This document shows, piece by piece, positions 1 through 64,000 of a DNA stretch of 64,000 nucleotides. Position numbers and translations under genes: made by a program. Each line of letters begins with the position of its first letter. Positions within the stretch are counted from its first letter, which is position 1. Under the pieces are notes generated by a model. The model was given only the letters and a program-made list of their open reading frames with translations. It was not told the origin of the DNA and ran no database searches. This DNA comes from Lineus longissimus (taxonomy: Eukaryota > Nemertea > Pilidiophora > Heteronemertea > Lineidae), in contig NC_088310.1 in assembly GCF_910592395.1 (NCBI RefSeq), positions 3,169,501-3,233,500 on the forward strand. Direction: 5' to 3'.

Positions 1-254
1 ATGACGGACCGGCGTACCTCTTTAACCATCCAGGCACCAGTTGTTTTCAGTATCCCCCGCCTCTCGATATGACTAAGGAGTATAAAAAGCCTGAAACTCA
101 GGATACCCTTTGACTAATTCTGATTGGAAAAGTCACGGTCCGACCCTAATACATTTTTGCCCCAATGTAGCTTCCAAAATACGAAAAATTGACATATGTA
201 CATGGATGATTAGATATCAAGATAAGGAAGAAAAAAAGAGAAGAAGTCTGCAGC

Positions 255-326
255 AGATTCACCGGGATTCGAACCCGTGACCAGCCGATCCACAGTCAAA
301 CGCTCTCAGCGCTGAACCGTCAAGGC
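255..326 (-). pseudogene. tRNA-like sequence (His GTG-like), one per monomer
   Basis: On the minus strand the 72 nt can be arranged as a degenerate tRNA. The T arm contains GGTTCGAATCC, a perfect pol III B box. A D-arm-like GTTC/GAGC stem encloses AGCGCTGA. An anticodon loop CTGTGGA (anticodon GTG) sits on a stem with wobble pairs. The acceptor stem pairs at only about four of seven positions and there is no CCA end, so this is not a working tRNA gene. It is more like a tRNA-derived SINE head or tRNA relic. The same element starts at 1414, 2570, 3729, 4885, 6036, 7195, 8351, 9502, 10652, 11797 and 12948. The D-loop side varies slightly (CACTCTC or CGCTCTC). Confidence 0.6.
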
Positions 327-1096
327 TTTCATGCTGTAATGGAGATTTTATTCGCCTCTTATATGCGATATGCAAAAGAGCGCGCCGCAATTGTGACAAG
401 GTCGCGCAGGTGGCAGAGTGATGGTCCGAAATAGATCCAAGTTATCGTATATTTCGATAGTTGCACAGATTTTTCTCAACATATCGTATTCATATACCTC
501 AGTGATATAAAAGATTATGCCTGCAGTTGATTTAACGTTTTAATGGCCGTTTTTTTAAAGTTTTTAAAAATCGAGGTCAGCAGGGTCAGAGTCAATCTTT
601 CAATGGTTTTGAAAGACACTGGCAGGGTCATAGGAAATAGTTGTTGGCGCCGATGATGTCAGCAATATGGCGGAGTTCCGCCCCACCCGTGAGATTTGCT
701 CTCGTCACGTCATGAGCATATTGAACTGCTTGTGAACCGAGCTGAATATGTTGCGGCTACCTATCTCTCCATCATCCCCGACGATATGTGCCGGTGCCGG
801 TCGTGCGAGGTCGTTTCAATGAAAAAGACGCACGCCACTGCCGTACCGGTACCTGAGAAACCATGCCGTTTTAGGCAGATTTGTGATGATTGAAACAATA
901 AATCTACCTCATAGTTCATGTGTTCTCATATGACAAACCCAGTGGACACATAGCCTGAATTAACATGCTGCGATCGGGAAAACATGTACACGCACCAATT
1001 GTATACAGATAGCGCTCGAGCGTGTGACTGACTATTGGAGTCGATTGGCGTTAGAAGTAGGAACTAGATGTTATTGGACAAACAGTACGTCAATGA

Positions 1097-1233
1097 CCGG
1101 CGTACCTCTTTAACCATCCAGGCACCAGTTGTTTTCAGTATCCCCCGCCTCTCGATATGACGGACCGGCGTACCTCTTTAACCATCCAGGCACCAGTTGT
1201 TTTCAGTATCCCCCGCCTCTCGATATGACTAAG
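1097..1233. repeat. 68-bp tandem duplication inside the monomer
   Basis: The block CCGGCGTACCTCTTTAACCA... ending in CTCTCGATATGA occurs twice with a 68-bp period (starts 1097 and 1165). The same pair is found once per monomer throughout the array. Window position 1 falls inside the second copy of such a pair. Confidence 0.9.
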
Positions 1234-4200
1234 GAGTATAAAAAGCCTAAAGCTCAGGATACCCTTTGACTAATTCTGATTGGAAAAGTCACGGTCCGAC
1301 CCTAATACATTTTTGCCCCAATGTAGCTTCCAAAATACGAAAAATTGACAAAATATGTACATGGATGATTAGATATCAAGATAAGGAAGAAAAAAAGAGA
1401 AGAAATCTGCAGCAGATTCACCGGGATTCGAACCCGTGACCAGCCGATCCACAGTCAAACACTCTCAGCGCTGAACCGTCAAGGCTTTCATGCTGTAATG
1501 GAGATTTTATTCGCCTCTTATATGCGATATGCAAAAGAGCGCGCCGCAATTGTGACAAGGTCGCGCAGGTGGCAGAGTGATTGTCCGAAATAGATCCAAG
1601 TAATCGTATATTTCGATAGTTGCACAGATTTTTCTCAACATATCGTATCCATATACCTCAGTGATATAAAAGATTATGCCTGCAGTTGATTTAACGTTTT
1701 AATGGCCGTTTTTTTAAAGTTTTTAAAAATCGAGGTCAGCAGGGTCAGAGTCAATCTTTCAATGGTTTTGAAAGACACTGGCAGGGTCAAAAGAAATAGT
1801 TGTTGGCGCCGATGATGTCAGCAATATGGCGGAGTTCCGCCCCACCCGTGAGATTTGCTCTCGTCACGTCATGAGCATATTGAACTGCTTGTGAACCGAG
1901 CTGAATATGTTGCGGCTACCGCTCTCTCCATCATCCCCGACGATATGTGCCGGTGCCGGTCGTGCGAGGTCGTTTCAATGAAAAAGACGCACGCCACTGC
2001 CGTACCGGTACCTGAGAAACCATGCCGTTTTAGGCAGATTTGTGATGATTGAAACAATAAATCTACCTCATAGTTCATGTGTTCTCATATGACAAACCCA
2101 GTGGACACATAGCCTGAACTAACATGCTGCGATCGGGAAAACATGTACACGCACCAATTGTATACAGATAGCGCTCGAGCGTGTGACTGACTGTTGGAGT
2201 CGATTGGCGTTAGAAGTAGGAACTAGATGTTATTGGACCAACAGTACGTCAACGACCGGCGTACCTCTTTAACCATCCAGGCACCAGTTGTTTTCAGTAT
2301 CCCCCGCCTCTCGATATGACGGACCGGCGTACCTCTTTAACCATCCAGGCACCAGTTGTTTTCAGTATCCCCCGCCTCTCGATATGACTAAGGAGTATAA
2401 AAAGCCTGAAACTCAGGATACCCTTTGACTAATTCTGATTGGAAAAGTCACGGTCCGACCCTAATACATTTTTGCCCCAATGTAGCTTCCAAAATACGAA
2501 AAATTGACATATGTACATGGATGATTAGATATCAAGATAAGGAAGAAAAAAAGAGAAGAAGTCTGCAGCAGATTCACCGGGATTCGAACCCGTGACCAGC
2601 CGATCCACAGTCAAACGCTCTCAGCGCTGAACCGTCAAGGCTTTCATGCTGTAATGGAGATTTTATTCGCCTCTTATATGCGATATGCAAAAGAGCGCGC
2701 CGCAATTGTGACAAGGTCGCGCAGGTGGCAGAGTGATGGTCCGAAATAGATCCAAGTTATCGTATATTTCGATAGTTGCACAGATTTTTCTCAACATATC
2801 GTATTCATATACCTCAGTGATATAAAAGATTATGCCTGCAGTTGATTTAACGTTTTAATGGCCGTTTTTTTAAAGTTTTTAAAAATCGAGGTCAGCAGGG
2901 TCAGAGTCAATCTTTCAATGGTTTTGAAAGACACTGGCAGGGTCATAGGAAATAGTTGTTGGCGCCGATGATGTCAGCAATATGGCGGAGTTCCGCCCCA
3001 CCCGTGAGATTTGCTCTCGTCACGTCATGAGCATATTGAACTGCTTGTGAACCGAGCTGAATATGTTGCGGCTACCTATCTCTCCATCATCCCCGACGAT
3101 ATGTGCCGGTGCCGGTCGTGCGAGGTCGTTTCAATGAAAAAGACGCACGCCACTGCCGTACCGGTACCTGAGAAACCATGCCGTTTTAGGCAGATTTGTG
3201 ATGATTGAAACAATAAATCTACCTCATAGTTCATGTGTTCTCATATGACAAACCCAGTGGACACATAGCCTGAATTAACATGCTGCGATCGGGAAAACAT
3301 GTACACGCACCAATTGTATACAGATAGCGCTCGAGCGTGTGACTGACTATTGGAGTCGATTGGCGTTAGAAGTAGGAACTAGATGTTATTGGACAAACAG
3401 TACGTCAATGACCGGCGTACCTCTTTAACCATCCAGGCACCAGTTGTTTTCAGTATCCCCCGCCTCTCGATATGACGGACCGGCGTACCTCTTTAACCAT
3501 CCAGGCACCAGTTGTTTTCAGTATCCCCCGCCTCTCGATATGACTAAGGAGTATAAAAAGCCTAAAGCTCAGGATACCCTTTGACTAATTCTGATTGGAA
3601 AAGTCACGGTCCGACCCTAATACATTTTTGCCCCAATGTAGCTTCCAAAATACGAAAAATTGACAAAATATGTACATGGATGATTAGATATCAAGATAAG
3701 GAAGAAAAAAAGAGAAGAAATCTGCAGCAGATTCACCGGGATTCGAACCCGTGACCAGCCGATCCACAGTCAAACACTCTCAGCGCTGAACCGTCAAGGC
3801 TTTCATGCTGTAATGGAGATTTTATTCGCCTCTTATATGCGATATGCAAAAGAGCGCGCCGCAATTGTGACAAGGTCGCGCAGGTGGCAGAGTGATTGTC
3901 CGAAATAGATCCAAGTAATCGTATATTTCGATAGTTGCACAGATTTTTCTCAACATATCGTATCCATATACCTCAGTGATATAAAAGATTATGCCTGCAG
4001 TTGATTTAACGTTTTAATGGCCGTTTTTTTAAAGTTTTTAAAAATCGAGGTCAGCAGGGTCAGAGTCAATCTTTCAATGGTTTTGAAAGACACTGGCAGG
4101 GTCAAAAGAAATAGTTGTTGGCGCCGATGATGTCAGCAATATGGCGGAGTTCCGCCCCACCCGTGAGATTTGCTCTCGTCACGTCATGAGCATATTGAAC

Positions 4201-5334
4201 TGCTTGTGAACCGAGCTGAATATGTTGCGGCTACCGCTCTCTCCATCATCCCCGACGATATGTGCCGGTGCCGGTCGTGCGAGGTCGTTTCAATGAAAAA
4301 GACGCACGCCACTGCCGTACCGGTACCTGAGAAACCATGCCGTTTTAGGCAGATTTGTGATGATTGAAACAATAAATCTACCTCATAGTTCATGTGTTCT
4401 CATATGACAAACCCAGTGGACACATAGCCTGAACTAACATGCTGCGATCGGGAAAACATGTACACGCACCAATTGTATACAGATAGCGCTCGAGCGTGTG
4501 ACTGACTGTTGGAGTCGATTGGCGTTAGAAGTAGGAACTAGATGTTATTGGACCAACAGTACGTCAACGACCGGCGTACCTCTTTAACCATCCAGGCACC
4601 AGTTGTTTTCAGTATCCCCCGCCTCTCGATATGACGGACCGGCGTACCTCTTTAACCATCCAGGCACCAGTTGTTTTCAGTATCCCCCGCCTCTCGATAT
4701 GACTAAGGAGTATAAAAAGCCTGAAACTCAGGATACCCTTTGACTAATTCTGATTGGAAAAGTCACGGTCCGACCCTAATACATTTTTGCCCCAATGTAG
4801 CTTCCAAAATACGAAAAATTGACATATGTACATGGATGATTAGATATCAAGATAAGGAAGAAAAAAAGAGAAGAAGTCTGCAGCAGATTCACCGGGATTC
4901 GAACCCGTGACCAGCCGATCCACAGTCAAACGCTCTCAGCGCTGAACCGTCAAGGCTTTCATGCTGTAATGGAGATTTTATTCGCCTCTTATATGCGATA
5001 TGCAAAAGAGCGCGCCGCAATTGTGACAAGGTCGCGCAGGTGGCAGAGTGATGGTCCGAAATAGATCCAAGTTATCGTATATTTCGATAGTTGCACAGAT
5101 TTTTCTCAACATATCGTATTCATATACCTCAGTGATATAAAAGATTATGCCTGCAGTTGATTTAACGTTTTAATGGCCGTTTTTTTAAAGTTTTTAAAAA
5201 TCGAGGTCAGCAGGGTCAGAGTCAATCTTTCAATGGTTTTGAAAGACACTGGCAGGGTCAAAAGAAATAGTTGTTGGCGCCGATGATGTCAGCAATATGG
5301 CGGAGTTCCGCCCCACCCGTGAGATTTGCTCTCG

Positions 5335-8300
5335 TCACGTCATGAGCATATTGAACTGCTTGTGAACCGAGCTTAATATGTTGCGGCTACCGCTCTCTCC
5401 ATCATCCCCGACGATGTCGTGCGAGGTCGTTTCAATGAAAAAAACGCACGCCACTGCCGTACCGGTACCTGAGAAAACATGCGCATGCCGTTTTAGGCAG
5501 ATTTGTGATGATTGAAACAATAAATCTACCTCATAGTTCATGTGTTCTCATATGACAAACCCAGTGGACACATAGCCTGAACTAACATGCTGCGATCGGG
5601 AAAACATGTACACGCACCAATTGTATACAGATAGCGCTCGAGCGTGTGACTGACTATTGGAGTCGATTGGCGTTAGAAGTAGGAACTAGATGTTATTGGA
5701 CAAACAGTACGTCAACGACCGGTGTACCTCTTTAACCATCCAGGCACCAGTTGTTTTCAGTATCCCCCGCCTCTCGATATGACGGACCGGCGTACCTCTT
5801 TAACCATCCAGGCACCAGTTGTTAGTTTCAGTGTCCCCCGCCTCTCGATATGACTAAGGAGTATAAAAAGCCTGAAACTCAGGATACCCTTTGACTAATT
5901 CTGATTGGAAAAGTCACGGTCCGACCCTAATACATTTTTGCCCCAATGTAGCTTCCAAAATACGAAAAATTGACATATGTACATGGATGATTAGATATCA
6001 AGATAAGGAAGAAAAAAAGAGAAGAAGTCTGCAGCAGATTCACCGGGATTCGAACCCGTGACCAGCCGATCCACAGTCAAACGCTCTCAGCGCTGGACCG
6101 TCAAGGCTTTCATGCTTTTATGGAGATTTTATTCGCCTCTTATATGCGATATGCAAAAGAGCGCGCCGCAATTGTGACAAGGTCGCGCAGGTGGCAGAGT
6201 GATTGTCCGAAATAGATCCAAGTAATCGTATATTTCGATAGTTGCACAGATTTTTCTCAACATATCGTATCCATATACCTCAGTGATATAAAAGATTATG
6301 CCTGCAGTTGATTTAACGTTTTAATGGCCGTTTTTTTAAAGTATTTAAAAATCGAGGTCAGCAGGGTCAGAGTCAATCTTTCAATGGTTTTGAAAGACAC
6401 TGGCAGGGTCAAAAGAAATAGTTGTTGGCGCCGATGATGTCAGCAATATGGCGGAGTTCCGCCCCACCCGTGAGATTTGCTCTCGTCACGTCATGAGCAT
6501 ATTGAACTGCTTGTGAATCGAGCTGAATATGTTGCGGCTACCGCTCTCTCCATCATCCCCGACGATATGTACCGGTGCCGGTCGTGCGAGGTCGTTTCAA
6601 TGAAAAAGACGCACGCCACTGCCGTACCGGTACCTGAGAAACCATGCCGTTTTAGGCAGATTTGTGATGATTGAAACAATAAATCTACCTCATAGTTCAT
6701 GTGTTCTCATATGACAAACCCAGTGGACACATAGCCTGAATTAACATGCTGCGATCGGGAAAACATGTACACGCACCAATTGTATACAGATAGCGCTCGA
6801 GCGTGTGACTGACTATTGGAGTCGATTGGCGTTAGAAGTAGGAACTAGATGTTATTGGACCAACAGTACGTCAATGACCGGCGTACCTCTTTAACCATCC
6901 AGGCACCAGTTGTTTTCAGTATCCCCCGCCTCTCGATATGACGGACCGGCGTACCTCTTTAACCATCCAGGCACCAGTTGTTTTCAGTATCCCCCGCCTC
7001 TCGATATGACTAAGGAGTATAAAAAGCCTAAAGCTCAGGATACCCTTTGACTAATTCTGATTGGAAAAGTCACGGTCCGACCCTAATACATTTTTGCCCC
7101 AATGTAGCTTCCAAAATACGAAAAATTGACATAATATGTACATGGATGATTAGATATCAAGATAAGGAAGAAAAAAAGAGAAGAAGTCTGCAGCAGATTC
7201 ACCGGGATTCGAACCCGTGACCAGCCGATCCACAGTCAAACGCTCTCAGCGCTGAACCGTCAAGGCTTTCATGCTGTAATGGAGATTTTATTCGCCTCTT
7301 ATATGCGATATGCAAAAGAGCGCGCCGCAATTGTGACAAGGTCGCGCAGGTGGCAGAGTGATTGTCCGAAATAGATCCAAGTAATCGTATATTTCGATAG
7401 TTGCACAGATTTTTCTCAACATATCGTATCCATATACCTCAGTGATATAAAAGATTATGCCTGCAGTTGATTTAACGTTTTAATGGCCGTTTTTTAAAAG
7501 TTTTTAAAAATCGAGGTCAGCAGGGTCAGAGTCAATCTTTCAATGGTTTTGAAAGACACTGGCAGGGTCAAAAGAAATAGTTGTTGGCGCCGATGATGTC
7601 AGCAATATGGCGGAGTTCCGCCCCACCCGTGAGATTTGCTCTCGTCACGTCATGAGCATATTGAACTGCTTGTGAACCGAGCTTAATATGTTGCGGCTAC
7701 CGCTCTCTCCATCATCCCCGACGATATGTACCGGTGCCGGTCGTGCGAGGTCGTTTCAATGAAAAAGACGCACGCCACTGCCGTACCGGTACCTGAGAAA
7801 CCATGCCGTTTTAGGCAGATTTGTGATGATTGAAACAATAAATCTACCTCATAGTTCATGTGTTCTCATATGACAAACCCAGTGGACACATAGCCTGAAC
7901 TAACATGCTGCGATCGGGAAAACATGTACACGCACCAATTGTATACAGATAGCGCTCGAGCGTGTGACTGACTATTGGAGTCGATTGGCGTTAGAAGTAG
8001 GAACTAGATGTTATTGGACCAACAGTACGTCAACGACCGGCCTACCTCTTTAACCATCCAGGCACCAGTTGTTTTCAGTATCCCCCGCCTCTCGATATGA
8101 CGGACCGGCGTACCTCTTTAACCATCCAGGCACCAGTTGTTTTCAGTATCCCCCGCCTCTCGATATGACTAAGGAGTATAAAAAGCCTAAAGCTCAGGAT
8201 ACCCTTTGACTAATTCTGATTGGAAAAGTCACGGTCCGACCCTAATACATTTTTGCCCCAATGTAGCTTCCAAAATACGAAAAATTGACATATGTACATG

Positions 8301-11300
8301 GATGATTAGATATCAAGATAAGGAAGAAAAAAAGAGAAGAAGTCTGCAGCAGATTCACCGGGATTCGAACCCGTGACCAGCCGATCCACAGTCAAACACT
8401 CTCAGCGCTGAACCGTCAAGGCTTTCATGCTGTAATGGAGATTTTATTCGCCTCTTATATGCGATATGCAAAAGAGCGCGCCGCAATTGTGACAAGGTCG
8501 CGCAGGTGGCAGAGTGATTGTCCGAAATAGATCCAAGTAATCGTATATTTCGATAGTTGCACAGATTTTTCTCAACATATCGTATCCATATACCTCAGTG
8601 ATATAAAAGATTATGCCTGCAGTTGATTTAACGTTTTAATGGCCGTTTTTTTAAAGTTTTTAAAAATCGAGGTCAGCAGGGTCAGAGTCAATCTTTCAAT
8701 GGTTTTGAAAGACACTGGCAGGGTCAAAAGAAATAGTTGTTGGCGCCGATGATGTCAGCAATATGTCGGAGTTCCGCCCCACCCGTGAGATTTGCTCTCG
8801 TCACGTCATGAGCATATTGAACTGCTTGTGAACCGAGCTTAATATGTTGCGGCTACCGCTCTCTCCATCATCCCCGACGATGTCGTGCGAGGTCGTTTCA
8901 ATGAAAAAAACGCACGCCACTGCCGTACCGGTACCTGAGAAAACATGCGCATGCCGTTTTAGGCAGATTTGTGATGATTGAAACAATAAATCTACCTCAT
9001 AGTTCATGTGTTCTCATATGACAAACCCAGTGGACACATAGCCTGAACTAACATGCTGCGATCGGGAAAACATGTACACGCACCAATTGTATACAGATAG
9101 CGCTCGAGCGTGTGACTGACTATTGGAGTCGATTGGCGTTAGAAGTGGGAACTAGATGTTATTGGACCAACAGTACGTCAACGACCGGTGTACCTCTTTA
9201 ACCATCCAGGCACCAGTTGTTTTCAGTATACCCCGCCTCTCGATATGACGGACCGGCGTACCTCTTTAACCATCCAGGCACCAGTTGTTAGTTTCAGTGT
9301 CCCCCGCCTCTCGATATGACTAAGGAGTATAAAAAGCCTGAAACTCAGGATACCCTTTGACTAATTCTGATTGGAAAAGTCACGGTCCGACCCTAATACA
9401 TTTTTGCCCCAATGCAGCTTCCAAAATACGAAAAATTGACATATGTACATGGATGATTAGATATCAAGATAAGGAAGAAAAAAAGAGAAGAAGTCTGCAG
9501 CAGATTCACCGGGATTCGAACCCGTGACCAGCCGATCCACAGTCAAACGCTCTCAGCGCTGAACCGTCAAGGCTTTCATGCTGTAATGGAGATTTTATTC
9601 GCCTCTTATATGCGATATGCAAAAGAGCGCGCCGCAATTGTGACAAGGTCGCGCAGGTGGCAGAGTGATTGTCCGAAATAGATCCAAGTAATCGTAGATT
9701 TCGATAGTTGCACAGATTTTTCTCAACATATCGTATCCATATACCTCAGTGATATAAAAGATTATGCCTGCAGTTGATTTAACGTTTTAATGGCCGTTTT
9801 TTTAAAGTTTTTAAAAATCGAGGTCAGCAGGGTCAGAGTCAATCTTTCAATGGTTTTGAAACACACTGGCAGGGTCAAAAGAAATAGTTGTTGGCGCCGA
9901 TGATGTCAGCAATATGGCGGAGTTCCGCCCCACCCGTGAGATTTGCTCTCGTCACGTCATGAGCATATTGAACTGCTTGTGAATCGAGCTGAATATGTTG
10001 CGGCTACCGCTCTCTCCATCATCCCCGACGATATGTACCGGTGCCGGTCGTGCGAGGTCGTTTCAATGAAAAAGACGCACGCCACTGCCGTACCGGTACC
10101 TGAGAAACCATGCCGTTTTAGGCAGATTTGTGATGATTGAAACAATAAATCTACCTCATAGTTCATGTGTTCTCATATGACAAACCCAGAGGACACATAG
10201 CCTGTGCTGAGATCGGGAAAACATGTACACGCACCAATTGTATACAGATAGCGCTCGAGCGTGTGACTGACTATTGGAGTCGATTGGCGTTAGAAGTAGG
10301 AACTAGATGTTATTGGACCAACAGTACGTCAACGACCGGCGTACCTCTTTAACCATCCAGGCACCAGTTGTTTTCAGTATCCCCCGCCTCTCGATATGAC
10401 GGACCGGCGTACCTCTTTAACCATCCAGGCACCAGTTGTTTTCAGTATCCCCCGCCTCTCGATATGACTAAGGAGTATAAAAAGCCTAATGCTCAGGATA
10501 CCCTTTGACTAATTCTGATTGGAAAAGTCACGGTCCGACCCTAATACATTTTTGCCCCAATGTAGCTTCCAAAATACGAAAAATTGACATATATGTACAT
10601 GGATGATTAGATATCAAGATAAGGAAGAAAAAAAGAGAAGAAGTCTGCAGCAGATTCACCGGGATTCGAACCCGTGACCAGCCGATCCACAGTCAAACGC
10701 TCTCAGCGCTGGACCGTCAAGGCTTTCATGCTTTTATGGAGATTTTATTCGCCTCTTATATGCGATATGCAAAAGAGCGCGCCGCAATTGTGACAAGGTC
10801 GCGCAGGTGGCAGAGTGATGGTCCGAAATAGATCCAAGTAATCGTATATTTCGATAGTTGCACAGATTTTTCTCAACATATCGTATCCATATATCTCAGT
10901 GATATAAAAGATTATGCCTGCAGTTGATTTAACGTTTTAATGGCCGTTTTTTTAAAGTTTTTAAAAATCGAGGTCAGCAGGGTCAGAGTCAATCTTATGG
11001 TTTTGAAAGACACTGGCAGGGTCAAAAGAAATAGTTGTTGGTGCCGATGATGTCAGCAATATGGCGGAGTTCCGCCCCACCCGTAAGATTTGCTCTCGTC
11101 ACGTCATGAGCATATTGAACTGCTTGTGAACCGAGCTGAATATGTGCGGCTACCGCTCTCTCCATCATCCCCGACGATGTCGTGCGAGGTCGTTTCAATG
11201 AAAAAAACGCCGCCACTGCCGTACCGGTACCTGAGAAAACATGCGCATGCCGTTTTAGGCAGATTTGTGATGATTGAAACAATAAATCTACCTCATAGTT

Positions 11301-12461
11301 CATGTGTTCTCATATGACAAACCCAGTGGACACATAGCCTGAACTAACATGCTGCGATCGGGAAAACATGTACACGCACCAATTGTATACAGATAGCGCT
11401 CGAGCGTGTGACTGACTATTGGAGTCGATTGGCGTTAGAAGTAGGAACTAGATGTTATTGGACCAACAGTACGTCAACGACCGGTGTATACCTCTTTAAC
11501 CATCCAGGCACCAGTTGTTTTCAGTATTCCCCGCCTCTCGATATGACGGACCGGCGTACCTCTTTAACCATCCAGGCACCAGTAGTTTTCAGTGTCCCCC
11601 GCCTCTCGATATGACTAAGGAGTATAAAAAGCCTGAAACTCAGGATACCCTTTGACTAATTCTGATTGGAAAAGTCACGGTCCGACCCTAATACATTTTT
11701 GCCCCAATGTAGCTTCCAAAATACGAAAAATTGACATATGTACATGGATGATCAGATATCAAGATAAGGAAGAAAAAAAGAGAAGAAGTCTGCAGCAGAT
11801 TCACCGGGATTCGAACCCGTGACCAGCCGATCCACAGTCAAACGCTCTCAGCGCTGGACCGTCAAGGCTTTCATGCTGTAATGGAGATTTTATTCGCCTC
11901 TTATATGCGATATGCAAAAGAGCGCGCCGCAATTGTGACAAGGTCGCGCAGGTGGCAGAGTGATTGTCCGAAATAGATCCAAGTAATCGTATATTTCGAT
12001 AGTTGCACAGATTTTTCTCAACATATCGTATCCATATACCTCAGTGATATAAAAGATTATGCCTGCAGTTGATTTAACGTTTTAATGGCCGTTTTTTTAA
12101 AGTTTTTAAAAATCGAGGTCAGCAGGGTCAGAGTCAATCTTTCAATGGTTTTGAAACACACTGGCAGGGTCAAAAGAAATAGTTGTTGGCGCCGATGATG
12201 TCAGCAATATGGCGGAGTTCCGCCCCACCCGTGAGATTTGCTCTCGTCACGTCATGAGCATATTGAACTGCTTGTGAATCGAGCTGAATATGTTGCGGCT
12301 ACCGCTCTCTCCATCATCCCCGACGATATGTACCGGTGCCGGTCGTGCGAGGTCGTTTCAATGAAAAAGACGCACGCCACTGCCGTACCGGTACCTGAGA
12401 AACCATGCCGTTTCAGGCAGATTTGTGATGATTGAAACAATAAATCTACCTCATAGTTCAT
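5335..12461. repeat. Higher-order trimer and dimer duplications in the array
   Basis: Diagnostic variants repeat at longer spacing. The monomer lacking the GGTGCCG block occurs at 5335-5541 and again at 8801-9007, 3,466 bp apart (three monomers). The ATGTACCGG variant at 6477 recurs at 9943, also 3,466 bp. The variant with CCAGAGGACACATAGCCTGTG at about 10185 recurs at about 12480, 2,295 bp apart (two monomers). The array therefore grew by several block duplications of different size. Confidence 0.8.
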
Positions 12462-13490
12462 GTGTTCTCATATGACAAACCCAGAGGACACATAGCCTGT
12501 GCTGAGATCGGGAAAACATGTACACGCACCAATTGTATACAGATAGCGCTCGAGCGTGTGACTGACTATTGGAGTCGATTGGCGTTAGAAGTAGGAACTA
12601 GATGTTATTGGACCAACAGTACGTCAATGACCGGCGTACCTCTTTAACCATCCAGGCACCAGTTGTTTTCAGTATCCCCCGCCTCTCGATATGACGGACC
12701 GGCGTACCTCTTTAACCATCCAGGCACCAGTTGTTTTCAGTATCCCCCGCCTCTCGATATGACTAAGGAGTATAAAAAGCCTAAAGCTCAGGATACCCTT
12801 TGACTAATTCTGATTGGAAAAGTCACGGTCCGACCCTAATACATTTTTGCCCCAATGTAGCTTCCAAAATACGAAAAATTGACATAATATGTACATGGAT
12901 GATTAGATATCAAGATAAGGAAGAAAAAAAGAGAAGAAGTCTGCAGCAGATTCACCGGGATTCGAACCCGTGACCAGCCGATCCACAGTCAAACGCTCTC
13001 AGCGCTGAACCGTCAAGGCTTTCATGCTGTAATGGAGATTTTATTCGCCTCTTATATGCGATATGCAAAAGAGCGCGCCGCAATTGTGACAAGGTCGCGC
13101 AGGTGGCAGAGTGATTGTCCGAAATAGATCCAAGTAATCGTATATTTCGATAGTTGCACAGATTTTTCTCAACATATCGTATCCATATACCTCAGTGATA
13201 TAAAAGATTATGCCTGCAGTTGATTTAACGTTTTAATGGCCGTTTTTTAAAAGTTTTTAAAAATCGAGGTCAGCAGGGTCAGAGTCAATCTTTCAATGGT
13301 TTTGAAAGACACTGGCAGGGTCAAAAGAAATAGTTGTTGGCGCCGATGATGTCAGCAATATGGCGGAGTTCCGCCCCACCCGTGAGATTTGCTCTCGTCA
13401 CGTCATGAGCATATTGAACTGCTTGTGAACCGAGCTGAATATGTTGCGGCTACCGCTCTCTCCATCATCCCCGACGATATGTGCCGGTGG

Positions 13491-13692
13491 ACGCTAAATA
13501 GGATGACCCGTCTCGAGCGCCACCCAACGTCTGTTTTTTTATACGACCGCGTTCTACGACGTCCTCTTTCACAAAAACATGTGAGGGAAGTTTGCGCGAG
13601 CGCCACCCAACGTCTGTTTTGATATAAGACCGCGTTCTCCGACGTCCTCTTTCACAAAAACATGTGAGGGAAGTTTGCGCGAGCGACGACCG
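13491..13692. repeat. 83-bp tandem duplication at the array edge
   Basis: Immediately after the satellite breaks off, a unit beginning CGAGCGCCACCCAACGTCTG at 13514 repeats at 13597 and a third partial copy begins near 13680. The two full copies differ by a few bases around the T run (TTTTTTTATACG versus TTTTGATATAAG). It is unrelated to the 1.15 kb monomer. Confidence 0.85.
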
Positions 13693-14629
13693 CTTACAAA
13701 AACATGTACAGATTTTTTGCGGTTTTCACGCCCATACAGGTCCACCAATCACGAGGTGACTGCTATTTGGGGGTTACAATCGCCGCTTTGAAAGCGGCAC
13801 GAGTCGACCAAAGTTGAACTATGAGACGACCCCTGCCAAATTCGGTTTGCCGTCGGGATCAATCCTGTTTTTATAACCAAGCCAATTAAAGGTCATATTT
13901 ACTTTTTTACGTACTATTGACAAGGAGGTGTATGACATATTGGTTGTTGGGAGAGGTTCTAATAAATGCAATGGAAGAGGCAAGTGATTGTGAACAGTGA
14001 CTAGTTCTCCTTAATAGAACTAAGAAAACAACCCTATTTCTATAAAGGCCTGGAATAAATTCTTCTTGGACTTGTTGTCAACTTGTAAAGAGCACTTTCT
14101 TTGGGCTGGTATAGCTAGGACCGAGTCTACTCCATAATTGACTAGGCAGGTAGGCTACACATACACGTAGGCCTACACAGCCACAGGTGAGATGCTTTAC
14201 TCATTTAGCATTTTAGTCCCAGTAGTAGTTTATGCCTATTTAGCCTGGGCTGGAGCCATGCATTGACATTACATGGGAGCCACTGGTTTAGCAGCTATGA
14301 ATGAAGTAGGCCTACATGTCTTCATTATGACATGTGCATACCAGTAGTGTATTGGCCCTCTGAAACCATTTCATATGTCATATGATAAGATGGGGGGAAT
14401 TACTTCTGAGGTCCAAACTGATTCATGGAATTGTCGATTCGGTAAAAACCTTATGTGCCAATCTAAACCGGAAAAGCCATAAACTATTGAAGCTTTTACT
14501 TTCACCCTTTTGATCGCTTTTTTATTCGTTCTCTGTGTATGATTTTTATTGCATATTTGTGTTGTCTGCTCCTTATTTGGAGGTTTTTTACAATAAATTA
14601 TTATTCAGATGGTTGTACCATAGAGGCCC
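13693..14629. other. Intergenic, no gene seen
   Basis: No coding frame with recognisable protein similarity. A short stem-loop GCCGC-tttgaaa-GCGGC lies at 13782-13798 in a somewhat GC-rich stretch (13740-13860) that I could not match to any snRNA, 5S or tRNA I know. The rest is AT-rich. The 62-codon frame at 14535-14723 overlaps the hairpin that follows and has no family resemblance. Confidence 0.6.
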
Positions 14630-14790
14630 TCACACCATGTACCAGGCGGAGGAAGCCAATGAGGGCCACAACAAGCAATTAGCAAGCAGCAAACAAAAGA
14701 CTGCTTCAGTGCACACCACTTGATCTTTTGTTTGTTGTGCTTATATTTAGGTTTGTTCGGGCCCGCAATGACTTCCTCCACATGGTACTA
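14630..14790. repeat. Long imperfect hairpin, MITE-like
   Basis: The left arm (about 14632-14701) and right arm (about 14722-14787) are imperfect reverse complements. CACCATGTACCAGGCGGAGG pairs with CTTCCTCCACATGGTA, GAGGGCC with GGGCCCGC, and CAAACAAAAGA with TCTTTTGTTTG. No open frame spans it. It most resembles a non-autonomous palindromic DNA element. Confidence 0.65.
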
Positions 14791-14999
14791 TAGGCCTACC
14801 ATATCTAGTTTGGACAACATTTCAGCTCAGTGCCAGGCCCTTGGGCCCCTTGTTATCTAAGTCTGAGATGTAAGTTACGATCAATATCAATTATCATTTC
14901 AGTGACACCTTCATTTAATGTTACATGTATTGCAGGTATTCATCTTATTATTTCACTGACATTATTGGTGAGAAACTGCCTGTAAACTCGAGGGATCTC

Positions 15000-17900
15000 A
15001 TGTGCGTCATCATGGTGGGCCACACTTTGTCGTCAGCATCCCGGACTGGAAAGCACCATTTGTCATATCTTTACATAATTCTTTCCTGGAGTGTTTTCTT
15101 TGGAGCAGTTATCATAAGGACTACATCTGGACAATTGGTGCCTGCGAGTAGTGTAAAAAGAAACTTCCCCGTGCCTTTCAATGTTGCAAAATTAAAACCA
15201 TTGACCACAACACCGGGTCAGAGTACATGCGGAATACCGTCACGGAGTACATTCTGTCAAAGTACGACATCAGAGTCTTCTATCACTCAGTGTACGCTTA
15301 CTAACTGTATACAAGAATGCCCGCAACGGACTACCCTCCCCTCCCAGCAAGAACTTTTAAAGGAGGTGACGTCAGATTGTATCAGTAAGGAAAGTGTTAA
15401 TATTCGTCCTGGGAGTTTGATCGGATCGTACTCGCTGGCATTTACTGGGAAGACGGGATGTTTTCTTACTCCGCCGCAGAATGTAATTCTTGGAAGTAAC
15501 GGAGCGTTAACTTTTACTGCATGGATTTGGAGAGCTGAGAAAAACAATGGGTAAGATCATGTTTTAATGTCATCATCATCATCTATCATCATCATCACAT
15601 CATCGTTGCATTCTGACTCGATGCATTTTAAAACAAAATCTATTCATCATTTGTCACAGCTTTTTTATCAGAGAAGCTGTGAAAAACAACATCTCGTGGC
15701 AAACTCTCTCATTTCCCCTGAGATAAACACGCAATTTCAGGTGTAAAAAACGGTGACCGTTCCTGCTTGGTGTTCCCTTTTGGGTGGAGTCATATGAATT
15801 TTTAAACCTAGATGTGCACCAAATGTTGTAACTACATGAACAATATGTAATATTATGGATTTTTGCAAGGTGAACGCAAGTGCTTCATTAGATTTACGTT
15901 TTAAAACCGACTTGGGCGTTCGTCCCATTGTTGGGGGTACATAATAGTCACTGGGTTTGCATGGTCTTCAAAATATCAGCTCCACCCATTCTGATGAACA
16001 TGATGAGGGTGACCCGTTAGCCAATTAACTGGAATGCTAACTAATGCATTTATGAATGTAATTACATGTATGCTAGCTCACCCTTATAAAATATTTACCC
16101 TGTCGTGCCTGATGCAATAAGCATGCTAAAGGTATTACACATTATATGGTTGGTGAAAATACATGCAAATTTCAGTGCATTGGCTGATTTGGACACGCCT
16201 AATTTTGCTGGACTAAGTACTAAAAAAAAAGTCACCCCCTGTTATACTTAGCCCAGTGTTTCAAATTGCTACCAGAGGTCTTGTTGATTATCTCTGATGG
16301 CGCCACTGGCTAAACTTACAGCTTACAGACAAAGCTATTGAGGCAATACCGCTGGAAGTTCAGTATGGCTTCATGAGGAAGATGGGTCAGTTCCTACCCA
16401 TTTGCCTCAATTTTGGTGAATTTCGTTGATGTTGGGTCAGCTCTGACCAACTTTATCAAAACGTATTGAGGCCTGCTATACCACGACTGACCTATGGTCA
16501 TGTAAACATTCACTGTATACTTGATGTGACCAGTAGACTTTTAAAAGTTAGCATTCATTGGATAGTAAACAAAACTTGCCAAGTACATAGAACAACAATT
16601 CAAAAGGTTGAATAGAACCATAAAAAGAATGTGTGGCCTTTACAATATAGTCAAGTCAGTGCTCATTGTTACAAATCATAGTCTTGAAGGATTAGCTTTG
16701 ACTGTAAATGCCGAAATTGTCTGTCTGCTAATCTATACCACTTTTCATTACTAGGAATAAAAAACTCCTAAAACCATCTCTATGAGTCCATTTTTGTGTT
16801 TCACATGTTAATGCAGCGGATACGTTGTAAACCCTGTAATCGGTGATAAAAAATGACCATACTGTTCTACCATGGTGCCCAACTTCTCTGATGTTTATTA
16901 AAAAAAACTGCAACTCCTATGAGAATGATAATCTCTTCTAAACTGCAATCACGCTAGTCCAACCAGCCTTGATATTTTGAATGAAATCAACAGGGGAACC
17001 ATTCATCACAAGAAATGCATTTGCCTCTGATTATTGTCGACCATATGACTCTGATTTGAATGGTTGCCATGGGCACAAGGAAGCCATTCGAGGAAGCATT
17101 CTCATGTTTAAGTATTAAGTTTTCAAGTGTCCGTGATCAATAATGTACGGTAAACTTGCTGGGAAGTGCATAGATCGTGATGACTAGCATGCTAATTGTA
17201 AATTTAAAGGTAATGTGGCCTGAGCAAAAATATTAGATCCATCCACTTTAATGACTTTAGCAAATCAACGCCTGCATCGAATAGCTAGCGGGGAAAAACC
17301 TAAAGCCATAATTGCTCTTGTCAATGTTGCCAGACACTTGTTTTCAATATAATGGCCCTGCATTCAACTCACCAAACATCTGTCCTGTGAACGATAAATT
17401 GACCATCATTTCAACTCAAAGAAACGATTCAAATTTAATTTTTTAATCGTATCCGTTTTTCCAGAACTCTCATAGAAAAAGCAAGTCTTGCTGGCGAGAC
17501 TATCTTCAAACTGATCGTCAGCAGGGATGTGGTAATCTTTACCTTCAAGTCAACAGCAAACAAGGTTGAAACTGTCTTCTTCCATACTATTATCCAACCA
17601 AAGACATGGACTCACTTGGCTGTGCAGGTAAGCCTGCGACTGAGATTCGTTTCTAAGGGGCTTTGAGAAGATGAATAGTTTTACCACAATTGAGAGAACC
17701 ATTCAAGACTCACATAACCTTGCTTATGCTCTCCCTTGGATATACTGTAAAATCCTTTCTATAAGGTCACACACCCAGGCGATGACTTTGGCATGCACAT
17801 GCAAATCATAGGCCTGCTGATCTGTGACCTCTTAGGCAGACGTTACATAGAGCTTCACGCTTCACTCCTCACGCCTCATGCTTCACGGTTCACTCGTGAA

Positions 17901-19428
17901 CCGAAGAATTTCCAAGGCATTTCAACTTAGGCCCTCATTTTTTCCTATGTAACAGGGCTCATTGAAATACCTTGTTAATTCTTCGGTTCACGAGTGAACC
18001 GTGAAGCATGAGGCGTGAGGAGTGAAGCGTGAAGCTCTATGTAACGTCTGCCTTAGAAAGCATTTCTATCTAAGTATGATTCAACAGCAGACTGTCAATG
18101 ACAGATGCCCATACATGACATATACTTTCTGGGAGTTTTCACGATATTTTAACTGTATTTCATTGATTTTTTGCTGGAATGTGAAAAACACATGGAGATG
18201 ACCTCAGTTTATCTTGTCACAGCTGCAGTATACGGCACTTGAGTAGCGAAGATACAAAGAATCATTTTCTTGTGACAGTTGCTGTGATATCTATTTCATG
18301 ATTGCGTCTTTGAAGCATGTGTGGGCTGACTTGAAATTATCAACAGACACTTGTGGCATGTTTTAGCATCTCATCTAGATATGCCTCTGCTACATTTAAA
18401 GGGAGTATGGGCCATAAGGTTCAGGATGCTAATAACAAAAATCGCTCGTGTGCGTGGGGTCATCGCCATGACCAGTTTGGCTTGAAGAATATTTTTCCGC
18501 CACTGGGCTGAAAGCTTATCTGGAAGAGAGTTATGGCCAACAGGTTTAGCCTGTGTTAAATATTTTAAAGTAAGCCTTCGTCTCTTGGGTGCATGCGTGA
18601 TGCATTCCCATGCATGATTCCGACACCAATGCCATCAATAATAAATCTGCCAAATGTAACATTGATGTAAGTTTTATATAGTATGTGAGTGTGCGTCAGG
18701 TATGAATGCTCCTAAGCATAGTGGGTTTCAGAAAATAAGTTGTTAAGATTGTTTTTGTAAAGATTTATAGATTTTTGGGGTGGAATGGAAGGGCAGAACA
18801 TTATGAAACAGATCAAATGGCATGACATATTCATTGGTAATTCTTATAAATCATTAACTAAGGATTTATGTTTTGTGGGCATAGAGTTGTGTAATGACTG
18901 AAAACAAATGTTTTGATTTTACTGAATGATCTGAAATAATAATTAAGTTGAACAAGTCGCCGAGTGAACAATTTGAAAATAAGGAGCATTTTGTAAAAAT
19001 TTAGTCTAAGTGCCCCATAGACAGGCGATCATTCCATATTCTGTCCCTGTTGATTTTGTTGCACTGATTCCACAGTGGCTGTTTCTCACATTGCACAGGC
19101 TTCGTGATCAGTTACAATTTTCAAGCCAGTAACTTGACCTCCATTAAAATTAATCCAATGCCTGTGAAAATCGTGTGGTTCGTCACATTCACTCTGCACA
19201 CAGTAACTTTCTTCATCTTTTCTTCCAGATGTACCAGGGTGACATCAGTTTCTACGTCAACGGACTAAAGCCTGGGTTCTCTGCCGCTTACTCCAAATAT
19301 GTCCGATTCTCTGTGAAAGATTCGTCAAGTGGCGTTCAAGTCCGTATTGGTAGCAGTGTGGACGGTTCTCAGCCATTCGAAGGAAATCTTCAAAATTTTC
19401 ACTTCTTCTCATCAGTCCTTACTAACAG
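15000..19428 (+). CDS. Usherin exons 1-3: signal segment and LamG-like domain
   Basis: Exons are 15000-15550, 17465-17627 and 19229-19428. Exon 1 has a hydrophobic segment after ATG 15000/15012, then the Cys-rich usherin N-terminus ([23 protein letters not shown]), closely matching human CGLPDRSTFCHS and CIQDCP. Exons 2-3 complete a LamG/concanavalin-like fold: [25 protein letters not shown], then DISFYVNG and [20 protein letters not shown]. Phases are 2, 0 and 2. An in-frame ATG also exists at 14925, but it lies upstream of a likely acceptor (TTGCAG ending 14935), so I did not use it. Confidence 0.9.
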
Positions 19429-22400
19429 GTATATTTACAATAACAGTGGAACTTCCCTTAGCAGTTTAGATGTTGCTCTCTCTGTCTTCCCAATCCAAAG
19501 AAGTTCAGTTTAGATGTGGCTCTCTTCGTCTTCCCAATCCAAAGAAGCTCAGTTCAGATGTTGCTCTCTCTGTCTTCCCAATCCAAAGAAGCTCAGTTTA
19601 GATGTTTCTCTCTCCCTGTCTTCCCAATCCAAAGAAGCTCAGTTCAGATGTGGCTCTCTTTGTCTTCCTAATCCTTATTTTCTTATAAATTTCCAGGGAA
19701 ATCCAGGAAGTTTATGATGGTAAATTCCCATCCGTCCCCATCCAGTCAGAATGTCGATGTCCCTCCTCCCACCTGAAGGTCCAGCCGGTCAACAGCAGGT
19801 TCTGCATTAGAAACGGAGTGGCCAGTAATACAGGCATGTAAAGTTGAACCTCCCTTACTGTACACCTCTCTAATGAGGATACCCTCTCTATGAAGGACAC
19901 TCATTTTGTTCCGGAATTGGCTGTATACAATTTGACCTCTGTTATCAGGACACCTCCCTTGGACAGTAGTTGTCAGTTCTAAGGTTGTCCTTTATAAGGA
20001 GAGGCTCTTGCTAGGAATCCTGTACTTGTGATAAAAGAAACAAACTTGTATCATCTGTTCACGTCACGTCCGTATATCCTATTTCAGATGATGAAGTGAT
20101 TCGAATGAATGGAGATTCCCATTTGCTCGCCTACTTAAACGATGATGACTCAAATACAATCTGGGTGTCATCAGCTAACCTGGATAAAGTTGCTTTCACA
20201 GTCAGCCTACAGGACCTTTTCCAGGTAAACATAGGTGCTTTCACTGTCAGCCTAAAGCAGGCTGAATCCGATTGAATCCAAATGCATCTTTTTGCTGCTC
20301 ATCTTACTAGCCTAACGTTTAGTTTTTGTAGTCTGTCAGCTGGGATTTTTTCTTACATTTGCGCTCTCTGATGCAAGATATTTAGTTTTCTTGTTTTTTG
20401 TAGGTATTCTTTGTGGTGTTGGACTTCTACAGTCCCTTTCCCGATGCTGTAATCATCGAGAGGAAGAAGAACTCGACCGCCGCCTGGCAACAATGGCAGC
20501 TCTACGCAACAGACTGCAAGGCCAGGTTCAAGTTGGATAACAATGGACCGCTTAAGACGACTGATTCTGTCAACTGTATACAAATTGGCGGGTAAGTGGT
20601 GGTCATGACGTATTTCTTTTGAACCGTTCATCAATATTGGTGCTGAAAAACGTGTGCCCAAATATCGGTCGATTGCCAGTTGTGGCTCAAAGCAGCACTG
20701 ACTCGCTAGTTTGGCTTATATTTTTGGCCTGCAAAAGAAGTGGTTTAACACCTCAACACTTGTTTTATGCAATTTAATTCAAAATAAAGTATATGAGACA
20801 AAATGTTTTATTTTCTTGTTTCTTTCAGGACATACATCCCTGGCAATTTCTCCAAGGGGAGCATTATGTTCACTGTATTGTCAGAGGAGGTGGGAATGTC
20901 ACGACCTGGCTATGATGACTTCTACAACACGCCGGTCCTGCAGGAGTTTGTGGAGGCAGAAGAGATACGTGTGACCTTGATGGGCCATTTCTCCGTGATC
21001 CAAAACCCACAGTTTGATCCTAAACACAAATACTATGGCCTGTCGGAATTCACTGTCAGTGCAAGGTAAGTCATCAGTAGTGACCTTCGTATGACCTTGA
21101 TGGGACTTTTCTCCCTGATTTTATACTCACATGATGAACTATTTCATTGATTATTTCTATTTCTCATTCCACTTTCCATTTTGACTCATATTTGTTGAAA
21201 CAATTCTGTTAAAGGATTTCTTTTCTTTTCAAGGTGCCAGTGTAATGGTCACGCTGTTAAGTGTAACACTGACTCGATGCCTTACACATGTGAATGTCTT
21301 GCAGAGAGTTACACTAATGGAAATAAGGTGGGTGTATGTAATGCATAAAAGTTGTCTCATGCTGTGCGCAATCTTGGTGGAATTGAAATTGTAATAGAAT
21401 TAGCTCTGCCATCACCAACATGAACACCAATGTCTGACATCCAATATTCTTTCACGAATAGTATCTTTGCATAGACTATTGTGATATATTTCATGAGAAA
21501 CATTTTGGTCATTCCTAAATGTTTTTTTTCCCGTTTAAGTGTGAGAAGTGTCTACCACTGTACAATGACAAACCATTCCGTAAAGGTGACCAGACGAACG
21601 CATACAACTGCAAACGCTGTGACTGCTACAACCACGCTGATAGCTGTGTCTACAACGCCACCTATGACTCTGCTCCTAATGACCACTCAAAAGGTGGCGG
21701 GGGTGTCTGCGTCAATTGTAAACACAACACGGTTGGTCAGAAATGCGACCGCTGCAAGGCGCTCTACTACAGAAAGGTCGGGGGTAATTTGAATGATATT
21801 GACGTCTGCTCCCCGTGTAATTGTTACATTAATGGTGTCAAAAACAAGGCGATGGATTGTGACAAGGTAAGCTGTTGTGGAGGGTAGAGTGCCAGTTGGC
21901 GGTGTTGTTTGGACAGAGTTAATCATATGATTTCATGACTCTTTTGAAGTAACAAGATGTCAAAAGATTATATTTACCAATATCATCATCATCACCAACA
22001 ATGCGCATTGCTCAGGAAAGGACCCCAGCCATAATAACCCTTCTTTATACCCCTACTCATACATTCTGTATATTTGATTTTTAGATTGGAGGCCAGTGCA
22101 CATGCCGTGATAATGTCGATGGACGTCAGTGCAACCAGTGTGAGAAAGGCTTCTTCAACTTACAAGCCAGCAACGCTCTTGGATGTGACGCCTGTAACTG
22201 TAACACAAATGGAACCAACAATGGAGACATCACGTGTCAGCAGCTGACTGGGGAATGTACTTGTAAAAAGCACGTGGAAGGTACGTGAAAATACTGTTTG
22301 GATATTTCCCATGCTCTGTGCTTGAATGCCTTGGGGTTGAGAGCTGATCAACTATCAGTTGTGGGGTTCGAAACCAAGGTGGACACTCGTAACACAACAC

Positions 22401-25400
22401 CAAGCAACCTTATTATAGGATGCCTGGAACCCTTTGATATCACTCTACTATGCAATTAACCGCGCAATTTTCGTCATTTTCGTCTTATTCTTTCATTCAG
22501 GGGACAAATGTGACAAATGCCAGCGGAAATATTTCAACCTCTCAATAGACAACAAAGATGGCTGCAGCTCTTGCGACTGCAATCCTAATGGTATCACCAA
22601 TGCTGGAGACTGTGATCCAAAAACTGGAGCCTGCGCGTGCAAGCCCAATATCGCAAGTCGCCAGTGTGACCAATGTGCGGATAAATATCACGACTTTTCG
22701 AAAGGTTGCATCCCGTGCGGTTGTAACCTGCAGGGTTCGGCTAGTACAACTTGTGATAAGAACACCGGGCAGTGCGTCTGTAAACCAAACGTCCAGGGTT
22801 TAAAATGCGACCAATGTAAGGATAACTATTACAATCTTGGTGTCTCTGCAACCCTTGGATGTGACAGCTGTGGTTGTGACCAACGAGGAACCATCAACGG
22901 GACGAGAATTTGCAACAGAAGTAGTGGACAGTGTCCGTGTAAGGGGAATGTGTTTGACATGAAATGTGATAAGTGTAAAGCCCAGATGTGGAACTTGAAT
23001 GAGACGAACCCAGAGGGATGCCAGAATTGTGACTGTGACGTGCAGGGGACTGTCCAGGGCAAGTTGAATTGTGATCAGAACACAGGCCAGTGTACTTGTC
23101 TGAGTCAGCGGACTGGGAGACGGTGTGAGAAATGTATAGATGGTGAGTCCTCCTTTAAATCCTGAATTCTTGAGTTTAGAACAGGAATAACCATTCTTGT
23201 CATGTACCATTTAGTATCTACTCATGATTACTGTAAAACCGGAGTGTTGTCTAAGGGCCAAGCAGAACATTAATGGTACAAAACTACTGATGATGTTGGG
23301 CATCTGTGATTTGTTAACACTGGTTTTGGACAAGTTGGTCTTGGATACACCAACAGGATACGAGGCTTGGAACCTGTCTTAGTTGACTTCCACCTTTCCT
23401 TTGCAGGTTATCATGTGAAGAATGCAACTGCCGGTGGTTGTACCGAGTGTAAATGTTCGAACGGCGCCCTTGATGGGACAGTCTGTGATCCCATCACGGG
23501 GCAGTGCCAGTGTAAGGGCAGCTCCACTGGTACAACAGGACTGAAATGTGACAAGTGTTTACCAAAGTTTTATGGATTCGAACTGAAAACTGGGCTGTAA
23601 GTTTTCAATATTGTCAATACTTTTCATGTTCACTTTATCAGTTCAGATGAGTCTGTTGTATAAAATAAAAGTGTAAGCAAACTTACATAAGAACACTCTT
23701 GAAGATTTTGGTATAAGCCATACCGGTACATGTAACAAAACTAGAATGTGACTGTATAACAGATATAATCAACAAACATAGTGCATATCCGTGTAACGAG
23801 GCTGCGACTGTGCCACAGGACAGTGCCAGGGTTCGTCCAGGGGAAGTGGCATGAAACCTATGACAGCCTTAATATAACAATTTCACTCATCCTTATTCCT
23901 CTGTTCTAGTTGTAGCGCATGTGCATGTAATGAGGCCGGTAGTGTCAACGGCACGTGTGATGGCGCCACGGGACAGTGCTATTGTAAGTTGTTCGTCCAG
24001 GGGAAGCGGTGCGATACATGTGAACCAGGCGCCAGTATTCTGGACACGAATAATATCTATGGCTGCAGCAAAAGTAAGTTGACAAGTCAAGAGTTATCAG
24101 GCAAAAACAAAATTCCATTCTTGCATAACATATCACTCTTAATCGATGAAGTAAGAAACTTTACTGATCACTGGTCAGAACGATCACTGATTCTTTTTGC
24201 AGGCACTTGCCATGATTACTGCAAACAAGCAATTTTTGTCGCATGGGATTTTGATCACAGGTTGTTTCCTTGGAAACTCTACAGTTGCTCCACACACAAG
24301 GTCACTGTAAGATGTGTGTTTGAGGAATGCAATGCAATATGTATGAAGAAGCCAGTAATCTGAAAGTATCCCTGTCCTTTCCAGCTCCTGCTCAGCAGCC
24401 AGCTCCCCAGTATACAGTTGTCAACGCCACCGCATTACGTCTCACCTGGAGTCCACCCGACTACCCCAATGGAATCATATTGCAGTATTTCCTCTTTAGA
24501 GATGGACAGCAAATATTTGCGTCATTCTCCAACAGTAAGTTCTTTATACTCTAACCGATACGATTGGCATTTGATGTTCTGTTACAGTTAGGAATTTCAT
24601 CTTAGAAACTGGCAGCATGCACACTTTTCGAAAGCGCTCAGCATGCTCTTTCCAGAATAGCTTTGGTATTGGTTGGAGCAGCATATTCTACTTGTACCTT
24701 CCCATATTCCAATTTTCTGGCAATGCCCATCACTCCAAATGGATCAGTAGGATTTCTGTTGATAACCAGTGGGGATAGACATGATGGACAAGGTAATAGG
24801 CAATGCTGGGTAAATATGTTACAATGTACATTTAGTTGTCCTAATCAAATAATTTGTTTTTCTTAAAGGTTCTCAAGGAATAAAAGCTGGTAAAGCTTGT
24901 TCCATTCTTTATCCCCTTTTCCCTGTCATCTTTTTAAAATGTAAAATCCCTTCACTTCAATGTAATTGGTCAGTAGAGAGTTTTTCAGTCGTCTAAGGAT
25001 TCTAGTATTAGCTTTCCTTACTATAGATCCATGCACTTGATTGGGACCAACGTTTACGAAAACGTCGCGTCTCGTCACGTTACAGTAATGTAAAATGCAT
25101 GGTGACGTGACGACGGCCAACACTACATCATGTAAACGTTGTTCCCAATCAAGTGCATGAATCTATAGATGTGCTAGTGCTATGCTTCTTGTAAATGTCT
25201 AGCATGCTACATGTATGTTTTGATAGCTTTTTTGGTATGGCATTAGAACTTTTGCTCTTTTTCTCAGAGATACATGCATGTTCAGCTTGTGACCACTGAT
25301 TTGCGATGGAGTCTCTTTGTTGTAAAATCGAGAAATTACCCGTCCAAGTAATATGATTTGCTGATGAAATGTTATTTTTATCTCCTGTGTCTTACTCGTT

Positions 25401-28400
25401 TGTCGCATATCAGTTGTCTGTGAGAATCTCAAGTTTTTCTATATTGGTATGTATTGTTTTTGCAGCTAGGGAAATGACAGACAAAGGTCTTACAGCTTAC
25501 ACAGAGTACAAGTACTTTGTTCAGGTTTGGAATATCCATGGAAACGCCACAAGTCAGACAACGATTGCAAGGACGCCCCCTGGGGTACCAGAAGGGAACC
25601 TTACTTTATCCGTATCAACGATGCGGAAACGTTCTGCAACGTTGTCGTGGGCGCCGCCGAAGAAATCAAACGGACCAATCAAAGAGTACATTTTGTCGTC
25701 GACAACTGCGAGTGATTCGAAGCCAACTGAGCACTGGAAGGGGAGCGAGACTACAACAACAGTGCAGTTTCTCGTTCCGTTCACAAACTACACATTCTCG
25801 CTCAAGGCATGCACCACGGGTGGTTGTCTGACGAGCGAGGCCGTCACGGGTCAAACCAAGATGGACGCTCCTGAGAAACAGGCTGTGCCGAAGATCACAG
25901 CTTTGTCTGAGGTGTCTTTGTATGTGGGATGGGAGCCCCCGGCTCTTCCCAACGGTGAGTAACATCAACTTGGAGAATAATGCTTGATTTGAAATTCGTA
26001 GTCATGATATGTGAAGTTGACGAGTTAGACAAGATGAAGCTGTTAGAATAGCGTGTTCCAGTCTATGTCTGTCCACCTTTATCACAAGATGTTGATGATG
26101 AGTAAGTGATTTGTGGTTCAGTCACGGATATTCATGTACACCTTCATGTATAGGATATACCTGATGTTTCAGGCATCATCATCATGTATGAACTGTGGAT
26201 GAGAGGACTCAAAGACCAGACAGGAAAATACGATCCGCCGGAAAAGAGAATCTTCAACCCAACTGGTCAATACAACCCCCGCTCAACAGCTGCTCCAGAG
26301 AAAAATGCCTTGGCACCACCGGCAACCAACTTTACTGTTGATAACTTGAGGGCATTCACGGTCTACCAGTTCCAAGTTACAGCCAAGAATGAGGTTGGTC
26401 AGACAGTCAGTGACTGGACCAATGGGACGACGAAAGAAGCAGGTATGTTGCTTGTGCTCTTGTTTACTTTTTCTTCCTGTTCTGTCCTTTCACGAATGCA
26501 GTTGTGTGTATCACCTGAGCCCCAATGACAATGACTTTGAATTTAACAGAGAAATACATGTAGCTGGAATGAATTCAGGTTTAGTCAACAGCCTTGGACT
26601 TGACTGGTGAGTGAATAGGAGGATTGTGCGTGAAAGCTTGACTTGGCAAGTAATGGCTTATCATGACCGCGACCAGTGATATTAGCTCTGCCATAAAAAT
26701 CACCAGCCCGTGGCTGGCAAACAGCAGAATATCTGTTTGATTTATAACATTGTGAATGTAAAACCATTGTCCTTTCAGTGCCACTTTCAATGCCAACACC
26801 TGTGATTCTTGGAGTCAACAGCGCCACGCTGAATGTGACTTGGAAAGCGGCCTCCCAAGATGAGGCGAGGGGCGTGATTGCCCAATACCGGGTGTGGCAG
26901 TACAAGGCGACCAATAGGACTCTCTTTCCCTTCATACCAATCATTGAAGAGGTAAGCTTTCATTAGGAACAAGCATTTCTTCCATCATCAATTCCTCTAG
27001 ATTTCTTTTAACCACTGAACTGGACTCCAGACTATCAAAAGCAGTGTAGGTCTTCCAGAGCGAATTGATTAGAAAACCAAGGACATGCAGCATGGTATCA
27101 ATTTCTATCATGAAAGGGCTCAATGTGAACATTTGCTATCAAATCAAAACTTTAAAGCTACGTCTATCGTCATCAGAATCTTATGACTATTCCATTTTGT
27201 TTTCAGAACGTGTACACTGCCCAGGGGAATGAGACATTCTATGTTGTGAATGGTTTCCTGCCTTACACTGACCACAAGTTCAAGATCGAAGCATGCAATA
27301 CCGCAGGCTGTGTGAACAGCACTGATGCTATTGGGAAAACACTTGCTGCAGGTATGGTTACAGTTTCTGTTAAGAAATTGATTGCGGCAAATATCAACCG
27401 CGCAATTCCAAATATTTTTTGATCACTTACTTCATTATAATTTCCTTCTAATATTTCAGCACCATCTGAGATGCAGCCGCCAACTGTGGAAGGTTTCAAT
27501 TCCACTGTAATGGAAATAAAATGGCAGCCTCCCCTGAAAGCAAACGGTCCGCCCCCGCACTACCTCGTGGAGAGAACGACCGTCGCATTGAACTCCCCAC
27601 CCCCAAAGGTGATCAGGGGGACGAGGTTCACCGGTGCGGGATTCTATAAATTTCCTGCCAAGACGATCCCGTATGATGTGGGATTCACCGGGATTGATTT
27701 CTGGTTTAAGACGCGGCAAAAGGACGGACTGATTCTGTTCAGCGCATCCGAAGGGCGGCAGGAGGAGATGATAGCTGTTCAGATGAGGGGAGGTCGGCCT
27801 TTCTTCATATTCAACCCACAAGGTAAGGCACCGTCATGATTATGAATGGACTTTGCTTTAAAGGACTCAAAGACCAGAATCACTGTGGGCAATTGTACAC
27901 TTGTTGTATAACAGGAAAGGTTGTTTGAGGGGGTTAAGTTCTAATCTGCCAGGAAACTGGCTTCCCTATTATGGTTGGTTTTATAAATGCACGAGGGACC
28001 CCTTCATCACAGATTAACATTGTCAATGGGCTTATCGTTTTCGACTTTGTTTGATCACTTCTGTAGATTCACATTTTGTCCCAGTCACTTTTACTTAGGT
28101 CACAATATCTAAATCACAACGTGTATTTGTGAAGACAATGATTTGGAAACATTTTGAGTTCATTTAGACATTTTTCTCAAATACCTTTACATATATGTAT
28201 TACTTTTGAAAAGTATGAGAATATGACTGAGAGGTTGAGACGAAAATTTATATTTCTTAAATCAGTTGGTTTTATCGAACCCTTCTCGTTTTGTTGACTT
28301 CACTTCCTCTTTTGTTCGGCACTTGTTGTATAGGTTGCGCCACTGCCGTAGAACCAGATCCAAGCAAGGACGGTAACCGCTCTTACGGTGACAACACGTG

Positions 28401-31400
28401 GCATCGCTTCGTTGCTAGGCGGACCGAGAAGTCGGGAGAAGTTACTGTGGATGACACGTATAGAGGTCAGAGTTCACAACCATCAAGCTTGTGGCATGTG
28501 GGTTGCAGAGAAGTAGATGCTAGGTTTCAATTTACGACAAACAGGTCCTGAATTTAACACATTTTTCAGTCTGGGCGGAGAGAACATCAGCAAGCTTGGA
28601 TATCATCCTCCGTACATCTCTAGTTGGATGTTCTATCTAGGTATATAGGCTTTTTCTTGCCAGTAAGAACCAGCCCAATAACATTTCGTCATTGCACGTG
28701 CATTGCAATCAAATTTGCTGGTTAATGCCTCTTTGAAATAGGATGTTAGAAATAGAAGCCTGGCATATACACCTCTACAATGCCTCTGTCAATCTGTTCA
28801 TGAAATAGCTTGGTGTGGCGTGATGTGATGGTTTGGTGTGGCTGCTATAGTTCCTACTGTTAGCAATGCATGGAGGTGTTGAGGGGAAGACAAGTTTGGG
28901 ACTTAGACATTTTTGCAGAACTCTTTTCTTCCAGCTGGAAACGCAATAGTTTATTTCTTCTCGATGTTGATGGTATGCTTTAATGTACAATTTTGTTCTT
29001 CAAATAATGCATTCTGCATTGGATGCTGTTTGTGTCCCAAACTTGCAAACTCTCAACACTCTTTCTTAAAATGCTTGACTTCCTAAACTTGACTAACCCA
29101 TTTCGTAAACTCCCAGGATGCATGACCTTCGTACAAACAACTGACGATGAAGGTATGCCATACGCCGATAACCGCTGGCACAATTTGATTATAAAACGTT
29201 CTGGAACGTATGCTATGGTTATGGTAGATGGCTTTAAAGGTAGGCCAGATATGGTCTCGATGTTGTCCGAGTCCTGCGCACACTCTGAACAACCTGATAG
29301 TTCTCATTAAAGGTCTACACATAAGCATGCCATGCCGCGTACAAGGCCTAACTAGTTGACTTGTTCATGCTGCGTGGTGTGAAATGCTTATGTGGAGATA
29401 GCCTTGATGATAATCCAGAAGTTTAGGTACTGTCCTTATCCTTACCCATCTTTATCGAGTGTTTCTTGTTGTCCAACTACCCTTCCAATATCACACCAAC
29501 CCCCAGCTTTATATCCATAATCCTAATCCCAACTGTCACTAGTGTTTGTCTTAATGTTAAAACCCTAATCCCTGTATCCAATGTTTGTGATTGTCTTATT
29601 GGCCCCAAATGCCCTAAATCACCTGAAGTCCATGAAGCTATAGAAAACTGTGTCTACAGCATTTCCAGCTCTTTGTTATGCATGTGTTTTACAGCACATT
29701 TTCAGCATTTTGGCTTTCAGCCACTCCCATGTCTGAATTTCCCTTGTTCCCATCCTGCATGAACTTAAATCCTCCATTCCCTAACCCTGCATGCACCCAG
29801 GATGCTTAACATTCGTCCAAGTCACAGATGATGAAGGTACCAAGTATGATGACAATTCTTGGCACCAAATTGAAATACGACGAACTGGAACTGTTGCTGT
29901 TATACGAAGTGATGGGTGGTACGGAGGTAACAGAATACTGAGACAGATTTCTTCAGTGTCTTTCAGTAGTAACTAGTTGATGTTGCATGTATCACAACAA
30001 CTTTTGAGCACTGAGTGTTTCATGCTTAACACAACTGTGGAGCTTTGTGCAGTTACTGAATATTGGAATCTTAGTAACACCTTCAAATCATTCCACTATT
30101 TGTAGAATCATTGGCTTGTAATGATCTTGGTGCATATCTTCAGTCTGAATTTTGAAAGTCTGACATTGTTGAATTTTCGTTCTCCAGGGACTAAGAACAG
30201 TACATGTGCCAAGGGCAGCATGATAGGTATCAGCACTGGCATCTACCTCGGAGGTGTACCCAACGATTTTGAAATCCATCAGGCCCAGCAGAACTCGAGG
30301 CTTCAAGTAAGATACTTAAAATTGCCAAATGTTATTTTTGCCAATTTGTAGAAATAGTAACACTATGGTGATCATTTTTGTCCCTTCAATTTTTGTTTTG
30401 AGAACAGTCACGCAAAATGTTTTGAAAAAATTCACAAGAAAAATGTCAAATTTCACAGTTTATGGTATCTTACCTCTCATAAATCTGTTTCCAGGTTTTG
30501 AACACTGCCTTCCAAGGCTGTTTGAGAGATGTCAAGTTCCTTCAGCAAGTCAGCCCCGCGGATGTTTGGAAGGATCTAGATTTTGCGACCGCTGAAGTTA
30601 ATGAGCAGGTGCTTCCGAGCTGGGAGGGATGTCCGATCGATCTTCCCAAAGGCGATCATTTCTTAGGGAAGGGTAAGTAGCTTTCACCGAAAGTCATTTT
30701 CACATGGGCAACATGCTCAGACAAATGATCTTGTGGTTGCTGTGAAGACAAAGTTCCCAATCCTGGTCATATGTTGATCCTTTTATGATGGATGTTGTTT
30801 CTTTTTTGGTTAGGATACGCTGGTTTCAACTCCACAGTGCTACAGTCCGAGGAGACCTATGCAATCCAGATGACAATTCGCACAGAATTCAAAACTGGTC
30901 TGTTGCTTTTCGCTCACGGAGCTGTCGGGCACTACACTTACGCCCAGTTAAAGGATGGAAATATAGAGTATGGCGTCCATACACCCACGCTCAAGAGGAC
31001 CGTCACATACCCCAGCAGCATTGTATCAATCTGTGACGGAGGATGGAGGACCATCAAACTGGACAAACAGCAGGAGAAGTTATCAATTCAGGTCAGTAAT
31101 AGTTTCCTAACTTCTCAGATTTGAATCTTTATTCTTCAATGTTGTAGACCATGTGTACTTGGTTGGCGTTTCAGTTCCCTGTGACAAACACCAGGTACAC
31201 TCGTTTGAACAGTACTCTCACAACCTTAATGAACGATGGAGGCCCTCCCTATCTGACATTATATCAGAAAACTAATCATTCAATACGCGTGTTTGATTAG
31301 AATCAGTGGGTGCCATTTCACCTGATAGATGGCAGTTGGAGCGTGTTGGGCAGACTATAAGAACCATAGAAGAGACGATTACAGGAACTATGAACAGTCA

Positions 31401-34400
31401 CAGACAACAAAAATTCTGAGAGTTTTCTGATAAACCACTTTTTCTTCAGGTCGATAATGAGAAAGTTGTATCAGAAGGTGACCTGACTGGCTCACTGAAG
31501 GCCTTCCACACTGGCATTGTATATGTAGGAGGGATCATGGCTGACTCCCAGGCTTCCAAATTTATCAAAGACAGTGACATATCGAAATTGATCGTTCCAG
31601 AAGGTATGACCCTGATCAAATTGACTGATATTTAGTCTCAAATTGCTGGCAGCTGCTAGACCTCCCATTTCTTAGAACTAGTAAATTGTGAGAGATATTT
31701 GCAATTGATTAACTTTGTAATACTTTGGGGATCTTTTTGTTGGCTGGAACATATTCTATTACAAAACTACAGGTGAACTTCTCCTTTAATTGCAGGTTTT
31801 GGTGGTTGCATGAAAGACAAAATCGTCTTCAGGGATACCGCAGACAATCCCTTCAACATCTCCAAACAGTATGTCCACCTGTTGAACGTCCATCTCGACG
31901 GATGTCCCCCGAATATCACCAGCACTGCGCCGTGCCAAGCCAAGAGTACGGTACAGATAACAAATACTACAGCCAACATGACGTATGATGAGGGCCTGGG
32001 TGTATTCTCTGACTATATCTACAGAGTGGTGGCTGCAAATAGTCAGGGCAGCACAGCGAGTACATGGGTCAGTGGAAGGACGAAAGAAGGGCGTAAGTGT
32101 TACTGAATGGGTCATTTTTAACTCTCGGCTGAAGGGATATTGTCATGGCCGGCAATGTCGTGGTGATATCCCCGAGTACCCAGAAAGACTGTGGCTGATA
32201 TTTTTATGCAACAGTCCACATTCATATGTGGCCACCAGGGCAAAACGTATTTGTCTTTAAGTAAAAGCCCCTTCTCTGCTGGTCTGCCATCCTTTCTGAT
32301 CACAAGTTTTGAATTTGATTTTTTCAGCACCTACTGGAATTGTGAAACCTCAGTCAGCTACTGCACTAACTGGCTACATCATCAAGGTGGCATGGACATC
32401 TCCCACCGGTAACACAGGTTTGCTGACCAAGTATATCCTGAAGGCTTACGTCACAGACAAACCTGAGGTTGCTCCCGTTATGGCCCCATATCCTCCAAGT
32501 ATTAATACCGACAGTTATGAGGGTAAGTTCGACGAATATTGTTACATGTACGGTGTTTGCAATTCGCCTTGTGATGATTTCATTGGCATACATTCTACTC
32601 CAATTTCAAGTATGTTTTTCACTATTTTAAATAACTAGAGCTAACTTTCATTTTAGGCAACATTACAACTGCTGTTCCTTACACAAACTACACAGTTAAA
32701 CTTGAGGCCTGTACCAGTGGTGGCTGCACAGAAAGCAAAGATGGGATCATTGTCATTACAAAAGAAGAAGGTAGGAACAATTTTCCTTATATGTCATGTT
32801 AATAAAGTAGAAAGTAGTATTTCATCCTATCTTGTCTTGTCTTGCGTTTATTATCCTTTCTATGTTACAGCACCCGAAAATGTATCATCACCAACTGCTG
32901 TGATGGTCGGTGCCACCTTCATTGAAGTATCCTGGACGGAACCCTCAAAACCAAATGGAAAAATAACGGGATATTTTCTAAACATGGATGGTCAGTCGAT
33001 CTACAGTGGAGCTCTGTTGAGTAAAAATGCCACAAATTTGAGAGTCTACACCACCTACAGATTCCAGGTGAAAGCATGCACTGTTATCGGCTGTACGGAC
33101 GGTCTGTCTGTCCAGTTGACAACAGCAGAGAAAGCGCCGTCGTCAGTGGACCCGCCGACGCTGAGGGTGCAGGGAAAACGTGAAATCAGGGTGGAATGGA
33201 AGAGGCCCTTAGAACTGAATGGAAAGTTCCAGCGATATATCCTGTATGTTTCAACCAATTCGAGTTCACTTGGGCCAGTTCAGTATAACAGTAGCGAGGA
33301 GTTTTTTGATTACGTCCTTAAGAATCTACTGGCTGGGACCACCTACTACATCAGTTTGTCGGTAAGTGTTGTTCTCATCTCTCATGTCTTTGTTAAGCTA
33401 CTATAGGGGCTATGAGTGGCATGGCTCAGTGGGGTGAAGTTACCGAGGGCCATGGCTGGCAGAGTCAATAGATGATGTTTGAAATTGACATGACCTGTCA
33501 CCTGTGAGGTTTTGAGTTTGACTCCCAGGTGGTGCACTTCTTCATGTGATAGAAGGCTACTCTAGAAATGTCCTGGTTGACAAATATCTTTGCTAATGTT
33601 ACCTTATCTATTGTCATTCACCTGTTGTAGGCATGTACCGGAGGAGGTTGTACAACTAGCAGCCCTAGCAATGCCACGACAGAGGAAGATTCACCCGAAG
33701 GGGTCCCTGCTCCTGTAGTTGTCTCTCCCAGTCCGTATGAGCTGATCATCACATGGGGAATACCACAGTATCCGAATGGTAAGATCTTTTGCTTTGAACA
33801 CAGAAATTGGAGCAGCGTAGTCTTATGGCTAAGTGTGGAACTTTATACAAATGGTAATGTTGATATCCATATGTCTAATGAATTCAATTGAAAACAATAG
33901 TTGATTTATTTTCCAGGTGAAATCACCCAGTATGAGGTGTGGCACAATAACGTCAAGGTCTACAACATTTCCGGCCGTGGGGATAGGAAGCACCAGATTG
34001 GTGGCCTCCTGCCCTACACTCTCCATATCTTCTTCATCCGAGCATGCACCAGGTTGGGCTGTGGAACTAGCAATGAAACAAAGATACGGACCCAGGAGGC
34101 AAAACCTGAGGGTACCATTGGTTTAACATTGAAGGTTAACGATGCGAGGAGTGTAATCGTGTCTTGGACTCAGCCAGCTAAGCCGTACGGTGTGATGAAA
34201 TATGATGTTTACTTCAGTGGCTTGTTTTATGTTGACCCAGGTGAGCTTCAACTTATAATTGAACTAAATGATTTGGGCAGAATCTTGGGCTACACATAGG
34301 TAATGCCTGGTTAGATTCAAAACTTTCAGTGTGAGGGGTAAATTCCTTGTCATCCTTTCACCAGCAATACCAACAAACATTTAACACACATATCATGAAA

Positions 34401-37400
34401 CATGAAGACATGAATACTCTCATCCTGACTCTCATGCATTTGCGTTACCACTATCGAGAGTGATTTAGCGATCTCAAAACATTGAATATCAAGATGTAAT
34501 GCTATTTGATGACGTTAAAACAGCTAGCGGTATCTTTTTTCAGCAAAATGGAACTACTTGACAACTCAGGCCACAAGAAGTCTCCTGAATACTCTTGAGT
34601 TTGGCAAAGACTTCACCATCGATGGCCTGATTCCGTCCTCTACATATGATGTGACTGTGAATGGGTCCAACTCCAAGGGTTACATAATGAGCAACAATAA
34701 GAAAGCATCAATGCCGGAAGGATGTAAGTTAAGATGCTGTGGAGTACCACAGGGTGACATTTTTAGTCCAGTGTTTCACTAAAGGTTCATACGCACTCAA
34801 GTACATACAATTTATTACCCTATGAACAATATTAAGCGATTTATAGTGAACTTAGTTTGTCAGTGTTGAAATGATATCTGTCTCTTCAGCTCCTGATGGT
34901 GTCAAACCCCCGACACTCATCTCCCCTACATCAACATCCCTCAGGATCACGTGGGAACAAGTCGGGAGAGCCAACTCGAATCGGCAGCCATTGTTCCAAG
35001 TGGACTTCAGAGAGAAGGTTTCTGGAGCCAAGTCAGAAATGTAAGTGGCCGCTTTTGTGCAGCTCTTTATTGAAGTGAGAAGATATGCTGTATTTTGATA
35101 ACTGCGTGCTCTACACATGTACTCATACTTCTTCATTTTCTTCAGGCTCTTCCAACAACCGACCACCTCCACCTCCTTCCTGAAGACTGACTTACAAGCC
35201 TATAAGGAGTATGAAGTCAGACTTAATGCCAGTAACAGCTTGGGATTCACGCTCGCTGGATGGGTGTCAGGAGTCACCCTTCAAGACAGTAAGTAGAGGA
35301 CTCAGTATTGGTTGTCAGTCCCTCCGAGTATTGCCAAGTCAAAATCTCTTTTTCATGCCATCAGGTATCATGAAATATTGACAGAACCTGTCACCTGCTT
35401 TCCCCAAGGAATATCCTGTTTACCCTAAAAACTAATCACCCTTCTCTCTTTTTTAGAGCCTGGTTCCTTTGACCCACCCATGGTTAGGAATGTAGCTCAG
35501 AGACAGCTAGACCTGACCTGGGAACACCCCCTCAAACCTAATGGTGTCATCCTTCACTACAAGATATATGTCAACGATAAAGTCAACGAACAGGTGAGCA
35601 TGAGTAGCTGGTGTGTTTTGTAGATTTATATGAAGAAACCATTGTGTGGTTTTGGTCAAGGTATTTTCTGAATGAGTGCTTAATAAGCCTTTCATCCCCT
35701 CGCAGGTCCCTGGAAACACTACCGTCAAGACGATAGCTGGCCTGACTCCTTACACAGAATACAAATTCATCATTGAAGGGTGTACATCTGCTGGCTGTAC
35801 CAAAACGTTGGAGTCGCAACCTGCCCGGACACTTACAGCAGGTACGTTCAAAATGTGATAAGTCACTGGGTTACTACACATGAATATTCGTAATTGGAGA
35901 AAAATTTGTTTTTGGACTTGGCCTTTAATTGAATTTGATATCGAATTCCAGTATTCTTGATCATCCTGATATTTTCCAGCTCCTGAGGGCATAGCACCCC
36001 CAACCATGGACTCACAGACTCCAACCTCAGTCCTTGTGATGTTCACCAAGCCGTCGTTACCCAACGGTGTCATCTCCAAGTACTCCATTGAGCGACAACT
36101 GAATGGGACAACATCTGTTATCATCGTGAAGGAGTTTAGACCAAATGACGATCTGAAGATGGTTGATGCAAACAACTTGGCGCCTTACACTGTTTACCAG
36201 TACCGAGTGACGGCTACAACTGGTGCTGGAGTTGGAAGGAGCAATTGGGCAGACGTCAGGACTAAACCATCGAGTAGGTTACAAAACATGTGTGCTTTGT
36301 TGCTTCATTCTGCATTCTATGTGTAGGATTAGAATAAATACTTTGAGAACTATTGAGGCATGAATTCATCTAATCTAATCAGTATTTCTTTGAATAATTC
36401 TATGTCTATGTTCGATTTCAGAGCCAGGTGGTATGAACCCTCCATACGTTGTGGTCCTTGGGGCAGACACCCTGAACATCTCGTGGCAGTTCCCGATCAC
36501 TCCCAACGGTGCCATCCAGTCCTACATCATCAAACTGCCTGAGCCAAGGCTAGAGGTCAGGGATCCTGCACAGACCAACCTGGTTGTGTCCAAGCTAACA
36601 CCCTACACTTCTTATAGTGTCACAGTTACGGCATGTACCTGTAAGTACTTTCATCTGTCGCATCATTTGCCTGTTTTGCAGCAGTAGTGGTTGCTGTAGC
36701 TATGTTTTGTGTGTTGTAAACAGCCAATCTCTAATCGTATCATCTCTAATCATATTCTTCGTCATCTTTCAGTTGAAGGTGGCTGCAGCGAGAGTGCGCC
36801 AACAGTCGTCCGGACCCAAGCCACCAAGCCGTCGGGCATGAAACCACCAGTTGCCCAGTCAATATCTCAAAACCTCATCTCAATCCTGTGGCAGCCTCCA
36901 ACGAATCCAAATGGACCAAACATCAAATATGAGCTGGCTAGGATGAAGTTGAAGCAACCTCTGGACTGTAAGTTTAATCTGGTATCTTATATCCTGGCTT
37001 GTTTCTGGTCTGACGAATTTGTATTCTCTTGGGCTGGTTAGGGAGTGACAAATACTGTTCTTAATGGAGAGGTGTGCTTATGGCAGAGGACAAATTGAAT
37101 GGAAATGATCAATTTCGGGTTAAAATCCGTGTCTTTATTGAGAGGATGTATCTTTACTTTCAGCATCTGCAGGAGGTTTCGACTCTTGGCAGAGTGTTTA
37201 CCAAGGCACTGGTACTTACTACGAAAACAAACCGTTGACCATTCTAACAACCTACAAATACAGAGTGACCGTTTTCAATGGGTTTGACAGTCTGATTACC
37301 GAGGCGTCTGCTGAAGTGACCACATTTGGAGGAATGCCAACAGTGGCACCAGTTGTCAAGGCCATTGCTATTGACCATATCTCTGTTGGACTGAACTGGA

Positions 37401-40400
37401 CAACACCAAGTAAGTTACTCAGAGGCATGAAAAAAGGAACATGGCATATTCGGTAAAGTGTTTGATCCTAAAGATCAGAGGATGGTTGGGTATTTCCTAT
37501 GGTGAGAGCAGATGATAGAACTGAAGAACTTTTCAAAAGTGGTTTTCATGAGTGAAAATAATGCTATTATGCATCTATTTTTAAGGTGTGGTTGAACTGC
37601 AAGGATATGTGGAAAAATTCAGTGTGGCCATCACAAGTACAAAGGACCAATCCACCAAGACGTACCCAGCAGGGACAAGCACTGCTATTGTCAGCAACCT
37701 CCTCCCTAACACAGAATACACATTCGTCATGACGACAATTGTAACAGGAGGTGGTAGCATCAAGAGTGTCGCTGTTAAAGCTGACACAAAGGATGGAAGT
37801 AAGTGTCGTGTTTCTGGTTCTTCTCGTTCTTCTGTGCTCACTTAGTTAAACTTTCACGTTGTTTGTTTTTAGGAATGTGGCAGTGGAGATCTGCTTTTGT
37901 TCACTATGATTTTCTTGGACCAATGTGGGCTCTGGGAAGACTTCCCCTCGATTCCATGGTCTACCAAACTGAAACAAATGACCATAACTTATGACGTATT
38001 TTTACGCTTTACAGCCCCAGTTGGTCTCAATGCCCCAACCCTGACCGTAGTCAGTGACAATTCACTCCGTGTCACCTGGACAGCGCCAAGCAACCCGAAC
38101 GGAGAGATCACAGCCTATAATATCTACGTAGATGGCGAGAACATTACAACCGGCATGACCGTACCTGGATCATATGCCGTCACTGGTCTGAAACCATACG
38201 TGATATATTCTGTGCAGGTGAGTTGATACTGTTGTGAATGTCATTTATAGTGTAGGTTGCAGATTCTGAGTGAGACTAGGATGTTATGTGCCATTTAAAG
38301 GTCACAGCAAACACTGTACATGTAAAATGACTTGCCCAAGAACACAAGTGATGTGGTCAGTGTTGGGAAATGAAACCTGCACTATTTGCATCATGAGATG
38401 GACCATGTTGCCCTTCCTTGATTAGATAACATTGAAATCTATTTTATTGCTCAGCCTAACATTCTTCTGTTTATTCCTTACATAGGTTGAAGTGTGCACT
38501 GTGTACTCATGTTCGAAGAGCAATGCCACTGAGGGTGTGACCAAGGAAGCCATCCCTCAGCTCATCTACAGCCCTACACCTGAGGTGCTCAGTTCCACGG
38601 CCATAAAGGTTGTTTGGAGAAAGCCGGGCAAACCTAATGGAATCATCCTCAAGTATGAGATCTGGAGGAAGACAACTGTGCCTTGCTCTACCACGTAAGT
38701 TATCGAGAGAAAAAACCCTTTGTGCAGTGCCCCATCCGCTCAGTTGCATGTCCACCGGGGTCGTCTGGTGGTTTCACTTGTTTGGCAAAGTTGCTGCAGC
38801 ATTTGTTTGATACTGCAGAGTGCCATTGTGGCAGGTGTGCATAATTAATTAAGGCCCTCCTGCTTTTATGATTGCATGACATGTACAGATGACCTGATCT
38901 ACATCACAACTTTTGCTGAACCCGCCGCCTGGCTCTAACAAGCCAGTTGCTAGCCTGATCAGGTAATCAAGTTGTCAAACACATAATTGGCTATATCTTC
39001 AAAATGGATGGAGCTAATTGCATTTAGTTTTCTGTATTGTATAAAGTATTAGGTACACTTTTGAAATCGTCTTACAGCAGAAAATGGCAAAAAACCTTGA
39101 TATATGACCTTTAAAGTGACATTTGTTGTGAAGCACTTTGAAACAGACCCTCGTCATTTCTGAGAAAATGTTTGGTCTATTTTACAAGATTCTGGTTGTT
39201 TACTACTTTCAGGTCAGCTGAACCCCCAGTGGTTACTGATGGGTAAACAGACTTTCAGTTTACTGCTAAAACTTCTAACCAATAATAATTCATTTCAATT
39301 TTAACAGAATTAACAGTTTTAGGTTAGTTGCTAACAATTCTAATTAAATAACTGTCATACAGATAACACGTGTGTTAACTCTTTGCCAGCCCAACTCATT
39401 CTGAAACAAAACTGTTCTTCACTTAATACCAGATGTTGTGATGGTCCTGTAACAGGAATTTGATTGTTTAGTGTGTTGGTCTTTGGAGCAGATATCAACA
39501 AAATGAAAATGATTGGCCAGATGGCCTAATAAAGAAAAAATGTTTCTTTCCATAAGAATTTATCAAAACATATACTCTGAACAATCATTTTGAAAGAAAG
39601 GGGGTTGTTCATGTGACCTGCTGGCGCTACCTATGTTTCAGATTATGGCCAGTTAATAACATTCGTGTGGTTATCCTTGATATGTTGTTTTCATCTCTTT
39701 CATTTGTCTCCTCAGACCCGCTCCTGACCAGAACACCACCCAAGGGATCTCCAAGTGTACCTACATTGAGTGCGGTGCCAAGGAAGCACTATGTGGTACA
39801 ACATGTTTCTCCGGCTCGAAGGTCTGCTGCAGTGGCTCCATCTATGATTTAAAACCAGGATATGACTGCTGCGGAACGAGTTATACAAATAAACGTCAGG
39901 CAACCACCGACGTCTGCTGCGGAGGGAAGTTCTACACAAAACAAACAGACTATCAGTGTTGTGGTAAAAGTTATGTCAAGGTCGCTCAAGGTCAGATCTG
40001 TTGCCCTGATTCAACTCAGGATAGGGTCGATGTGGGATTCGGAGACAGCTGTTGCGGATCGATACCATATGTTAATTCTGGAGCTCAGGTGTGCTGTTTC
40101 GGTAAGTTACTATGTTAACATCTTAAATTGGTCTCCTTACTTTATAAGCCATGTGCCTCACGTACCATTCAAAGGTTACCTGTTGAGTCTTTCTGGGAGT
40201 CTGTGATATTGCATCAATCAGGAACACGACTTCTCTTTCTAAGTTGTTGGGCAAGCTTTACAAGTGCAAGTAATCATAAAATTCCATGTTTTCCAGGTCA
40301 ACTCCACGATCGCTATGGCAAGCAATGTTGTGGCAATGCCCTGGTGAAGGATTCTCTCGTCTGCTGCGGGAATTACACAGAAGGAAAGGCGTATGTGCAG

Positions 40401-43400
40401 AACACGGACTTGACCTGTTGTGGCACGCAGTTTGTGGATAGTAACACCACTACGTGTTGTACATCGAATACGAAAGTTTCAAAGGTGCACACGTACTCCA
40501 GTGCCGATGCCCTGCGGAATTCTAATGAGAAGTGCTGTGGTACGGAACGCATCTCCAATGGTCTTAGCTGCTGTAACAATGCCGGATACAACCCAACTCA
40601 ACAGACATGCGCAGATAAGTCAGACGCTGAATCGGGATGTGGTTACAGTGTCGTTTGTCCAGTTGCGCAAAAAGAGAATGCGTTCTGTGATCGGTGTAAC
40701 TTTGATAAAACTCAGAAGAGTTGTCAGAGCGTCCCAGGCTTTTATAATCCGATTGTGACTCCGACTTCAGCACCAACTACGTCGCCTACAGAATGTACGC
40801 TAGGACCTACCAAAGTTACAATAGCTGATCCAGAGGTGTTGTCTTACACAGGTAAGTTTGGGGGATGGAGGTGGATGAGTAAGCCGAGTTTTGATAAACA
40901 TTTGCAGCCATTCTTGATACAAATTCTCCCTTACCCTCTGCTTCAGACAAAGACCTCTACCCATACACGAGATATGAATACGCCGTTGTAATAGTGAATG
41001 GTGCAGGAAACGGACTGAGCGATTACACCCCAGTGACTACAGCAGAAGATAAACCAGTCGGTGTGAGCCCACCCAAAGCAACAGTAAAACCAGGCCGCTA
41101 TGACACGATCATCCTGACATGGGACCCGCCAACCAGAGCCAATGGAATCATTAGCAATTATTTGTTATTCCGGGATGGAATTGGTGAGATCTACCGGGGC
41201 ATCACCATGAGTTATTCAGACAATAATCTGATCTACCCGTACAAGACGTACACATATTACATCCGGGCATGTACTGGAGCAGCCGGATGTACAGACAGTG
41301 ACAAAGTAAGTCAGGTGCTCGCAGCAGTTGTTGCAGGCAAGAGCATAGAACTTCAGATTCAAGACGATGCCAATTAAGTCCCAGGGATAACCTGTGTGGG
41401 GTTTTATTTTTGTCTCGCACACAAAACACTGTTTTTAAAGTTGTCGTCACTAAAATGGCCATGTGCTTGATTATTCTAGGTGACGGTAGCCACTTTGCAG
41501 GGACAACCTGAGGGCGTCCATGAGCCTGTGTTGAATGTGGTCAATTCTAGTACCATCCATCTGAAGTGGACCGAGCCTGGCAACCCTAACGGTTTGATAC
41601 TGAGCTATGTTGTGTACCAGCTCGGATCGGGACAGGTGGTGAATGCTACTGCTGCTATCTTCGAACATGACTTAACTGGTAAGTTAGCTGATAGGATATT
41701 TTCTTGGCTCTTGGATTTTCTTTCTTGAGTACCAGAAGTTCCTGTCAGGGCAATTGTCAGAATATCCAAATCAAGTAATCTTCTTTTGAACACCAGAGGG
41801 AGTCTGATCAGGCAATTCTAAGGAAAGTTTGTTGAACCAGATATGAGATTCTTCGGTTTCTGAGTGCCCTAGTAGTCAAAATGTCTCTAGTCCTAGTCCA
41901 GGCATTGAGTGCCCTCTGGGAACTCTGTGTTCAAAGACTGACCATCAGGTTACTAGACACATGTAGTGGCTGGGCACTAATGTGTTGATGGCTCTGAAAC
42001 TGATTCTGATGCATGAAGTTATTTGTATTTCCAGGTCTGATACCTAACACAGAATACCAGTTCATATTGCAAGCTTGCTCTGTGGCTGGTTGTACCAATA
42101 GCTCAGTGTCAAAGGCGAAAACAAAGCAGGATAAGCCAGAAGGTAGGGTCTTATTGATGGAATGTAAAACTCGCTACCAGTATCTATTTCATCAACTAGA
42201 CAAGTCAGTAGTAACTGAGTGTTAGTAAAGCGGGGTGGTTTCGTCTACTTAAGGCAGGAGCTGGAGATCATAATTATTTTGTCTTTTGCAAATTTCAAAG
42301 TTTATAACTTTACATATCGTTTTTGTTTCAGGTCTTTCCGCTCCTACCATCCTCGTCATCAATGCTTTCCAGGTGGAAGTCTACTGGAAACTCCCGCTGA
42401 AAATCAACGGCATTCTCATCTATTTCAAGCTCTATCGTCGTCAAGGCAACACCATCACACAGGTCCAACAGTTCTCAACAGATGTAACTAAAGCGAAAGA
42501 TAACGGTTTGCAACCGGGTACCACGTATTTCTATTTCATCGAGGCTGCAACAATAGCTGGTGGCACTAACAGCTCGGAATCTCCAATTATCATGCCAACA
42601 CAGACACCGGAAGGCATCAAAGCGCCATCTAATGTCACGGCATTAGATTCAAACCGGATTTTGGTAGAGTGGCAACCGGCAACCAAACCGACTACGGGAA
42701 TTGATCAGTACCGGATTGTCCTAAATGCTGGTCAGGTAGATGAGGTTGTCAGTGTTGCATATGATGCTGCAACACGTAGTGCAATCATTCAGAACTTAAA
42801 ACCGTTCGTAACGTATGACGTCAGAATGCGCGCTTGTCTGGCAAATCTGAAAAATGGTTGCGGGAATGGGCCAGGAAAGAGTGTAACGACACATGAGGCA
42901 CCCCCTAGTGGACAGAAGGCTCCAACTCTTTTCCCAAAAAGTTCTACCATCATTGACGTCTCATGGGAAAAACCAACCGATGCAAATGGAAAGATTCTGA
43001 AATATTTGATATATAAACGTGTGTTTGGGACAAACGGGGAGCTGCTTATCTATTTCTCAGATGGCGAGACATTTACTCTGACTAATGCCGATCCCGGCAT
43101 GAAACCGTTCACCTTCTATGAATATAAGGTGGTTGCCGAGAACTCCAAGGGGAGAACCACTAGTCCATGGGCTCGTGTTCAGACACCACAGGCTGTGCCC
43201 CAAGGTATAGCTCCTCCACAGATCAACAAAACGAGCCCATATGGGTTTAAAGTCCAATGGAAGGTTCCAGAGAACCCAAATGGGATTATCACCATCTATC
43301 GGCTCAGTTACACGGTTATTTCTAATGATCCGACTGACCGTCCTCCAGTTTTCAATATCACCGTCCCAGGTGATGTTCTGCTGACGTCTTTCAGTGGACT

Positions 43401-46400
43401 CTCCCCCTACACCAAGTACAGACTGCGAGTGATTGCGATGAACAACGCTGGTGAAGGAGTGTCTGTGTGGGTGTCTGGTACGACCGGGGAGGCTGCCCCT
43501 GCAGGTCTGGAGGCCTTTAAGGTCACTCCTCTTGAAGGTGGCAATGCTGTCAATCTGAAGTGGAATGCGCCTTCACAGCCCAATGGAGTAATCACAACGT
43601 ATCGAATATATGATGGAGACAAACAAGCCCCTATTTACAGTGGAAGTTTTCCCGAGTTTGAATATGGTGGAACTTTGACTCCGTTTACAAGTTATACAGT
43701 ACAGTTAGAAGCCTGTACCACCGGTGGCTGTGCCCGGGGACAGAAGCAGACAATCCAAACAGCAGAGGTCATGCCAAAGGATCAAACTCCACCAACTTTT
43801 GGAAAAGTTAATTCGACACATGTTGTTATACGATGGACAGCCCCAATTCGTGCTAACGGCAAGATCAATATATACCGAGTTTATCGTACAGAATCGGCAA
43901 TTAGTTCCAAGTCGAAGCGTGCTACAGGTACGATTATCTATTCAACAGATAAAACGGATGCAAATAGCTATGAGTATGCGGATGGAACAGTTAAACCATA
44001 TCGCCGATATGATTATAATGTTGAAGCGTGTAACTCGAAAGGTTGCATCACCAGTCCTTCTAATGGCGTGGAAACTGCACAAGCTCCACCTAGTGGACTA
44101 GTGAAACCTAGCGTACAGTATCACGGTACTGTGGCTGGGTCTTTAAACATCAGTTGGTCACTACCTTCCGATGTCAATGGCATTCTTCAAGGTTATCAGC
44201 TGCGAAGGAATGCAAGTGTCCCTTTGAGTTTTACACCTACGGATGCCAAATGGTACATAGACAATGGCCTTACGGCATACACGTGGTATTCTTACACCGT
44301 GACTGCATGCACTGGAGGAGGATGCTCTACTAGTGCCCCGGGTATGCTGCGGACCAGGGAAACACCCCCGCTTGAAGTAGATGCACCAAAACTAACAGCT
44401 GCGGGTGCAACAGCTATCGGGGCAAACTGGGTGATGCCTCAGATTACGAATGGCGTCATTAATAGATACATTCTGTACATGGATGATTTAGTCAAATACG
44501 AGGGGATGACATTGGAGTACAAGCTGACAGGTCTGATTCCTTACCAGGCGTACACGTTTATTCTAGCAGCTTGCACAAGTGGTGGCTGCAAGAACAGTAG
44601 CGCCATCGCAGGGCGCCCTGGGGAAGCCGCACCGCTAGACATACCGGCTCCAACACTTCAAGTAACAAGTGCAAAATCGATAGAAGTCACCTGGGTGCCA
44701 CCATTAAAACCAAATGGGATCATAACATCTTATGAAATTCGTAGAGATGGTACTTTAGTCAATACGACAGTCGGAAACCAGCACACGGATTATGACCTCG
44801 TCCCTGGGACTCGCTACTCTTACACAGTGACTGCTTTTAACAGTAAAGGAAAGACAACAAGCCCAGCTACAACAGCGACCACCTATTCATCATCCCCCTT
44901 GGGCATCCTGCCACCACAACTAGAAGTCCTCTCAAACACTGCTATTCGGGCAAAATGGACTGCCCCAGCGACACCAAATGGACAAATTGTCAACTACACT
45001 TTGTATAAAGACACTGAGAACGTTTTTTCCGCAGTGAGCGCTTTTGATTATATCGTTCGTGGATTATCATATTATACAAAGTACTCATTCAGAATTCAAG
45101 CATGTACGTCTGCTGGGTGTGCTACAAGTGATATCGCCACGGCAACGACCAATGAAGCAGCCCCAAGCAACGTTGGTCCTCCAACACTGACTGCACGCCA
45201 TGATAATACCGGCAGCCATAGAGATATTCAGATCACGTGGGTGACACCAAGTCAACCAAATGGCATCATCAGTCGATATGAGCTGAGCAGACGGATGGTA
45301 ATTAAGAAAACACCATGTAAGTATAATATAATGTACACAGGCGACTAAATGGAGAGCAAAAGTTAAATATCTCTGCAATCAAAATTGCCAGCGTGCAGCA
45401 CACTTCATGCATCAAGTGTTGCTTGTTTATCCGATGTTCGTATCGAGCTGGACAAAACCACTGAGGTGGCTGTTTGAAGTTACATTGAGTAGATTGGTGA
45501 TGATTGCAGAACTCTGACCAAATTCAACAGCTTCCTGAATTATCTGAGCAACGTTCTTAATCTCTCTTCAGCCTACACCTATGGACCAATCATCCTGGTC
45601 TTCAAAGGCTTACCTACCCCACTAGAGTATACTGATAACGACCCTAAACTGAAGCCATACCAGGAGTATGAGTACAGGCTCAGTGTCTACAACAAAGTTG
45701 GCTACGCCAACAGCACATGGGCAGGCGTCAAGACTTACGAGTCTCCACCAACAAGTCTCAAGCCACCTGTAGTTATTGTGAGTAAAATACCTTTTACGAT
45801 TACTTGTTCCATTCCTTTATCTGCTTTGAACAATGTGCCCAGCAAACAGACAAATTCAATTTCAGCAACCTGCTGTCCTGATTCCATGTGACAAAAATAG
45901 CTCATTTGCTGTGAGCGTCGCAGGTGCCTGTGACAAGAATCTGTGATCACAGCAACCTGGGATCAATCAAGGTCACTAACTACCAGTTTAACCCATAGAT
46001 GTGATGGTACCTTTAATTTGCTCTGACATGCAGTCATATGATTTATTCCTTGTCATCTTTCAGGCAAAAACCGCCACCATCATTTCTGTAGAGATAACAC
46101 CACCCTCAGAACCAAATGGCGTAATTTCGCGATACAGTGTCGTTGTCAATGGAGAAGTGGTAAGTTTCTTGTCATGATTAAATGACCCTAGCTCTCGGCA
46201 GCTATGTCTGAAGCTGTCTCTGGTGTATGTTAGCGGACACGCATGCTTTCGACCTGAGTTCAGTGCTTGTAGAAAAACGGACATTGCAACTATTTCGACA
46301 AAGTCGTAATGACATGAGAAACCAAGAAACTTCTCAGTTAACAATTTTCTTTTCAAAATTTGTGAGATTTGCTGAATCTTTCTCCAGCGCAACCAGAGTT

Positions 46401-49400
46401 TGTCGCCAAGCCTCACAGCAAGTGGATTAGAGCCATGGACCACGTACTCCATCCAGGCTGATGCCTGTACGCCACCTGGCTGTACCCGCAGTAATGCCAC
46501 AAGTGTACAGACAGCAGCGGCAAAACCTGTGGGTTTGGCAGCTGCTGTAGTTCTACAGAGGACAGCAACTAGCGTCATGCTGAAGTGGCAGGCTCCAGCA
46601 AAACCGAATGGCATCATTAGCAGGTGAGTACATCAATTTGGAAAATGTTGTGGTTTAGATGTCATGGGTTCAGATCCCTTCTGAGGCACTTATTTCTTTG
46701 CAATTAATAATGCGAAGGTTAGGTGAGCACTTAGTAGATCCTCTTTAGCATCCCAGTTCTGGAATCATGATGCACTTTGAGCAAGGAAAGGCATGGAAAA
46801 GTGCTTTGTCAGTCCCCTCAGGTTTCTTACCGAGTACAACAATATAGGAGCAGTTGCAGGTTATGAGATGTATAGTAATGTACATGGTGTCTTCATCAGA
46901 TAATCGATGACAATTTTGCATCAACTTTCCAGCTATGAGCTACTAAAGAGGACAGCCTGTCCCCCCACAGAGCAGCCTTTCACAGAAGTGTGCAATGTAG
47001 GCTCGTCAGTCTCGGTGTTCCAGGGCTTAACTCTGCAGCATAACGTGACCGGCCTCAAGCCCTACATAGCCTACGGCTTCCTGATCCAAGCCTACAACCA
47101 GATTGGGCCTGTAGATTTCCCTGTGTGGACCAATACTGCCACTCTGTCTAAAGGTATGTATCATCTTTAATTCAGGTCATGGATTCAGAATGGCCTATCC
47201 AAATATTGCTTTGAAGTAATAGCTACTCCAACTTTCATACATGAGGCTGTCTAAACCGGTCTGCTCTGATTTGGCAGATAGTGCCTCACCACCCCGACAT
47301 GAGGTCTCATTGTTGAGTGGTCAAATGTGAGTGAATTCCATATCATATGGATGTTGAAGTATTCATCTCTTTTTCAGCCCCAACCTATCTCACGGCTCCG
47401 ACTATGACGCCTCAGGGATCCCTCATTATTGTCGACTGGTCAAACTCCTTCGGTCTCAATGGCAAACTCCGAGAGTTCATTATGTACACCGACCAGAAGA
47501 GAACCTATAGTGGTTTGGCTGGGAATGCCAGCATGGAGAGGGCGTCTAAGGACCAAAGTAAGTAGACACAAGCTTTTCACGACCCTCTTTATGAAGACCT
47601 GATCTGTTTCCCTTTGTAACTAATGAACATGACGAAGCCCTTGGGCTTGCTTTGCAAGTACTTGATTGTGGTCAAGACATTTAAAATTTTCCTATACATT
47701 TACATGTACATGTATTTCTATGTATTTCTACTGTTTTGGTTTATTTTCAGCATATCAGTTCCAAGTGAAGTGTATCACAGAAATGGGAGAGGTCACCTCG
47801 TCTAGCGTCACTTTTGATCCAAGTATGCCTGATAACATCGGTAAGTGTCTATTTCATCATTGGCATTTGTGACGAGCTGTGTCAGTCATTAACTTTTCTT
47901 AACTTTTCTTAACTTTGAAGCTAATTTGAAGCTAATCCACGATTGTGGATTTGTGCTGTCTGGGACAGTGGCCTTCTGCTTGGGAATTAGGTGGACTAGG
48001 AGTCAAACCCACAACATAAGGAATATGACCACTCTGCCACTCCATCTGTCTCCAAAGGGTAATAATGAGTATATATAATTGGAGCTAATTGGTGATTAAA
48101 TGATCCATTTCCGACTTGATCGATTTTCAACTTACAGGTACAACAGATATGCCACCACCAACTGCTGCTCCTCAAGTGACCCAGTTCTACCAGGAAGTCT
48201 GGTTCATCGCGTTGGTCCTCGTCGTCTCTCTCCTTCTACTCTTCCTCGGTATTGTGCTCTGTTTACGCTACTCGGGACGAAATACGCCATACATCCGTGA
48301 GAGGGCGCCACTGCAGCACAGACACAAACGAATGCCGTTCGGAATGAATTATTGTATCGACCCGTATGATGGCAGTATTATAGCAGCTGTAAGTCTGCCT
48401 TCTTACCCTTTGACAGGAGAATTTCGGCACGATATTTTGCATCAGGTTTTCAGTGAAAGTCACTCAAAAATTGGTACACAAATGACACTGAAAGGTGACC
48501 ACATCATACAGAGCCAAAACCATTCAAATCATTATTCTTCTGAGAAATAGAACAGACATCATTGTTGGCCAATAGTTTTGATGTCATCCTCTTTCTGCTG
48601 TATATATTTATCTTGTTTAATATGCATTCCAGGACCCCAATCGCCCAAACAGCCAAGCAAGTCTCATCAGTGTCAAGAACCAACAACAGCCTGGATTCGT
48701 TAACCCGGCATTCCAGCGGTCGAACCTGACGATACATCAGGACCCAGACGGTAGTATCGTGGACCTCTCATTCGATAAACTCTCGCATAAATCGTCCAAG
48801 TATCTGAGTGATGATGATGAGGAGGAGGAACAACCAGCTTGGGATGCTCATCTACCCCCGATGGATAGCGGGTTAGGTGGTTTAACGGTTAGTAGTCTAC
48901 TTCATATCTCTTCTTCTTTAGCCTTGACTCATGTGAGTGTTCCAAATACAAGTTCTGAGTTCATCAGCTTCTTTATCAACAAAATTTGTTCAAAATGCGT
49001 CCGAAATGTCCATAATGTACATTCACTAGCAAAATTTTACGAAAAAGAGCCGACAGGAATTGTGTTATGGTCATGTAATGACAGGCACAGCATATGAATT
49101 ACACTTTTTAAAGTTTAAACTCTTTATATGTGACCCGTCACAGCAAAACCAGGCGCATGTCGCACAGAAGATGAGCCTAAATGACACCAGGAGATAATGG
49201 GAGAAATTGATGTGCTCATATTTCACAAAAGGCAGACAATAGAGAAATGAACAAACAGTCCGTCTCAACCTGCCAAGCTCAGAGCGACATGCGCCTGGTT
49301 TTGCTGTGATGGGTCACATATATTGTTTTAAGGCAATGTGTTTCTTGTTTCAGTATGATGAGGACTTCGCCGACAACAAGCCGTATAGTTCAATGGCCGT

Positions 49401-49440
49401 CCAGAAAGAACAAATGACATTTACTGATACTCACTTATGA
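15000..49440 (+). CDS. Usherin (Usher syndrome 2A protein homolog), complete gene
   Basis: Usherin is a giant single-pass membrane protein. In vertebrates it builds ankle links of hair-cell stereocilia and the periciliary membrane complex of photoreceptors, binding whirlin, harmonin and ADGRV1 partners. Here 57 exons join in consistent phase to 5,261 codons from ATG 15000 (5,257 from ATG 15012); human usherin is 5,202 aa. Domain order matches human: LamG-like, laminin N-terminal, about ten laminin-EGF, FN3, two LamG, FN3, CC-rich region, FN3, transmembrane helix, cytoplasmic tail ending TFTDTHL. By my count there are about 34 FN3 domains, two of them split by inserted modules. Introns are GT-AG except one GC-AG intron. 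Exons are given block by block below. The start is chosen because the downstream hydrophobic stretch ([17 protein letters not shown]) fits a signal sequence. A 3' splice site at 14934-14935 suggests an upstream 5'UTR exon, so the promoter was not located. Confidence 0.95.
15551..17464. other. Usherin intron 1
   Basis: A 1.9 kb intron with donor GTAAGA and acceptor TTTTTCCAG. It contains ATC microsatellite-like sequence near 15570-15600. No extra exon or conserved frame is seen; the short minus-strand frames at 15737-15928 and 16728-16913 lack family resemblance. Confidence 0.75.
17834..18054. repeat. 220-bp palindromic MITE in usherin intron 2
   Basis: The left arm from AGGCAGACGTTACATAGAG (17834) to about 17937 is almost perfectly reverse-complemented by about 17950-18054, ending CTCTATGTAACGTCTGCC. 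The arms pair across nearly the whole element, with short mismatches around the centre. It is flanked by TTA on both sides, which fits a target-site duplication of TTA or TA. There is no open frame. Confidence 0.88.
19461..19682. repeat. ~45-bp minisatellite in usherin intron 3
   Basis: About five copies of a 44-46 bp unit with the core CTTCCCAATCCAAAGAAGCT followed by CAGTT(T/C)AGATGT, starting near 19461, 19506, 19550, 19594 and 19640. It ends 14 bp before the acceptor of exon 4. It is intronic, although it leaves small open frames on the plus strand. Confidence 0.9.
19697..21065 (+). CDS. Usherin exons 4-7: laminin N-terminal domain
   Basis: Exons are 19697-19833, 20088-20224, 20404-20591 and 20829-21065. 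They encode [36 protein letters not shown], then [38 protein letters not shown] and [20 protein letters not shown]. Each has a direct counterpart in the human laminin N-terminal domain (FVNDNDVGTSWVS, PGYNNFYNTPSLQEFV). Laminin N-terminal domains mediate polymerisation in laminins; in usherin the role is adhesive. Exon 4 must end at 19833 with the non-canonical donor ACAG/GCATGT, because the GTAAAG 6 nt downstream breaks the frame with exon 5. Total phase is consistent. Confidence 0.9.
19840..20010. repeat. Diverged pogo-like MITE in usherin intron 4
   Basis: It begins TAAAGTTGAACCTCCC, carries the internal words CACCTCTCTAAT, GGACACTCATTTT and ATCAGGACACCTC, and ends near GGAGAGGCTC. The same words in the same order occur in the better preserved copy at 49512-49691. 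The element starts about six bases after the GC splice donor of exon 4. Confidence 0.7.
20230..20262. repeat. Short copy of the exon 5 end in intron 5
   Basis: GGTGCTTTCACTGTCAGCCTA... repeats the exon 5 segment TTGCTTTCACAGTCAGCCTA that ends 20 bp upstream. It is a local duplication without splice sites. Confidence 0.65.
21088..21132. repeat. Fragment copy of exon 7 in intron 7
   Basis: CGTATGACCTTGATGGGAC... followed by TTTCTCCCTGATT repeats the exon 7 segment CGTGTGACCTTGATGGGCC...TTTCTCCGTGATC (near 20968-21000). About 45 bp match with several substitutions. It lies 22 bp beyond the exon 7 donor and is non-coding. Confidence 0.75.
21234..24073 (+). CDS. Usherin exons 8-13: laminin EGF-like repeats
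   Basis: Exons are 21234-21327, 21540-21866, 22085-22280, 22501-23142, 23407-23596 and 23910-24073, in phases 0, 0, 1, 1, 2 and 1. They encode about ten laminin-type EGF modules with the eight-cysteine pattern, recognisable by recurring TGQCxCK, GxxCDQC and CNCNxxG words. [15 protein letters not shown] and GGGGVC are near-identical to human usherin ([22 protein letters not shown]). The array ends with [15 protein letters not shown], matching human SASHLDVNNLLGCSK. In vertebrate usherin this region is reported to bind collagen IV and fibronectin; that function is inferred here. Exon 11 (642 bp) holds more than four modules. Confidence 0.95.
23781..23864 (+). pseudogene. Relic of a duplicated laminin-EGF exon (copy of exon 13)
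   Basis: In intron 12, GTGTAACGAGGC, CACAGGACAGTGC and GTTCGTCCAGGGGAAG appear in the same order as GCATGTAATGAGGCC, CACGGGACAGTGC and GTTCGTCCAGGGGAAG of exon 13, about 130 bp downstream. The copy has lost about 20 bp, including cysteine codons, and has no usable frame, so it is a dead exon duplicate. Confidence 0.8.
24385..27822 (+). CDS. Usherin exons 14-19: first FN3 block
   Basis: Exons are 24385-24534, 25466-25954, 26173-26442, 26779-26951, 27207-27351 and 27460-27822. Four complete fibronectin type III domains follow the EGF array, with typical W-x-P-P-x-x-x-N-G and Y-x-Y/F-x-V-x-A-C words: [28 protein letters not shown] (human [13 protein letters not shown]), [13 protein letters not shown] and [16 protein letters not shown]. 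Exon 19 starts a fifth FN3 ([18 protein letters not shown]). It then runs directly into the first LamG domain ([28 protein letters not shown]), as in human usherin, so that FN3 is split by the LamG pair. Confidence 0.93.
25021..25168. repeat. 148-bp palindromic MITE in usherin intron 14
   Basis: Terminal inverted repeats: CTATAGATCCATGCACTTGA at the left and TCAAGTGCATGAATCTATAG at the right, extending inward through GGGACCAACGTTTAC and GTAAACGTTGTTCCC. The centre holds CGTCACG/CGTGACG words. A related end occurs at 52615. Confidence 0.88.
28334..28465 (+). CDS. Usherin LamG1 alternative exon 20a
   Basis: 132 bp, phase 1 to phase 1, acceptor TTGTATAG, weak donor AGAG/GTCAGA. It encodes [20 protein letters not shown] then TWHRFVARR and VTVDDTYRG. 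It corresponds to the human LamG1 segment around YSDGKWHEIIAIRH and LDGIYTG, so any of exons 20a, 20b or 20c could join exon 19 to exon 21 without shifting frame. This version is the most diverged of the three. Confidence 0.85.
29117..29239 (+). CDS. Usherin LamG1 alternative exon 20b
   Basis: 123 bp, phase 1 to phase 1, acceptor AACTCCCAG, donor AAAG/GTAGGC. It encodes [30 protein letters not shown], then MVMVDGFKG. It has the W-H and D-G landmarks of a LamG strand pair and is open throughout, with no frame damage. It is clearly paralogous to exons 20a and 20c. Confidence 0.88.
29318..29394. other. Stem-loop between alternative exons 20b and 20c
   Basis: CACATAAGCAT (29318-29328) is perfectly complementary to ATGCTTATGTG (29384-29394), and the inner flanks pair partly (GTACAAG with CTTGT). 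It could be a small hairpin element or an RNA structure that influences splice choice; the sequence does not decide. Confidence 0.5.
29801..29926 (+). CDS. Usherin LamG1 alternative exon 20c
   Basis: 126 bp, phase 1 to phase 1, acceptor ATGCACCCAG, donor GGAG/GTAACA. It encodes [30 protein letters not shown], then VIRSDGWYG. It closely resembles exon 20b (same GC-TFVQ-TDDEG start) and is intact. Exon 21 follows 261 bp later. Confidence 0.88.
30188..32092 (+). CDS. Usherin exons 21-25: end of LamG1, LamG2, half FN3
   Basis: Exons are 30188-30306, 30495-30672, 30814-31091, 31450-31603 and 31796-32092. Exon 21 encodes [12 protein letters not shown] and exon 22 [13 protein letters not shown] (human GVFLGGLP, GFVGCLKDVHFM), closing LamG1. 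LamG2 runs through exons 22-25: [34 protein letters not shown] and [11 protein letters not shown]. Exon 25 then resumes the interrupted FN3 domain ([19 protein letters not shown]). LamG domains in this family bind matrix ligands. Confidence 0.92.
32328..38694 (+). CDS. Usherin exons 26-42: second FN3 block
   Basis: Exons are 32328-32522, 32657-32770, 32871-33361, 33631-33778, 33917-34240, 34544-34723, 34890-35040, 35146-35288, 35457-35593, 35706-35841, 35980-36273, 36422-36640, 36773-36967, 37164-37409, 37586-37798, 38015-38217 and 38486-38694. All junction phases agree. They encode about 13 FN3 domains with signature words such as [48 protein letters not shown] (human GIFYVDP), [18 protein letters not shown] and [19 protein letters not shown]. 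The last FN3 is interrupted after exon 42 by the CC-rich module. Confidence 0.92.
39716..40851 (+). CDS. Usherin exons 43-44: CC-rich inserted module
   Basis: Exons are 39716-40101 and 40297-40851. The ~310-aa segment carries about 13 adjacent Cys pairs (VCCSG, DCCGT, VCCGG, QCCGK, ICCPD, SCCGS, VCCFG, QCCGN, VCCGN, TCCGT, TCCTS, KCCGT, SCCNN). It matches in order the cysteine-rich segment of human usherin (VCCNG, RCCEE, VCCGG, VCCPD, SCCGR, KCCGR). It has no settled function. It is inserted into an FN3 domain whose second half continues at the end of exon 44 and in exon 45. Spacing and order are conserved between this animal and human, which argues for a stable disulfide-bonded fold. Confidence 0.92.
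40947..47840 (+). CDS. Usherin exons 45-54: third FN3 block
   Basis: Exons are 40947-41305, 41480-41678, 42035-42142, 42332-45316, 45572-45777, 46064-46159, 46388-46623, 46933-47153, 47378-47557 and 47751-47840. They encode the membrane-proximal FN3 domains: [38 protein letters not shown], the ten-domain exon 48, [13 protein letters not shown], then [20 protein letters not shown] (human SYELQFHVACPPDSALPCTP). Exon 53 has [20 protein letters not shown] (human VNWSDTFLLNGQLKEYVLTD), the last degenerate FN3 before the membrane. Confidence 0.93.
42332..45316 (+). CDS. Usherin exon 48: single 2,985-bp exon with ten FN3 domains
   Basis: One uninterrupted frame of 995 codons, phase 1 to phase 1, acceptor TTGTTTCAG, donor CCAT/GTAAGT. 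Domain starts are recognisable by the linker words [63 protein letters not shown] and GILPPQL, with an eleventh FN3 (NVGPPTL) finished in exon 49. Elsewhere in the gene most FN3 domains are split over two exons. Confidence 0.95.
48138..49440 (+). CDS. Usherin exons 55-57: transmembrane helix and cytoplasmic tail
   Basis: Exons are 48138-48388, 48633-48887 and 49354-49440. Exon 55 encodes one membrane helix ([20 protein letters not shown], residues about 5086-5107), then PYIRERAPL, nearly identical to human PYIRERPPL. The tail has an acidic cluster ([12 protein letters not shown]) and ends TFTDTHL, the same seven residues as human usherin. DTHL is the class I PDZ ligand bound by whirlin and harmonin. 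Retention of intron 55 would add about 53 codons and lose the PDZ ligand; there is no evidence that this happens. Confidence 0.95.
49127..49321. repeat. ~195-bp MITE in usherin intron 56
   Basis: Near-perfect terminal inverted repeats of about 35 bp: TATGTGACCCGTCACAGCAA at the left against TTGCTGTGATGGGTCACATA at the right, extending to CAGGCGCATGTCGC and GCGACATGCGCCTG. It is flanked by TATA sequence and has no open frame. Confidence 0.92.
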
Positions 49441-49790
49441 TGAACAATGTGATGTCTGTTTCATAACAGCCGTGAATTCATAAGTTGTGCAATTAATGTA
49501 TATTTTGGATATACAGTAGAACCTCCATCAGCGGACACCTCTCTAATAAGGACACCCTCTCTATTAAGGACACTGATTTTGGTCCGAAATTGAATTACCA
49601 TTCAATTTTACCTCTCTGATCAGGACACCTCGCTATTAAGGACAGTACTTTTCAGTCCCACGGGTGTCCTTAATAGAGAGGTTCTACTGTATTAGGTTAT
49701 GGTCTCTCGAACATGAAAGACCGCCTTAAATAATATTTCAGGCATTGACTGCAACTTAATTTTGAATAAATATCTGTATTGTTTGTAAAT
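49441..49790 (+). promoter_or_regulatory. Usherin 3'UTR with poly(A) signal
   Basis: AATAAA at 49765-49770 is the first good polyadenylation signal after the stop codon. Another lies near 50864. The interval contains a complete MITE (49512-49691), so that element would be transcribed as part of the 3'UTR if the 49765 signal is used. Confidence 0.55.
49512..49691. repeat. 180-bp pogo-like MITE in the usherin 3'UTR
   Basis: Inverted ends TACAGTAGAACCTC and GAGGTTCTACTGTA, with internal CACCTCTCTAATAAGGACAC and GTGTCCTTAATAGAG. It has a TA-flanked CAGTAGAACCTC end as in pogo/Tigger-type elements. Diverged relatives lie at 19840, 51366 and 62090 in this window. Confidence 0.88.
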
Positions 49791-49791
49791 T

Positions 49792-51060
49792 ACCTAATAT
49801 TCACTGCCCTCAATTGTTTCTTGGTCAATTCGGAACTTTGTGTCTTATTATGTTTTCACATTGATTGATATCCGACTACATAATTATTATCATGAACACC
49901 GATGAAATACTACTTTTGATACCACACCATAGTTTGGAAAGTTTGTTGTTTTGTATGAGATTGGTGTTAACTTGAATTTATGTGTGTTGGCACCATGTGT
50001 AGGCCTATTAGGTTTGTTTAGAAATACTCTCAAATTGGGATCAATTTGTGTATTTGTGTAAAAGCCAACTATCGTCCTTACTATATTAATGATCCGATGT
50101 GATTGTTGACAATTGAGATTACATTGAAACTGGCTCAGAAATAGTTTTTCCAAAACTTGTCATTTATACAACATGCATGTAGACTCACAAACGATGGTCC
50201 ATTTTTGGTTCTTTTGAGCTTTTAGTATTTATATCCATATAGGGTTCTTGATACTGCATAATATGCTTTGATCGTTTAAGAGGGTGTCAATTCTGTTGTA
50301 AATATCTATAGGGCCTACTGTGATTAACAATCCGTCCTTTATCGAACAAATTTGTTACCATGTTTACATGTCTTGCCCCTGCCCATATACTTTGTAAATA
50401 GGTTAAGAAAGTGGTACAATTATAGTCATGTCACAATTATAGCCTGTGTGCATTCCTCTGTACTGCCAGCTGTTTTCTACACAATAAGGACTACATCATA
50501 GACTTCAATCTTTAACCTTTTTGAAAAACACGCTGAAGGCGGAGTTGATGTAGAAAGATAACAGCCAGTCTCCTTTTCTGCCTAGACAAACAAGTTGTCT
50601 CATTATCTTGGTCACAAGTTTATCACTATCATGCTCGTTATGTATTTTAACTGTCCTATTTACCTAACTCAGCATTTAATGTTTTAATGTATTTGTTGTA
50701 AATATTGCGTGATGGTTTAACACATTCTATATCATGTACTTAACTTTTACTATTTTGATCTTCTTGACATTCCAGTAATGTATTAACTTATATTTACATA
50801 TTTCTCCTTTTTGTTTTTAGTTAATTTTTTAACTACATTGTATGATACTCATTGACAATTTAGAAATAAATTGTACCAAATGCACATTCTACATTTCTGT
50901 GATGTCATTTTTTGGGACTTTGGAGAATCATATCTACTGTCGTTTGTGTGGGAAGATAGCTTGTGGCTGTGCTGAACCTGTTTTGACAACTAAAGCAAGT
51001 CATTATCTCTATCAAATTCCTTTAGTTTGATACTGATAACTTTCCAAAGGCATGAAAACC
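49792..51060. other. Intergenic, AT-rich, no gene seen
   Basis: No coding frame with family resemblance. Several AATAAA-like words occur. The minus-strand frame 49890-50153 and plus-strand frame 50842-51030 are short and low-complexity. Confidence 0.6.
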
Positions 51061-51090
51061 AATGATACAGGACCCACAGTTAGAAATTGG

Positions 51091-51300
51091 CTTAGGCGAC
51101 AGTAGCGCTGTCTCGTGGCAGAAAGTTGAACTGAAATCTTCGTCCAAAGCTCTCAGTTCCACTTTCTACCGCTGGATGGCACTTTCACTCGCCGGTTTAG
51201 GCGACAGTAACGCTGTCTCGTGGCAGAAAGTAGAACTGAAACTTCGTCCAAAACTCTCAGTTCCACTTTCTACCGCTGGAGAGCACCTCTGTCGCCTAAA
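51091..51300. repeat. Palindromic element with internal tandem duplication
   Basis: TTAGGCGACAGTAGCGCTGTC at 51092 recurs at 51197 (105-bp period), and the element closes with CTGTCGCCTAAA at 51300, the reverse complement of the start. The inner part also pairs: GGCAGAAAGTAGAACTGA with TCAGTTCCACTTTCTACC. Confidence 0.8.
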
Positions 51301-51365
51301 TCGCTTTCCTATGAAATTGAGCTGGAACCTAGGCCTTACCTCCAAGCAATTGCCGTATAGACTTT

Positions 51366-51512
51366 TTGACTGTGGAACCTACCACAGCAAACACCTCCCT
51401 ATTAAGAACACTATTTTTAGTCGCAAAGTTGTAGTTTCCATTAAATTTGACCTCTCTAATCAGGACACCTCTAGGACAGCACTTGTCAGTCCCAAGAGTG
51501 GTTCTACAGGCT
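51366..51512. repeat. Diverged pogo-like MITE copy
   Basis: Contains GTGGAACCTACC, AACACCTCCCTATTAAGAAC, ACCTCTCTAATCAGGACACC and GTGGTTCTACAG in the same order as the copy at 49512-49691. Confidence 0.75.
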
Positions 51513-51726
51513 AGGGACTCCAATACAGTCCCTTTCGTCATCCTGATTGTCCTTCCTCTATGTAATAGGTGATAAGACAAGGCCTGTCCATTGCATTTGG
51601 AGTATAAATGGGGCATCTGAAGCTAATAAATTTCACCTTGGACATTGTCAGACAGCTAGGCCATAATCACCTTTGTGACATCGTCCCTGTGGCATATACC
51701 ACACTCTTTTATATACTAATATTTTC

Positions 51727-52110
51727 ATTGCAACAGTCAGGTTGTGACATTGCGAAGACATTGGCTGGGCCCTAATGCCGTCTTTGCAACAGCAAGGTTG
51801 TGTCACTGCGCTGGACATGGCCAGACTCTGGCATTGTCCTTGCAACAACAAGGTTGTGCCACTGTGCTTGGCATGTTCAAACTTTAATATCGTCCTTGCT
51901 ACAGCCAGGTTGTGACGCTGTGGTCGTAACAGCTAGACTATAACATTGCCCTTGCTAAAGTCAGCTGTGATACTGTCCTGGGTACGTACTGCCAGACTCG
52001 AATACTGTCCTTGCCAAGTATGATGCAATGTGTTCGGCGGTGTTGTCCTTGGAACAGTGAGGTTGTGGTCGGAGTGGCTGGACTATGGCATTCACTGCAC
52101 GAAATGGGTT
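51727..52110. repeat. Degenerate ~56-bp minisatellite
   Basis: About six or seven units built on TTGCAACAGCAAGGTTGTG, then CACTG, then a variable stretch ending ATTGTCC. The first four units are 56 bp; later ones are eroded. No coding potential. Confidence 0.85.
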
Positions 52111-52293
52111 GGAATACTGAGTTCTTTTTTTAATTTTGAGATCAGTATTCAAGCTGTGATATGTGTTATAATTAGAATATTGCAGGATATTTGCTCAATA
52201 TTTGTCAGCATTTCTGAATACATCCCATGATACGGCCAGTATTACTGACGTATCCTGACCATATAATGACATAGAATATCGATATACTGGGCG

Positions 52294-52400
52294 AGGAGGA
52301 AGCATGCTTCATGCGATCGTGGTATTGGTGACCCAACCCCAAGCCACATCCTGCACGACTGTCCGTTGAACATGTTGAAGACGAAGCAATGGGAATCACC
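52294..52400 (+). pseudogene. Possible LINE reverse-transcriptase C-terminal relic
   Basis: One frame reads KHASCDRGIGDPTPSHILHD followed by CPLNMLKTKQW. This resembles the C-terminal Cys-His motif common after the reverse transcriptase of non-LTR elements (C-x-x-G...PxxHILxxCP). No upstream RT motifs are seen and stops follow, so it is at most a short dead fragment. Confidence 0.4.
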
Positions 52401-52614
52401 GAATTGCCGATATGTCGCGAACTGAGAATGGCTACGAAAATATCCGAACGCAGAAGAAGGTTCAGATTGTCCGTATTGAACTTTGAAGCCAGGTTGTCTC
52501 AGAGTGGTGAGAATAACTATATAGACTATCACATTGTCCTTACTATAAGGTCAGGTTTTAACTGAACGTTGTCCTCGCTACGGACATGTTCTGTTTTGGA
52601 CATGGCTATAGACC

Positions 52615-52840
52615 CTATAGATTCATGCACTTGATTGGGAACACCGTTATGATCATGTTGTGTACCGCTGCGCTGGGGCTGTCCCGTTTTATTGATTGAG
52701 ATGTGACTTTTGACGTAACCATTTACCCGTCTCCGTCACAACCAACAATCGTCCGTGTCGTCACGACGCAAGATGCGGCAGGTGCCCCAGGACTGGTACC
52801 CGTGACAGAACAACGTACATGGTGACGTCGAGAGGTCGTA
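52615..52840. repeat. One-ended relative of the 25021 MITE
   Basis: CTATAGATTCATGCACTTGA followed by TTGGGAACACCGTT matches the terminal repeat of the element at 25021-25168. GTCACGACG and ATGGTGACGTCG further in recall its centre. The opposite end was not found, so the copy is truncated or diverged. Confidence 0.65.
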
Positions 52841-53539
52841 GATGCCGTCGGAAAGTCGAAAATGTCCTTCTAAATTGTCATTTCTGGAGGGAAAAGCCGT
52901 TTCCAACCAGAACTTTCAATCAATCGACAGATAATGCGGCAGTATTGACACTTTAACTAGTAAGTATACATAAGCACGCATATTAGATTATCATCCGGGA
53001 TTGATGCCTCACTCTAATCCCAGAACACAGAGAGATGGACTTCAAAATGCTTTTCAGATTATCTTGATCAAGCAACTTAACTTCACTGAATTTCATCTTG
53101 CTTCCAGACCACACCATTCAGACCATGTCAAGCAGAAAACTGACATTACAGATTTATCAGGCCAATCATAATTGTCTTCGGTGTGCGCTTTCCCGATTTG
53201 TTGTCCAGACGTTCCATCCATATCCGGTGTCTCCTCCATCCAGTTTGTGCATCTCCTGGTTTTGGCAGTCGCATCTAGCCATGGAGGCACGGACCGATCT
53301 AGTATGATAAACAGATCCGAAAGAAGAAACGCTTGAAGTAACCCTTTCCTTTCTTTGGTAACTTTTCCAGTCGAGGAGGACAAATGATTGAAGACATGGT
53401 ATCGTCGGCATCATTCATATCATCCTCGTCATCTGACTAAAGTGATCATGGTTTTTTTAACCGCGCCTTTAACTACCAATGACTTCGTCTCCTTAACTTT
53501 TCAGTCTGATCTAGTCCAATTAACGCATCAACTGACGCC
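52841..53539. other. Region upstream of the tetraspanin gene
   Basis: No coding frame recognised; it presumably includes the promoter and 5'UTR. The frames on both strands at 53093-53414 overlap one another and show no family signature. Confidence 0.5.
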
Positions 53540-56500
53540 ATGCCTTCGTGTGTTGTTAATTTCACCGAAAAAGGGCGATACAACTTGGGTTTGACTTTAT
53601 CTGTCCTCCACTCCTTCATGTCGCTCTTTGGTCTCGGACTCATAGCGGCAGCGGTCTACATCAAGGTTGAGATGGACAGCCGGACGGTCCTCCTGGACAA
53701 ATATACGACAGACCCCGTACCCTACATGCTCATATCTTTAGGAATCCTCTTGATCCTATTTCACGGAGTGGCTGTAATAATGTGTTACAATTGTGCCAAA
53801 CTGAAGACAAGGGACCGTTTCCAAGGTGCGCTCCTGGCCCTCATGGTTGGTTTTTTAGTCTTCGTCTGGGTTGTCCTCAGTGGCGGCATTATGTGTTTCA
53901 CGCACCAAGACTATATGAAATCTGCGTTTACTGGAGGTATTCTAAAGAGCATGAAGAAGTACGGCGTCAAAAAGGATACCAAACTTCTGTTGGACAACCT
54001 GCAGATGTCCTACAAATGTTGCGGGAGTAGGAACCTCACGGACTGGTTCAAAGTTGACTGGATCGATCAGAGATACGTGGACCGCCGGGTCGATTTGATC
54101 ATCGGGTGAGTTGTGAAGATGCATGTTGGTTGTGCCATTGGGATTATTTCAAAATTCATAAATGCATGCTTAGTCTTGCCTTCACCCTCCAACGAGTGAA
54201 TGACTTAACGGGGAAGGACACATCGGCATCATAGATCAACAAGGTCATTATGGTCGCTTTAGAAGAACCATATACCATAATCCGTCACAATACAAAATAC
54301 CCGAACAATTTTTCCATGAGGACGTTTTCGTCCGCTCTAGGGTTGTAATTTGTCTTCGACGATGTTCGCAGCTTCTTCTTCAGCAAGGCACATCTTATTT
54401 CGGCCGGTCTGTAAGCAGTTGTATTCTTTGAAATAGAAGTCCGCATACATCTTTCAATACGAGCATCGTGTTAAGTTATGGTACACTTTACACATTCAAA
54501 AATTTTGCTTACCATAATGTTTTTTTGACCAGACCAATTTCGCCTCGGGTGTACAAAGACCACGTCCCATTCAGTTGCTGCGACCCAGCCTCAATGCAAC
54601 CATGTGTCCATACCTTCGTCAACCACACGATGTTCTACAGGAACTACAAGGAGCACACCCTCTACAAGAAAGGATGCGTCAAGGCGCTGATGGACTACTT
54701 CGAGCTAATCTTGGTCCCCGCAGGACGGGTTGTCCTCTCCTTATTTGGTGCCGAGGTGAGTAACGTATCATAATCGGGAAATTGAGAATAGTGTCATGAT
54801 ACGCACACACAGCGTCACATCCTTCTTTAAACTCAGGGAACATTGAGATTGTTGGCAGGACGAATCTGTCAGCCCAAAGACAGCGTCACATCCACCTTGT
54901 TTCATGGAGAATATTGTCAGGACGAATCTGACAGCGTCACATCCATCTTGAAACATGGAGAACATTGTCCGGAGACACTGTCACAATTTAATTAACCAAG
55001 GCTTTCAGTCTCAGGTGCCACAGTCAGTCCAAGTTAGCACTGTCACAACCAAGCCTGTCATACCAGGCGACACTGTCACATCTAAACCATTTCCTCTTTG
55101 TTTCAGTGGTTCATACTTTTACTGATGAAATACTTCTACACGTCAATGCGTAATGCAAGTCTCTGGGGTAACCCAGCCATGCGTGCCCCAGGGTGGCTCA
55201 TTGAGACATGCTGCTGCCTCTGCTGTGACCCAGACATGGGGCGCCCATACAAACCTCCTCCTGAAGCTTACCAAGACACCCCAAACCAGAATCTATCGCC
55301 ACACTACCCCCAACCTGCAGAACCTCCACCAACAATGGATTACAGTAAGTGTTGAAATTTTGAGGACGATCTTGAGAAAATCCTTCACTTCGATTGTCTC
55401 TTCCTCAGAATGAGATGAAATACCAAGTATGTTTACGTGAAAGATGGGAGATACTCTGAGAGGTTGCTTCCGATTTCACAGGGGATGTACCTTGGTCAAC
55501 CATATGCAACTCTAACAGCTATAATTTTCTTTAAGATGAAATGCAAGAATATACGGAAGCAGGATACGATTACCAAGATACCGAGCCTTATTATGAAAAC
55601 GAAGGGTGGGGCGAGGATGAGTTCATCGATTATGGGAATGATTATGACAACAATATGGACCAACAAGGTTACTGGGGATACCAAGATGAGGAGGGGTACA
55701 ATGACTACCAGGAGGAACCAATCTATCAAAACATCGATCACCTCCGACAAATGATGCCCCAGAATCAGACAATGGACTATGGTGGATATTCAGACGGTTA
55801 TCATCAAATGGCTGACCACTCAGCCGGGATGCATCCCTCATACCCCACTGCAGAACCCTATACGCAGCAAGCCATGTCTCCACAGTTTCCTACCCAGCAA
55901 GGTTTGTCATCTCATGGCCATCCTCAGTATTCACCACAGAGTTATCCACAAACTCAGTCACCATACCAAACTAGTCCGCATCAAGCACAACATCCGCATC
56001 AAGCACAACATGAGATGCCTTCGCCCCATGCGCACCCTCACGGTTCTCCTTTGGGCCACCATGCCAGTCCAGGGACACCTCATCATCCAACTGGTCACCC
56101 ACAGACAAGGCAAGAACATTCACCGGGCATGCACGATGGACATTCTGCTCAAAGACGTAGGATGTCAAATTTGGGCCAAAGTCATCAAGATGTTCATTGG
56201 GAGCCGGGTGATCATGATGTGCGCAGGGATTTGTTTGGAGCCAAACATGGTGGCAAGAAAAAAGATGGGCCACACACACCTAAATCTGATATGGATGTTG
56301 GTAGCGCAAAGAAAAGTAAGTCGAAAAAAAAGAAGTTTTTAGGGTTATCGAAGGGGAAGAAAACTGCTGGAGAAGATGACAATACTTCGCCTAAAAAAGG
56401 ATCACCAAAATCTAAGAAAGGAACACCCAAATCACCTCAAAAGGGTACACCAAAATCACCCAAAAAGGGTACACCCAAGTCACCTCAAAAGGCTACACCA

Positions 56501-57256
56501 AAAACACCTCAAAAGGGTACATCGAAATTGTCACCGCAGAGTAACAAAACTCCTGGGAGAAGCAAATCACCAAAAGGCGCCATGGGTAGCTCGCCCAGAA
56601 AGAAATTGTTTGGATCGCCAGGAAAAGGAATTGGGTCGCCAGAAAAGAAAAGTCCTGGGAGAAGCAAATCACCAAAAGGCGCCATGGGTAGCTCGCCCAG
56701 AAAGAAATTGTTTGGATCGCCAGGAAAAGGAATTGGGTCGTCAGAAAAGAAAAGTCCTGGGAGAAGCAAATCACCAAAAGGCGCCATGGGTAGCTCGCCC
56801 AGAAAGAAATTGTTTGGATCGCCAGGAAAAGGAATTGAGTCGTCAAAAAAGAAAAGTCCTGGGAGAGGCAAATCACCAAAAGGCGCCGTGGGTAGCTCGC
56901 CCAGAAAGAAATTGTTTGGATCGCCAGGAAAAGGAATTGGGTCGTCAAAAAAGAAAAGTCCTGGGAGAGGCAAATCACCAAAAGGCACCATGGGTAGCTC
57001 GCCCAGAAAGAAATTGTTTGGATCGCCAGGGAAAGGAATTGGGTCGTCAAAAAAGAAAAGTCACAAGGGTTTTTCATTTAAGAGAAATAAATCTTCTTCA
57101 CCGAAGAGAAGCAAGTTACCTGGGTTAAAGAAACCAAAATTCTTCAAGAAATCGCCAAAGTTTCCAAAAGCCCCGAAGGTTGGAAAATCAAAGTTTGGAA
57201 AATCAAAGTTTGGAAAATCAAAGTTTGGAAAATCGAAGAAGAACAAATTGAAGTGA
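53540..57256 (+). CDS. Peripherin/ROM1-family tetraspanin with long basic repeat tail
   Basis: Exons are 53540-54105, 54533-54755, 55107-55344 and 55536-57256, giving 915 aa in consistent phase. Four membrane helices lie at about 17-41, 62-83, 97-119 and 245-272. The large loop has YKCCGSRNLTDWFKVDWIDQRY (human PRPH2: [22 protein letters not shown]), then FSCCDP, QPC and KKGC. The intron after the loop's first half matches the PRPH2 exon 1/2 boundary. PRPH2 and ROM1 shape photoreceptor disc rims in vertebrates. Exon 3 adds a CCCLCC cluster and a Pro-rich stretch. Exon 4 adds about 570 aa: an acidic Tyr-rich segment, a His/Pro/Gln segment, then Lys/Ser/Pro repeats ending in KFGKSK repeats. Orthology to PRPH2 rather than a sister clade is not established. 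Confidence 0.88.
54793..55085. repeat. Degenerate minisatellite in tetraspanin intron 2
   Basis: Repeated words GACAGCGTCACATCC, ATGGAGAA(T/C)ATTGTC and AGGACGAATCTG recur at about 55-75 bp spacing, then decay to GACACTGTCACA near the acceptor at 55106. Intronic. Confidence 0.8.
56551..57060 (+). repeat. Five tandem 102-bp coding repeats (34 aa each)
   Basis: The unit begins at 56551, 56653, 56755, 56857 and 56959. Each encodes KSPGRSKSPKGAMGSS then PRKKLFGSPGKGIGSS with only a few substitutions (S to G, A to V or T). The copies are nearly identical at synonymous sites too, which implies recent expansion or ongoing gene conversion. SPKK, SPRKK and KSP words resemble histone H1 and neurofilament-type tails. 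Upstream, 56400-56530 holds shorter GTPKSPQK repeats. Confidence 0.95.
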
Positions 57257-58703
57257 ATCATTGAAGACAGCACCCTATGCAACAACTGAAGGCAGCATCC
57301 TGGGATAACACTCAAACTTTCAAAGGTACTGGGAAATTAAAAGTGGGAGAGGCAAGTCATGTTTGCATTAAGGCCCTGGTGTTGTGAGGGTGGCTGGTGA
57401 CTTGTCCTGGTCAGGCAAACATCAACAATGCAAGCAATGCTGTGTCTGGCAAAGGGTTATCCGTGGATTCAAATGTATTGAGAGACTTACCAGTTTCGCT
57501 TATAGATACTTGTACATGTATACCAATCAATAAACTATTTTCTATCAAAACTTATTTATTCATCAAAAATTTAATGCACATGAATTGAACACCCGAGGGT
57601 CCGGTTAATAATAGAAAGCATGTTAGCTCATAACATCATGCTGACATGTTGTTACATGTGCATTGATGTACAACAAAAACAAAAATAAGCCAATATGAAT
57701 TTTTCTGTCCCTTTAAAAGTGATATTACGTTTGGCCTCTGGCCTCAGGTGATATCACGGGCCAGAATAATCCATACTGCCCATGGCAAAGGGTTTTTGCA
57801 AAATCCCGATGAAGTCTTAACATGTGATAAAATATGAGACCAAATGGTGAGTTCACATTGTTACATAATGTGTCGTGAAGCACATCTTACAATATTCATG
57901 CATGAACAAAATAATGGCAATATTGTGCTTTTGTAATTGAACACTCTGGCAAAAAGATATTGGTTTAATGAAAACAGTTTAAGAACAAGCTGATAGCACA
58001 TATACATTTAAAGCATACATATATATATTGATGAGGCACTGAGAGACACTGTGACTAGTGTGAGAGATTTCCGAAATCATCCTTGATGAAGCATGCTAAC
58101 CTACTGGTCATCAGCAAACAGCACTGTGACTGAGTGCAGTGTCTGACGAAAATTCATTACATGGGTGTCAAAGTTGCAAGATAACGAAACCGCAATATTA
58201 TGGCATTCAATTTCATTACCACGATTCCAGAACTTATATACACGGACATATGAAATGATACTGGGCTTGAGTTACATGTACATTGTTCCTTCCCATTAAT
58301 TAGCAAGATGCACCGAAATAGCGACACTTACCCGATAAAATATCTTTTGCTAAACCAGCTAATGCATTTTCATGTAAGACAAAGCTAGAATAGATTTACA
58401 GCTGGCAAACTCTTTTGTTTAATCATCATTTGTTTATTTGCAAAAAGAGCAGCTTTGGCCCTGTTGACGTTACTATGGTCATTGGATATTGGAAGGTTAC
58501 TTAATTGACATATAAATTGTGTACAGTGTATTAAGTTCAGCTCAAAACTTAACTCTTCTCCTCCCGTTTTTTCACTCTGACAACTTTAGCCAAGATTCTT
58601 TTATTGCTACAGATGATGTACATGACGTAACTGTGAAGTGACGAGATTCATTCAATATACCACCTCCAGCAAGGAATTTTAAGACAGAAGGCCCTGGCTA
58701 TCC
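57257..58703. other. Tetraspanin 3'UTR and intergenic region
   Basis: AATAAA at 57529-57534 is a likely poly(A) signal for the tetraspanin. Beyond it the sequence is AT-rich with no supported gene. Confidence 0.6.
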
Positions 58704-59255
58704 TTAGGGAGCAACCATTCAGTACGTACGCACTGAGGGGGGGTCTATGAAATTCGTACACTATGCGTACAGGGGGGGAGGGGGGTTAATGGTCTTGCGT
58801 ACGTACGCAACCCAAGAACCATTTTTTGAACAAATAAAAAATAAATATATTATCATAATAATCTTCTCCTCTTTTTTATTCTTATTTGGATAATCATACT
58901 TGTTCTTCACAAGATGTGTGAACTCATACGCTTCTGGGTTCGGATGTTACTCGACTACAATGTTTTAGCAATTTCCAGCGCCGTTTAATTTCCCGGTATT
59001 ATGCGTGTCGCCGTCGGAGAAAAATTGCGCAGTTGACTTGCCAATACCACGCCAATCCGATTGTGGCGCCACAGTGTAGCAAAATCAGGTACTATGTCTG
59101 TTCGTCTGCTAGGGAATTCAAGGTTCTATAGGCGTATGCTCGTACGAGGGGAGGGGGGGGGGTATGAGGCAATGCGTACAAGGTGCATACAGGGGGGAGG
59201 GGGGTGTCTCAAAATTGGCATTTTCGTGCGTACGTACTTAATGGACGCTCCCTTA
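58704..59255. repeat. ~550-bp DNA element with inverted ends
   Basis: Left end TTAGGGAGCAACCATTCAGT then ACGTACGCAC; right end GTGCGTACGTACTTAATGG then ACGCTCCCTTA. Subterminal G runs (GAGGGGGGG) lie inside both ends with CGTAC words. No transposase frame is seen, so it is non-autonomous. It sits just downstream of the BANF1 stop codon. Confidence 0.88.
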
Positions 59256-59311
59256 CCAGACTAATGTTCATATTTACATGTAACACAGCATCTAAATACA
59301 GGCCATTGCCT

Positions 59312-59714
59312 CTACAAGAATGCATTGCAGTATTCCTTCAAACAATTTGAACAATCGTCTGCCTGTTTTTTATTCGCTCGTACTGCTTCTTTCAACCAAT
59401 CTTGAAACAGTTCGCTGTCTTTCTTCATGATGAGGAACTGCCCTAACACGACATAGGCCTGAAAAAAAGAGTAGTTTTTTATATATCAGGTTACCCTAGT
59501 CACAAAGATTTTTTGGGCGGGCATTTTGGAAAGGATTTGTCTGCTCTGTCAAATTTTCCTGACATGGTGCGGCGTACCCAAAACATACCTTATCAAAACC
59601 TTGTTTGCTGAGTCTCTCTCCGAGGACTGGGCCAATCCCTGCTAAAGATGTCACCTCCTTTTCACCCATAGGTTCTGACAAGAAGTCTCGGTGCTTTTGA
59701 GATGTTGAAGACAT
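59312..59714 (-). CDS. Barrier-to-autointegration factor (BAF)
   Basis: BAF is a small dimeric DNA-bridging protein that links chromatin to LEM-domain proteins and lamins and rebuilds the nuclear envelope. Two exons on the minus strand: 59714-59589 (42 codons) and 59458-59312 (48 codons plus stop), joined in phase 0 by donor AAG/GTATGT and acceptor TTTTTTCAG. The 90-aa product (human 89) begins [20 protein letters not shown], then [15 protein letters not shown] (helix-hairpin-helix region), [14 protein letters not shown] and [11 protein letters not shown]. The human counterparts are [32 protein letters not shown] and CDAFL. A splice acceptor (TTTTTAAAG) about 26 bp upstream of the ATG suggests a separate 5'UTR exon. 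Confidence 0.97.
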
Positions 59715-59739
59715 TTGGACTTTAGTTCTGTTTGTCCTT

Positions 59740-61046
59740 TAAAAAAAAAACAGCTGAAATATAGATACCATAACTACCATAAAGCCGCAAAATGTACCTT
59801 TTCAATTCATTGCATACATGTATACAGGTAGGTAGGTGTTAGTTATGCAAAACAATTCAGACTGATATGTGTGTGGGGCCGGGGGGGGGGGGCGTGATCC
59901 ATGACATCGCACTGAGCCTGCTGAGGAAAACCAAATCAATTCTTCGCAAAAAATATTGTCCGAAATAAGAAAGACCTTTGAACAGCTACAGCTAATGGGT
60001 TCATTTATCGGATGACTTTTGTAATGAATACGACTCCTAAAATGCTAATTACGAACTATTGTCGGCATGAATAATGCGTTAAACTTATTCGTTACCTAGA
60101 TCTTTAGTACCTTGTCTGACGTTTCAACCAAATTTCTCAATTGCAAAATACTTTGATTGCCTTTTTTTCTTCGAATTTTTCACAACTTTCGAATTCCCAA
60201 ATCGTTTGTAAAATGCAAACTAAACTTTTACAACTGAAACGAAAGCTCCCAAATTCGCGTCGCAGCAAAGTGACATCCTTAAAACTTGTAATAAGTCTTT
60301 AGAAGTGTTAGCATGTGATAATTTTCATAGAAAAGATACCTTTTTGGCTGCTAGTTTTTGCTAGTAAGGGTGAAATATTAGATATCATTAAATCGCTATT
60401 CCGGCGTAAAAGTTCAGGTTTTGGTAAAACCCACCAGCATTGAGCAAGCCTGTTGCAAGAGTGTTAAGCAAATTACCTCCATTTCATGACAAAGGTCGTC
60501 TAAGGGTTGGCTCAATGAATACAGTTTACTGTTATGATACTCAGTAGTAAGTATCGAATGCCAATCATTCTTGTAATGATGTAAAAGAGAGCAAGTGGAA
60601 AGATGCCTAACATCCAGGCCACCGGACTGCGGGAGGGGGAAGCCTGGCCCTGCGGTTTGTGGGCCAACAGTCAACACACCGGTCACAGCACAAGCACAAC
60701 AACTAACTCAGCCCAGGACTCTGCCTTGACCGCCAATGTAGTTGTGCCAGTAAAGGTAGCCATGGGCAACAGTTGGTTTCACTATGTTGATTATTCATTT
60801 TATTGCAGCTTATCGATTTTTGGGTACCCTCGATTTTTGTCTGAAAGAAATACTACAGGCCTAGTATGTAGACTCAATCTTATCACTTCATAGGAATTAG
60901 CCGCCTCAGTGGCACAGTCTACTCTTTTCTAATACATTTCAAAATCATGTTTTCATTTGAGAATTATCACCATTCTATTCTATAGTATCAGTCTATCAGT
61001 ATCACTGCTGCTACACATCAAACAATTCTTGAGAGGAATGTAAAGT
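59740..61046. promoter_or_regulatory. Divergent BANF1-EIF1AD intergenic/promoter interval
   Basis: 1.33 kb separate the two start codons, which face away from each other. Both genes may have 5'UTR introns here, so the shared promoter is probably shorter. A G run lies near 59881-59892. The frames at 60414-60686 (minus) and 60603-60893 (plus) overlap and show no family signature. No TATA element was assigned. Confidence 0.5.
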
Positions 61047-62778
61047 ATGTCTAAAGCCACTAAGAGAAAACATGTGACGAAGGAGGTATTGGAGGATTAT
61101 GTACTGCCGGAGGCTAATCAGTCTGTTGTACAGGTTAGTCAATGAAAGTCAAGAGAATCATGTTGAGAGGGCAAAAATTATGTAATTATGTTACAATGCA
61201 TGTTTTATGGGAATGGCCACAGGCAAGAGGAATTTATTTTGGGATACATGTAGTATGACCATTCTCAGCCAAATCTATGTTGTCTGTCATGTCTGTGGAA
61301 ATGGTCACAATGACCACATTGACAATACAATTCCTTGTTCCAAAATATCGCATCTACAAATGAGAAGACAAAATAACCTTTTAAACTGCCCAAGTACTTT
61401 AAAATGAAATGTTGAAAATCATAAATATTGCCAGGTTTCTTGCCTAATAAAGACGAGCATTTATCCTTGAGTTATTTGGGTCATCGAACAAATGCTTTCG
61501 TGGATAGGATTTTCGACATTCTGACTCCCCTCAGGCTATCTACCCTTAATATAACTAATCTATTTCACTTTTCAGAATCCAAAAGTTCTTCAATATTTTA
61601 ATTATGTAAATTTGTAGGTGGTTGGTGGTCGAGGGAACAATCTTCATGAAGTCCTGACCGAAACTGGTGTGAAATACTTGGTGAGCATGCCCACCAAGTT
61701 TAGAAAGAATGTATGGATAAAAAGAGGTAAGGATGTTGTTCCCAACTTGTTTGTACTCCTCTTTCTATCTGGTGCCCCAGTGTTCATGTGAAATCAACTA
61801 CAAATCCAAACTACGGTAACCATGCTAATAGAATGATCAGTATTCAGAGATGGTAATAGATTACTAAGATAGTGCCTTGGTCGCTTCCAAAATGATTAGT
61901 GGTTAGTGTTGCAAGGGTACGGTTCAACTGAGTGTACCCAGTCTACCTCACAAGGGACTGAAACAAAATGATTAGTGGTTAGTGTTGCAAGGGTACGGTT
62001 CAACTGAGTGTACCCAGTCTACCTCACAAGGGACTGAAACGCCAACCAAGTACACTTAAAATTCTGTTTGACTCTTAAAATTTTACAAATACTGTAGAAC
62101 CTCTCTATTAAGGACACCCTCTCAAATGACAAGTGATGTCCTTAATAGAGAGGTGTCCTGATTACAGGGGTCAAATTGAATTGATAAAAGTACCAACTTG
62201 GGACCAAAACTAGTGCCCTTAATAGAGAGGTTCTCCTTGATAGAGATGTGTCTGCTAAGGGAGGTTCCACTGTATTCTATTTCAGGAGACTATGTGTTGA
62301 TCGACCCAATTGAAGAAGGGGACAAAGTAAAAGGAGAGATTGTGACGATACTTTATAAAGATCAGATCAAGTACATAAAGGCAGAGGGATTATGGTCAGT
62401 ATTCTTTTTCTGTGTGCCAAGACAGAAATTGCTCAAGGAGTTGAGCTTTTAAGTTGTATCGCCATGGAATGATTTAAAATCTTTATCGATGGACCATCAT
62501 GAACAAATTTATGTTGTGCGAGTAAAACTAACCTTTACAATTTGTGTACTTGCAGGCCAAAGGAGTTTGAAAGTGGAGAGGTTGCAGAGCCAGATCAGAT
62601 GATCCCAGATGATATGTTACCGCCAAGTGACGATTCTGATTACGATGAGGGTGACCTGGTAGTGAACGCTAACCGGAGGAATGTTTATTATGAGGAGAGT
62701 AGCGATGAATCTGACGAGGAGGAGGCGGCCGATAAGGGCGACGATGGGCCAAATAATGGTGGTAGTGTAGAAAAGTGA
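61047..62778 (+). CDS. EIF1A domain-containing protein
   Basis: A small nuclear protein with an eIF1A-like OB fold; its molecular role is poorly known. Exons are 61047-61133, 61618-61726, 62286-62394 and 62556-62778, phases 0, 1, 2, giving 175 aa (human 165). It starts [20 protein letters not shown] (human [20 protein letters not shown]), then [47 protein letters not shown] and YIKAEGLWP, the S1/OB-fold residues conserved with human. It ends in an acidic tail ([20 protein letters not shown]), again as in human. The first ATG preceding the conserved N-terminus was taken as start. Confidence 0.96.
61889..62040. repeat. Exact 76-bp tandem duplication in EIF1AD intron 2
   Basis: AAAATGATTAGTGGTTAGTG... 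to GGGACTGAAAC occurs at 61889-61964 and 61965-62040, apparently identical. Intronic. Confidence 0.93.
62090..62274. repeat. Pogo-like MITE in EIF1AD intron 2
   Basis: Ends TACTGTAGAACCTCTC and GGGAGGTTCCACTGTA, with internal CTATTAAGGACACC and GTCCTTAATAGAGAGG. It is the same family as 49512-49691. It stops 11 nt before the first base of exon 3. Confidence 0.85.
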
Positions 62779-63430
62779 AAAAGATAAGATCATTATGGAC
62801 CTGATTTCAAAACGTTGTTGTGTATGGTTGAGTTGGATCTTGTCTGGATAATGATGGACGTAAGTGATGGAAGATGCACGATTTCCTTTGGACTGATTTC
62901 AAATTGTCCGTCTGCCTGATCAAATTGATCAAGTTCTAGTGTGGTGCTTTCTTACTTACCGTAGTTTGTGTTGCAGACTGCAATAGGATGCTGTCAGCAG
63001 GGATACATGTAACAATGTTCATTGAGAAAATAATGGTGAAGGCATAGAAAAGTGACAAATGGTGGAGGTTATTGGTAATTTACTCGGCATCATCCGTCTG
63101 CTGAGTCAGGTGATGATAGACAAATCAATGGCAGTTGAACAGTCGGCAGAATTGAAGGATTGTGGAAACTTGTTCATTGACACTTCTATCATATCAAGGG
63201 GGTTACATGTACTTAAATTGATCTTGAGCAGTTGTTGGGGCTACAGAGTCCAATTGTAAATTCATGAGGGTGATGTTAAAAACAGGCTATTGGTTGAAGG
63301 AAACTTCTGTCATGATTTTACCCTTAATGAATAACTGGACATTCCAAAAATAAAACTGCTGTGTTCTGTTCAATGTGCTTATGAAGAAGAACTATAAAAA
63401 TTCATAAATATCAATTTTGGCTTTTGTCTT
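62779..63430 (+). promoter_or_regulatory. EIF1AD 3'UTR with poly(A) signal
   Basis: AATAAA at 63349-63354 is the likely polyadenylation signal, giving a ~590-nt 3'UTR. No further gene is seen before the repeat at 63431. Confidence 0.6.
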
Positions 63431-63484
63431 GTTAGCTCACCTCTTAGCAGAGGTGAGCTTATCCCATACCGTGGCGTCCGTCGT

Positions 63485-63531
<47 letters not shown>

Positions 63532-64000
63532 CGTCGTCCGTTAGCAGGGCACGTTTCGTAACTGTTAGAGCTATTGAGTTGAAACTTGGTACACATGTAC
63601 CCTTATGTAATGACACCTTGGAGACCAAGTTTCAGTCCGATTCGTTTCATGGTTTGGCCACCAGGGGGCCAAACGTTAAAAGTGAAAATATGCAATATCT
63701 CCCTTTATAGTAGTCGGGAAATTTTGAAAAAAATATGGTAGGTACTTCTAGCAAAGGTGCATCATATATCCTCCGGGTTTTTGATTTGACCTCCTTTTCA
63801 AGGTCACAGAGGTCAAATGGTGTAAATTGGCCGTTAGGATGTAACAATGGCACGTTTTTAAACTGCAATGACTATTGATACCAAATTTGGTACACATTTA
63901 CCCCTTAGTCAGGTGATCTCAGGGATCGAAGTTTGGTCCAATATGATTCACCACTTGACCACCAGGGGGCAAAATCCAAAAACCTTAAAAATGTGATTAT
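63431..64000. repeat. Dispersed repeat with CGT microsatellite, runs off right edge
   Basis: Opens with the hairpin CTCACCTCttagcaGAGGTGAG, then a (CGT)n-rich stretch (63474-63540), then two diverged ~300-bp modules. Each module has a GGTACACAT(G/T)TACCC word and a CCACCAGGGGGC word (near 63585/63658 and 63888/63959). Repeats with this CTCACC hairpin plus GTCCGTCGTC start are, to my knowledge, common in molluscan and related genomes. The open frames here are simply the CGT repeat read as polyarginine. Confidence 0.8.

Follow-up and report, generated by a model that had tools for sequence, protein, structure and literature searches.

Mutually exclusive exons that arose by tandem duplication have been described for muscle myosin heavy chain (PMC3912159) and for sets of human genes (PMC5740500 and PMC9741552). 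In the parts of these papers drawn on here, the alternatives are neighbouring paralogues of like length and the same phase that encode the same part of a fold, and old clusters are common to phyla and lost in branches; the three exons of the usherin gene of Lineus longissimus described below resemble them in all these respects. They differ in gene and domain, and the published sets are proven by transcripts, whereas the Lineus cluster is known from sequence alone. In their main texts, PMC5740500 and PMC9741552 contain neither USH2A nor laminin as a word, and a limited search of the literature found no title on mutually exclusive exons in usherin or on spiralian usherin splicing.

A further point of comparison is offered by the neurexins. 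By profile, the nearest solved chain to usherin LamG1–LamG2 is neurexin-1alpha, with which it aligns over LNS2–LNS3 (3r05_A, E = 1.4e-53). Between the neurexin chains 3r05 and 3qcw, LNS4 shows a 9-residue difference just ahead of the D-N-x-W-H motif; we take this difference to be neurexin splice site 3, and it falls where the two segment types of spiralian usherin, called A and B here, also vary in length. Neurexin splice sites of this kind tune ligand choice; neurexins insert or omit short cassettes, whereas usherin would exchange a whole homologous segment. We consider it likely that spiralian usherin carries an ancient alternative A/B exon cluster, used one version per transcript, of which the B exon was doubled in the Lineus lineage.

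The window, i.e. the whole 64,000-nucleotide stretch of Lineus longissimus DNA that was analysed, carries the usherin gene of this nemertean. From start codon to last coding exon, the gene occupies 15000–49437 of the plus strand, residues 1 and 5268 of the NCBI protein P0001 (usherin-like, Lineus longissimus, 5268 amino acids) falling at 15000 and 49437, respectively. The spliced plus-strand model agrees with P0001 except at the N terminus, a few internal exon ends, the C terminus and exons 20b and 20c. By its Pfam domains the protein has the layout of an usherin: a laminin-type N-terminal part is followed by FN3 repeats, a pair of LamG domains, further FN3 repeats and a C-terminal tail. In the portions of PMC10258241 and PMC7317166 used here, the domains of human usherin (USH2A) follow one another in this order too, the LamG pair coming after four FN3 domains. 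Upstream of the gene, positions 1–13489 hold a tandem array with a unit length of about 1.16 kb, in which eleven copies are complete or almost so and a twelfth is partial. The copies are 97–100% identical to the unit at 1982, each has a 67-nt direct repeat, and the array stops about 1.5 kb upstream of the usherin start codon. Downstream of usherin and on the same strand, an open stretch at 53510–54103 matches Pfam Tetraspanin (48.8 bits, E = 9e-13). A 572-codon open stretch at 55535–57250, whose start is rich in acidic residues and in Tyr and Gln, gave no Pfam match at E = 0.001, and an Rfam search of the window gave no match.

All exons discussed here lie on the plus strand and keep the numbering of an earlier note on this DNA. 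Exon 19 (27460–27822) encodes the end of an FN3 domain and the first part of LamG1, exon 21 (30188–30306) the following part of LamG1, and exon 22 (30495–30672) its end. Between exons 19 and 21 lie exon 20a (28334–28465, 132 nt), which is the version present in P0001, exon 20b (29117–29239, 123 nt) and exon 20c (29801–29926, 126 nt). The earlier note had described these three as intact, paralogous exons in phase 1 to phase 1 with a shared D-N-x-W-H core, and each of these points was confirmed: the borders are exact, with AG before and GT after each exon, all three are open, a join of exon 19 to any one of them and on through exons 21–25 is open, and the core is found in 20a, 20b and 20c alike. 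Paralogy was established by pairwise matches, independently of the segment profile described below, with 57% identity over 42 amino acids between 20b and 20c (E = 2.4e-15), 36% between 20a and 20c (E = 1.9e-5) and 35% between 20a and 20b (E = 9.4e-5). Exons 20a to 20c are thus similar neighbouring internal exons in the same frame, of similar length and without in-frame stop, as is required of a mutually exclusive exon cluster in PMC5740500; that paper further calls for splice-junction reads that link every member to both outer neighbours, and for none that link two members.

A segment profile was built from 33 rows and used to scan the window, translated in six frames, as 2,755 open stretches. 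The three exons were recovered at E = 1.1e-19 to 2.6e-19 and are themselves among the profile rows, so the scan speaks to the absence of further copies; a fourth copy of exon 20 was not found in the window, the next best match being at E = 0.043. Nor were there convincing intronic copies of other modelled exons, the best (E = 0.025) being a 21-residue EGF-like stretch.

The usherin sample comprised 136 fetched proteins, based on the best 120 of 192 first-search matches, from which 9 other LamG proteins were set aside; its models represent clusters at 90% identity, a procedure that hides isoforms. In this sample the idea that the three Lineus exons are equivalent versions was not borne out, as 20a is of type A and 20b and 20c are both of type B (B and B′). 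Besides 20b and 20c, 16 spiralian usherin models are present among the matches listed, eight of each type, and the two types are mixed in bivalves, gastropods and annelids. Type A is represented by Lineus 20a, Haliotis, Gigantopelta, Babylonia, Batillaria, Saccostrea, Mizuhopecten and Owenia, and type B by Lineus 20b and 20c, Lottia, Biomphalaria, Plakobranchus, Mercenaria, Mya, Ylistrum, Pinctada and Dimorphilus. As read from the alignment, a D-E-G motif is present in 10/10 B rows and 0/8 A rows; A rows carry E (7/8) or D (1/8) five or six residues past the opening Cys or its neighbour. The W-H place is preceded by 22 to 26 residues in type A and by 20 in eight of the ten B rows (22 in Biomphalaria and Plakobranchus). 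Mean segment identity is 35% for A–A, 44% for B–B and 31% for A–B pairs.

Because the types had been named after the alignment was seen, they were tested with profiles from which the tested genus was left out. All 18 spiralian segments were assigned to their own type. With Lineus left out of training, 20a scored 63.0 bits with the A profile and 36.8 with the B profile, 20b scored 61.2 bits with B and 35.7 with A, and 20c scored 46.9 bits with B and 35.7 with A, giving own-type margins of about 26 bits for 20a and 20b and 11 bits for 20c. Among the matches listed, types A and B occur in spiralians only, and the segment of the 111 other models is of a third, D type. Exon 20 begins with a Cys in 17 of the 18 spiralian rows (the exception is Lottia) and in 0/15 of the others. 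Another Cys lies early in exon 21 in 18/18 spiralian rows (exon 21 being common to the three from Lineus) and again in 0/15 others; these two residues may form a disulphide. A protein search for shorter relatives found no further spiralian usherin.

Splice sites were scored with generic consensus weights of our own, omitting six model exons with doubtful borders. Counted from the weakest, the acceptors of 20a, 20b and 20c rank 6th, 4th and 3rd of 56, and their donors 6th, 29th and 8th of 55, so the weak splice sites proposed in the earlier note are seen in all three acceptors and in the donors of 20a and 20c, the donor of 20b being average. The flanking sites are strong (exon 19 donor, 5.11; exon 21 acceptor, 4.59). 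An internal donor-like AAG/GTA site, the use of which would keep the frame, lies 36 nt into 20b (29152) and 20c (29836), scoring 3.12 in 20b (real donor, 3.30) and 0.24 in 20c.

P0001, which is a single gene model rather than a transcript survey and the sole Lineus sequence in its cluster, joins exon 19 to 20a without 20b and 20c. Taken with the weak acceptors of the two omitted exons, this could mean that 20a is the sole working exon in Lineus, that 20b and 20c are skipped leftovers of an old duplication, and that elsewhere A or B has been lost. The acceptor of the A exon is just as weak, however, and the pattern of change between 20b and 20c is not that of dead exons, which at such an age should have lost their frame. 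Their silent sites are 80% different, i.e. saturated, yet 22/40 residues, the frame and the splice borders are kept, and pN was below pS in 1000/1000 bootstraps, indicating old divergence under protein-level constraint; both exons also fit the B profile of other genera at the scores given above. We regard an A-only gene as improbable; 20b and 20c would probably be spliced into mRNA.

Each arrangement was matched to Pfam Laminin_G_2 (cut-off, 22.9 bits). A single version gave a continuous match to profile positions 1–124 of 126, scoring 70.9 bits for 20a, 74.2 for 20b and 73.4 for 20c. The match was broken when no exon 20 was included (44.5 bits), and with two versions together half of the profile was matched twice, the summed score rising to 86.6 and 87.9 bits. 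With a count threshold of 22 bits and profiles trained on some of the counted rows, exactly one segment copy was found in 127/127 usherin or usherin-like models among the matches listed (8 A, 8 B and 111 other). The joins 19–21 and 19–20a–20b–20c–21 are both open, and since all exon lengths are multiples of 3, skipping and joint inclusion would keep the frame, as would suit versions that are alternative but not exclusive, with transcripts holding none or two made in quantity. We think this very improbable, given the one copy per model, the LamG domain that is broken with none and half repeated with two, and the second opening Cys that two copies would presumably bring without a second exon 21 Cys. 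That the three are alternative versions meant for single use, as put forward in the earlier note, is well supported by the continuous LamG of a single copy, by the count over the models and by types that are swapped in place, and strictly one-at-a-time splicing is what we infer; P0001, as a single gene model, does skip 20b and 20c, the pattern that the note had named as refuting its proposal.

Two trees were compared. In the segment tree (33 rows and 44 columns; 18 rows are spiralian and 15 were chosen from the 111 others), A (8 rows), B (10) and the others (15) each fall on one side of a branch, with support of 83/88, 88/94 and 93/74, respectively, and 20b groups with 20c (98/87). In the tree of the remaining LamG1 (31 rows), the two scallops are sisters (100/100) and the gastropods group together (99/97), while neither the bivalves nor the two annelids are resolved as a group; here the A/B label takes 6 changes over the 15 non-Lineus spiralian rows, and label A shows no more clustering than after shuffling (276/500 shuffles as low). 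The segment tree sorts by exon type; the tree of the remaining LamG1 does not. AU tests on the segment rejected the scallops as sisters (p = 0.015) and did not reject a single clade for the bivalves (p = 0.29) or for the three Lineus exons (p = 0.20). The scallop pair, Mizuhopecten (A) and Ylistrum (B), is identical at 4689/5198 places of usherin (90.2%) and at 100/101 and 98/100 places in the flanks of the segment, and at 17/42 places (40.5%) within it. Only 4 of 5161 42-residue windows are as low, all located at the segment. Such a pattern would be expected if each annotation had picked a different member of one A/B pair.

The AU result for the Lineus exons, together with the fast evolution of the segment that is evident from the A–A, B–B and A–B identities, would suit a duplication in the nemertean line alone, the A-like and B-like segments of other phyla having arisen by convergence or fast drift. 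This would require one motif pair, partitioned in the same way, to arise in nemerteans and again in bivalves, gastropods and annelids. Moreover, 20a and 20b match the profile of their own type, built from other genera, by the margins given above, and the scallop swap lies within otherwise near-identical proteins; we hold this reading very improbable. Two paralogous usherin genes behind A and B are ruled out by the Lineus exons within one gene and by scallop flanks that are 98–99% identical.

The reading that we favour is accordingly that of an ancient cluster. An A exon and a B exon, both coding for one and the same stretch of 40-odd residues in mid-LamG1, would have originated as tandem duplicates before the lineages of nemerteans, molluscs and annelids separated; in the Lineus lineage the B exon would later have doubled into 20b and 20c. 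Each transcript would take one version, so that LamG1 is complete in every case but differs in its loop-and-strand surface, and other species in which one type is annotated would probably hold both exons.

As regards how a version might be chosen, decay, spacing and U2/U12 incompatibility are described means of exon exclusion in the part of PMC6071210 drawn on here. None fits exon 20: frame shift with mRNA decay is ruled out by lengths that are all multiples of 3, the introns (511 nt for 19–20a, 651 for 20a–20b, 561 for 20b–20c and 261 for 20c–21) are not too short, and every border is GT–AG, which leaves RNA pairing or trans-acting factors. The docking-site/selector clusters of insect Dscam, as covered in that part of PMC6071210, likewise have more than two candidate exons, and there too lengths, introns and borders exclude the other means; unlike in Dscam, no competing pairing was detected at Lineus exon 20. 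A search over six arrangements, in a single genome with no conservation to lean on, found no docking/selector pairing signal above shuffles (6 to 20 of 23 shuffles as low). The likeliest means would be competition of the three weak acceptors between the strong upstream donor of exon 19 and the strong downstream acceptor of exon 21, with trans-acting factors or pairing of intronic RNA tipping the choice.

Nemerteans, molluscs and annelids split from one another more than 500 million years ago. Loss of usherin in people causes deafness and blindness. LamG1 of usherin shows a strong enrichment of missense changes that cause human disease, according to the portion of PMC7317166 consulted. Somewhat on balance, we favour the view that the A/B choice is a regulated switch of the usherin surface kept since the nemertean–mollusc–annelid ancestor, to which the doubling of B would have added a third state in the Lineus lineage. 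Such a switch would be hidden because the gene model of each species displays one version, and as the version displayed looks nearly arbitrary, cross-species comparison of usherin could mislead at this segment. If the reading is true, LamG1 holds a very old usherin exon switch, two naturally exchanged LamG1 surfaces would provide a handle on the binding partners of LamG1, and annotated mollusc, annelid and nemertean proteomes could conceal deep alternative exons.
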